Assembly: GCA_903813345.2 (NCBI GenBank)
Contig: CAIIXF020000003.1
Coordinates: 14,894,931 to 14,958,930 of the forward strand
Direction: 5' to 3'
Origin: Owenia fusiformis
Lineage: Eukaryota; Annelida; Polychaeta; Sabellida; Oweniidae
Length of the DNA: 64,000 nucleotides
Positions 1 through 64,000 of the stretch are shown here, in pieces (the stretch's first letter is position 1; the number at the start of each line of letters is the position of its first letter). The translations under genes were made by a program, and so were the position numbers. Below the pieces are notes generated by a model. The model was given only the letters and a program-made list of their open reading frames with translations. It was not told where the DNA came from and did no database searches.

Positions 1-95
1 TGTTAACAATATCATGCTCTTTGGGAAATGATTACAAAGAGAGATTAACAGCACTTTAGAACCTTAATGTTTTAGAGTTTCATGTCAAATAAGTA

Positions 96-1006
96 CAGGG
101 TGTTAAAAAAACCAACCCAAAGAAATTGCTATATCTTGAAAAATACTGGTTCAATTATGTTCATATTTTCAGGAAATAAAGAAGAGACTGTGTATGTATA
201 GCTCCTGTAAATGATTAGTTGTAAAACATGATGCCTTGGACACCTGCTCAAAAGACAGTTGTACTAGAAAAATACGAAAAACGCAGTCAGGAGTGACTGC
301 AACCGCAAACAAATTAAATAACTTCCTAACCATAGTGTTTTGGCTCTTCAAATTTGGCACAAATTATCTTCATTCACTGTATGGTAAATTTGTAGAGTGA
401 AATCAAAATCACTTCAGGGACTTCACAGTCATGGTTGAAATGCTTTCAAATCGCAGTCAAACGCCCTGGTTCAGGGAGACTTGAAAGGAATTTTGACCAT
501 GACTGTAAAGCCCCTGGAGTGATTTTGATGAAACTCCACAAATTCACCACACATTGAATGAGGATAATTTGTGCCAAATTTGAAGTGCCAAAACACTATG
601 GTTAGAAAGCTATTTGGTTTTATTGCTGTGGCAGTCACCTCTGACTGCGTTTTCATATTTTCCTAGTACAACTGTCATTTGAGCAGGTGTCCAAGGCATC
701 ATGTTTTACAACTTACTGACAACAGGAGCTACACATACACAGTCTCTTCTTTCTTTTCCTGAAAAAATGAACATAATTGGATTAGTATTTTCCAAGATAG
801 AGTGATTTTCCATGCGCGTTTTTCGTATTTTGCTAGTACAACTGTCTTTTCAGCAAGTGTCCAGGACATCATGTTTTCACTAACAACAGGGGCTATACAT
901 ACACAGTCTCTTCTTTCTTTCCTGAAAATATGAACATAATTGGATTAGTATTTTCCAAGATATAGCGATTTCTTTGGGTTTTGTTTTTTTTAACACCCCG
1001 CCGTAC
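96..1006. mobile_element. Palindromic (foldback) DNA element
   Basis: The two halves are inverted copies meeting near position 455. The left end reads CAGGGTGTTAAAAAAACC and the right end carries its complement (GGTTTTGTTTTTTTTAACACC). The right arm holds an internal tandem duplication of about 165 bp (roughly 650-812 and 813-975). The left end is preceded by TA and a TA follows a few bases past the right end, as in mariner-type MITEs. Short open frames here are by-products of the repeat. No transposase is visible, so it is non-autonomous. Confidence 0.7.
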
Positions 1007-1743
1007 CATTGTTTGGTTCACTGAGCACTCTATCTACAAGAGATAAATCAAGAGCTTGAAATTTTTATTGACAAAGCTGTATTTTTGGGTCACCTTGTAT
1101 ACTGAGTATGATAATGAAAAACAGATTCCATCATTTTGAAATTCAACCACAATGTTACAAACTTAATGCCCCAGTCACATTTGCTACGGCGAGTGTACTG
1201 ACCGATTGCATTTTCTACGGTCGCCGAATGCTTTCCTCAATTTCGAGGAACTACGGTCATCGTACGGTTGTCATAAATCAAGTGAGGACTAAGGCATAAG
1301 TGATCAATTGATTGGCTCACAACGGATACGGCGAATACAACTATTTCGGCTAGCCTGAAACCTTCCTATTCTTTGTTTTTCAGGAGATTGTTGTACCGAT
1401 GCATCAGGGAACCCCATTGCAGAAGGAAGTACAACTCAAGGTTGCTGTGTTCCTCAGTAAAACACAAGTTTCAACACCTATTGATGATTTGCAAAAAAAT
1501 GTGATGATAAATGCACGGAATAAACTAATTATATGATTATTTATCTTGAATTTGGCTATGTTCAGTCTTTTCTCATATTTCATAATAACAGTTAAAGTGC
1601 TAATTCGGTAATTTCTGTTTATTTTTTCTCACTGCAATATATTAAACAGATATTGGTAAGTAAAAATAGTATTCCAACAAACTCTCAACTCATTCTGCTT
1701 GTTCATTCGTGGCAAAATAAGATTTCCCGGGAAAAACATGACG

Positions 1744-2016
1744 TCACCAACAGAACCGGTTATGGATTTTAATCGGCAATGCGTTATGTAACTCGAATGT
1801 AAATTTAAAAGTGTTCATGTTATAAGTTGTGTTCTGATTGGCCAGAAAGGAGTAACGCTTACCGGAAATCACCTCATGGTTCAATGCCTTTTGGTTACAA
1901 GATTTTAGACGCCTTGAGTTATGTAATACTATCAACTGAGCGTGTTTATTTTCTATATTGTGTTCTGACTGGCCAGAAAGTAATTCTGCATGACTAGCTA
2001 TGTGAAAACGTACCAC
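1744..2016. repeat. Unclassified sequence with a spaced 23-bp direct repeat
   Basis: Near-identical 23-mers containing TTCTGAyTGGCCAGAAAG occur at about 1829 and 1959. The 90-residue minus-strand open frame across them resembles no family I know, and I do not call it a gene. The sequence from 1010 to 1740 shows nothing else beyond a fragment near 1186-1265 related to the MITE at 36172. Confidence 0.25.
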
Positions 2017-2487
2017 TGGGTCGGAGGCTCTAATTTAGGTATTATTTTTTTGTTTATCGGAGGAAAAAATGTGGCTCCAAAGTAGTCATCTCTGAATCAA
2101 TTCCTCACTTCATTGAATGCAGTTGCAATCAATTACACTAACACTTTATAAGCACGTTCGGAGATTATGAACTCCAACAACATATTCAAAACCCGTTCTG
2201 TTCGTGATGTCATGATTGACATTTAAAATTGTGTTCCCGATTTTGAACATCTTTTACATTTATAAAAATGTTTACAAGAACGGTTACTGGTTCGACTTGT
2301 TAATGGTATTTAATTCATTTAGAACGTGTATAAACTGTATTTTGACCCCATGAGCATCGAACAGACACTTTAACAGTATCAGACTTGTTCTCTAGATGTA
2401 AAGTAACCTATATTTCCTACGAGTACCTTAGAATGTGATGTGAGCAGACAATGTATGATGACTATTATACAAATATTTTATACTATT

Positions 2488-2608
2488 GAGGTGAATACCT
2501 GTTCATCTTTCAATGATCCTAGCAAGGTGTATTCCCCTGGCCCTTCGTGCTTCGGTGAATACACTTGGTGAATCATTTAAAGTGTAACAGGTATTCATCG
2601 AAAACAGT
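2488..2608. mobile_element. Short hairpin MITE
   Basis: An imperfect palindrome of about 120 bp: GTGAATACCTGTT on the left pairs with AACAGGTATTCATC on the right, with an inner pair GGTGTATTC / GAATACACTT around a short centre. No coding potential. The family is unknown. Confidence 0.5.
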
Positions 2609-2883
2609 ATGGGATGTGACAGTATGACTATCGACCTTCGTTTTTTGTACCTTTAATTGTATTGTTTGTGTTATTTATGGATTTTAGATTTAAAACGCCA
2701 CATCTGCTGAAAACGGTAATTGTAGTATAACGCCACTGGCATCACAGTGTTTGGCCAATGGATACGTCTTCTTATTTTTGGCCACGTGTACGGTATAAAC
2801 CAATAAGAGAGACGGGGGAATATTACAGTAATAAAATAACTACATGTATAAATACTGTATATAAAACTTCGGTTAAAAATCAT

Positions 2884-2889
2884 TTTATT
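2884..2889 (-). terminator. Candidate poly(A) signal of the HAD-choline dehydrogenase gene
   Basis: AATAAA on the minus strand, about 225 bases past the stop codon at 3114. It is the nearest canonical hexamer I noticed. Cleavage here is inferred only. Confidence 0.35.
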
Positions 2890-3113
2890 TTGCCAATATA
2901 TTTGTATCAGTAGTGTTGTATTTGTAAAAGAATGTAACTTATAGTACCTACTATGCATTAACTAATTGCTAATTTTAAAAACCTATGATAGCCAATATAT
3001 CATCGCTTCTTTGATGTACCAAAATGGGACATGGTTTGTTGGAAAGGTCTGTTAATAGAAGTTGTTGTCACAGGTTATGATTTTTCATAAATAGATGCAT
3101 TGTGCTAGGGGTT

Positions 3114-6100
3114 TTATCTTTGTGTTTCAAGAGTTTCTGGCTTCCACACTGCTGCGTCACTCGGCGGTAGTGGATCTCTTCCACGGATGGCATCTGCTAT
3201 TTTCTCAGCAATCATAACTGTTGGTCCATTAAGGTTTCCACTCACGACACTTGGCATAATAGAGGAATCTACTACTCTGAGACCGTCTATACCCAATACC
3301 CGACCTTGATTGTCAACAACAGTCATTGGATCATCAGTAGATCCCATTTTGCACGTGCAACTTGGATGGTACGCGGTGTCCGTTGCTTGGCGTACCCAGG
3401 CATCTATTTCGTCATCAGTGACGACACTGGGGCCAGGAGAAATTTCCTCCCCACGATACTCATCAAACGCTTTCTGTGCAAGAATCTCCCTGGACAGTTT
3501 TACTGATTGTCTAAGCTCCCAAATGTCAATTTCGGTCGCAAGGTAGTTAGGATCAATTAAAGGATGGTCCTTCGGGTTTTTGGATTTCAGCTTAATGTTC
3601 CCAATACTGGTCTGTCGCATCTGACTTGCATGGACCTGGTAGGCGTGACAGTTTCCACTTGTACGTCCGTGATCGAGCACGACAGACGGGAGAAAATGAT
3701 ACTGGATATCTGGGTGTGCGATTCCAGGTCGGCTACGTATCAATCCTCCCGATTCTAAATGCGCTGTTGCTCCCCAACCAGTCCTGGTTGCCAACCATTG
3801 TAAGCCAATCTTGACCATGTTATGGGGAAATTTCCACTGCGCCGTATAGAGAGTTATGGGTTTAACGCACTTCTGTTGGATATACAAATCGAGATGATCT
3901 TGAAGATTTTCACCAACCCCAGGAAGATGGGTCTGCACTGGAATATCAAGTGCTTTTAACTCGTCCGCGTTTCCAATGCCAGACAACATCAGTAGTTGCG
4001 GGGAATTAATTGCACCTCCACTAAGGATAACCTCATTTGCTTCAATACGTTTCAGTTCACCGTTTTGCTCATATTCAACTCCAGTAGCCTTGTCGTCAGA
4101 GAACAGGACACGTGTAGTGAACGCTTTTGTTTCTGTGTCCAGATTTGGTCTACTCAGAGCTGGCCTAAGATACGCTTGAGAGGTGTTCCACCTGCGCCCC
4201 TTGTGTATGGTCATATCCATTTCTCCCATACCCTCCTGGCAGAACCCGTTCATGTCCTCCGTATAAGGATATCCAGCTTGAACTCCTGCCTCTATGAATG
4301 CCTTATGTAAAGGATGCCCCGTTTTTCCACGTGACACCTGTAAAGGACCAGAGCCCCCTCTATAATCATTTTCCCCAAGCTCATGCGTCTGGGATTTTTT
4401 GAAATATGGTAAGCAGTTCGCATACGACCAACCCCTAGCGCCTTCGGATTCCCAGCGATCATAATCCAATGCGTGGCCACGGATATATACCATTGCATTA
4501 AGTGATGAAGAACCACCCCATACGCGACCTCTAGGCTGGTACATGACCCTGTTATCTACATTCTTCTGTGGCACTGTGTGATAAAACCAATTGTAGTTAT
4601 CATTACACAGATTGTACATCAATGCAGCGGGCATGTGGATTTTCCAGTTCCACCAATAATCCTTGGGTCCTGCTTCAAGAAGGAGTACGTTTTTACTTTG
4701 ATCCTCTGTTAGCCTATTTGCCAACACACACCCTGCAGATCCTGCGCCAACAATAACATAGTCATACTTCTTTGATAAACTGTTCGTGCTATATTGTCTT
4801 CTTATTGGTTGATTACATTGATGATATCTTGAATTTCTTGCTATCAGTAATTTGGGCGATGACTGGTGACACGTTGAATATGATCTAGTTTGGGGTACAG
4901 AAAGATTTGTAGATGTGTCCACATTTCCTAAATTGTGATGGTCGTCAGGGAGAACAATGGGCAACACGTGTATAGCACTTGGTACTACGTGGTCTGCGTC
5001 GGCTAGTTCCTCTGGTCCACATACACCAGTAAGCACAGCCACTGTTGCCCCAAGGTTGGCGGATCTTCCCATTCCTGTAACGGAAGACAGGACATCAGAG
5101 AGTATGCACTGTTAGGTGATTTAGAAATACACAATGCAAAGTTCAAGAAGGATATACAGAAGCAATATAAAAATACGGTCATGTCTATTTTAAAGTTTCA
5201 AAAAAGGTGAGACTGAAGTTGTCATTCCCAAACATTTCAAGTATGAAAAAGGTAAGCGGCAAGTTTTGGGTATCGGGTTTATCCCTCATGGATTGTGAGT
5301 CTCTTTCCCACAGCTCAATGGCACGCGTTAAAAGAATCGATCTGTGACTCATTATATTGCTATTTATTAAATTTCTAGAAACATCAAGAAGTGTTTAGAT
5401 ATGTATAAGGATTACTATGCCATTTCAGTTTAAGACAATAAATTGACTTGACAGTATGTCATCAGAATGTCGCGCATGTCAATGGCAATTATCAAAGATT
5501 TAAGACTAGACAAACATATGCTAGCAGATTGCAGAGTCATATAATATTTCAATTAAGGTCATTTTTGCAAGTCATGATCTTCAATTATTTATACATGATT
5601 GTAGACGTTTAACTTTTGACCTTTAGAATTTGATTTCATGTAAATGCTAAAATGGGCAATCAAACAAGGTGCGACGCTGTTATCAAATATTTTTAGGGTT
5701 GGAACAAGTCGGCCGTGAATTTGCCTTTATATTCGTTTGAATTCAACTTTCTACGAGGTTAGCAATTAAACATTTGTTCGTATTCACAATGTGTGAAATT
5801 GCGGTTATCAACAATATGATCTTGAGGTTATCAGTTTTCATGTAAGACCTATATGTTTTATATAAGACGCCCATGTTCACTTAGCATTGCAATTCATGAC
5901 TACACAATTTTGGATGTGTATAATAATGCTTTTCAGGATCCTCGATAGATGGGACAGAATTCAATGGTTTGAAATCCATACATTAACGCATGCATGAAAC
6001 TGCTTCAAAATCCTGATATAAGCTTGATAAATAAATAATGATCTGTGATCTCCCTAGAACAAGGAAAAATCCATTGAAATTACGAAATACCCCTAGGTAT

Positions 6101-9100
6101 ACTGGAAGGAGCGGTAAAAACTTCAACATTCGCATAAAAGTAGTTATCCAAAACAATGGAACATGGATTGAGCACATCATTCCTTAATCAGACATGTCTG
6201 TTGATGCCGCGTAACTTCTGCAAGATTAAAGACTGAGTGACCTTTAAGGTACCGACAAAGAGTTGAGACCTTCTTTTAAAATATGTGAGAATATTAGCTA
6301 GCCTATTATGTGAGTAAAAAGTGAGACATAGCTTGTTGCAAGGGTTCACTTTTTTGAACCACCCTGTATAAAAGTTTTTTTTCTTTTATAATCAATTTTC
6401 GAAATTAAATTGAAAAGTTTCACAGAGCACATTTTGATAACATTGAGTAGAACTATAATACGAGCCAAATTGGGTTAAACTTTATATGGGGCCTTTAAAA
6501 GTATAGTATAACTTACCGATATCAGCTAATGTGTCCCCGACCATGACAGTATCAGATGGATCAACATTGAGTGCATCACAGATGGTGTAAGCATTTTGCG
6601 GTGACGGTTTCGTCTCAGAACGGGCATCATCCCCACAGACGAGCGCATCAACATATTCCATCAGGCCCAATTTGTCCAGCGTTTCCATTGTTCCCTGGCG
6701 AGAGTCTGACGTACACACAGCTATTCTGATACCATACTGCTTTAGCTTTTTGAACGTGGGTAACACATCACCAACTGACTTAAGGGACTCCGAGTCTTGG
6801 ACTTCACAGCCGTCCCAGACTCGTTGAACAGTGGACCTGGCTTCTTCGTGGCTTATACCGTTTTCTTCAAGGATTTTGAAGAGTTCGTTTTGAACGTCCG
6901 TTTGTGTGCCTTCAGCAACTACGCCTGGTAGGAATTTATCAGTTTCCTTAGAGAATCCCAATCGTTCAAACACCGTATCTGCCAACTTTAATCCAGTAGC
7001 ATTTTCTAATCTAAAGAGAAATTCTCGTATTATCCTTCTAAGGGTTAAATCATTTAACAAAACGGTTGTGTTTTCATCTAATTGTTGACTGAATCTCGTT
7101 AGCCATTAACAGCATTTAAGAGACCAATGAGCTACGACAGTACATTTAGGAATTCTTATGATTGACCAATTTAATACTTCAGGAATTTGTAGGCGACAGC
7201 ATTCTATCTAGCAAATACCATAGGAAGGAAAATTCAATTTCAAATTATTTGATTCATGAAGATACCAATAGAACTTTAGATACTAGTATACCAAATATAA
7301 ATCAATTCTAATTCCAATGTCAAATATTCCATCATATGTCGTCCTAAGGTAATTAAATTGGCCAAATATCTTAAGATTAGTAAATGAATGACTATTTCTA
7401 TAGGACGTTCGTCATGCGAAACATACATTGCAGTGTCAGACTGCAGATTATCTATCACTCTTTGACATACAATTCGGGGCATAATTTGAAAATCTGCAAA
7501 AAGAAGTGTAGCTTTTTAATGAAATCCTTATGTACTGAATATCATATCTTAATTAGTATTAGAAATTGAATTGTCATTTTTTTGGCGTATAACACTATCG
7601 TAAATATAGTGCTCCGTCGGATTGTGTAGTAAAAGAGTGTCGCTCTGAATATTAAATTTAAATCAGACAGACCAACGAAATAGCCATACCACTCACCTCT
7701 TTGAGAGTTTCATTATCCATGGTCGCCACATGGAATGAAAACAAATAAGCGTTCCGTCCTTATCAAATATTACCAGGGACTTCTTTCTTCCTGGCAAATG
7801 GGCTTCTTTCTTCTTAGCTACCAGTCCATGCCTTTCCACACACTCTCTGAATTTAGCTTCAGGAAGTATAAGTGGAAGGACCTCCATAACGCTGTTCACC
7901 GTATTATTAGCGATTGGTTTGAGATCTTCTATAGTTCCTATACCGCTTAGAACTCCAACAACAGCGCCAGCACCCGCGTTTCTGCCCATTATCATATCAT
8001 TTGCAGTGTCCCCGATCAAGACAGTATCCTGCGGATTTATGTTCAACATTTGACAGATTAATTTGATATTATGGCCACTAGGGCGCGCCTTTGTGTTGAC
8101 GTCATCACCGCATACCATAGCACTGATATATTGTCTCAAACCGAGATTTTTCATCGCTTGAAGTGCTGATGTTCGTGATTCCCGAGTAGCTACTGCTATT
8201 TTTATACCCTCCTCAGTCAAGATACGAAACAATGTGACTAGATCATCTAGTTTTACTAATCGTTCGGAATCAACCTCCTCCCAAATCTGTTCAACCGTCC
8301 ATGCTGCTTCTTCCTCATTCATTCCTTCTTTTTGGAGGATATCTATCAAATGATGTTTGATTTCAGTGACCGTAGCTTCGGCTAAAAGAAGCCCTGGTTT
8401 AGTTTTCTGTGTGAGATCACAGAACCCCAGCTGATCATAAACTTTGCCTGATACATCCAGTCCTGTCATGTCTCTTATCCTGTAAAACAGCAAAAAGAAG
8501 TAATTCATTGTACAGAGGTGTCCTAAAGAAGAGGTAATCCCAAATAGTTTACTTTTAACGTTTTGAGGTTTTAACACTAACATTGCTCCATAGGAGACAA
8601 TCTAAATCAATTTCAATATAAATCTTCTGGAATTTCTTCGCTTGAAAATTAGCTATTAATTGATTATATAATTAATTAATAAACATGTACGTACCGCATG
8701 GTTGTATTTTGTATCCATGGACTCCATTTTGCATTGAAATCTGTCAATGTGCCATTTTTGTCAAAAATAACCAATTTCGGTATATCATCTTGTCCAATAA
8801 GAGGCCCATTTCGATCATTGTTTGAAGTATCTGCTCCGGCTACTGTTGAAAAATCTGTTAGCCTGGGGAAACCGTGTTTCCCTGATCGACCCCATGATAC
8901 AACAGCGCCACGCGTTCTTTCTGAAAATGTTTTGAGATGCGTTTAATTGATAATCCATTTTATTTTCGTTTAGAGCGTTTGAAGCTAATTATGTTTCAGC
9001 ATGTTAGAATTTTTTTATCAGGGCTCTATTAGTTTAATGGTTGTGTTTTCGTTTAATGTTACATTGCTAGGGCTCTATTAGTTTAATGGTTGTGTTTTCG

Positions 9101-11811
9101 TTTAATGTTACATTGCTAATAGGTTGTTGGTTGTAAAACAGCTCGAGAACTCTAATATACTACGACAAACAAATTGTACGGAACTTATTTCCAACGATTT
9201 GGAGCTCCAGGCCCATAGCCGGCAGGGTTTGCAAAGGGGCTCAATTTTTTGCAAAATTCCACGGGGTCCATTTTGACACCATTGGCCCACGATCATTGGC
9301 CAAAATCACTCGAAAAGTGCTCAAAATGGTGATTTTGAAAGAATTTTGGCCAGTGGGGGGTCGCTAGCCTTGCCCAAGTCGGTCTCTTTTACTATCTTGA
9401 TTTCTATTATGACCGCCTTGTACAAATGAGAAAGCCACGTGCTTTACCGACTCAATGTTTATGTCGGTAAAATTTGACCAATCAACGACGGCCCTGCAGC
9501 GTAAGCTCATATTATGCACGGTCAAAAACAAGTACACTTTTTACTTTTCGCCGGGACTTTTCACGAACAAATCTTGCATGAATTCATCATGAAAATAGAA
9601 ATATTTTATCAGATAAATATCAATCAGAGTTTAGTGGATGCCGGAGCATCGATTGGTAACCGGAGGTGAGAAGATTTCAACAATAAACGTTGAAACGATC
9701 GCTGAATTCAAATAAACATGTAGGCTGAGATTCAATCATTGATCGACTACATGACCCGCTACATTGGACTCGGTCTTGCATTTTCATCGCGAAATCAGTT
9801 GTATGATTTAATTTATATTAATGACTCTTACATTCCCTATGTACATTTAATTACATAATATATTGTAACTCTAAAGAAACGATCGATCAGATCATTGAAT
9901 TTCAAATCGTGAAGATTGCTTTGCTTATGCAGGTGAACCTGATAACGTTTTGATTGGTCAATCAGACTGAAGTCACACGTCGTGTCCACGCGTACAAGGG
10001 CGTTACAATACCCGGGAATTTATCGGTTCGTGCAGTACTTGTTTGTGATAGCGCCCTCTGTAGGTCACTGTGCTCATAGCCTACAGTAATACGGGGTAGG
10101 ATATCGGGAATTCGGTCAGTTTCTATCCGTCGATTTCGCTATGAATTGAAGCAAGTGTGACCACTTTATCCACTTAAACAATTTGATAATTGATTAAATC
10201 TTTAAACAAAATCGATAAACACGTTATACACTTCCTATCTCCTTAGAAATTAGCATGTATTTATGGATTGTGTTTTCGAACAAGGCACGACCCAGACCAA
10301 TAGGGAAATCCTTATGCTAATTAGTATGACGTCATATTTTCCTGGGGAATCCTAGATTTCAAAGCCTCAGTCTGTTATTGTGTCAAATGTAAACGCTCTT
10401 TTGCAGACAGAAAATTGACAGATTAGCTTTTAACTTTCAGCTTTGATGTTTAAATATTCTGTATTTCTACCGGACTTCTTGCTGAATATCATATAATGTT
10501 ATAGCTTGATTTGGACCATTGCCTGATTGATCATTCTGAAATTTTGATTGTGATTCATGATTGATTGGCAAGAAAAATAATTCCTATTGTTTTCCAGCGA
10601 AGTCAAAATGTTACAGCATGAGTTATAATGTCGAGTTTGCATCATGTTAAATTCTGCTAGTGATTAGAAGTCCATGCACAAGCATACACATAAGAGACAA
10701 ACACACCCAGGCTCCAGGCCGTGGATGGAAATATAAAACTATTTAAGGCACAAACTGGTATTAATAGACCGATATGTAGTGTCTGCCATGTATTGAAGGT
10801 AAACCAATCTGCATTATTAATGTTTCTTCTATCAATACATGGATTGTGCAATAGAAAAGCAATGGCACAATCAAAAATGTGCATATCAATCGTGAATATC
10901 TCTCGGTTCAAAGCTTATTTCCAACAGAATCGTGTCAAAATATGTGTCTGTGTAACAGTTATACATTATAAGATCGCAAACTCTTACCAATTATCAGCCG
11001 AATGGCTCATTTTCAACGAAATGTCCTTAAGACAACAGCCCTGGGTCGCGCCTGAGACCAAAAACTACTTCAAATAGCCCTCCCCTAATTATATTGGATA
11101 ATCACATTTATGCGTGCGCGCGCAGCTCATCCACTGAACGAAACGCCACTTCCCGCTGAAATCACCGGGTATTGATCTTTCCCTTGCGCGTATATCTGTT
11201 AATGAATAAGGTTTCGCGATACCCCTGATAGCGTAGGTATTATGGAAATCTCGAAACCGTTGAATAACTCTGCATAATATCAGCGCAGGTCTATTGGATT
11301 GTACAAGGCGGTAATAATTCAAGATCAGATAAGTAAAAAAATACCGACTTGGGCAAGGCTAGGGGGTCGCTTCCCCCTCCCTGTCTACGGGCCTGAGCTC
11401 TTACCTTCTTAACTCGATTCATAAATTATGTGTATTGCATTTCTTAATGATTTATATCTTACCAAATATTCTAAACATCATCGGATCGGATCTTTTTAAA
11501 ATGTATATGTCAACTGCCCTCTTCCTTCAGACCTTCTAAGCATTCCATTGGCTAGGGAACACCTAGAAAGATAATCATATAATGTGAAAGTAAACAAACG
11601 TTCACAGACTACCGAGTAAAACTACACCTACCTGCTTTTTGAACGAAAATACATTACCTGTTTCCACCCCATTATTAAAACCATAATATTCTGTACTTGC
11701 TTTCATGATATCAGAACCTCTTTCACCTGCCAAATATATACATGTAGGTTTGACAACCATATTTGGAAGTGTTACGATATTATTCATGTGTGAATTTCTA
11801 TTTTGTTCCAT
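3114..11811 (-). CDS. CHDH: Fusion protein: HAD phosphatase-like domain x2 plus choline dehydrogenase
   Basis: Five exons (minus strand): 11811-11658, 8920-8695, 8479-7697, 7010-6517, 5074-3114. All introns are GT-AG, phases match, and the total is 3618 nt (1205 residues plus stop). Residues 656-1205 are choline dehydrogenase, which oxidises choline to betaine aldehyde with FAD. Visible motifs are the FAD-binding VIVGAGSAGC, GMC signatures GGSSSLNAM and GAINSPQLLMLSGIG, the catalytic-His segment YHPSCTCKMG and NLNGPT; it ends ETQR, close to human CHDH (ATQR). Residues 100-330 and 360-600 are two HAD domains with a helical cap, phosphoglycolate-phosphatase-like. HAD2 has FDKDGTL (D366, D368), T488, K522 and GDTLAD (D547, D551). 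HAD1 has FDKNGTL (N106 for Asp) and R259 for Lys. HAD2 is completed inside the dehydrogenase exon, so the fusion is in one reading frame. Residues 610-655 are basic, lack acids and resemble a mitochondrial presequence. Exon 1 rests only on an ATG, a donor and matching phase; the other exons are firm. The HAD substrate is unknown. Confidence 0.88.
5075..6516. other. Last intron of the HAD-choline dehydrogenase gene
   Basis: The donor reads ATCG/GTAAGT and the acceptor TTACAG/GAATG. I see no gene or recognisable element inside. The 65-residue minus-strand open frame at 5983-6180 has no family resemblance. Confidence 0.7.
7011..7696. other. Intron 3 of the HAD-choline dehydrogenase gene
   Basis: The donor AGAG/GTGAGT and acceptor TTTAG/ATTAG join a split Arg codon (AG+A) just after the start of HAD2. 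Nothing else is recognisable inside. Confidence 0.7.
9021..9118. repeat. Perfect 49-bp tandem duplication
   Basis: Two identical copies (9021-9069 and 9070-9118) beginning GGGCTCTATTAGTTT lie in intron 1, about 100 bases upstream of the exon 2 acceptor. Identity of the copies implies a recent event or an assembly artefact. Confidence 0.85.
9208..11395. mobile_element. GTAGCC-family MITE, split by a 2-kb insertion
   Basis: Ends are CAGGCCCATAGCC on the left and CTACGGGCCTG on the right, flanked by AGCTC on both sides (5-bp target duplication). Related pieces occur near 17380, 36461, 58310 and 60210. The MITE is interrupted by the element at 9365-11361. It lies in intron 1 of the HAD-choline dehydrogenase gene. 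Non-coding. Confidence 0.7.
9365..11361. mobile_element. 2.0-kb non-autonomous TIR transposon with 9-bp target duplication
   Basis: The ends are inverted (TAGCCTTGCCCAAGTCGGT and its complement) and similarity continues inward for about 70-80 bases, including CGCCTTGTACAA. The 9-bp GGGGGTCGC flanks both sides (9356-9364 and 11362-11370). A 9-bp duplication with long ends fits Mutator-like elements; hAT (8 bp) is an alternative. I found no transposase in the interior. It sits inside the MITE at 9208-11395, so it is the younger insertion. Confidence 0.75.
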
Positions 11812-12464
11812 CTTCGGAGGTTTTATAGCAAAATTTTTGCTTTTTCTGTTTCGTATTTGTATTTAGGGGCAGTCAAAAATATTTGGATTTGATTCAACTT
11901 TTGGCTATTTAAGTGGAGTCGAATACAAAGTGCTTGTTAGATAAATTGTTTGAAATTTCCAGTTCATAAATAATTGCATGCAGATATGAGTTCAATGCTC
12001 CGGCCATTAGAACCCTCTGTCATAAAGAATTTAATTTAATATAGTCCAGAGTTGTATATCAAATTTCCATGCTCGGTAGCATGTTGTTCAGATTTACTCT
12101 TTCACTTGAGTTTATCAATTTTCGACAAATCAAACTAGGCTGACATTTTATATTTTGTTCACTGTTTATCTCATCGGTTCGGATGTCAATATGAAATATA
12201 TATTATTATAAATAAAAGCCTTTGTTTATTGGAAGACGAGATCGTCCTACCCACAGGCAAAGGATATTTTAAAGTGTTATGAATTAGTTCATTAAAATTA
12301 TGAAAAGCATTTTGATGATGATATACTTGTTCGATGATCACTAAGCAATGTTTAGAGCCAGTTTAAAAAGCAGGAAATGTCAAACTTTCTAAATAACACT
12401 TTTAAGACACAGATAATATATACGTAGTGTTTGAGGTGAAAATAAGCTTGTATTACAAATGCAA
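11812..12464. other. Upstream region of the HAD-choline dehydrogenase gene
   Basis: AT-rich and without recognised elements. A TATAAAA string on the minus strand lies only about a dozen bases before the proposed ATG, too close to serve that start, so I do not call a promoter. Further 5' exons cannot be excluded. Confidence 0.4.
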
Positions 12465-12465
12465 T

Positions 12466-12602
12466 TTTCGGCTGTCGGCTACCGGAATAACCTACTTTTC
12501 ATGACAAAATCATCTAATTATGAATGAATAGTGGCAGGTACTAGTCACATATAAATGAGTTACCCATAAAACAGTAGCTTAATCCGGTAGCCGACAGGCG
12601 CA
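12466..12602. mobile_element. Short MITE with 16-bp inverted ends
   Basis: CTGTCGGCTACCGGAAT on the left pairs with ATCCGGTAGCCGACAG on the right, about 100 bp apart. Interior is AT-rich and non-coding. Confidence 0.55.
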
Positions 12603-13489
12603 AATACACGCTTAGTTATCGTGTTAAAACTATTTTGTCTAAATATCAGTGTTACATCACCAATATGAACATTCAGGTGTATAAAGTACAGGATAACTTA
12701 GGCAAAGTTTAAGTAGTTACCTTGCATCTTTATAGAAGTAAACATGATAAAACGCAAACTCATTGATTATTTTGTGTTTTTCGAGCACTTGTTAATGCAC
12801 TACATGTTTTAATCAAGGGTCGTCTGCACTCTGTTAAAGGCCCCAAAGGAAGTATTTTTTGAATTATACAAATATTGTAAGTCATGACTCAAAAAACAAT
12901 TGTTGAGACATTTTCGAAAATTGTTTGATTTTAATTTTCAAACATTTGAATGTTTCCCCATTTTAGCAGCGAAAGGTTTGATTTTTAGATCGCCAAATAT
13001 AAGTTGCAAAACACATTATTTTCAACATTCCACAGGATACATCAAATCACAGCTACATTAAACGATTTCACTACATGGTGGAATTCATCAAACTAGTAAC
13101 GAGTATAGATCCATTTCGATAAAAAATTGAGCAGCTTAGGAGGAACGATTTTTCTTTTTCTAGGACTTCACGAGTTGTAGGCAGAATCTTTACGACCTTT
13201 CTAGCACAAACGTGTGTCTGCATCATACATGGTGTTTCAAAAAAGATTCAACCCACATACTTTACAATGCATATCTTTTTAACCAATGAAGGTCGAACAA
13301 TCTCATTTGGCAGAAGTAAAAGTAATTTAATGTCCTTTACGTTGAGCAAGTCTCATCAATGTAGCTTAATATGTATGACCCATTTGCTGCCCATATAAAG
13401 AATGTGCTCCAAATGGCTACCATTTCGTATTATCAATAGTTTCGTATTATCTTAGCGTCTGCGAAAGACTAGTCCTTGAGGCGCTAGAA

Positions 13490-14012
13490 TGATGATTGAC
13501 AAAGTAATAACGCAGATGCGAGTAGGTAGTTACCAGTTTCACTACCAGGTGGCTCGTTCGGGTCAGATAACATGTACCCTTTGCATTCGTTTGACTTCAC
13601 TTCTTAAAAGAGAGCTTCACGCAGGGTAGATAACATGGTATAGTAGAAAGTTCGCTTTAACTTAAATTACATCTGTTTTAGTGGTTCAATTTCCATATAA
13701 CCTTTATGTATCTAATAGTTAGGCAAATTAAAATATGTCCTGTAAAATAAAATGTTATCTGTCCAATACAATAAAAGATATTTCACTTTTTGTGATTTTG
13801 TAACATGGTGTCTATGGAGAATCAACCCGAACTAGAAGTCACATTTTCAAAAAATTAAATTTTCAAAGCTGATAAACAATTTTCGAAACTATATTTCTAG
13901 ATGTACTTTTACATGTAGATTTCAAACATGACATCACTTTGACTGAATTTTGAATATTTAATGACGTAAATCAAGATTATTTCTACTCGCATTTGGTCTA
14001 TTCCTCACTATT
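13490..14012. repeat. Dispersed repeat related to the element at 42783-43422
   Basis: About 350 bp (for example GATATTTCACTTTTTGTG and AAATCAAGATTATTTCTAC) match the 42.8-43.3 kb element in the same orientation with many substitutions. The terminal CCGATAAATTCTGCC motif was not found here, so this is probably a degraded copy. Confidence 0.6.
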
Positions 14013-14930
14013 TTAACGTAAATGGAACGGTTAAAACTGCAAATATGTTAACACTTCTTTAAAATCCAATTTCTTAACAAAATTGAGGGATTATATCGAT
14101 GATTCGGGTGTCTCGTGAATTACAGTATATCCATTCGCAAACGCTTAAATGTTCTAAACATGATACTGACACCAGTTTGTGCCAAAGGGTCATGAAAATC
14201 TCGCCTACATCTTGTGAATTCAGGGAAAAGAAAAATCGTTACTTCGAGGTTGCTACATTTTGTTCCCAAAACGGATGCGTTTTCGTAGACATTTTAAGAG
14301 TAAAACCACGATGCATTTCAATACAAAAATGCAAAATATACTTTATATCGGTGTAAATTTAAGTAACATGTTAAGCAATTTGATAACAATGGGTGAAACA
14401 GTAGACTACAATATAAGCAAAACTAGTTAAACTTTACACGATACCTTTTTTGATATGATGCTACTTTAGGAAGTGTTAATTATTAAACATGACACAAAAA
14501 TATTGTATTTGACTTCAAATTCTTCTTCTGAAAATGTTTAAATATAATTCAAAGACATGGTTAATTATATTTCATATTTTGAATCATTACTAAATATATC
14601 ATCACTTACCGAGTGGTCGAACTTCGAAGTTAGTGCCGATGTGCGCTGAGGAAAACAATGGCAATCCGCTTTAAATTATGATGCTTCAACATTATCAAGA
14701 TGGACCCTTTTCAATTGAACTTTATTTGTTAAACTGATTTGAGTTCAGGTGAGAAGTGATATGTCAATACAGTCTATATCTATATGATGTTTATGTACGT
14801 ATACTTGAATGATAAATACGCTTGATACCAACAACCGGCGCGGATACCAACCGGGCTACTGAAAATTATGCAGATAACTGAAAGACTGAACACCTGGTGT
14901 GTGCGTGTGTTAGACCAGTGACTGATATGT
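14013..14930. other. No recognisable feature
   Basis: AT-rich DNA. The 85-residue plus-strand open frame at 14099-14356 shows no known domain and I see no splice context that would support it. Confidence 0.4.
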
Positions 14931-14939
14931 ATTTTTAGC

Positions 14940-15245
14940 ACACGATTGTCTGAAATGTGCGTATATTACACGAATGTCTGAAACGTGTGTGAATCCAAGT
15001 GGCTGAAATATACGTTTTCTACAAAAATGGCTGAAATGTGCGTCAACTACACGAATGTCTGAAACGTGTGTAAATCAAAAGGCAGAATCCCCACGACATT
15101 TTTTCACGCAAACGTGTATTCAGTAGGCTTATACATATAATTTAGAATTTAGAGTTGAAATGTACGACTATTACACGAATGTCTGACACGTACTTGAATC
15201 GCACGCGTTACTGAAATTCGCGTGTACTACACGAGGGGCTGCAAT
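14940..15245. repeat. Degenerate minisatellite
   Basis: Repeated, diverged units of the types ACACGAATGTCTGAAACGTG and GGCTGAAATGTGCGT alternate for about 300 bp. Non-coding. Confidence 0.6.
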
Positions 15246-15268
15246 GTTAATGTATTACACAAATGGTC

Positions 15269-15480
15269 CAGTGGCGGATCCAGGAACCAACAAGGGGGGC
15301 CCAAATTTGAGGTCAGAGAAAACCGAAAAGTGGGCCCAAATTTTGAAAATTTGAGGCCCATTTTCTTCAAATTTTGGTCTAAAATTAAAAAAATAAGGCC
15401 TTAGAAGGCCCAATAATGACCAAAAGGCCCACTTTTTGGGGCCTTTTTTCTGGGCCAACCTTAGGGGGGGGGGGGGGGCA
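15269..15480. mobile_element. GGCGGATCC-family MITE
   Basis: Begins CAGTGGCGGATCCAGGAACC and holds the GGGCCCAAATTT and GGCCC-rich internal sequence shared with the MITE at 48166-48342. The right end runs into a long poly-G tract (about 15463-15478), so its exact limit is unclear. Confidence 0.55.
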
Positions 15481-15543
15481 TGGACGAGTGGCCGTTTTGT
15501 GCCACAGTCTAGTATCACCTGTTTTATCATATGTGACAGCATC

Positions 15544-18500
15544 CACTGCGTCAAATGTGAAATTCCAAGCAATTTCTAGACGTGCAAAGATAGTCTAGGA
15601 ACTCCGCGTATCTAGAGATTCCAAGACGTGTCAAGAGGTGCAAAGACCTCGCGTGTAAAGAGCGTGTCAAGAGTTTTGATATCTCTTTGCACAGCCTTAT
15701 CGAAACAAACAGTATAATTAGACCGGCCACATGTTGTTATGCCCTATAGTCGCGCTTAATTATACTTTACTAGGATTGGAATATAACAATCATTTTAATT
15801 TGTGTTTTTTAAATCATTATCAAAATAAAATTAATTTAAAAGTATGCGTGTGCGTGTAAGTATAGGCAATAGCTTAGTCGAAATGAGTAGATGTGTGCAG
15901 ATGGAGATCGCCTATGTATTTTGCTAAATCTGACATTTTTACATCTATAAATACCTTTGAAATCAATTTGATTTTCGATCTACATCTGAATCTCAGATGG
16001 AGAGTACTCTTTGACAAGATCAACATTTAAAAGTGTAGGAAAGTTTTGATAAAGATGTTTAATAGATAATTATTCAGACATATTGTTCTTTCATGTTGAC
16101 GATCATCGAACATAATTGCAATCAACTTCTATGATATTTGCAATTTTGAATTTTGAATTATTTTGAATGCAAATGTACTCGAGTACTATATCCTGAGTTC
16201 TGCCCGGATCCCCGAAAACGTTTAAAATCAAACTCGATTATTTAGCTAGACTTCAAAATAAGGGATTCAATAGAAACATGAAATCCATATCACTGTATTA
16301 ATTGTGGAATTTCTAGTAATTTTTAGACGTGCTTAGCCGGTCTAGAAACTCTGCGTATCTAGAGATAGAGGAGGGGAGAGAGGGCTAATTTTATAGCTGA
16401 AATTAAAAATAATAAATATAATATATGGTTGTTCTTATAATGAACAACTATTGGTTTAATATCTGATATGTGGACGGATATTTCTTGATTTGGTTTAAAA
16501 AGAAACTGAATGTAGGGTTGCAAAAATGAGGGAGACAAAGACGTTCGAAGGGTGGGGGTAAAATTTAATCAAAATTAAGCTGAGACAGAATGAGAATAAA
16601 CATATCTGTTAGTTGCTCATGTAAACGAAAACAAATTAGAGGGTTCATTAACACCGCAGACCAGATTTGCAAAATTGGGGGAGTGCATTTTCCCAGGATT
16701 TCAAACAATACTATATCTAAAATGTTGCCCCTCATATGCCTGGGTCATATTTGCTCCGATTCATCGGCCGGGGGCCGGCCGATTGAGTGTTTTTTCAAAC
16801 ATGAAAACAATTTTAAACAAAATACTCAATCGGCCGGAGGCCGGACGATGAATTTGAGCAAATGTGAACCAGACGTTACAAGCAAATAATTATGCTTGAA
16901 CTACCAGTTTCAGTAGCCCCCTGTCCTTCATATATTAATACTTTTCTTGTACCCTCGTCTAGACCACACAATAATCAATTAATTTTACTGTTTGAATGGG
17001 TTTTTGCTTCTTCATGGACAGGATATCCCAAGATTACCTTGATTACAGCATGGGCTTTTGAAATAAGATGTTACAACAAAGGGAATATTGAAAACTACAG
17101 TGGTAAGAGCATCTTTCTGACTGCTAATTATGTGTATCAACATTTTGATTGCACCTCAGCTGGAGATTAAATCTTATAATGATTTGATCAAAGGAATTGT
17201 AATTTTCCCCAATTCGCTTATCTATGTTACAATCTGTATACTTGTTATATTGTGAGCGGTATGTGTTGATAAACCAAAAAGATATGTTTTTTGGATATCA
17301 ACATTTAAAAAGTGTAAGATACCATTCTATATGTTTATCTTAGTGTTTAGCATAGGTAAGAATGGGGGATGGGCTGGCGGGGGTCCGTCTTTGAATAATT
17401 CCAAGGGGTTCATATATTATCACAATTTTGCTACAAAATCACTTGGAAAGTGCATGATTTGAAAGATTATTTGGCCAAGGCGTCCGCTATTAACATGAGT
17501 ATGAATTTTATAAAAAAAATTACTTGAATCAAAATCGAAGAATTCCTTGCCCCGTGTGTTCACCATTCACCCCGGGGGTTCACACTCGGCTCAGGTGGGG
17601 TACCTTTCTTACATTTGGTATGTCAAGCCAATGGACCCACATTTAAAGACAGATTTTTCCATTTTCTGGTATAAGAATCGGTGTGGAAAATATGTTACCC
17701 CTCAATTGTGGTACGGCATTGGTCCCGGGGTATTGGTCTAGTTGTTACACATATCCTTCATTTGAGGTTGTTTATGATCATTTTACTCAAAGATCTGCCT
17801 TCTTCTCGGGGCATTCGATATTTCGAATGGCCTTGGTCTTATATTCTGGATATTTGGTAACCGGGGGTATGTCATTGGTTCTATATTTGGATGTTTGACA
17901 TGGCATTGGTCTTGTGTTTGGACATTTGATATGGCTTTTTGGGGTTTATTTTAGTTTGTATGAGAACACATTTAATGCCACCCCCCCCCCAAATTACAAA
18001 TCTACATCTATTCTCTCTATCCCAAAGGTGGATCGGAAGCATGAAAAACAGATGCAGACTCGGGACAGTTGCAAGGGGGCTATAACGGAGAAATTCGTTT
18101 TTATTTTGAGTCTAACTGAAATATTTTGTCACAAATATTAATTAAATACGCAAATAGCCTGTTTTATTAAATGAAACTAGGGCAAAAAATCTATTCATTA
18201 AATCTAAAGCCTAGACGATATCTTCTGTAATCAAGGTGGTTTTGGTACACTTCCGCAATTATAAAAACAAAAACATAGACTAAGTTATTATTAATCTTTT
18301 GTTATCATATCAGATTAAGTCAGTTTTGTCTCCGATTGTTATGCAGGTGTGTGTATCGACTCCAGTGAACAACATTAAGTGAATCAATCCTTGAAATTCC
18401 CAAATTCATTCCAAATTCTGGCCGTTAACCCCCCCCCCTCCCCCATGTCTCTTAATTACATTTATTTTGCAAATGATATATAAATTATAGATTAAAATAT

Positions 18501-20044
18501 TTCATTTTCGAATTGCACAAAGGGCAACATGTGAAGATAAAACCGCGATCCTAAAGCTACTTGCGAAACAAAGTGGTTTATGGTCCCCAATATCATTATT
18601 ATATTAATACCAATACAATGTACCTCTATGAATATCATAAATTCACTCCTTTTTAATATCAATAGTCAAACAAATTAAGTAGTATGCTACAGTTGGTTAT
18701 CAATCGGAGTTCACGACCTATTAATTACTCTTTAATACAAAATTTAACCATTTTAGAATGGGTAACTCACACACCCCCCCCCCGTCCATGTCCATGAAGT
18801 GCGTAGACTGACATAATAGTGCCATTTATTAATTAAACATCACTGATTTATGTTGAGACATAAAGTGCGATTATTTCATTTCTTTGTTCAAAAAGTTAAA
18901 GCACCAATTAAATACATATTTTTATCACACAAAAGGGGCAGAATACTTGACCTTGTATCAATTCATATCCCGATAATTCTTTACAAGGGAATGTTTCTTA
19001 TTAAAATATAAGCAGCGCCTAGGCGTCGATGGGGGGGGGGGGGGGGGTCAATCCGGTGTTCTCAGGCTATGTACAGCCAAGTATCCTGTTTATGTAAAAA
19101 CCCTACGTTCCCGAATCACAATCAGACAATTAATTAGTATATTTGCTGTGTCTAGCAATTGATCATGGAATTAGATGTTGCGAAAACTATGGGAACTTGT
19201 ACCTGTCTGTTTATGGATAGGCTGGGAAAGAACAGCAGAGAGAATGGTACATTCGATTGAATATGTTTGTTTTGCCCAATTGTGTATTAAAATGCCCCTC
19301 ATTTATCATATGTATGGTCACAAGTTAAGTCGGCGATAATTTGTATTGACTTAACTTGAAACAAATTACTCCGAAATCCAAATACTCATCGAAAAGTAAG
19401 GTTATCTTTATATTAAGCTAATACAAAATAAATATATAAATAGGCCTGATGGATCAGTGTTTTCAAAGTTTATTGCACGTTTTATCCTTGAAACGCCTTT
19501 CTTTTTCTTATCATGATATGTATTTCCTTCACATAGGATCAATGCGTCGATTAGCATTGCCTGTAACTGATTTATATTTTCAAAAGGCGGCATGAAATTG
19601 CCAAAATGTTTAAATAAGTCAATGTGTCAGCGTGCATACAAAATAGTCTGTTTTATATTTGCTACATGTACTTGTTCCAAACAGTCTGCGAAAGAATGAT
19701 TAAAAAATATATCAATTAAAAGTATCAGAGAAAATACTTGTAATCGTAAAAATACTGTATGTATTGCTATTGGTAATTAGGTTAGTTGTTTACACATAAT
19801 TATGTTGTTCAGTGTGCCAAGAGCATGTCAAGAGATTCCATTAATTGTCACAGGGCGTGCAAAGACTTTTTGACATGGTCTTTACACGTCTTTGCACTGC
19901 GTGTGCCAAGAAGTGCAAAGAGGTGTAAAGAGTTGAATTCATCGCGTGTCAAGAGGTGTAAATAATTGGCACGTCTAGAAACCCGGCGTGTAAAGATCAG
20001 TTTCTAGACGTGTCAAGAGTTGGAATCCCATATTTCACGCAGTG
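15544..20044. mobile_element. CACTA (EnSpm)-like DNA transposon, 4.5 kb, non-autonomous
   Basis: The left end is CACTGCGTCAAATGTG and the right end the complement of CACTGCGTGAAATATG, flanked by ATC on both sides (15541-15543, 20045-20047). Just inside each end are clustered short motifs in both orientations (ACGTGTCAAGAG, TCTAGACGTG, GTGCAAAGA), with another cluster near 16304-16375. Ends beginning CACTG, a 3-bp duplication and repeat-rich subterminal regions are hallmarks of CACTA elements. The interior (16.4-19.8 kb) holds poly-G and poly-C tracts, a palindromic MITE and degenerate repeats near 17.6-17.95 kb. I found no transposase. Confidence 0.7.
16747..16866. mobile_element. GC-rich palindromic MITE
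   Basis: ATTTGCTC, CGGCCGG and CCGATTGAGT on the left have complements on the right around an AT-rich centre (about 16790-16825). It lies inside the CACTA-like element, so it inserted after that element or moved with it. Confidence 0.65.
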
Positions 20045-20690
20045 ATCCTTGCTCATTAATGTTCAAGTTTTTATAGCTCCTGCAGAAAATACTTGCAACA
20101 GATAACTGGAACCGCCTGAAATATCCTGCATTTCGGTAACATTTTGAAAAAAGTAAAACATTCGTCGTGAAGGTATTCATATAGTTGTTCTATATTTCCA
20201 TCTCATGCAACTTCACTCTACTTACCTTGCATTTGGTGATCATTAGTAATGATTATGTTATTTGGTTCTATTTTGTCTGTTCCTTTTTTATTGTTTATAG
20301 GATGGCTGCTTGATGTTGATAGGATACTTTCAAAAATATACTATACATTTACAATACAATTAGGACAAACAGAGTATCTTATGCATTTCTATGAAGTATA
20401 GAAGAGTGAACTTAACCTGATTGAACCCATTGAACAACCTTTATCAGCTCCTTATTAATATCACGAGTGAAGTACCTCAAACTCTGCAGTCAGCTCGCAT
20501 CGAAGATTCTGGAATGTGTGGCTTTTTCAATTTTTGTTGAGCTATGTTGCACGATGTAGCCTCCCCCTTTATTTGGGATAAAATCATCATCATTTCGTGA
20601 TGCTGTTTCTATGACAATCGCATCTAATGATGATGCGATTATCACTTTTTTCATTGTGACGTAATTGTTTTGTGACATTATTTTGGTCTA
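20045..20690. repeat. Spacer holding one copy of a dispersed direct repeat
   Basis: Positions about 20215-20400 match 30640-30835 in the same orientation (shared segments include ACTTTCAAAAATATACTA and GTATCTTATGCATTTCTA). A 62-residue minus-strand open frame at 20490-20678 reads like protein but has no recognisable domain or clear splice sites, so I leave it uncalled. Confidence 0.5.
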
Positions 20691-21784
20691 CGAGGGATGA
20701 TCCAAAAGTCTTGGACGCCCTGCCCTATTTTTGTTGGTTTTTGATAAAATTTCTTTAAACTTTCCAATAATAAAGACCAACAACCTAACTACTTTGTGTA
20801 TTAATTTCATGGAGAAATGATATATTTTATATAGTTTTCTAGATAGTTTTTAATACAGGGACCCTGCCACCCGGAACGGTATTTGCACATGGCTACTTTC
20901 AGCCTTAAATGTTACCGCCATTTCACTTGTTTCGCAAGTCTTGACAAATATATTTCTTTGAATTTTGAATGTTAAACCATGTTAGTTTACTTCCTTTATT
21001 ACTAGGCAACCAATTAATTGTGTTTTAATTATAATGCCACATATGACAATGGCCGCACATGGTCAAATTCTAAGAAAATGCCATCAGACAAGCAACCCTC
21101 ATTCTGGTATCACGTTTGCTGCAAGATGGCTGCTGAAATGCAGAACACGAAAGAAATCAAAGTGGAACAAAGAATACTACAAGATATTTTCACTATTATT
21201 GACCTTGAGCAGCTACCTTATGCACGATACAGTCTAGATATGGCTCCATGTGATTTTCTTCCTTTTCTCCAAGTTGAAAGGAGGGTTGAAAGAAAATGTT
21301 TTTTACTCATTGAATGAGGTTTAGAGTAGCACCCCAGCAGCATGTGTATCACATAAGCAATGGCGGTTTCATAAATGTCTTCCATTCATTGGTAAAGTGG
21401 TATGAAAAATGTGTTCAAATTCATGGAAAATATGTTGAAAAGTAGGTCTTAATATGTGAAGATGATGATGGCAGATGACACTCAAGATTGAAAATCGAAA
21501 ATTCTCTCATATCATTGCTGGTGTAAGGTTTGCACCTGCACCTAAAGTATTTGCCATATTATAAAAGTTGTGACGTGATTTGCTATATTTAAATACCGTT
21601 CCGGGTGGCAGGGACGCGGTATTAAAAGATATGTAGAAAAATAGCTAAAATATATTATTTTCTGTTGAACCTTATACATAAAGTTGTTAAGATGTTGATC
21701 TTTATTATCTAAAGGTTTTATGTAATTATATTTAAAAATAGCAAAGATAAAGCGGGGCGTCCAAGACTTTTGGATCACCCCTCG
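20691..21784. mobile_element. Mariner-type (IS630-Tc1-mariner) element with long inverted ends
   Basis: TA flanks both ends (20689-20690, 21785-21786). The inverted ends begin CGAGGGATGATCCAAAAGTC / CGAGGGGTGATCCAAAAGTC and stay similar for about 195 bp, to the shared CCACCCGGAACGGTATTT near 20870-20890. Between them (about 21200-21440, plus strand) lies a decayed transposase C-terminus: RYSLDMAPCDF matches the family motif YSPDLAPCDF, followed by remnants of an LKG...F.S..E segment in shifting frames. No intact transposase. The total length of 1094 bp is close to the family norm. Confidence 0.8.
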
Positions 21785-22339
21785 TACAAGGTCACATTTA
21801 GTTCATTCATTTCATTGATTTTGGCAAGTAGTGCTGTCCCCAGCTCCGATTTCGGTGATCGGCTAGTAAAAAGGTTTGAGGGTATCATTTTGTTCCAGAC
21901 ACTCGCTAGAGTAAATTATCCTAACTTGAGTAAAAATGTGTGGTAAGTGAATTCGCTATGGGCAGTTAGAGAAGCGCCATCTATTCATTTTCAAACAGGG
22001 GGTAGGGGTATAAAATAATTTTTTATCACATTTTATTAGTAAAATGACATTGAAATACTAATAAAATCTTATCAAAAACATCATTTACAATCAGTATGAA
22101 TTTTCTTGTGTGGATTAGGGTGAAAATAAAGGCATATTTTGAAATTCACTACAGGGGCACCACCTATTTTCATACTTCTACCACATGTAATAAGTTATTT
22201 TAGATTTGTTAAGGTACCAAATGTACTGAAAAAATTCATTCTAAAGGACCTATATATGTTCATACCACATACTTAAAATTGGATCAATAGCTTTTGTACC
22301 TGGGGAGAAAAAAATTCTTGAAATTTAAAATGGTGGCAT

Positions 22340-23580
22340 CATTCAGGATAGGGGTGACCATATCTCACATGATTAACTTCTAAAATATGGAGCATATGTA
22401 TCTCAAATGTACTCAAAATGGTGTATGTACTCTTGCTTTGTCATAATATTACTAATAAGAAGTAGAAAAATGATTGTACAATTTAAAAAAATATTAATTC
22501 TCATTTTGGCTTCTGACGTCCCAGGGGTGACCATATCTCACCTTAGTAACTTCCAAAATATGGAGCATATGTATCTCAAATGTGCTCAAAATGGTGTATG
22601 TACTCTTGCTTTGTCATAATATTACTAATAAAAAGTAGAAAAATGATTGTACATTTTAAAAAATATTAATTCTCATTTTGGCTTCTGACGTTCCAGGGGT
22701 GACCATATCTCACCTTAATAACTTCCAAAATATGGAGCATTTGTATCTCAAATGTGCTCAAAATGGTGTATGTACTCTTGCTTTGTCATAATATTACTAA
22801 TAAGAAGTAGAAAAATGATTGTACAATTCAAAAATATTAATTCTCATTTTGGCTTCTGACGTTCCAGGGGTGACCATATCTCACCTTAATAACTTCAAAA
22901 ATATGGAGCATTTGTATCTCAAATATGCTCAAAATGGTGTATATAGTCTTGCCTTGTCATAATATTACTAATAAGATGTAGAGAAATTATTGTACATTTT
23001 AAAAATATTAATTTTCATTTTAGCTTCCGACGTTCCAGGGATGACCACTGACCATATCTCACCTTAATAATTTCCAAAATATGTAACATATGTATCTCAA
23101 ATGTACTCAAAATGGTGTATATAGTCTTGTCTTGTCATAATATTACTAATAAGATGTAGGAAAATGATTCCACATTTTTAAAAATATTAATTCACATTTT
23201 GGCTTCTGACTTCCCAGGGGTGACCATTTCTCACCTTAATAACTTCCAAAATATGGAGCATATGTATCTCAAATGTACTCAAAATGGTGTATGTACTCTT
23301 GCTTTGTCATAATATTATACTAATAAGAAGATTATACATTTAAAAATTTTTAATTTTAGCTTCTGATGTCCCTCAATAACTTCTAAAATTATGTAACATA
23401 TACAACTCAAATATACCAAAAATGGGGCATATGGTCTTGCTTTGTCATAATATTATTAATGAGATGTAGAAAAAATTATTACACCTTTTTTGAATTGAAA
23501 TTTTCATTTTAGCTTCCGAATCTGACATCCAAGGGGCAACTATATCTCACCTTGATATAACTCTCACGATATGTAACATG
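22340..23580. repeat. Tandem array of ~172-bp units (left arm)
   Basis: Successive copies start near 22350, 22526, 22698, 22868, 23040 and 23218, with more decayed copies near 23360 and 23530. A unit contains GACCATATCTCACCTTAATA, ATGGAGCATATGTATCTC, CTTGCTTTGTCATAATATTA and TCATTTTGGCTTCTGACG. Copies nearest the outer end are the most alike; decay increases inward. Short open frames in the array are by-products. Confidence 0.85.
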
Positions 23581-24040
23581 CATCTCAAATGCGTGCCCAA
23601 AATGGTATAAATATACAGTAGTCTTGTTTTGTCATATTTATTGAGATTCATGAAATCAGAAGTCCAGAATTTATGGATTGGACTGTCTCCCCTGCAGGCT
23701 TCAGCTACATATAGTCCAGAGACATTAAGATCTACTTTCAAATATTTGCATCTTCTCCCCAAACACTCCTTATATTACAGGAACAATGGATGATAAGTCT
23801 TTTGCATGCCTTGGATGCAACATCTTTTGTATACTGGTAGCCTATCAGTAGTGTGAGTAGCCTAGCCTCATTTAGCAAAATTGGCCTCTTAACCCCAAAT
23901 CTGACCCGAAATTTTGAAAATATCCTGAAAAATTAGGCCTAAAAGGCGCATTTATGCCCAAACATGCACCAAACTGTCCTACTGCTAAATTACAAGGGCG
24001 ATAAGTCGCTTCTAATCCTGATTGACATTCTCTAGTTTGC

Positions 24041-24649
24041 ATGGTTTGTCATGTTGTGCTATATTCACTGGCATGTAGCGGCCCTGATATCGATAAATTC
24101 TACACGCAATATAACCCGAGACTACATGCTTGGTTAAAACTTTACACGAAAAAGCTTCGATATCCGGGCATTTACTCTTACACTGAACTGAAAATAGCAT
24201 CGTCTAAACGTGTATGTGTTGGCTTCCGGGTAAGTTTATCAACATTTATACTCAATTGAAAGAGCAGTCGTGCTTATATCGTGTACCAGTTTGATTTATT
24301 TATATGTGTGTGTATTTATAACATGATAGCCTAGTAATACCGTGTCGTTAGAACAACTGCTAGATATCGAACTGATGACCTGAAATTACATTATTCGACT
24401 GATCGCGCATCTGATATTAAATGATTAATTTGCATTGAATCTGATATTAACTTGCAACACAATACCATGACTTTACATTTGAATGATAACACGGCCTCAT
24501 ATTCTAATCCATTATACGTCCATTGCAGGCCAAAAATGTTTCAATGTGGATATTGTAATGCACACGAGAATACATTCGATTCGTATATTGATCATACATC
24601 AATTGAACATGGAGATTTTCCTGTACACTTTCCCAAACCTGTGGAATAG
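24041..24649 (+). CDS. Possible two-exon remnant with a C2H2-like zinc finger (tentative)
   Basis: Inside the foldback element, an open stretch from 24041 ends at a good donor (CGG/GTAAGT, last exon base 24229), and an acceptor (CATTGCAG) precedes position 24529. Downstream, the frame of codons starting at 24530 reads MFQCGYCNAHENTF then SYIDH...EHGDF, a Cys-X2-Cys...His-X4-His arrangement, and stops at 24647. The two open frames are not in phase across this intron, so either another exon is missing or one frame is wrong. It could be the N-terminus of an element-encoded protein. No family recognised. Confidence 0.25.
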
Positions 24650-24879
24650 ACAAGATGCGAGTTGAAATTATCTTGATATACGTCATCAAATATTCAAAAT
24701 TCATTTTTTGAAAAAATTCGAAACCATCGAATATCACTTTTTAAGACGTGATATTCGATAGTTTAAAAGTGATATTCGATGGTTTGTAAATCGTTTGCTA
24801 AAATATGATATCTTGGTCCACATATCAAATATATCATCATGTGATATTCGATCTATATCATTGCAACCATGGGATATAG

Positions 24880-25015
24880 AGGATATCCTATGATTTATGA
24901 GAGATATGATTTTTATCCACGAATGCATATGATATCTGCACGAGCGAGCGTAGCGAGAGAGTGCAGATATCAATATCCATGAGTGGATTAAAATCATATC
25001 ACGAGTAAATCATGG
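24880..25015. mobile_element. MITE-like palindrome inside the foldback element
   Basis: GATTTATGAGAGATATGATTTT and ATCCACGAATG on the left pair with AAAATCATATCACGAGTAAATC and CATGAGTGGAT on the right, around a GC-richer centre GCACGAGCGAGCGTAGCGAG. A related AT-rich inverted stretch with GATATTCGAT motifs precedes it (24725-24850). Imperfect short repeats with CAATACGATTTTT occur at 25090-25215. Confidence 0.5.
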
Positions 25016-26869
25016 GATGTTCTTTTTAAATGCACATTGTTTCAAAAATAAAATAAATAAATAAAATAACCGGGAAACTAAAAAATAGGTCAATACGCTC
25101 CAATACGATTTTTCACGGGGACAACACGATTTTTTCATGTAATACGCTCCAATACGATTTTTTCCCGGGGACAATACGATTTTTTCATGTAATACGATTC
25201 AATACGATTTTAATTCCTTCATATTTCCCTGGAAAAACAGTAGTATTATGGAATAAAATATATTTTCCCTCGGGACCTGCGGTCTTCGGACAGATATATT
25301 ATATTTGCCTCGGGGTAATCCCAATATCGTGAACCTCATATAGGATAATCTCTATATCTACCTGATGGACCATAGGGACCGAAGGTAGACGTGCATATCT
25401 CACGAGGGATAAACCCCATATCCAAACTGACCGCACATATCTGCTTTATCATATACCAAGTAGTTTTCAAAAAATTAATCTTATTTCCTTTTTTAAATTT
25501 TTTAAATTTTTCATTTTTATTCTCTACTCTACTTGTCAAAGGATAATAGACGATAAATATATGCATATAGTTTAGCATGATATGTACTTCTTTCTGTAAC
25601 TGGGATACGATTCTAATATAAAGCAACACATCCGTATTCCCGGGGAACCATAAATATTTTGTGTAGGGTGTGGACATTTTTCTTTTCATTTCTCTAAAAT
25701 CAGATTATTTTCATAAAATCCATACAAAGTTGGGCCTAAGCCTCTATTTTCGTATTCTGCATGTTAAGATATTTATAATGTAAAACGTAAGAGATAAATT
25801 CAATGTCTTCAGTTGAGAATAAGTATAAGGTGAATGTGTGAATTCTGCTTGTTGTTGCACTATTTTTATAATAAACAAGGTTCGATACGCAACACTGAAT
25901 AGACTGCAGTCATAGCTTAGTTGTAAAGAAAACAAAAGAAGTTGGGACGTGGTCATGCTTGATTATGTTTCTTTTATATATCACCGTTTGCATTCGTTGA
26001 AATCGGCCTGCATTGATTTCAAGAGGTGGTCGGTGTACAAGGACATATGTTTGAGTTATTGGTTTAATGATAAATGTGACCCTTGAATGCGTTATGCTTT
26101 ATGTATGCGTGAAACAAATACTCCAATGGCCTAATCTCAATTTGCCTACAAACAATATAACATTGAAATAATGGTCATCTGCATATTAACTTCCGCACCA
26201 CACGTCTAACTTCGACACAATTCAGTAAAGTATCCAGTATCGCTATAATCGCTACATGCCAGTGTATATTGTTATTGCCCAATCTCAACAATTGTATTCA
26301 CTGTATTGCCTACCGTGCCAAGAATAATGCAATTGTTCCAAAAGCTAAGCTCTTCTTTGGGACCCTAGAAGTGTGGGACATCACAGTCATAGATTAATAT
26401 TTCATTACAATCAATGTATGTTGTATGACAAACATGCAAACTAGAGAATGTTAGAAAGATTTATCATTACAAAGAGCTCCTTTTCCTGTATTTTACATAC
26501 TCAAAATCCCTTAATTCAGTGTATAGTCCAAGGTGCATATATTGCAGGCCACAGGATAACATATTAACACCTTACATTAGCAGTTGCCATTAGTTCATGA
26601 ATGGAGTAAAGTACTCCCACTATTCACAGGCTAAAAGGATTCCTGTATGGATTACAAAAGATGTTGAGTCCAAGGTATGCAAGGGAATAATCTCATCCAT
26701 TGTACTTGTAAAGGGTGTTTGGGGAGCAGATGCAAATATTTGAAAGCAGATATTATTTGCCCTGAATTATATGTAATAGAGGACACAGTCAAAATCCATT
26801 GATTCTGAACTGTTGATTTTATGATTCTCAATAAATATGACAAAACAAGACTATATTTATACCATTTTG

Positions 26870-27790
26870 AGGACACATTTGAGATGCATATGTTGCATAT
26901 CGTGAGAGTTATCAAGGTGAGATAGCCCCTGGGACCCCAGAGGCTAAAATTAAAATTTATAAAAAAATGCAATCATTTTTTTACATTTCATTAGTAATAT
27001 GAAAAAGACAGGACTTTTCTGAGAATATTTGAGGATTATATGTTACATATCTTAGAAGTTATTATTATTATTATATGGTGCGATATGATTACCCAAGAAC
27101 GTAAGAAGCTAAAATTAAAATTTTTGAAATGTATAATCATTTTTCTACTTCTTATTAGTAATATTATGATAAAGCAAGAGTACATACACCTTTTTGAGTA
27201 TATTTGAGATACATATGCTCCATATTTTGGAAGTTATTAAGGTGAGATATGGTCACCCCTGGGACGTCAGAAGCCAAAATGAGAATCAATATTTTTTAAA
27301 ATGTACAATCATTTTTCTACTTCTTATTAGTAATATTATGACAAAGCAAGAGTACATACACCATTTTGAGTACATTTGAGATACATATGCTCCATATTTT
27401 GGAAGTTATTAAGGTGAGATATGGTCACCCCTGGGACGTCAGAAGCCAAAATGAGAATCAATATTTTTTAAAATGTACAATCATTTTTCTACTTCTTATC
27501 AGTAATATTATGACAAAGCAAGAGTACATACACCATTTTGAGCACATTTGAGATACATATGCTCCATATTTTGGAAGTTATTAAGGTGAGATATGGTCAC
27601 CACTGGGACGTCAGAAGCCAAAATGAGAATTAATATTTTTTAAAATGTACGAACATTTTTCTACTTCTTATTAGTAATATTATGACAAAGCAAGAGTACA
27701 TACACCATTTTGAGTACATTTGACGAGATACATATGCTCCATATTTTGGAAGTTAATCATGTGAGATATGGTCACCCCTATCCTGCATGA
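26870..27790. repeat. Tandem array of ~172-bp units (right arm, inverted)
   Basis: Inverted copies of the left-arm unit start near 26880, 27190, 27362, 27535 and 27705. Two nearly identical 61-residue open frames (27194-27379 and 27366-27551) are just the same repeat translated twice. Confidence 0.85.
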
Positions 27791-28964
27791 TGCCACAATT
27801 TTAAATTTTAAGAATTTTTTTCTCCCCAGGTACAAAAGCTATTGATACAATTTTAAGTATGTGGTATGAACATATATAGGTCCTTTAGAATGAATTTTTT
27901 CAGTACATTTCGTACCTTAACTAATCTAAAATAACTTATTACATGTGGTAGAAGTATGAAAATAGGTGGCGCCCCTGTAGTGAATTTCAAAATATGCCCT
28001 TATTTTCACCCTAATTCACACAAGAAAATTCATACTGATTGTAAATAATGTTTTTGATAAGATCTTTATTAGTATTTCAATGTCATTTTACTACTAAAAT
28101 GTGTTAAAAATTATTTTATACCCCTACCCCCTGTTTGAAAATGAATAGATGGCACCTCTTTAACTGCCCATAGCGAATTTACTTACCACACATTTTTACT
28201 CAAGTTAAGATAATTTACTCTAGAGAGTGTCTGGAACAAAATGATACCCTCAAACCTTTTTTACTAGCCGATCACCGAAATCGCAGCTGGGGACAGCATC
28301 AAAGATAAAAAACAAAGATAAAAGAACAACTTAGGTCTTGGACTACTTGTCATATTTGAGTTTTACCCACCGCCTCATTGAGAAGAAAGTATTTAGTTTA
28401 TTAAAGTATATTGAAGAATCTCAAAAACCATTTGTTATCTCAAGTTTTGCATAGTGAATAACTCGTGTCCACTGTTAGTAATGATGGTATGTTTAGGGGT
28501 CAATTTTAGAAAAACTATGATATACAGGCATAGACTAGGAACCAACAAAATTGCTTGTAAGCGTTAGGTTTAACATTTATTTTTCACAAAAATTATATTG
28601 AACTGTGCTGCCACATTGCCAAATGTATTGGTATACATAGTCACAAAGTTGGAAAAAGTAAACCATTTGATGCCAAGATAGCATGTACATTATTTGCTAT
28701 AAATTCCTCTATCACAATCCATTCATGTGTTTTTAATATTTGTGCCGCCAACCTTGACTGGTAAATCTACCAAGGGATTAAGATTGGTGCGATGGCTTTG
28801 ATTGTTCAATTTTCTACAAAGCAAAGGTGTAGTGTTTAAATCGGACATCAAATACTTCCAATACAACTAACAGGCGACTACAACTTATGATTATCATATC
28901 TGTGGTGTTTATTCTGGACAATACAGTTGTCATCAAGCACAATTATAATTTATATGCGACTTAT

Positions 28965-30030
28965 ATAGTAGCGGAGACAACACAAGTCCCAAGTCTATAT
29001 ATTTACTCTCATTTCTTCACTTCTAAGACTTAAGTCACCACATTTTGCATGCACATTCCTTGGAGAAATCCTAACATAGAATTTTATTGGTTTTGATTAT
29101 AGTTCATTTGTTAAATATAGGGAAACATTTGATTTTTATTGGTCTATAATCAAAATTTTCCATTTTGAGCGACAAAAACATTTTGACGTAATTAATAAAA
29201 ATCCAAACTATAAATGACAGATACAATATGGTGTCTCTAATCTTATTGACAATAACTATCGTAATAGATATTTTTTGATCATGCATTGGAAGTATACCAG
29301 GGATATAGTGTATAGCGAGAAATGCATTCATTGATTGTGGCAAGAAGTGAATTGGCAAAAGAATGTTGGAGTCACACTATTATTTTGACGCGTTTTTAGT
29401 GCTTGTTCTTCCATTTAAGGTCGTTTGGTACCACTGTGATGTCATAATATATAAACTGACATCATAATATGGGTAGCAAATTGAAGCACATGTTACAAGC
29501 TTTAGGATGATACCAAAAAGGTCATCATTCATTTGATAAAAATGGTAACTGGAATAAGCTCAAAAGGTATGCCACTCCCCTACCCCATCCACTTTTTCAG
29601 GCCATTGAAACACGCCAAAACCTCAAATAATTCAGGCATCTTCAAGGGTAGTTTTGGCCCTGTTTTTTTTAATTATCATGTTTCTGCATACCATTTTTCT
29701 AGGAAATGTCTCAATTACCCAAAACAGTTATACTTGTGCTGAATAAGAAAACATTTGGTCATTTTGGAGTCATTACACCAAAAGTAGAGACTTTTATTAA
29801 TTACGTCAAAATGTTGTATTTGTTGCACAAAATGGCAAATTTTGGTTATAGACAAATCAAAATCAAATGTTTCCCTATTTTACACTAATAAATTATAATT
29901 AAAACCAATAAAAGTCTATGTTAGGATTTTTCCTGGGAATATGTATGCAAAATGTGGTGACTTAACTCTTAAAAGTAAAGAAATGAGAGTAAATATACAG
30001 ACTTGGGACTTGTGTTGTCTCGGCTACTAT
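28965..30030. mobile_element. 1.07-kb DNA element with ~230-bp inverted ends
   Basis: Ends begin ATAGTAGCGGAGACAACACA on the left and the complement of ATAGTAGCCGAGACAACACA on the right. Similarity continues for about 230 bp, including TTTACTCTCATTTCTT, the GTGGTGACTTAA / TTAAGTCACCAC segment and CAAATGTTTCCCTAT. The interior shows no transposase. Target duplication is not clear. Confidence 0.75.
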
Positions 30031-30986
30031 GTTGTATACTCTCTTACTTTAAAGATTCCGATAAATCGGGCTACGTATACCGCCGTATTTACATAAGGGG
30101 ATTAGAAAGGTTTATTTTTTATTTAGGTATGCAAGCTATGTAAAATTAGGCCTTCTAGCATGCATGTACTCGTGTGTACAATCAGCATGGCCTTCAATAT
30201 TATATAAACACGGTGTTACTATACCAGGCTATTCAATATGTACTACATAATGTACGCTATTTATGTGTGTACTACATATACGATTCCCTGGGAAACAAAA
30301 GACAAATTCTTTTTGTATGTCCAAAATGAGCAATTTGATTGATACATACACAAAATACCTCCATAAATAACATCTACAAAGTATATCTAATAGTAATTTT
30401 CAATTTCAATGGTGAAACTTCCCTGGTTACGATTATACGGGAAATCAACACGAGACGAAGAATGTTCGCCTTCCTGGCTTACCTTTGAATCGTGTACCTG
30501 GTAATCTCTTTATATAGTTTAGCGAGAACGCTGCGCCTGCGCAGTATTAAACTTTGGCGCACACTTTAACTCTTCAATGACTCCTTAATTAGGAGGAATG
30601 CCAATGCCGTTACATTGGGACTACAACACTCTACTTTACCTTGCATTTGGCTTTCATGAGCAACCCATTTGGCTTATTAGTGATGATAATATATTTGTTT
30701 TTATTTGTCTGTTCCTTATTAATGGTTTATCGGTTGAAAGTTAGATGTTGATAAGGTACTTTCAAAAATATACTAAACAATCCAATTAGACAAACAAAGT
30801 ATCTTATGCATTTCTAGGTGTTAGGTATAGTAGTGTGTACAAGCTAATATGCATGTATGTTGCGGTTTTATCACATGAAGCAACATATTGCCATGCCAAA
30901 ATCTATCTGTTATATGTATTAATCACTGGATATGGAAAACAAACTTATAATGATGATGTTGATAACTAAGTCATTGTACGTCATAT
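30031..30986. repeat. Intergenic DNA with the second copy of a dispersed repeat
   Basis: Positions about 30640-30835 repeat 20215-20400 in direct orientation. The rest shows nothing I recognise. Confidence 0.45.
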
Positions 30987-31036
30987 ATGCAAGACATTGG
31001 GGACACATGTCCTTTATCTTCGAATTCGTGGCTTAC

Positions 31037-31313
31037 ATTGCTTACACAATATGTCCGTATATTCATTTCACTGTATTATGATATAATGCCATCTTTGCCG
31101 TGTCAGCTTACACAATATGTCCATATATTCATTTCACTGTATTATGATATGATGCAGACCCTCTTTGCCGTGTCAGCTCACACAATATGTCCATATATTC
31201 ATTTCACCGTATTATGATATGATGCAGGCCCTCCTTGCCTTGTCAGCTTACACTAAATGTCCATATATTCATTTCACTGTATTATGATATGATGCAGACC
31301 CTCTTTGCCGTGT
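31037..31313. repeat. Minisatellite (~70 bp x 4) overlapping the last coding exon of the duplicate
   Basis: Units of 66-70 bp with ACACAATATGTCCATATATT and CTTTGCCGTGTCAGCTTA begin near 31044, 31110, 31180 and 31250. The proximal unit includes the terminal coding sequence and stop of the kinase-less duplicate (31282), so the array appears to have expanded from the end of that gene. The open frame at 30987-31217 is a by-product of the repeat. Confidence 0.85.
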
Positions 31314-34300
31314 CAGCTTTTTGTTTACGTTCCTCCAACTCAGCCAGCAACTGCAGTGCTTGTAATCCTTTCACAGCCTCGTGAAGTTCATGAAGTGGCT
31401 TGGATCTGAAACATAGTTTGGATCAGAAGACGATAGAATCATCGATATAATACGCCACTTTTGCTGAGTAAACGGAACTTCAAAAACGGTCCAGATCTGC
31501 ACTTTTAACCCGATTCCGTTTACGTAGCAAAAGCTAGGTATAATATAAACTAATATTGATTGTCTAACTAGGTTAGCTCGAATATTTTATGTTTTAAATA
31601 TTATTGTACCTTCGTTTCTATGAGAACTAACATTTTGTAATGCATTTTTTTAAACAGGTTCACTCATACATGGATGATTTCATTTCTTGCTTTTTGTCAA
31701 CCGATTTTTCTAATCATTTTGGCAAAAGACATGCGAGGATAAATGCTATGGTGTGAATCATCGCTTATTAAAAGATATGTGCGGCCTCTCAAAATTAGTT
31801 TTAAATAAATTCACGATTTTTCGAACAAAAAGAAGTTCTTCAAAAAGCACTAAGATTGAATAAGAAAGTTTATGGGGTATAAGACTACAATATAAGCCAA
31901 CTTTAAATGATGGCTTTATAATAATATTTCAATCACAAATATTCAGTATATATGTACAGAAATGATCATATGTTATATTTTTAAATTATAAATATATATG
32001 ATTTAATATCCAATCAATAAAAAACTACAATGGTATATTTTCCATTTTTATAGCATTTGAAATCTGCAAATAAAATACCAATTGAAAGGATACTTACAAA
32101 TCACCATTGGCTTTCAACATGTCCTCTGTTAAAAGAATGATAAATATGCATAAACATTTGACTAACAATATTTCTATTTTTATATCAAACTGTAGATGTC
32201 GAACGGTGAAATGTTTTTGCATCTGCTATTTGCTTTTATGTATACACGTACTAGGCCTATATTGACAAACAAGGGAAAATGGTTATACCTAAGTACATAT
32301 ATTTTCAAAGTATGGAATGCAAAACAATTACTGATATGTGCTTAGGAATTGGAATTGTAACGCTTCCACAGTCTTATAACGTATTTTGCGTTTTTTAGAA
32401 ATCGTACCTCCTGATGCTACGAATATCACAGCTTTCTTGTTAAGAACCCACTCATTATCATCGACGTCTACAACAACACGGTCTCCAGCAACTCTCTTAA
32501 CAACTGCAGCGTGTCCCAAGGCCTACACGCAAAATACTTCAATTTATATATAAGGCATTTACATGACAAAATGTTCTAACCTTGTAAGTTCCCCGGGTAA
32601 GTTCATAATTTCGTAATGGTCAGGCAGCTAGGTCTTAAGATAGAAGATTCTGCAGATCAAATTGTTGACCTTGAGAAATCTATTTAAAATAAACACTCAA
32701 TGAACTGGAAGAGATTCAGTTCACTCGTTTCTAAAAACTAAATACTTGTAATAGTGTTTTCAGTGTTAATTAATGGAAATGGCGGGATTTTGACTACGTC
32801 TCCAGTTGCGTACATTTTACCAGACTGTAATACTCAACAGAAACATTAAGTATTTGGGTTGCTCAACTTCTTACTTCAATCATTTTCGGAGCCCAACCAC
32901 CATGTCCTTTCTGAAGCTCTTTCACCTTTTCATAGTCATCAATAATGACGATTAACGACCCAGACTCAATTTCCTCTTTCGATGTGTCCACTTTTGTTAG
33001 AAGGTCGGGATTTAGGCACCATCTATAATGAAGTTGTTGATTCCCAATTAATTCCACATTATACTGTAGATAATGAAGGTTATCATCTCATAAATATTGA
33101 AAGTTAAACACTTGAAATGCTCAAGGATGTCGGAGGTCTTTTTATAGATTAATTGGCATTGAAATGTCCCAACGTCTCGCCAATGACAAAAATATTTAAG
33201 CGCAAATGCCAAAGGTTGAATTTGTATCATACTTTTGGTGTCAAGAGTATTGGCATTTTTATTGTTTAATAATATATTTTAATGATTTTAATTTGAATGA
33301 AATGTCAAAGGAATGATTTATGGTCTTTTAGTGTTTGGATTTGATTGGTAACTGAAAGGTGGTGGTGTGTTAGAAATGGTTTCTTTGTTCGTTAGGTCAT
33401 ACTTTGGTATGTTCGATGTTCAATTTCCTTATAACCAATGTTTCTTTAGTCGATGACCCAGCTTTCAAAGTACAGATTAGATTTAGATAATTATTCTTTT
33501 TTAAAAATGGCTATTCATGAATGTTGTCACCATCCTGTGGGTACAAATGGCACTTGGTGAAGAACTTTCACTTTGACTAAATTACTTTGATAATGTTTCT
33601 CTACTCAACGTGGCTATAATATCATATCCAAGATTATAGAATGTCAATATTATTCTTAGATACTTGATTTTGGGTTTGTTTGTGCCATAAAGTATTATTT
33701 TATCAGAATGACCACAAACCACAAAGAACGCGGCGTACTTATCACTGTTGATAAATTCTACGACAACATCATTATCCTCATCGATTGTGTGTACAATTCC
33801 CCGCACGCCGATTGCCTACAAAATATATCATTAGAATTTTTAAATGGTACCAAATTATTTTGAACTGTTTCAATGTATCGACAATTTTATAACAACGTGT
33901 CACTTAAAAATAGACCACAATTCAATACACCATTGTAATCCATACCTTTAACATTTTCTCATTGCATCCCCCATGCCCCTTTTGCTTTTGTTGTAATGTT
34001 CGAGCATTGCAGTTGATTACCACGATATCATATCTGTTGAACTTCCCGGATGTAGCTCCCTTCTCTGGACTTTTTGACAACAAAGCTGGGTTCACTGACC
34101 ACCTGCAAAATGTAAGAGTTGTACTCCCGCTGTTAATGTTTCTATGCTCACTTTATTTACTTTTCTAAATAAAACTTTTGCTTTGTTAGCATATATAACG
34201 TTAATTGCTATAGCCATTATTAAGTTGTTTCGTCTATACATTCTTATCAAGATTTTTGAGAAGAGCGTGAAATCTAGAGATTGGACATTATGAATGGACA

Positions 34301-34989
34301 TACTTTATTCCATTTTCAAACTTGATTTTCAGGACATGGGCCAGCTTTTCTAGAACAATTCCCCTCTTCCCAAGACACTGGAATAAAAGACTAAATACAA
34401 CACGTCTACCACTACGATTACATTATTAAGTTATTCCTCGGAAATCGCAAAATTTCATGAACGACAGTCAATAATCCTACACCAGTTCGCTTGTAGGCAG
34501 CCATAAACATGTTTACCTTAAAATTGGTATTTAAAATTAAAATGGAAATACTTACGTTTGACATAGTACTGACCCAACCGCCATATCCATCTTGCAATTC
34601 ACTTTTCAAGGTCTCTGGTCATATAAAAAACATCCCCGGATGAAAACTACGAATACAACAACATAATCGGGCTACAGTATATGTATGGTGTGTATGCAAT
34701 TCATATATTTTGAAACAAGTATTGTTTACAGAAATCACAATATCGATACAAAGTTTAACCGTTAATAAAAGCATGTTGCTTACATCCTCGGAATCATCGT
34801 CAGAAAGCATTGCCATCAACATGGCAAGTTTAAGTGATGTATCATCATCGTCGTCGTCATCATCATTTTCACTTTCAGCGGCTGGCTATAAAGACGAAAT
34901 ACTGGGGAACGTTATGTATATCGGGGTTTCTCATTGTAGCACACATGCTACTATGATTTAGCTGTGTCACTTACCTGCATTCGTTCCAT
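31282..34989 (-). pseudogene. Kinase-less partial tandem duplicate with mind-bomb SH3 repeats; frameshifted
   Basis: Ten exons (minus strand): 34989-34975, 34885-34784, 34646-34556, 34377-34304, 34102-33946, 33815-33739, 33022-32875, 32522-32408, 32125-32098, 31405-31282. Each after the first matches an exon of the 3' half of the kinase gene at 36978-52596, with the same intron positions and phases. It encodes an acidic stretch (SENDDDDD), three mind-bomb-type SH3 repeats (GDVFYMTRDL; RYDIVVINC...KGHGGCNEKML; IIDDYEKVKELQKGHGGW) and a C-terminal helix ending KRVCIIS. The first exon supplies MERMQ, preceded in frame by TGA. Exon 3 is 91 bases, not 96 as in the parent; the 5-base loss shifts the frame and gives an immediate stop after DLEK. 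All other exons are open, so the damage is recent, an assembly error, or avoided by a splice form I cannot see. Confidence 0.75.
31590..31910. repeat. Dispersed repeat, uninterrupted copy
   Basis: It lies in the last intron of the duplicate gene. It matches 49530-49645 plus 50625-51120 in the same orientation (TTTCTATGAGAACT, GAGGATAAATG / GAGGATGAATA, AATTCACGATTTT). It serves as an empty-site reference for the insertions in that second copy. Confidence 0.65.
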
Positions 34990-36171
34990 TTCCAAGGCTC
35001 AAATTCATATGTTCATTGCATTCTTATTCAATCACATACTTTTCGTATTTCCTTCATGGCAATCGTCACTTCCATTACATTATGGAATCCAACTGTTCTA
35101 GCACCATCCACATTATGGTGCTTCGGTCGTTCAGGGTACAGAAAACGTTCGAAAATAGTAGTCCTGCTCTTCGGTCTATATTTCTTAATTAATAAAGAAT
35201 TGATAGTTTATTAAAAAGGTATTTTGGGTGAATAATGCAATCAATTTGTATTTCACCTGTTTTGAAGGTGCCACAATACAAATTTCTTCCATTTTCCTCA
35301 ATTTTGAAATCCGCAGTCCCTTGATATCAATTTTAGCCTCTAACTCAACAGGAAATTTTTCGATCAGATGATGTCATATTGTTAGGAAATGATTTATCTT
35401 TAAAATGATATATAACACATGGCATATGATAATATTATACAAATATTGAATTCTGTGAAGTTGAATATCTGTATATATTTCTGAAGGTGTATATTTTCTG
35501 GAAGCTCATTGGATTATTAATGGTCATATGATATGAAACAGATGAACCAATTCCTGAAATGTCTACATAAATCCTTGCTTGAAAATTGCAAAAGTTCTGA
35601 TGACAATAACATCACGTGACCAGTCAATAGTGAACTTAGTCTCCCTGTTTGCATTGGATCATAGAACTTTAATTGGTGAATATCTTTAAATAGAAATAAA
35701 TAAAATAGATAAGAGATAAATAGAAAGACTTCATTTTTGTTTTTATTTACAGAGCTCTCATGGGTATTTAATAATTAAATGTATATTATCTCCCTGAGGG
35801 TATATCATCCTGTCTAATAATAAAAATCCATGTGGTGTATCCGTTTATCAGGCGCGTATGCATATGATCTTTTAAGTGTGTATGATAAACGAATATAAAA
35901 GACTAAATCTATATTCTTTAATGAGAATTTATACCACGTAATACTTTATTTTGCTTTTAAATATTTAGTTTAATCACAATCAATTAACATGTACATGAAC
36001 AATTGGATAAATCAAATAAATTAAATTGGCCAATAACATATCAGCTGAATGTCTTAAGGTTATATATAAGTTTTTTTGATGATATTAAGCTAGTTAGACA
36101 TTATTCTAGAGCAAAACCAAAAGCAAAAAAACCACAATCATTATAATATTATGTAACATAACTAACGCTTT

Positions 36172-36331
36172 GGTCACATTTGTTCTACGGCAACCGTACT
36201 GTATGGCGGTCGTAGCTTATCAAAATCGACGATGCAATATATAATGAAAGCATAAGCAGTATGATATAGCTTTTCTATATCGATTTTGTGAATCTAAGTC
36301 TGTCGTACGGCGCCGAAGAGCAAATGTCACC
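36172..36331. mobile_element. MITE with GGTCACATTTG ends
   Basis: GGTCACATTTGTTCTACGGC on the left pairs with GCCGAAGAGCAAATGTCACC on the right, with inner inverted GTACGG/CCGTAC. Related single ends occur near 1186 and 51331. Confidence 0.6.
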
Positions 36332-36460
36332 GAGGCTTGAAGTAGCACATTTTTACATTCGATATATTTTCTTTTTGTACTTTCTATTATTTCTGTGTCA
36401 CATATACTCGTTGTCAAATTTTGTTGTAGAAACAAATTCTGCTATGGGGATTGATATTCA

Positions 36461-36632
36461 TCATACACTTCCCGCCCCTGGCCAAAACCTTTTTCAGAAG
36501 TTTGCAGTTTCACCACTCTGGGGACATTTCAAGTGATTTTGGCCATTTTTGGGCCAAATTTGTCAAAAATGACCCCCTGGAATTAAAAAAAATGTGAAAC
36601 CTCCCCTTGGCAAATCCTGGCTACGGGCTGTT
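36461..36632. mobile_element. GTAGCC-family MITE fragment
   Basis: Contains TTTCAAGTGATTTTGGCC and ends GGCAAATCCTGGCTACGGG, in inverted orientation to the copy at 60210. Only one clear terminus is seen. Confidence 0.5.
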
Positions 36633-36977
36633 CTTCTCCCTGTAGAGCAGACAGGAATTGGAAATTTCTGCATCTAAATTCTTGAATAATCAATCAGATA
36701 TATCAACTGTATATTTTTCAGATATAAAATTAGAAATGTCAGGGAAATATAAGTATGTTTTAATAAAGAATTGACTCCAACTTTACACTATCTTGTGCTT
36801 ACTGTCACATATGTCACAGAAGATCTTGCTCTAGCTCATTTGGTGGAAATTACTTGTATCAACCTGTCATTATTTCTGCCATTTGGACCTTATTATGAAA
36901 TTAAGATAGATATATGTCCTTCCTCTTTGTAGCTTATAATATAAAATATTTCCGCATATTCACTTCTGATGTGTTCA

Positions 36978-39900
36978 TTAAGATATGATGCAAACCTTCT
37001 TTGCTGCGTTTGCTTTTTGCTTTTGTTCTTCCAAATCTGCCATCATCTGTAAAGCTTGTACTCCTTTCACAAGTGAACTGGACCTAAAATATCCAATAAC
37101 GTAATTTATTATTACTTTATTACAAAATATTATCATTAAATGCTCTATAGATCCGAAAGGATATCAAGCTAATTGGCATATTCTATTAAATGTATGTAAT
37201 ATTACTGTTGAATAAAAAAAATTGTACATACGAATTCATTCGTAATCACAGTCAATATGCAGTTATGATTTGGGGCACGTTGAAATCATGATGTATACCT
37301 TCTTCGCTCCAATTTCAATAACGTAGTCTAGAGTTTCCGACAAAAAGTTGGTGTTGTCCAAAATGCTGCAATCTGATTGGTAAAAAATTCGAAAAATGCC
37401 TTTTTTAATGTTTTGATGATGTAACTATCAAAAGGTAAAATTCTTGTTCAAATTCCTGAATCATCACAACCCTGATATATTATTACAATATTGGAACAGC
37501 TGTAAGATCATATTCACCTGTTTTACAGGGTGTCCAAAAAACAGGACCGTAAAAAAGTTGAATAACTCGGTCAATTTTGCATATTTTGCCTTGAAATTTT
37601 AGAATTATTCAGTTCATTCAATGTGAATTTAGTTGTGAAAGTTTGATAATAATCTACTAATTGAGTCAAAAACTACAGCTCCTTACAAAACATGCCCCAA
37701 ATGTGCACCTCTCCTCTCTATGCACAATTCAATCCAGCGAACAAAGTTGTTGATGATCCTCCTACACACATGTCTATCTAAATGGACAAGTTTGTTCCAA
37801 GAACAATTGCTACCGGGGCTTACATCAAAAACTACAGCTCCTTACAAAACATGCCCCAAATGTGCACCTCTCCTCTCTATGCACAATTCAATCCAGCGAA
37901 CAAAGTTGTTGATGATCCTCCTACACACATGTCTATCTAAATGGACAAGTTTGTTCCAAGAACAATTGCTACCGGGGCTTATATCCTCCTGATGAAGTGT
38001 TACAGCATCCATTGCATTCTGAACAATGCACTGCCTGGGTGACAATGAGGAAACATGGAATCATCAGTCCTTTTTGGTTTGAAGGTGACTGGGGATGGAC
38101 GTGCTATCACCATGAACAAGGACCAGTAAGTTCTCACTAAGTTTTGGAGGTCACTAAGCACCAGAAGGGACATCTAAGGAGATAAGCAGTGGTTTCAACA
38201 AGCCAATACCACCCCAACACTTCAAATGATATGCTAAAATGGTTTAGGCAATGCTTTGGTGGTCAGCTCATCAGTTGCAGGAAGCAAACCATATGGGCAG
38301 CTCATTCGCCAGATCTAAATCTCCCAAATTTTTATCTTTGAAGATTTCTCAAAGACAATGTGTATATTGACAGGCCCCTAACAATCTTTAGAGGGCAATA
38401 TCTACCCCAATATTTACCATTCACATTAATGTGTATAGGTCAGAGCCATTAACAACTTTGTTCGCAGGATTCGTTTGTGCATAGAGAGGAGAAGTGCCCA
38501 ATTTGAGTATGTTTTGTAAAGTACTGTAGTTTTTGACACAATGAATAGATCATCATCAAACTTTTAGAACAAAATTCACATTGAATGAGCTAAATAATTT
38601 TAAAATTTCAAAGCAAAATATGCAAACTTGACCGAGTTATTCAACTTTCTTACGGTCCTGTTTTTTGGACACCCTGTATTAAATTCAAAATTCAAAATCG
38701 GAAAGTTTTCACCTATTGAACATGGAGATAAGAAGGTATACATCATGATTAGGGCTTGGCCCAAATCAAAACTGCATACTGACTGTGTGCTACTCAAATG
38801 TGATGAGCAGAATTCCATCAGTTATTCCTGAGAACAAATCCTTCAGAACAAAGCCTAAGGCTTTATAGTTACAACTTTAAGAAAAGAGCAACGTAAGTTT
38901 CGAGGAGTTGTACCTGTAGTCCCGGACTTTACTATTAATGAATACTTAAATAAATTATAGAATGAAGAAGTGCCCACTCTAATCTACATCCATTAAACTC
39001 GACTAAATCGACAACGACACAGTGCAATCTACAAAATAAGCTACGTACCGCTCAATGACTATATTCGCTTTCATCATATCACCTAAAACACAAAAGGTGA
39101 GATTATTGATTATCGGCATCATGGTCAAATTGATGTCATTCTTCGACAGACCAATATTAAAAATGCCACATACTTCCTGATGCAACAAGTATCAAAGCTT
39201 TACTGTTGAAAACCAACTCAATATCATTGACGTCTACTACAGCTCGTTTCCCGTCAGTTTGCTTCACGACTGCAGCGTGTCCCAAAGCCTGGAAAAAGAT
39301 TTTAAAAACAGATTTTATACACATTTGTTGATTATGCTTGCAATGGTTTTACTAAGGTTGAACTTGTTGAAGGGGGGGGGGGGTGTTATTCTTATTTTCT
39401 TCAATTGCACCCTCAACCTTTTTTAATCAATTTCGGCTGTCCCGTTTTGGTACCCTGGCCTACTTATACTATTTATTCATCTTACATGTACCTCGATCAT
39501 TTTTGGAACCCAACTGCCTTGCTGAATTTGTTTCACTTTTTCATAGTCGTCGATGATTATAACCAAAGACCCAGAATCGATTTCTTCTTTCGATGTGTCA
39601 ACCTTACCGAGAAGTTCAGGATTCAGGCACCATCTACAAAATAGAGAATTTAAGCTTGCACTGCAACGTAACCGTGAATGGAGAGTACATGAATCAATAT
39701 TATAGGAATAATATAATTTGATTTAATTTCATGCATGGAAAATAACCATGTCATTGTCATTAGTGAAACTTGGCTTAATTCTAAAACTTCTGACCTTCTA
39801 ATTCAGAATTATAAAGAACCAATAACCTGTTATAAAGAACTGATACGTAAAGATCGTACAACTTCAATTGGCGGCTTTTAACGTCAAAGAATAACTTGCA

Positions 39901-42900
39901 GTGACGATTGTTAAACTTAGAAAATGACGACATTGGACTAATCTGATTAATCATTAAGGTGCAAGGGTGGATGGTGAAACCTACAAGAGGAGGGGGTATA
40001 TATTTCAAGTCTGATATATTAATTGGAACTTGTAATCGTCCTCCCAGGGGAATGGACCAAACCGTGGTTGACTATTTTTATTGATTATTTTATATCTGCA
40101 AAAATAGGAATGAAATTCATACACTGTTGCTCATAAATATGGAATATTTTATAGATACGTACTGTTTGATGGAATTTCTACAAAATGATAACATTTTGGT
40201 GAAAATGTGTAATGTGTTCTCATTCCCTCATCAGTTTTGCACATAAAACTGATTGGTATGAAAAGTTAAAATATTTATGGTTGATTAAACGTGTATTCAC
40301 TCAGGTGACCCCATGACCTCGTGATATTGGTAACTTGAAAGAGGTGTCCAAATCTTAGTTGTAACCATTGTGCACATTTTATAAAACTTTAATTTAGAGT
40401 TGGAAGAGTTTTTAGAAGGCATGCCCCATAAAATAAGCGAAAAAGAGCATGGCAGGTCATAGGGATGGCGTTCTCTGGCATGAAACAAACTGCCATTGCC
40501 AGGACCCTAGGGGTGTGTCAGGAACAGTCTCTAAAATTCTGCAGTGGTACCAAAGGCATTTGAATATGACTCCAGGTCACAGCAATAGTAACCCTAGGGA
40601 GAATAATGTAAGAAAAGACCACCACCTGCTGCATTAATGTCATCAAAATCGCTTTAAGTCAACCAGTAGTCTACGAGATGAATGGCTGTGTCACCTCAAA
40701 ACCTGTGTTCCAGAGCTATAGACAACCAGTGATTTCTTTAGAATGGATGCAAGGCCATGAGACCTTTAAAGAAACCACAGCTGACTGATCATAACAAAGA
40801 AAGGTGCCTTCAATGGGCAGGAAAGCACGAAAACGTTGCACCTAATCTTTTGTGTCATATGACAGCATGTGAAGAAATAAGATGTGTCCTCGACAAAGTT
40901 GATAAGTGTGTTCGTTTCTGTCGTAGACCAGAGGAAAGAGACAATAAGGACATTTAATGATGTGGCAGTCCACGAAGGTGACCCTATTAATGTTTGAAGC
41001 AGTATTACAGAGGTTGTTTGGAGCAATACTACAAAAAGTGCACCCCCTTGGTGATTCCCAAACATAATTTCAGAGTAAATTGACCTTTTGGACCTCCATC
41101 AAGTACCATATGTAAACAGAGTGTTTTGGGGCAACATTCATCTGCAGAATGATCATGCTGTTGCATATGCCAGTGGCATTGTGTTGGATTACATCAGGGC
41201 AGGCAATGTGGACCAGCTACCATAGGCACAAAAGTCAGCCAATCAGGCTAATGCAGAGCAAATGTGGGACGACCTTGGTAATGAGATGCGTGACTTTGAC
41301 CCCAACCTCAAAATTTAGACACGTTACGTACTGTTCAAATTGAGGAATGGGGCCTTATTTCACTTAGAAAGGTCAGATGTTTCATTCAATGCTGGTCCCG
41401 TAGGGTTGATGCTCTGATTGCAGCACAAAGAGGACATCCCGCATATAAGTGCTATCATTGGATAGAGGACACTTCAATCTTCATGACCAAATGTTTATTT
41501 TGTTTGATCTGTTTTACATGACGATTTGGATCGGGGTGTTTTGAAAATGCAAAAAGTCTCAGCTTACCCCTGTTTAAATAAGAGTAATTTTCTAAATTTA
41601 AATGTGAATATTTTTTCTCTAAAAAATGTTGATTTGTAGATGAAATATGTGGTTATAATTTGCCTAGAAAATAAATGTCTGAATCGACTCCAAATAAATA
41701 TTCTCTTACTCCAAAATTTGAATTCTGAGCTGCCAAATCTAATATTCCATATTTATGAGCAACAGTGTAGTTTTCATAGTTTGCTCCATTCGAAGCACCA
41801 CTTCGACCACATGTTTGAAAGGCCATTAAAAGACGGACCATTTTAATGACAGGGCCCAAAGGAAGGGGGGGGGGTGTATATATTTCAAGACTGATTGGAC
41901 TTTGTTATCGTCCTTCAGGAATGAACCAAACTGTGGTTGACTATTTTATTGATTATTTTATATCTGCAAAAATTGGAATGAAATTCATAGTTTTCATATT
42001 TTGCTCCACTCGAAACACCACTTCGAACACATTTTTGAAAGGCCATTAAATGACGGACCATTTTAATGACAGGGCCCAAAGGAAGGGGGTGTATATATTT
42101 CAAGTCTGATATATTAATTGGAATTTTTTATCGTCCTTCAGTAATGAACCATCTGTGGATGACTATTTTATTGATATTTTATCTGAAAGTCTTTAATGAA
42201 GTTCAAAACTGGTCACTGTTTACATTACAATGTAAAATAATTTACTTAGTGAGAATGGTTTACTTGAGAATCTGCTACTGATTGATTATAAATCATATCG
42301 TACTTAATACCGTTGATGAATTCGACAACAACATCACCATCATCATCAGTTGAACGTACAATACCACGGATACCAATTGCCTACAATATGTATTATAGAT
42401 TTTATCACTACAATTTAAAAATTATTGTCTAACGGACTATACTCTTGGTGTTAAATTTCGGATGGTGATCATCCCGTTTCACAACATGAACAACGAAATG
42501 CATTAGCATGTTATGTTATTACAGATTTCTTAGGTAAAGGTAACCATCTTCAATATAACTTCTTACTTTTAACATTTCCTCGTTGCATCCCCCATGTCCT
42601 TTCTGTTTTTCCTGTAATGTTCGGGCGCCACAGTTGATCATCACTATATCGTATCTACTGAACTTTCCTGATGGTCCACCCTTTTCTGGATCCTTTGATA
42701 ACAATGCTGGGTTTATCGACCACCTAGAAAATGGCATTGTTTTCTCAGAAAGTCTGCCAACAATTCATTTCAATAGATCGTCCCGATAAATTCTGCCACC
42801 TTTTGATTTATTAGAAAAACTAAGATATATTGGCTAAATTACTAAGATGCGAGAAGGTAGTTAACCATTTCGCCATCGGGTAGCTGATTCGGCGGAAATA

Positions 42901-45900
42901 ACATGGCAGGGTATTACAAAATTCCCTCAAACTTGAATATTCATCAGTGTTAGTAGTTCACTTTTCATATTACCCTTATGTATGTGATAGTTATACAGAT
43001 GAAAATATGTTCAGTAAAAGAAAATATTATCTGCCCAACACAAGAAAAGATATTTCACTTTTTGTGGTTTTACAACATGGGGTCTATGGGGAATCTCCCC
43101 GACCTAGAAGTCACATTTTCAAAGAAAATTAAGTTTTCAAAGTTGATAAACTCTTTCCAAAACCACATTTCTAGATGTAATTTTACATGTGGATTCCAAA
43201 TATGACATCAGTTTTACGAAATTCTGAATTTTAAATGACGTAAATCAAGATTATTTCTACTCGCATCTAGTCTATTGATGGTGTCATTGATTGTAGGTAG
43301 ACATTTGATCATGCAAAAATAAATTATTGCTACTTTAAAAAAAAACCTACAGCATGACATTATCAAGCTTGCCAGTTTATCAAAGCTTCTCTGATATACC
43401 AAAAGGTGGCAGAATTTATCGGAAATATCTATCGATTAATTTTACATGTTCACATCGTATATCCCTTAACGTTGGTCAAGGTTACCCTATTTAAGTCACA
43501 ATCTAAAGCTTACTTAGATCGCGTATCATTCCCTTTAAAGTCAACTTGAATTTAGACTTTAACTGAATATAAGTCATTCATTAAGTTAAAATCTGATGAT
43601 ATAAAACCACATACTTGCTTCCGTTATCAAAGTTAATTTTCAGGACCTTTGAGAGCCTTTCTAGAACAACTCCTCTTTTCCCAAGACACTGAAAGTGAAA
43701 TTATCTCTTATACCAGAAGTTTAGTTGGCCGGTCATTTGTGACACAAACTTTGAATTTATAATGTTTCATTGACAGTTCCCGGCAGACACACATATTCGC
43801 CGGGGATATGCATGAACCTCAGTTTTTAACTGATGTTTCGGTAGAATGCATGTCCTTCTACATAAGTCAATATATAGTTACATACATGTAGCTATAGTCT
43901 AGTCAGTATGGGGGTTTTGACGTTCGCTCGGAGGGATTTTATGGAACATATTTTTTCATGTTGCGAGTATGATTTTACATATTTTTGTAGATTATTAGAT
44001 CTTCGTTTTTCAGCTTTTCGATTTTGTGGCCATATTACCCCCGATGACTATAATTTGTATCCCTATTGTAATTATTAGGGTTAAATTGTAAATAGAAAAC
44101 TTCTTTAATATATAAGCAACAATTTGATGTTAAGATTTGCCCACAGAATCAGAATTTGACCGTATATGGGTCCATGACTTATACGATTAATAATAATACC
44201 CTGCCATGTTACACAGGTACAGGGGTCTATTTCACAGACTCGAACAAGGGATCGATGGATGTTATAACTTTTAAAATAAGGGAGATACAGGTCACATTTT
44301 TTCAAATCCTAAAGAATTTTTGAGTATTGTATAGACTTTCAGAGTTGGTAATTTATTGGTTGCCACGGCAACCAAGGTTTTATTAAAATCCGGACCCCCA
44401 CATAGACATAAATTAAACAAATTTCTCAAATGCGCACAAACGCTAAAAAATATAACCCAGAATGCCTCGACAAGGGGCAAACTTTAAGAGGAGGTGATCG
44501 CATGTTATGTCACAGTAAAACATGTAAATGTAATATATGATAATGGACAATAAAACAGAACATGGCAACCATAAAAATATGTTATTTTTCATAAAACTTG
44601 CAATTTTGTGATAGCGCTCTTTCGGTATAAAAAGCAGAAAACTAATGAAAAATGTAAAATTGTAAACTTAATGAACAGAAATCGTAGGCACAGACACGCA
44701 TGGCATGTGTCTATATAACTGTTTTATGGGTTTCTCTAGTTAATATATGTTCAAACAACTATATGCGTTGCAGAAATTTTGACCCTCTAATACGAAGCTG
44801 AAATATGCTTACACTCGACATTTCACTGACCCAGCCGCCATACCCATCTTGTAATTCCTTTGCCTTGCCAAGGTCTTTGGTCATATAAACAACATCTCCA
44901 GTTGAAAACTAAAAATACAACAACGATTCAAGACACGAGTGTTGCATCGAAGCAACAATTCTTTAAATCTATAAACCCTTTATCTTTTTGTTTTTGTGGA
45001 TGTACACTTTGGCTTTACGTTGGCTTTAAAATATTTACATGTATCAGGCAAATAATTTATTTTGAAATAATATACTATATAAAGAAAAACATACACCAAG
45101 TCTTAAAATAAAAGAGGAACGTGTGACTTACATCTTCATCGCCCGAAATCTTTGCAAGCAATGCGGCAAGATGGAGATTTGGATTTGGGTCATCATAATC
45201 ATCGTCATCATCATCAACGACGGCACTTCCAACTTGCTAAAATGAATTAAAGGATTGATTACCTGATTACAATAAGTCATGATTTTTTACTATAATTAAT
45301 TTTTCAAAGTAACTTTTTGTGGACGGTTTTAAGATTTTTCAGTATGGGTATCTAGTGGTTCAAATTTATAGAGAATTCAAAATTGTTTGTACGTCTATAC
45401 AGTAAGTAATTTGTGAGTTGTAAGTTATAAGAAATATAAGTCGTAAAAAAGGTACGCCTACCTAATCATGGGAAAATAATAAGTGCATAGCATTTGTATA
45501 TACGAGTACACGTTTAAATTGAGAAGTACGTTATAATATCAAAAAATATATCACACCTTTTCCTCTGCCTCCTGTTGTTTTAGTTTTTGTTTAACCATTG
45601 CTCGTATAATTTGGTACCCAAGCCCCTCATGCATGGCATTCTCGGAATCGGACACCTCGGGCGCATCTTTATTAGGAAATAACAATTTAAATCGAGCATA
45701 GATGATTATGGCCTGTTAGTATATAATTTGACTATTTGAATTTCGAGAATTCGTTATTGATTCTTTCCAGTTTTTCATGTATTGTTTTTTTCATGAATAT
45801 CCCCATTCCCAATAAGATTGTATTTCCATATAATAGCTATTAGATATACATGTGTTCCTCGTTATGAGATTTGTCGAATTATTGTTTTTTTCATGAATAT

Positions 45901-48900
45901 CCCCATTCCCAATAAGATTGTATTTCCATATAATAGCTATTAGATATACATGTGTTCCTCGTTATGAGATTTGTCGAATTAATGTTATTTTTACTGGTTT
46001 AAAGCTAGTGATAATAACTGCTGAGCCTGTTGGCGAGTGTAGGTTGAGGAGGATCTCTTTAAATCACATTCAAAAAATTGTATATGAAAGTTGTTAAACT
46101 AAATTGATAAGTATATATGCCCACGCCCTAACCAACTGAACCTCGGCTAAGCGTTGATAACATACCCTGTGTCCTTGGTTGTGGTTGTGGTTGCGGTGCG
46201 CGTCGTCGCCGGGCCTTTGGTTGTCCTTCCGCCGGAATGCCCTTTTCCACCGAGGCTAAATGAACGTTATACAAAAACGATAACTCTAAATCTCTAGGTG
46301 GATGTGCCTTACAAGTAAATCATTATCGCCAGTAGCCTTTTTGAATTTTCATAATCAGTATTATTGTATTAATTTTTATTGTAGTTTTATTTTATGTAGT
46401 TGAGTTGCCAATAATGTTTGCTTCGCCAGCTTTGTAAAAAAAACTTTGTTGTGAATTTTACTATGATAATAAAAAAAGTTCATTATTGTTACCTCCACTA
46501 TTAATAAATCTAAACTACGAGATTCAAGAATCCATCAAAATAAAACAGTTTCACAACAATTGGAGTGCACCATGTTTTGGTCGTCCTACATAATTAATGT
46601 ACTACAGAATATGATATTCATTGAGTCGTAAGAATACATATACTGAAATGTGTATTATACTCATCTTGATTGTATGTTACACGATTATTCTTATTCTTTA
46701 TTTAAACATTCTGTAACTATAGTAACAGGTTCATTAAAATGTTAACTTAATAAACCATTTTATTACCAAACATCCGATCCATTTCTTTCTTCACTTCACT
46801 AGAAGAAATTCTATATTGGGCAGTAGCTCCGACCATTGTATGTATAAGTCGTTTAACATCTTTGACAATTTGAGGATCACGATCTGCTATTGGTGCTATC
46901 TTTACATTGGATCCAGGTTGAGCTAGAAGCGCCCCTATCGGCAACGTTGTCATTGTAGGACTGACAGCTTTAAGTTCAGGATTACACATATATGTACATT
47001 GTATGTGACGTATAAAAAGTGCGATATACTGTATATATAGAGGTTATTTAATGGGAGATTTTTAATGCAGGGTATATCTGAGGGAAATACAATATATCTT
47101 TTATTTTATCAAGATAATCATTAAACTTTCATTTGAATAAGTTTTTTATGTGTTTTCTAAAGCAATATATAAAAGTTAAAAAACATTTACTAATTAAAAT
47201 TGTGACCATTTAAAAGATGACCATTATATTGATGATGTGTAAATTTTTCCCCAAAAATTGATGACTGGTTTAAAAAAAAAATGGGTCCAATCCTTTCTTA
47301 TTAGTGTAATCAGCACCAGACAAATGATTACTATCTTACACACAAAAACAACAATATATAATATCAAATTTTTTTAACGTGTACAACTTTTCAACCGATA
47401 TAATAGGGGTTGATTGTGGGGATGGAGGCCAACTGCTCGAAAAAAGATCAGAACTTGTTACTACTCTGCAAAAGTTTTTATTAGCTGAAAGCTTCCTCCA
47501 AGACATCCCCGAACTAAAAATGTTGTCAAAGTGAGTAAATGCCATTTGTTGAGAATTCTGTCTTTGTCCCTAGAGTAAATTCAATTTTTACTCATGTACT
47601 AGTATCTCATGAAGTACCCTATATTCAATATCATATAACAGCAGCGGTGTACAAAATACCTGGTAAAGGAAGAATCAAGCCCTTGTTCTTTTCAGAATCT
47701 AGTATTCCACTATAGATCAGGCCAAGGGAAAACACATCGACACTTGACGTATATTTTTCTCTTTTGAAAAGTTCTGGCGCCGCGAAGCAAGGTGTCCCAA
47801 GTGACGTACTCATCATAAATGTCTTCATTGAATTGACTTTGTCATCTGCTAGTTTTGATATTCCAAAATCTGTCAGCTTTAAACAACAAAGATATTTTCT
47901 CACATATACACAATATAAACTGTACAGGTTAACCTAAAGATGTTATCATCTGAGAGGCCTGTTTTTTAAATTTTAGAATTGCTACTGTGATCGTGTTTCT
48001 TTTTTCACTTTAATTCTTATATAACCTCAGACGTTTCGACGCTATGCTCATATTACATGTCAAGAGTTGCTCATTATATGAGCTGCTTAGATAAACCTGG
48101 CATATATTGTCATCATTGAAACCTTTACTGAGAAGCAAAATAAGCACCTTGGTAGACTATGTAATCACTGGCGGATCTGGGGGGCTGCCCCCTGGGCGTA
48201 AAAAGGCCAAATTCAATTTCAAAATTTGGGCCCACTTTTGGGTTTTTGGGGCCCAAAAGTTTTTTCCGCGCTAGCGCGGAAGTTTTTTTCAGTGACCTGA
48301 AATTTGCCCCCACCCCCGTGTTGGTTCCCAGATCCGCCCCTGGTAATATATATTACTGTACCTTCAAGACTGCTACTCCAGTTTGATAACTTATCAACGT
48401 ATTTCCTGGTTTTAAATCACGGTGGACTAGTTTGGAATCATGGAGATGTTTTACCCCATTGGCCAGTTGATGCATGAAATCCACTTTTACAGCAATATCG
48501 AGTTTTCCTTCGACTTTCTTAAAGTAATTTTCAAGATCGCCACCATCGCAAAATTCCATTACGAGCCAAAATGACTTCTTTAAAAAATGGAAATCATGGA
48601 ATTTCACCACGTTAGCATGATCGGTCAACTTTTGGAGGATTTTAATTTCTTCCATTCCATCCATTGTTTCTTCCATCGAGTCACTTGTAATCTGTTTAAT
48701 AGCAACTGGAGTGCCATCTTTCCGTTCGCCTCTAAAATGAACGAATTCACTTAATGTATTAACCATGAGTACAGGGTGTTAGCAGCCAGTACGAATACTT
48801 TATATCACTTATTGCTTCCCATACTGCCTGCTATCAAAGATAAATGATTCATGATACATTTAAGCTTACACTGTACCTTTCAACTGTAAATTTATTTTGA

Positions 48901-51900
48901 ATTGACTATTGAACTATTAATACAAGAGGTATTGCACTTGAGCACATGTCAATGTGCGGTTTTGGCATATATTAGCTACCATTCGCAAATTGAACCGTTG
49001 GCTGTTGGTTTAACATATACTATTTTATTTTCTTGTACAATATACTAAATGAGACTGACAAATGAGATAAGCAATTCTCTCGTTTCTTATTTCTTAGGCC
49101 CCGCGCAAGTATGTTTTTATCATTAATTTACTATTGTTCATGACTTTAAATATTATTCTAGAGATGTTTAAATAAAGTTGCCAACTCTTTATTTCTCAAC
49201 TCTTCAAATTTCCAGCCATTTGCATGACAATTTCTAATCACCTAATATTCCACAATACAACACAGTGTAAAATACAAATGTGAAAATTGAGCAAAGGATA
49301 AAACAACAACAATAAAACAAAAACAAAATATATTTAATGTTCGTGCCACTTAAGTCTTTTAGTATATTAAAAATTTGCAACTTAACTGACATCAAGGTGC
49401 AATGCGCAAAGATTTAAAAAAAATAAAAAAAAATTATACAAGCAAATATTACCTCAGTATGCTTACCTTTTAAAACAAACCAATGTTGATTGCTTGACAA
49501 GGTTGAAAAGAAGAATACATTATGTTTAAACGTCACTGTACCATTGGTTTCTATGAGAACTCAAATTTTAAATTGCGTTTTTTCCTGAATCACTTTAAAG
49601 CATAAATGAGTTCATTTCTCGCTTATATCTCAACCAATTTTCTAAAAAAAAATATTATTTATTTAAAATCATATTAACATATTTACATGATAAAGACACC
49701 CCAGGGGGTGTATGGCTTATCACAAGCTAGAACATTTTAAAATTGCATATCATAAAGTTGTAATTCTTAATAAATTGTTTTAAATGTAGGTGCATATACT
49801 CTTGAATTTACAATGTGTCATCAAAATTAAAATCAAGTAAGCCAAGCTGGTAAACAGTATAATTAAAATGTTTAAAAGGATATAGTTGAAAGATATGAAA
49901 TTGATTTATGGATACCGGTGCATCTGTTTAAAGGTAGTACAGAGTACTAATCATAGAGACTAATAACGCGTCTTTTAAAAGCACACTTAAGTCTGAAAGG
50001 TTATGGAATTGTTGATGTTATCTGGAGCTGAATTTCAGATTAGTGCCATTGAGTCTTTATGCTTCTTTTGCCATAGTTAGTTCTAAATTTGAAAATATGA
50101 ACATTGCTAGTCTTCCTTGTGTTGTAGTCATGTATGCGATAATTTGCTTGAAAATAATTACAAAATAAATCATTAGGAAAATTGTCTGGACGTTTGATGC
50201 ATTTTTAAGTAAAGGTGAGAGCATTGAGTTTGTAAGGTGAGGATGGTGCTTTATTATATTCACTATAAGAAGCTGAACGGACAGTTCTAGGGTCAAAGAG
50301 TAGATTCTCAAATGATGTTCTTCCAAATAGTCATCTAAGTGGAGAAAAAAGGGGAGATGCACCATAAGATTTATATCATTTTCAGCCATTGTCAAAGTTT
50401 AAGTTAATTATCATGCTGTTGTTGTATCTACCAGTTTTTTGGCAAAAATATTGAGTCTATATATTTTACCAATATGCACAGGTTATCACCTATGATAAAG
50501 TCAAGTGTCAAAGTAGGAATTCACCAATAAACACAAAATACTAAACACAAAATATGTATACATGTAATATTCAGTTAAACAATATGTACAGGTAAAGTTA
50601 CAGCATCTTGTTGTAGTAATATGTCCATTCTTTCGACAAAAAAACATGTGAGGATGAATAGTATACATCGGCTAATTAAAAATAGTTGTGACCTCTAAAA
50701 TTTAGTTTTAATGAATTCACGATTTTCCGAGTAAAAAGTTTTTCAAAAACCACTTCACACCCGGTGATCGTGAAAATGGGACGGAGGGGGGAGCAAGCAA
50801 TTTCTGGTAGAAAAATGAACAAATCTGCAAAAAATATTTTTTCGTGGCGTTGCGCCTTTTTAATAGATCTTATACCTAAGAAGAATCGGCTAAAAAAAAT
50901 TCGTAGAATACGTGACATATTTTACCATACCGTGCGCCTATTTGTTTAGCAGTTAAATCATAAACCTTTTCTTGAAAAAATATTTTTTGCAGATTTGTTC
51001 ATTTTTCTACCAGAAATTGCTTGCTCCCCCCCCCCTCCGTCCCATTTTCACGATCACCGGGTGTGCACTTGTTGAAACTAAAAAACGTTCGGTTAGACTA
51101 CAATATACAAGTGAAATCTTTATATGGGATCTTTGACCATGAAAAGGGTTACTCCCCGATCGCAGATTAATAGTGGTCTCAATAGTGAGAAACTATGCAA
51201 GGTCAAAGCCGGTATGATGATAAATTCTTAGAAAAGTGGTGATAAATTCAAAAACATATACAACCGCTTGATTTATACCGTTGTATTAACGCGCAAATCA
51301 TTACGCTCCTACTCAAAACACTTATACCATGTCACATTTGCCCTACGGCGAGTTCTAGAAGGCAGCTGTTCCAAAAATGATATGGTCGCCGTACTGCGTA
51401 TCCCAGTTTTTTTTAGCAGACCGTTCGATGTACAAATAAGACAAGTCTTAGGCATGTCATTGCGTCAGATTGACCGTTCAGTCACCCTGTGGTCTAGTGA
51501 TGACCGTCCCTCTTCCCTTGTTTCACTCTTAAGATTACAACAAATAATACCTTGCTTATTTAAGCTTCGTAAAGACGAGTCATACATTTTTGTTGATAAT
51601 GGATATTTGCGTGGGTATCAAACTCAATTATTTTATAAATTCAATTACGTGATTAAATTTACATGTATGTGCATGGTGGTTTTCGTCTATTTTGTTTTCA
51701 AGTTCATACATCACTGTGATACATGTGAAACTTGAAATAGTAAGAGCTCTTTTTGTAACCAGGGAACAAGCAAAGAAGCACCTTTCAGACCAAAATAGTT
51801 TTATATGTGCTCAGTCCCGTCCAAAATTATCGTTATTTTCAAACAATTTCGTTTCGAGAGTCAAATTACGACTCCGAGTACAAGGGACAAGGGGCGATCA

Positions 51901-52596
51901 ACAATTAACGCAAGAAGAGCAATATCTCGTGAAATAATTAAGTATTTATAGACTTTTGAACCCCTCACTACCTTCGGTCGTTTGGGGGTACAGAAAACTG
52001 GGGGTGTATTCGACTATAATAACACCTGTTATGAGGTCTATATTACGATTCGAACATGAAAACTCACCAAAATGTTTCGAATATTCATTATGGTCCGCCA
52101 TAACCACAGACCGCTGCTATGACGTCACATATTACTTGTATTACCAGGGGCACTACCGTTCGCGAATATACCCCGGTTGAAATGTTGACTTTGTTCACAG
52201 TTTATAGAAGGCGTGAACGCAGTCATGTTCGAATTGAAATTAGAACACCAAACTTTGACATAGTATCACTAAACATTCATCATTATTTCTACAAAATCTG
52301 ATTCACAAACATAACTTTTTTCTAGAGACATGGTTGGCATTAGCAATTTAATTCGACAGATAAACTTTTCTTTGATTTTAGTTGACAAGTCCTGAAAATA
52401 CTTTTTGCGTAAGGACCTACTATTTATCTAGACACGCCCTTTAAGATGAATTTACAGTAATTAATTAATCATACTTAAACCTGTACCTGTACACTGTGCC
52501 ATATTCCCCTTGTCCAAGTTTCGTAAATAAATCAACTGTACAATTCGCGCTGATCCTCCATTTACCAACTTCTTCAGGTTGTCCTGGCTCGGCCAT
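36978..52596 (-). CDS. Ser/Thr protein kinase fused to three mind-bomb-type SH3 repeats
   Basis: Fifteen exons (minus strand): 52596-52487, 48731-48362, 47876-47660, 46967-46767, 46255-46166, 45666-45557, 45236-45132, 44908-44813, 43688-43615, 42723-42567, 42380-42304, 39633-39492, 39288-39174, 39082-39049, 37083-36978. All introns are GT-AG, phases agree, and the total is 2004 nt (667 residues plus stop). Residues 1-298 are a kinase with all catalytic landmarks: GQGEYGTV (28-35), VAIK (K49), HRDLKPGN (140-147), DFG (163-165), APE (193-195). An Arg/Pro/Gln linker (300-330), a helical segment (331-366) and an Asp-rich exon (367-401) follow. Residues 402-620 are three mind-bomb SH3-type repeats (GDVVYMTKDL..DGYGGWV; GHGGCNEEML; INPALLSK), each encoded by two exons. 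A short helix ends the protein. Plant KEG also joins a kinase to such repeats, but I know no close animal match. Substrate unknown. The exon 3-4 junction is the weakest. Confidence 0.85.
37526..38676 (+). mobile_element. Mariner-type element, decayed, with internal duplication
   Basis: TA flanks both ends (37524-37525, 38677-38678). Inverted ends CAGGGTGTCCAAAAAACAGG / complement extend about 150 bp (ACTCGGTCAA...TTTTGC). The plus-strand interior holds a decayed transposase: HGIISPFWFEGDWG, then WFRQCFGGQLIS, then AHSPDLNLPNFYLWRFLKD, matching the family SPDLTPLDFFLWGYLK motif. A 159-bp segment is duplicated in tandem (about 37668-37826 and 37827-37985), copying part of the transposase region. 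It lies in the last intron of the kinase gene. Not functional. Confidence 0.8.
39985..42200. repeat. Tandem repeat of ~190-bp units split by a Tc1 element
   Basis: Units contain GTATATATTTCAAGTCTGAT, TGGTTGACTATTTT, TTTTATATCTGCAAAAA, GCCATTAAATGACGGACCAT and GACAGGGCCCAAAGGAAG. Copy 1 is split (39985-40121 plus 41768-41870), copy 2 is about 41870-42060, and copy 3 (from about 42080) is partial. It lies in the intron between exons 11 and 12 of the kinase gene. Confidence 0.75.
40122..41767 (+). mobile_element. Tc1-like transposon with decayed transposase
   Basis: The 1646-bp length is typical. Inverted ends of about 27 bp (CACTGTTGCTCATAAATATG) are flanked by TA (40120-40121, 41768-41769). 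The transposase reads on the plus strand from about 40421 (MPHKISEKE) in broken frames. Visible pieces are an HTH-like start (SGMKQTAIARTLGV), NMTPGHSNSNPRENN, the HNKERCLQWAGKH segment, VDKCVRFCRRPEER and ALGNEMRDFDPN-like remains. Several frameshifts and stops make it inactive. It sits within one unit of a tandem repeat whose neighbour is uninterrupted. Confidence 0.85.
42783..43422. mobile_element. 640-bp non-autonomous TIR element
   Basis: Inverted ends CCGATAAATTCTGCCACCTT / complement of about 24 bp. It makes up most of the intron between exons 9 and 10 of the kinase gene. A related, more decayed copy is at 13490-14012. No coding sequence and no clear target duplication. Confidence 0.7.
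43700..44810. other. Intron of the kinase gene without recognised elements
   Basis: The intron between exons 8 and 9 (44812-43689). I see no transposon ends or coding potential. Short open frames on the minus strand (44105-44480) have no family signature. Confidence 0.5.
45781..45980. repeat. Perfect 100-bp tandem duplication
   Basis: Two copies (45781-45880 and 45881-45980) beginning ATTGTTTTTTTCATGAATAT appear identical. They lie in the intron between exons 5 and 6 of the kinase gene. Confidence 0.85.
47150..47245. repeat. Fragment of a dispersed repeat shared with 62285-62385
   Basis: ATGTGTTTTCTAAAGCAATA and AAAGATGACCATTA...GATGATGTG match the right inverted arm of the element at 60680-62490. 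It lies in the intron between kinase exons 3 and 4. Confidence 0.5.
48166..48342. mobile_element. GGCGGATC-family MITE with 5-bp target duplication
   Basis: Ends CACTGGCGGATCTGG and CCAGATCCGCCCCTG are flanked by GTAAT on both sides (48161-48165, 48343-48347). The interior shares GGGCCCA-rich sequence with 15269-15480. It lies in kinase intron 2, about 20 bases from the exon 2 donor. Confidence 0.75.
49645..50625 (-). mobile_element. LINE 3' fragment (5'-truncated)
   Basis: On the minus strand the region ends in an A-rich tail near 49650. It holds a decayed reverse-transcriptase C-terminus in shifting frames: YNTR (with HDYNTR context), FRTNYGK, then LIWNS-like and DNINNS segments, as in the tail of many non-LTR retrotransposons. 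The last 390 bp match 53975-54385 in the opposite orientation. The 112-residue open frame at 50057-50395 overlaps it and is not an intact domain. Confidence 0.65.
50756..51065. mobile_element. 310-bp MITE with long inverted ends and CACTT target duplication
   Basis: CACACCCGGTGATCGTGAAA and its complement form ends of about 85 bp. CACTT occurs on both sides (50751-50755, 51066-51070). The related repeat at 31.8 kb has a single CACT at the corresponding place, supporting an empty site. CAC-starting ends with a 5-bp duplication occur in Transib elements, but the exact Transib consensus is not met. Confidence 0.8.
51100..52480. other. Kinase intron 1, part nearest exon 1
   Basis: Contains a GTCACATTTGCCCTACGGCG stretch near 51331 related to the MITE at 36172. 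The longest unassigned open frame in the window (51268-51735, plus strand, 155 residues) begins in that repeat, has no domain and is followed by unrelated short frames. I do not call it a gene. Confidence 0.4.
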
Positions 52597-52719
52597 TTTC
52601 ACGATGAGTGTCTCTCAAACGAATCTATCGAATGACGGTCATGTAATGTAGACGTTTATGTAGTTCATGTAATCACTAATGGCGGACGGAAGTATTTTTC
52701 TATTTCATTTAGTCGGCTT

Positions 52720-52727
52720 TGACGTCA
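52720..52727. promoter_or_regulatory. CRE-type octamer upstream of the kinase gene
   Basis: The palindrome TGACGTCA lies about 125 bases upstream of the kinase start codon (52596), where a core promoter could be. This octamer is the classic CREB/ATF site. Use here is inferred from sequence and distance only. Confidence 0.3.
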
Positions 52728-52729
52728 GA

Positions 52730-53970
52730 GTAGTTTCATGCAAAATGCACAATCACAAATATGGTGACACAATTGTGACATCATTGTTGCAACTTGCAAA
52801 TTGTTGACATATTTTACTTACATCGGTATGAACTGAAATTAGATTGCTTGTTTTCTTTTGAAATGGTTAATTTCAGATTCTGAGTTGTATTAAAGGGAGA
52901 TGATTTTTTCCCTTCGTCAGCTAATCGAAGCAAAACTTAACTTGCTGTATATGCCAAAAACATCATGTACCTGTCATTGACCAATTAAGTATCCAATTTG
53001 GCCTATATCGAATTTGGGCTTTTTGGTTCAAAATCTAAAACTTATCCTATAAAGTCATACATGTAGCATTGCCACCCTATCATGTATATATTTTGTTCGT
53101 TATGAAAAGTTACATAAGATTGCAAAGTTTCAAAATCAATCAAGGTGTGTCCTGATAAAAAATGATAAAACTAAAAAGGATACAGTTTATTTTTAAGTTT
53201 GCGGGTACGAGGTAATTTAAGCATTTTTAAAGTATTTCTGGACCCAGTTCGACGATCTGTTCACTTAGTCCGTTGTCCATTTTTAGGGATAAAATGTGGT
53301 ACCACATGATCCCTGGCATAATTAAGCATAATTAAGCCACTGTACGAATTCTGTCAATATAACTTTGTGAATAACTGTCACAGACATGTGGACTGAACTC
53401 TGCCATGATGACAACTGCTAGAAATGTGCAATACGGAAACTAAATTTTTCATTTAAGTTGCCCTCGAAATGACCAGAAATTCTAACTACTATGATACATT
53501 GTATCTTTTTTCAAGGACACCCTTGGATTCTGCTGAAATGTTGCAATCCTATGTAACTTTCTATGAGAAACAGGAATGATGTATAACACGGGTGGCAATG
53601 CTACAAATATGATTTTTAGAGGGGGTGCATACGTATGAAACACTCTGTACATTGATTATTTATACCTTGAATCATACTTTCGGTATTTGGGGTTTGTAGA
53701 TCCTTGTAACTAGTAATGCACGTAGATTTACGGGGTGAAGATGGCTGGATCTGGTTTAGTCATTAAAATAAATTTGTGCATGGTATTTCTGCTCTCAAAA
53801 TCTCATAAAATATTAAAATGCAACAGCAAGGAAAATTGGCTCCCAGAGTGCAACATCAATATTCTTACCCATATATGAGCATGTCGTGTCGGGATACAAA
53901 ATTCGAATTCAAACAGCCGCCATTTTGTTCACTTTAATATTTTAATCGTGAATTTTGGTCTTATATATAT
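52730..53970. other. Region upstream of the kinase gene
   Basis: No gene or clear mobile element recognised. Long open frames are absent. Confidence 0.4.
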
Positions 53971-53974
53971 GTAT

Positions 53975-54385
53975 ATAGCTTCAGATAACATCAAAAATTC
54001 CAAAACCTTTCAGATTTTAAAGTGTGCTTTCAAAAGACACGTTATTAGTCTCTATGATTAGTACTCTGTACTACCTTTAAACAGATGCACCGGTATCCAT
54101 AAATCAATGTTATATCTTTCAACTATATCCTGTTAAACATTTTAATTATACTGTTTACCAACTTGGCATACTTGATTTACATTTTGATGACACATTGTAA
54201 ATTCAAGAGTATCTATATGCACCTAGATTTAAAACAATTTATAAAGAATTACAACTTAATGATATTGTGTAATTTTAAAATGTTCTAGCTTGTGATAAGT
54301 CATACACTCCCTGGGGTGTCTTTATCATGTAAATGTGTAAATATGTTAATATGATTTTAATAAATAAATAAAAAAAATTATTATT
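53975..54385 (+). mobile_element. LINE 3' end, 5'-truncated copy
   Basis: It matches the last 390 bp of the fragment at 49645-50625 in opposite orientation, ending in AATAAATAAATAAAAAAAATT. Its start reads ASDNIKNSKTFQ, a WNSLPDNIK-type tail of a reverse-transcriptase protein, then a stop. A shared 3' end with different 5' limits fits LINE retrotransposition. Confidence 0.65.
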
Positions 54386-55968
54386 ATAGACATGATAGAG
54401 ATAATGGTTCGTGTCTTGAACTATTCATTTTGAATTTATAATTCGGTTATAATTACAGAAAATAACGAGATTTCGACGTTTTCATTGTTGGAAAATATCG
54501 AGTTTCGATCCTGGGAGCCTTGCAGTACGGTACGGTATATCTCGGGAATTTGATTTCGTATATCTTTATTGTAGCATCAAAAGATCAAGTTTTACTAGAC
54601 ATATGCCAAAATAATTATTCCATTTTCGCAAGCAACGCCAAGCTTTATCGCCTGAAGTTAATTCATGACATTTAGCTGTTAGTAACATGATACGAAAATA
54701 ATTCTTAATTCTGAGAAACAGCTACAGAAATTCAATGTGTCCTTATGATCAAAGACTGCCTGTAATAAAACACGTTGCTAGAACACTCTTATTGTAATTT
54801 AAATGTCAGTATCATGATCGAACGAATTGTGTCAAATAAAATACAAATTGAGAGCAATGAAAGAATGTTAATTTGACACGTAAACTGGGGTTTCAGGGCC
54901 CTCGATCATAAACAAAGGTTTCGATAAGTACAGAATTTATCCATTTTTAAAAATAGTTTGTCGAAAATTGTAAAAGGTAAATGAAATTTTAGAAAATCTT
55001 GCCCAAAACCTAATCCGATGTTGGTTGCTATTGAATATGCAAAAATTGTGCGGCTGAGCGGGTTTCCTGGAATTTGACGAGATAGAAATAAAATGATAAA
55101 CAAAATAAGATTACATTTACACTCAGAAGAAGTGAGTAGCTCCCATAATACTATCATAGCCTATCGTACTCGGGGATTCCCCGGTTTATTATGTCCAATC
55201 AAATTGTAGGATGTTATCACGTGAACAATCACGAGCACGTGCTTTCTAAGTGCCGCGCATGAGCAAAGTACATGTATAATTTGAAATCGTGGGAATGGCG
55301 TTTATTTCAGTTTAACTTTAGTTCCACGTCCATCATTTCATAACTACGGTAATATCATTGAAGTTACTCGGTCCAAACTTGGAGAAGATACTCATAAAAC
55401 AACACCGAACACTGAGAGATCCATTTCAATGGCAAACGAGGTCTGTTTTTAAAATTGGTTATCGAACGTGCCAAAACATAGGTCATCAATGGGAAATCGT
55501 CTAATTACAGAAAATGGAAGAACGTGTTGTGAAGGTTCGACTTTTGGAGCACATTCCCGTCCAAATACGTTTATTTTTACCGGCGCAAATTCTTTCGTGA
55601 AAGTTAAAAAATAGACAATAATATGTCCCTACAACTTCCATTCCGTTCGCACATTAGTTCGGCTTTGTTTTCATTTTGGCATGAAATGGAAAACACTTGA
55701 ATCGATGGTTAAACGACCCTCCATCGTTCTCTCAATCCTTCAACAATAAAAAAAGGGCTGATTTTAAATCATGTTATCTAACATGTAAATCAAATATCTC
55801 AATGGTCTTCATGTCACAATAGAGTGTCATTATTCAAACAAACATGAACGTTGTAGCGTCGCATGTGAGACCATGGCCATGGCCAACCTAACATTGATCA
55901 ATTAAAAAGTCCCAAATAGGCTCTGGTTCCATGTGAGCAATCACGGGACTTGCAAGTTTCTCATCGTG
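54386..55968. other. No recognisable feature
   Basis: The 83-residue minus-strand open frame at 54906-55157 shows no known domain. Two CACGTG hexamers or close variants occur near 55218-55243, without further support. Confidence 0.4.
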
Positions 55969-57330
55969 CAAAGAGCGAGGGAAAGTATCGCAACAGATTT
56001 TTGACAGTAAATAATTTTTTCTAGTAGTTTCTGGCTGTACAAAAATGAATGCATATGAAAGGCCAATGTATAATCTTTAAGAAAAATTCAAAGAATGGTT
56101 TCAAGATCAATTGGATTATCTCATAAGCCATGTTTAATCCACCCATCAACAAGCTTTTTTCAAAATACAATCGTCATTTTCACCATCGTCCCTCATTTTT
56201 TTAACGATTTTCATGCAAAGTTACATTTTACTTGAACAGATGTTTCATCACTTAAAATATATAAGGAACTCCTCGTGGATTAGGATTATGATAATCCAAT
56301 ATAAGGGGATCCAATGGGGCTATGCTTTTAGTACAGCATACTCATATAAGATGTCATTAGTGTGCCATAAAGTTAGTTCAAAATGTTCTCATAAATGAAT
56401 GGTTGGACTTGTTTGATCCCCTGCTGTTTGATCCCCTGTTTAATCAATGGAGCATAACCGCAGCATTTCCCAAAAAATTCTGAATACCTGTCAAGTTGAC
56501 TGTTTAATGTGTGAGTGCAGTTAAACCTGTGTGTGTGTGTAAGTTGCTAAGAAATTCTAAATACCTCTCTTTATGATAATTTCTATGATGCCTTATTATA
56601 GCATTTACTTTGAACAGGTTTTCTGTATCTTGTTTATCAGTAATGATTCACGAGGTACAGTGCTATTAAAATCATAAATACAGTACAAGAATTTAGTACA
56701 TCATACCTTTGCCAATAATTTTAGTAAGACAAATATTTTGATCCAGCTTCTGAAAAAACATTGAACATGTTTCTATATGATGATGTGTTATAACACACTT
56801 CCTTATTTGAGTTTATCTCCAGATTGATTATTCAAATAATGAAATAAAGGATGATATGCTAAGAATAATTTTTGCATATTCAACAATTCAAGAAATGTTA
56901 TCCTAAGAAAATGTTATGAGTAACATACACTCTAACCTTAATGTTAACATTAGGGAGATTAAGCTTGCATATAAAATCGAAACGCCAACCTATGACCAAT
57001 CGCCCATACAAATGCATCGCTAAATATTTTCCATTCACATTTAGGTTGTGAACATTGCAAGCTTAGGTCCCTATTGAGAGTCTCTGAAAACCACAATCAA
57101 TACCATTGAGTGTGTGGTGTATACTACCTTTATCATTATTTCTAAGATTTACAATAACATCTTTTTAGCAAAATGTCCGATTTTCTTCCATATTAATGTG
57201 AACAAATATAAACAAACATAGAATGATTATATTGGTTGAGTCAACAATTTCAGTTATTAGGGAGGTTAAGATCGCACTATTTTGATGAACGTACACATGG
57301 AATGTGTAAACTTATGGTGTTATGTTATTC

Positions 57331-58127
57331 ACGGTGTTATAGCATGACGGTTACGTCAAGGCGATTTGCAAAATTTTGCAGTAACGATAACAAAAAATGG
57401 CGGATGGGAAAGGCAGCATGTCCTCTTTCTCGCCTGTAGGCAATATTCACAGATAAGATTTCCTTTAAAACTAGTTCCATTCGGTGACGTATATATGGAT
57501 GGTTATAAAGACTGGGTCAAATCTGCCAGGTGGTCTACAAGAAACAGAATATAATCTGTAAACCTACCGACTGAAATATCAAAGTTTATAAGTTTTGATC
57601 CATTCTCGTGTTGTCTCAGTACATGAGCCACTCAAAATATTAACTGTAAGTAGAAGTAAACTGTGTATAACTACTGCAAATTCAAAATACATTATTATGG
57701 CTTGAGTAGAACATATTAGGTGATTTCCAAACCTCAATTGGCTTTGTATGATCGTATGTAGGTTACGTCTATATACCACAAGGTTTTTAGGCAATGTAGA
57801 CCATGCCCTAACAACAAAAACAAAAATAAACAAATTACTAAGTTCTTGTGTAGTTTTGAATTTCAAACTCGACAGTTTTTCTCTTATTTCATGTTATCCC
57901 CGGGCATCAATTTGCAAAGGCTACGTTCAAAATATACATTACTGAAAGTATCACCGAATGCGATTCTTACATAAATTGTTCATCCTTTCATTGATACACA
58001 GAAGTAGAAAATAATGCGCCAACCTTAGTTTTCTCTTCCATCGCAGCCATTTTATTGGATAAATCGGTGAACGTAGCTGTCCAACCTCATTTTCAGAGGT
58101 GGCGTAACCGTCATGCTATAACACCGT
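57331..58127. mobile_element. 797-bp TIR element nested in the 3.8-kb element
   Basis: Ends are ACGGTGTTATAGCATGACGG (25 bp in all, through TTACG) and its exact complement at 58103-58127. Near 57480-57550 a short plus-strand stretch (DGYKDWVKSARWSTRN) faintly resembles the C-terminus of mariner transposases. Non-autonomous. Confidence 0.65.
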
Positions 58128-58309
58128 ACTATTGACTATTTTCACATCACTGGCCTCTTTTTGCCTGATTGATATAATGCCAATTGATGTAATGGTCCCC
58201 AGTTAAACCAGTTGAGAGATGGACAACATTACTTGGGGTCATAACAGTACTCGTTCATGTTCAAGTTCTCACACAAGTGTTTTACACAGTCTGTAGCCAG
58301 CTTTTACCA

Positions 58310-58490
58310 AGGGGTAGGAGCAGTTTTACCAAGGGCAAAGCTTTTGCCTAGGGATGAACTTTTTGACAGTTTTGGCTAAAAAATCATGCGAAGTGCTCAG
58401 ATTGGTGAGAAGCTGCATCATTTTGAAAGAATCTCTTGGGGGAGCAGCAGCTCCCTTTATCTCTCCCCCTCTACCTGGCTACGAGCCTGT
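58310..58490. mobile_element. GTAGCC-family MITE
   Basis: Shares ACAGTTTTGGC, AAATCATGCGAA, GGTGARAARCTGCAT and TTTGAAAGAATYTCT with the copy at 60210 and ends with CTGGCTACGAGCCTG. The 141-residue open frame from 58354 starts inside this repeat and is rejected as a gene. A further related stretch lies near 58980-59100. Confidence 0.6.
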
Positions 58491-60209
58491 GTACTTAACC
58501 TCTCTAATGTTCATGATCAATACTAAATGTAAAATTTTCACATTTTTCATATTTCTACTATTCATATTGACCAATTCCCATTCATGTCATTTTAACAGGT
58601 CCTTAATCCCTTGTTTTCTAGTCGTATCTGCTTTTATTATTCAGTTTCACAATCTATTGTTTTGCCATGCCAGTTTTACATGTTTGCATGCTGAGTTTGT
58701 TTTATGTATTGTTTTTTGTTCCTTATATGGTTTACACATTCACTCAGTTGAGTTGGGGTGTTGCCCCATTACTAGTTAATGTTGCCTAGAGTTTGTGACT
58801 GTACATACACAAAGTATTTCAAATATATATTTTAGAAAACATTTTATATTTGATTCCCACCCAAGGGTCTTCCACTCACCCATTAACATAAACAAAACAT
58901 GAACTCTAATAAAAGTGCCAACAAGACTGCAAGGGAAACTTAATCTATGAATTGGACTTTGCCATATCACATGTATTAGTCCCGTGACCAGGGAGGGGGA
59001 GGAGGGGGGTTGAGAGACGACCCTCTCCCCTAGGCACATTTTCTGTCAACATCCTGCAATTTTTCACCACTTTAGTACATTTCAAGTGATTTTCGGATGA
59101 TGCTTTCATTTAATTGCTTGCACTGATGGTTTCTCTTGAAAATTCATGCACATAAGGTGATCTAGTATTTCAACACAGGACCCTGAATGCGCTATTTGAG
59201 CTTGAAGTAAAAGTATTCATAGTATTACTGTTTGTATTATTAATCTCTATGATTTTTCAATAGGCTAACTCAGTCAGTGAATGCAGGATTAAAACACAAC
59301 ACACATGAGTAATTCACCCACCTATGCATGTTATTATTGAAAAACATTGCCATCTTTTATATCACTCCTAAATTATTTTTGTAAACATGCATTTTAAGAG
59401 GTTCATTTTTTCAAAAAAAAACTCAAAAACAAACTTCATGGAGTTCCTTACATATTTTACTTGATGAAACATGTGTTCAAGTACAATGTAACTTTGCATG
59501 AAAAATTGTAAAAAAATGAGGGACGATGGTGAAAATGACGAATGTATTTTGAAAAAGCTTGTTGATGGGTGGATTAAATGGATTATAAGATAATCCAATT
59601 GATCTGGAAACTATTCTTTGAACTTTTCTTGAAGATTATAGATTCGCCTTTCCCAAGCATTTACTTTTTACAGCCAGAAACTACTCACAAAAAAATTATC
59701 AACTGTCAAAATTATCAAAAGTCTGTTGCGATACTTTCCCTGCTCCTTTGTGGAAATTAACTTCGGTTTATACGTGGTAATATGTGGTAAACGGCGCACC
59801 CATACAGGTGCAGACATATGATGATCATACATTACTGCTACAATCCCAGGCTACAATGCTTGCTGCTATATACGACTGGTTTTGCACGTTAGCGTGGTAA
59901 ACATGGTCAGTACTCTAACATATAAGCAGCCATATGGGACTTAGAAATTTATCTTTCTGCAAATGTGATGGAAATGTTCTTATATACGTGTAAGCGTTGT
60001 AATCGGGGCACTGAATTCATTGAATAATTTTTTCACATTTTTCACATATCACTGCTCAGTATCAAGCAAAGGTAACGACCGTAACCTTCGCATCTAAGAT
60101 GGCGGACGGGTATTGTCTATTTCGATATTTTTAGTTTTCATCGAATGAACTACTTTATATTTGACCTTATTAATAAGTGAATTGTTGGTTTCGCAAAACA
60201 TATACTTAT

Positions 60210-60410
60210 CAGGCCCGTAGCCAGGATTTGCCTGAGGTAGCGGTTTTACCAATGGGAAGGGAGTTTTTGCCGTTTTTTGCCAAGGGGGAGCTTTAGACAG
60301 TTTTGGCAAAAAAATCATGCGAAAAGTGTTCAGAATGGTGAAAAACTGCATGATTTTGAAAGAATTTCTGACCAGGGGCGGGGGGAGCGGCCGCTCCCTT
60401 CGCTCATAAG
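60210..60410. mobile_element. GTAGCC-family MITE
   Basis: Starts CAGGCCCGTAGCCAGGATTT and ends in a G/C-rich stretch (GGGGGGAGCGGCCGCTCCC). It has the same internal sequence as the copy at 58310. Followed at about 60533-60560 by a (TTTA)n run. Confidence 0.6.
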
Positions 60411-60679
60411 GTGGATTAGATAGTACTAGTATGGTTTCATGCTCAATATCGCTATGACTGCCTACCAATAATTATGTCTAAACGAAATAAGTATTTAAAT
60501 TCACTTATAAACAACGTTTTATAGTAAATTTTACTTTATTTATTTATTTATTTATGTGGTCAGTCTTACAAATAAATAATAAAATATAAAAAACTAATTA
60601 CAATTTTACCCAGCCCAATTTGAGCTTATTAACCATTGTTAACAATAGTTACCCTTTCAGACATCAGAAGATTTTTTAA

Positions 60680-62490
60680 GATTTAGCTGACTTAATCAAA
60701 ACATAAAAGAGTGGTATTGATATGGAGAACTGAATTCAACAATGTTTTTCTCTTAAACCAACCATTGAAAACATTCTGTAAAAAACACGGTATTTTATGT
60801 AATGTTGACTGATTGACAACAATTTGATGCGAAAATTATTTAGAAATATTTTATAATAATTGTTTTTCTTAACATTTTTTTGTTTTTTAGAGCAATTGTT
60901 TTTGCTCCTTTCTACCAATTCTTGAGAATGAAATAAAATGTATTTCCGAACCTTGTTGGAACAAAATAGCATATACCAGGTCGATCAATAAGTTCATAGA
61001 AAATGTCTCTAAAATTGTGAGTATTTGCTCAAGAGATGAAATTTTCACAAGGTATGGGAAATGTATTTCACTGTAGGTTCTGTCAGTTTCATACTGATCC
61101 ATGATGTGTTCATTGATTGGCGGTTGCTATAGTAACCCGTAAAATGGGTACGCGGTGCAACATTTAATAGCGATGCTTTATGTTTTTATCAAAGCATTTA
61201 TTTCATAATATATCATATTATATGTCATGCTAACATTTTGCCTTCATAACAGTATACCAAATGTACCCACCTAAGTGTTCTAGTAACAGTTATATTAGAT
61301 ATTCAAAATATTTCCCATTGTGGAGAATATAGAGTTCATGTCTTTTAACCCAATCTTGGTACACTTTTCTGAAGCCATCGGGGAACATTTTCCTCAGTGC
61401 AGCTTGGACAGCATGATGCAGCTCATCAACCCTATGAAATCTTACACCTCGGAGCTCTTCCTTCAGCTTGCCAAATACTCCATAATCTAGAGGAGCCTTG
61501 TCAGGTGAGTATCGAGCTTGGTCAAGGACGCTCATAGATAATGTTTCTCGGATAGTATCCTGCACTACCTGATGCGATGGTGCGTTATCTTAATGGAAAA
61601 CCTGGCCGTCATTGCGTTTCTTCTCAGAGTTTGTTGTCACAATTATTTTATGACATTAAGGGAACGATCTGTGATGTCATAATAGGAATGAGTATACATT
61701 TGTGATATCATACATGGAATTGTTTCCATAGCAACAATGTGGAAAACAAAACGGTCTGACAGTTATTTCAAATTATGGTAGTAATTCCACATCATGCTTG
61801 TTGGAAATTATGGTTTTTTAACTGCACCACATGCGTGTTGTACGAGTTACCATGGCAACCATTTATCAAAGAATATTGTGTTATTGTTCATGCAACTTAT
61901 GGAATAAATAATCAGATAAATTGTCTACATTCTGTGCAAATTTGGCATGGTTTGAGTGAAAACTCTCAATTTAAGAGATATTTTCCATGAACTTATTGGT
62001 CGACCTGGTACCACACGTTTTTAGACCTCTCAATATCATAGTTATACAAAGGAATTTTTGGTTGATTTTAAAAAAGTATTCAAAAAATTAAAACAAAAAC
62101 CTCCCAAAATAGATAAAAATCAAGATAAACATTTTATTTCATTAAAAAGATACTTTTTTAAAATCAACCAAAATTTCCTTTGTACAATTACAATATTGAG
62201 AGACCTAAACATGTTTTGTTCTAATGAGGTTCGGAAAGATGTTTCATTTCACTCTGGAACATGATACCAAGAACAAAACAAGTGTTTGATGTGTTTTCTA
62301 AAACAATATAGATGAAAGTATACATATATTTTTCAAATTATATTGTAAACAAAAGATGACCATTAAATTGACGATGTGTTTTATTTTTAGATTTTTTAGG
62401 TTTAAGAGAAAAGTGTGTTCAAAAAGTTCTCCATATCGATACCACTCCTTTGCAAAATCAACCTTAAAAAGGTCATTGAATGTCAATCGA
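60680..62490. mobile_element. Element with ~290-bp inverted arms enclosing a mariner and a hairpin MITE
   Basis: The left arm (about 60680-60970) and right arm (about 62210-62490) are inverted copies: GGTATTGATATGGAGAACT, TTTCTCTTAAACC, ATTTCATTCT and CCGAACCTTGTTGGAACAAA. Between them lie the mariner at 60976-62008 and a hairpin of about 200 bp (62012-62212; CTCAATATCATAGTTATACA with AATTACAATATTGAG). Part of the arm also occurs at 47150-47245. Confidence 0.6.
60976..62008 (-). mobile_element. Mariner element, truncated transposase
   Basis: TA on both sides (60974-60975, 62009-62010). Inverted ends CCAGGTCGATCAATAAGTTC / complement of CCAGGTCGACCAATAAGTTC. On the minus strand, 61600-61290 encodes the C-terminal third of a mariner transposase: DNAPSH, then YSPDKAPLDYGVFGKLKEEL, VYQDWVKRHELYI and a stop. 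An in-frame stop lies just before DNAPSH, and the N-terminal two thirds are missing, so it is inactive. Confidence 0.85.
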
Positions 62491-63252
62491 AGATCAAATC
62501 AAATCCCAAATCTAAAGTCAGGTAAAAGATTTTGAAATTCAGTTGAAAAATACCTTTTAACCTTTTTTGAGCTTCAATATGTTTCCATGTCAATACGTTG
62601 CCATGGTAACAGATGTTGGCAGAAGGGAACATACCATGTTTATTTATATTGACAGTAAAAATTAAAAGTCAGTCTAAACCAGTACAGTTGTAAGAAATTG
62701 TTACAGAATTTGTTACAGACGCCGAACGCCGAAACTAAATTATATAGATAATTGTATAGATTTCTACAAATTCTCGTCTTATACTAACAGTTTGCATGAA
62801 GAAATATTTTTCGTATAGTATATACAAAAAAGCGTCTATATTGATACACACATAGTCGGGCCTTGTATGGATTTATTAAAGCAGTGTTTAAAGCAGGATC
62901 ACATATATCTAAAAGGTGACAGAATTGCATGTAATATTTTCAGTTGACCTACCCATGTATTCTTCATCGAATAGAAAGTGTGAATTTATAGAGATTTTCT
63001 CAATTCATATGGCAAGGAATTACATGAGCCCAAAATATTAAATAATAAGTTTTTTGGAAACGTTGCTCCCAACAAGACCGGTTTGAAAGAAATGATGGTC
63101 CCCCATGGATTATGGTCCCCTTTCCTAACGGCCCTTATACTGGCTCTGATTGTGTATAGGATAATAAGGGAGAGTTGTTATTAGGTCACCATATAAATCA
63201 ATGGAGAGTAGGACAATAATTTGGTAGGACCTCCTACCCTTTTACACCTGTT
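62491..63252. other. Region downstream of the xanthine dehydrogenase-like gene
   Basis: No gene or element recognised. It contains the presumed 3' untranslated sequence of the gene whose last coding exon ends at 63253. Confidence 0.4.
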
Positions 63253-63420
63253 TTAAATATTTATTTTGGTTGAGCATAGTGTGTGAATCTGCTCTGCATT
63301 AGCTGGACAGTTAAGTTGGAAAGGTCCCTCTATTCCTGCATCTTTACGAGCTGCTGCTATGGCATCCTTAATGGCAAACATTGCAGCAATACTCATGTGT
63401 AGAGGGGGCTCCCCAACAGC
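63253..63420 (-). CDS. XDH: Xanthine dehydrogenase-like, C-terminal exon (partial gene)
   Basis: A 56-codon minus-strand exon with an acceptor (AATTGCAG) before 63420, ending in TAA. It reads AVGEPPLHMSIAAMFAIKDA, then FQLNCPANAEQIHTLC, matching the end of the molybdenum domain of xanthine dehydrogenase/aldehyde oxidase (AVGEPPLF..A..FFAIKDAI...L.SPATPEKIR..C). The Glu in AVGE corresponds to the active-site base of the molybdenum centre. In xanthine dehydrogenase this enzyme oxidises hypoxanthine to xanthine and urate. The tail after HTLC is only six residues, shorter than in vertebrate enzymes. Upstream exons lie beyond the window. Aldehyde oxidase is the alternative. Confidence 0.8.
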   Translation of the reverse strand, partial: AVGEPPLHMSIAAMFAIKDAIAAARKDAGIEGPFQLNCPANAEQIHTLCSTKINI

Positions 63421-63649
63421 CTGCAATTTAAAACAAACATTCTTCTTACACTCGGTGATATATATACATGCCAATTACACACAGAATGTCATCATATTTG
63501 TTGGATTATCTACAGGGATGCATCGAATAATTGCTAGATAACACAACAACTTTTACATTGATATTTCTTGTATTTCTTAGCACATGCGCAGGTACAAACA
63601 TGAGAGCACTATTGCTTAATACAACTATAATTGAAACTAGGATAACAAT

Positions 63650-64000
63650 GTTGCTTATTCTCAAGTTAAAACAATATTACATTTGGGTCACATGAACCTT
63701 ATTTTTGTTACTTACATTGAGGACATACATTCATTCATTGCACTTTTGTAATATTTAGGTCAATTGAATTGTATTTTTTAACGTTAGGTGCATATTGATT
63801 GTAATTTTTAATATTGTTGGTCATATGGATTATAATCTTTTGTAGGCCTAACACTGTTGTCAGATGAATGGTACTTTTGTAACTTTGAATTGTACGTGAG
63901 TAACATTCTTGTCATATGAATTGTATTTTGTAACTACTGTGGCATATGAATCGTACCTTCGTAACATTGCATTGTACCTTTGTAACATTGTTGTCATATC
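63650..64000. repeat. Degenerate tandem repeat (~36 bp) running off the window
   Basis: Repeated units of the type TTTGTAACATTGTTGTCATATGAATTG recur with variation to the last base. It lies upstream of the visible xanthine dehydrogenase exon, probably in an intron. Confidence 0.65.

Follow-up and report, generated by a model that had tools for sequence, protein, structure and literature searches.

A gene of Owenia fusiformis joins two HAD domains to a choline dehydrogenase, with a possible route from phosphocholine to betaine

Choline dehydrogenase is the first enzyme on the way from choline to betaine, a protective solute. MtlD, a bifunctional mannitol-1-phosphate dehydrogenase/phosphatase, makes the osmolyte mannitol, and its phosphatase acts last. 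The MtlD of Acinetobacter baumannii (PDB 7ocn and others) likewise has a HAD phosphatase in front of a dehydrogenase, but it differs from the fusion described here in having a single HAD and a dehydrogenase of another family. The phosphocholine phosphatases PHOSPHO1 and PchP are similar to the HADs of the present gene in superfamily and in the proposed reaction; they presumably belong to a different HAD subgroup. PHOSPHO1 is set apart by the Pfam result, since the PHOSPHO1-type family (PF06888) gave no match at E<=0.001 with the full protein or at E<=1 with HAD1 alone. The yeast Arg5,6 precursor is cleaved internally by the mitochondrial processing peptidase (MPP) and yields two enzymes, as described in a review (PMC8835746). 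It is comparable as two enzymes in one mitochondrial precursor that is cut inside, but the enzymes are other ones and the cleavage of the present precursor is only predicted. In Eubacterium limosum, an MttB-superfamily enzyme uses phosphocholine (PMC12155760). This Mth pathway is similar in that phosphocholine is the substrate of the MttB-superfamily enzyme, but it is bacterial and the partner is a choline kinase, not a phosphatase. Proteins of PF06253 are increased in Ruegeria pomeroyi on N-osmolytes such as betaine (PMC12478193). No HAD phosphatase appeared in the passages searched on the E. limosum and N-osmolyte pathways.

The components of the present gene are known and their combination appears to be new. 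A HAD-choline dehydrogenase fusion is not described among the open-access full-text matches listed; other animals may carry one that is already annotated.

The gene is on the minus strand of the window, the whole 64-kb stretch of DNA that was analysed. Its five exons form a single frame of 1205 residues (Table 1), in agreement with the first-pass annotation, which had read two HADs and a choline dehydrogenase over five exons with matching phases. The exon coordinates given there are correct. All four junctions border GT-AG introns and have compatible phases (1, 2, 2, 1). The protein begins with an N-terminal part (1-97), which is followed by HAD1 (about 98-335) and HAD2 (about 360-598). A linker (599-655) separates HAD2 from a GMC oxidoreductase (656-1205). 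Pfam models match the full protein accordingly, with PF00702 and PF13419 in two stretches each and PF00732 and PF05199 once each.

Table 1. Coordinates of the exons and domains of the fusion gene in the window.
Feature	Position	Strand	Remarks
Exon 1	11658..11811	-	51 residues with ATG start; assignment uncertain; open frame, donor CAG/GTAATG rank 7/496
Exon 2	8695..8920	-	Basic amphipathic N-terminal stretch; first strand and motif I (DKNGT) of HAD1
Exon 3	7697..8479	-	Remainder of HAD1; first strand and motif I (DKDGT) of HAD2
Exon 4	6517..7010	-	HAD2 body as far as GDTLADIG
Exon 5	3114..5074	-	HAD2 tail, linker, complete choline dehydrogenase and stop
HAD2 tail (MGRSANLGATVAVLTG...)	4938..5074	-	Alignment with HAD1 tail and bacterial HADs
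Linker, residues 599-655	4767..4937	-	D/E absent from 606; R-x-Y-S-T motifs at 616 and 645
Choline dehydrogenase domain	3117..4766	-	PF00732, PF05199; TIGR01810

Splice sites in the region 12500-2900 (496 GTs and 522 AGs) were scored with a simple weight matrix of human frequencies. The four donors used rank 1, 4, 6 and 7 among the GTs, and the acceptors rank 1 (5074), 2 (8479), 48 (8920) and 155 (7010) among the AGs. The matrix rates 7010 as a weak acceptor and 8920 as an ordinary one; the 7010 join is fixed through homology. Exon 1 is the weakest part of the gene model and remains uncertain. Pfam gave no domain match above cut-off in exon 1 and the start of exon 2, so the join between these exons stands without a homology check. 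A second open frame overlaps exon 2 on the minus strand (8815-8988); it is rich in R, F and N, contains a Met, has the look of a presequence and ends in a stop. Intron 1 contains a perfect 49-base repeat in two copies (9020-9118).

The fusion of both HADs to the choline dehydrogenase is confirmed at the DNA level, with two observations behind the join between HAD2 and the dehydrogenase. The dehydrogenase exon had been proposed to begin in the middle of a HAD fold, directly after GDTLADIG, and the gapless alignment with HAD1 and the bacterial HADs bears this out. Across the intron at 6516-5075, the join of GDTLADIG to MGRSANLGATVAVLTG restores a stretch that is unbroken in those sequences. The first 45 residues of exon 5 align with the tails of HAD1 and the bacterial HADs; therefore, exon 4 must join exon 5 for a complete HAD fold. 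Exon 5 then stays open from the HAD2 tail through the 57-residue linker and the whole dehydrogenase, with no internal stop. By intron composition, 56 consecutive codons would lack a stop with a probability of about 0.02, and 21/630 intron windows of the same size are stop-free. The sole Met before the FAD motif of the dehydrogenase is M554, the first codon that is wholly within exon 5, and it is inside the HAD fold. The next Met comes after the FAD-binding motif. Since exon 5 has no suitable Met, a product with only the dehydrogenase would require another first exon. Such a transcript may exist; the candidates listed for it all lack a donor in intron 4, which holds none of the 14 best donors by the weight matrix (score 2.48 or more).

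HAD2 has a complete set of catalytic motifs, with D366 and D368, the T of motif II, the K of motif III and GDTLAD; motifs I-IV of HAD phosphatases read DxDGT, S/T, K and GDxxxD. HAD1 has lost the second catalytic (acid/base) Asp, as it reads DKN at 105-107 (D105, N107), and R replaces the K of motif III. The Pfam HAD models still match HAD1. Both domains are interrupted by an intron of identical phase at one and the same alignment column, which fits a tandem duplication. A tree of 82 rows (HAD1, HAD2 and 80 bacterial relatives) places them as sisters (100/99) beside HADs of Chloroflexota (98/89). Among the best 25 of 38 and the best 25 of 31 NCBIfam matches, the HADs pass no equivalog cut-off; the one cut-off passed is that of TIGR01549, a broad model of the HAD-IA subfamily. 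Against NF046057, the MtlD equivalog, the HADs score 30.8 and 39.8 vs a cut-off of 800 bits. The sequence matches of HAD2 in the PDB are led by N-acylneuraminate-9-phosphatase. A model of the Chloroflexota relative L015, built with 28 sequences, has a mean pLDDT of 89.3; its nearest folds by Foldseek are AlnB and MtlD (TMq about 0.6 for the MtlD structures). HAD1 also has one weak match in a phage.

The choline dehydrogenase label given to the third domain stands. The domain passes the TIGR01810 betA equivalog cut-off (757.8 vs 732.1 bits) and that of PRK02106 (828.7 vs 605). It is similar to BetA over the whole length, with 50-58% identity to six bacterial BetAs, and its HPSC and GNLN stretches match all six. 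The gene differs from BetA in the two HADs that precede the dehydrogenase on the same chain and in D948, where Asp takes the place of the conserved Glu of the QDHLE motif. Glu is present at this position in the six aligned BetAs, in PDB chain 9lq0 and in 12/12 distinct stretches found by a motif search that caught the BetA loci in part. This Glu presumably corresponds to the one that contacts the choline headgroup in choline oxidase, so the replacement suggests that the enzyme might use choline less well. No match to the dehydrogenase exon was found in viral_contigs.

The linker has features of an internal mitochondrial presequence. Residues 606-656 contain no Asp or Glu, and a 45-residue window free of both is found in this protein only with a start at 606-612. 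The pattern R-x-[YFL]-[SA]-[STA], which resembles the consensus of mitochondrial cleavage regions, has two matches in the entire protein and both are within the linker (616 and 645). Shuffling the linker letters 20000 times gave two or more matches in 0.055% of cases, and shuffling the complete protein 2000 times did so in 1.8%. The hydrophobic moment of the linker is unremarkable (78th percentile), and the peak value for the protein falls at residues 58-75 in exon 2. Thus the motifs and the charge fit a presequence but the amphipathicity does not. Since the acid-poor linker holds both motifs, the chain may be cut there. The earlier description of one chain therefore applies to the joined frame, while the mature form is possibly not a single chain. 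That description had noted neither these linker features nor the lost acid/base Asp of HAD1. The codon score of the linker (amino acid part -11.2, synonymous part -4.7) is inseparable from that of intron, and 4/52 held-out coding windows score as low. The score was at first read as evidence for a non-coding linker, but its synonymous part fails to discriminate in held-out coding windows, and codon use was dropped as an argument in either direction.

Bacterial relatives of the HADs were found in a genome_contigs scan with an alignment query, which gave an encoded relative in at least 545 of at least 591 stretches, and the best 80 loci were used; HAD2 as a lone query gave no match in the same collection. 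In one locus from Acidiferrobacteraceae (L028), betA is head to head with the HAD. A sample of 100 genomes from the gammaproteobacterial order of L028 had a HAD match of some kind in 65 and a match at E<=1e-30 in 25. In 13 of these 25, betA is head to head with the HAD within about 210 bp. In one more genome (G034) the HAD is tail to tail with another GMC gene. In two (G071 and G077) the distance to betA is about 4.5 kb, and a transporter separates the two genes where the gene order was read (L138). The other 9/25 have no betA within about 1.5 kb of the HAD, nor on the same contig among the matches listed. TIGR01810 is passed by both dehydrogenases tested from the 13 genomes (G001 and G003) and by the distant one of G071. 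Among all 30 loci from the order search, a dehydrogenase match is nearby in 16, and for two of these the HAD match is a weaker one. GMC genes are frequent in this order, with at least one match at E<=1e-90 in 89/100 genomes.

Seven loci with wide flanks share a block of peptidase, aminotransferase, Nudix, betA, HAD, phosphatase-like and glyoxalase genes. The identity of the HADs in the 13 genomes to that of L028 is as low as 39%. Since the pair sits in a longer conserved block, the HAD-betA pairing across the 13 genomes is probably one inherited, conserved arrangement. Within 1.5 kb of the HAD, betA is found in 0/9 other genomes of the class and 0/3 Chloroflexota, and within 5 kb in 1/80 of the genome_contigs loci. 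The adjacency of HAD and betA was first taken as strong evidence and was downgraded after the wider samples and in view of the surrounding block. The bacteria with betA beside the HAD are not the nearest relatives of HAD1 and HAD2 in the tree.

Other genes of a choline or quaternary-amine context also occur near some of the HADs. The HAD is carried by 3/121 genomes of the phylum Chloroflexota (E<=1e-25) and by 17/251 genomes of one of its orders (E<=1e-40). In one Chloroflexota locus (L128), a gene for phosphoethanolamine N-methyltransferase follows about 30 bp after the HAD on the same strand; its best PDB match is phosphoethanolamine methyltransferase (E 2.9e-69). The end product of this enzyme is phosphocholine. 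Three loci of the Chloroflexota order (L232, L235 and L240) have MttB-type or corrinoid genes near the HAD. In 13 of the 17 genomes of the order that carry the HAD, neither a methyltransferase nor MttB/corrinoid genes are present in the 3.6-18 kb examined. Two weak methyltransferase matches in Chloroflexota (about 30%, E 8e-10 and 4e-9) appear UbiG-like by eye and were not counted.

Within flanks of up to 5 kb, the 80 genome_contigs loci contain an MttB-family gene in 32, a corrinoid protein in 3 and betA in 1, with any of these in 34. In Rhodobacterales, an MttB-family gene is within about 0.5 kb downstream of the HAD in 15/18 loci. The Mesorhizobium clade has an MttB, corrinoid or betA context in 15/15 loci, at about 3.6-4 kb from the HAD. 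Such genes are absent within 5 kb in Stappia (0/2), the Rhizobium clade (0/10) and the remaining rows (0/12), and the clade around the HADs of the window has this context in only 4/23. In a phylum sample centred on L028, the HAD is present in 35/299 genomes; the 30 loci taken include MttB in 8 and betA in 1, the latter in the L028 genome. Any of betA, MttB or corrinoid genes is within 1.5 kb of the HAD in 9/30 loci (8/29 without L028) vs 0/30 for phosphoglycolate phosphatase loci of the same phylum sample, where 1/30 has a weak methyltransferase match. Since this control covers other taxa than the HAD loci, a control within the same genomes was added. In matched genomes with both genes, the context is found for 0/17 phosphoglycolate phosphatases vs 4/16 HADs; both controls are small.

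Other contexts were also seen. A related HAD is between waaA and lpxK on pSymB of Sinorhizobium meliloti (L002, 2624-5866), and further relatives are inside ABC-transporter operons of unknown substrate. These contexts indicate that the HAD family is not uniform. Stappia has two adjacent HAD genes of the family (L041 and L051, about 4282-5666), which parallels the tandem HADs. A glycine-cleavage T-like gene is near the HAD in 3/80 loci.

The preferred explanation builds on the joined frame, the tandem duplication of the HAD, the loss of D+2 in HAD1, the motifs of HAD2 and the betA membership by score, all of which are read directly from the sequence. It is that this nuclear gene encodes a mitochondrial precursor of a degenerate HAD, an intact HAD phosphatase and a choline dehydrogenase that would convert phosphocholine to choline and on to betaine; this is quite possible but short of probable. 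The precursor would enter the mitochondria, where HAD2 would hydrolyse phosphocholine or a close choline phosphate, and the dehydrogenase would oxidise the released choline towards betaine. HAD1 could be a structural or regulatory partner. The processing peptidase may cut the linker and so release equal amounts of the HAD pair and of a mature dehydrogenase of the usual form; if the linker is left uncut, both active sites would stay on one chain. Phosphocholine is made in the cytosol, so a phosphatase in the matrix would need phosphocholine import.

The first-pass annotation had guessed phosphocholine as the substrate. The bacterial context (betA, methyltransferase and MttB) favours this guess indirectly; the family matches obtained include none that is named after this activity. 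The other suggestion of that annotation, phosphoglycolate, has a weak HAD-IA resemblance far below cut-off. Taken together, the methyltransferase neighbour, betA, the MttB literature and the fusion itself make a choline phosphate the most plausible guess at the HAD substrate. Since many HAD relatives are outside a choline-type context, phosphocholine is treated as a supported hypothesis and not as a result. A wider and more tentative proposal is that the HAD family of Chloroflexota, Proteobacteria and this animal consists of choline-phosphate phosphatases, which here were doubled, with one copy decayed, and fused into the betaine route. If so, a phosphatase family so far listed under generic HAD names would gain a function. 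There would also be a direct gene-level link from membrane-lipid breakdown, by way of phosphocholine, to betaine, a main osmolyte and methyl donor. The proposed partnership has evidence of two kinds, from the fusion in the animal and from the gene neighbourhood in some bacteria.

It is somewhat unlikely that HAD2 is unrelated to choline and acts in metabolite repair or on another substrate, such as phosphoglycolate, a sugar phosphate or a by-product of the betaine pathway. The top generic profiles would suit this reading, as they are phosphoglycolate-phosphatase-like, PhnX-like and CTE7-like (all far below cut-off), and so would the relatives that neighbour lipid A genes or belong to ABC-transporter operons. 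The recurrent choline/quaternary-amine gene context and the fusion itself argue against it. A mitochondrial polyprotein is also conceivable, in which the presequence is cut, the HAD pair and the dehydrogenase act apart, and the fusion merely co-expresses or co-targets them as in Arg5,6. This seems unlikely. Both R-x-Y-S-T motifs and the acid-free windows of the linker are in its favour, together with the precedent of internal MPP cleavage in Arg5,6 (PMC8835746), but the linker has no strong amphipathic helix. A polyprotein without a common pathway also conflicts with the bacterial context, which ties the HAD family in part to choline/betaine genes, and a shared pathway is therefore likelier than none.

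A recent or local merge without function, or an assembly that joined two genes, is quite unlikely; in this case a separate transcript with a different first exon would also encode the dehydrogenase. The fusion was seen in one genome, three acceptors within exon 5 (4927, 4884 and 4862) outscore the used acceptor 7010, and the linker resembles intron in codon use. Against this, the frame from HAD2 to the FAD motif has no stop and no start except M554, some held-out coding windows match the low score of the linker, and the 14 best donors are all outside intron 4.

The window also contains features away from this gene. Two tandem arrays of a 172-base repeat are at 22350-23330 and 27121-27779, and their printed units are mutually reverse-complementary. 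Open frames at 61293-61589 (minus strand) and 21018-21314 (plus strand) appear mariner-transposase-like by eye, with no Pfam match. Pieces of a protein kinase gene are on the minus strand at 46750-48778, with PF00069 in the frames 47634-47933 and 48356-48778. A 159-base unit is present in two copies at 99% within one open frame (37666-37985).
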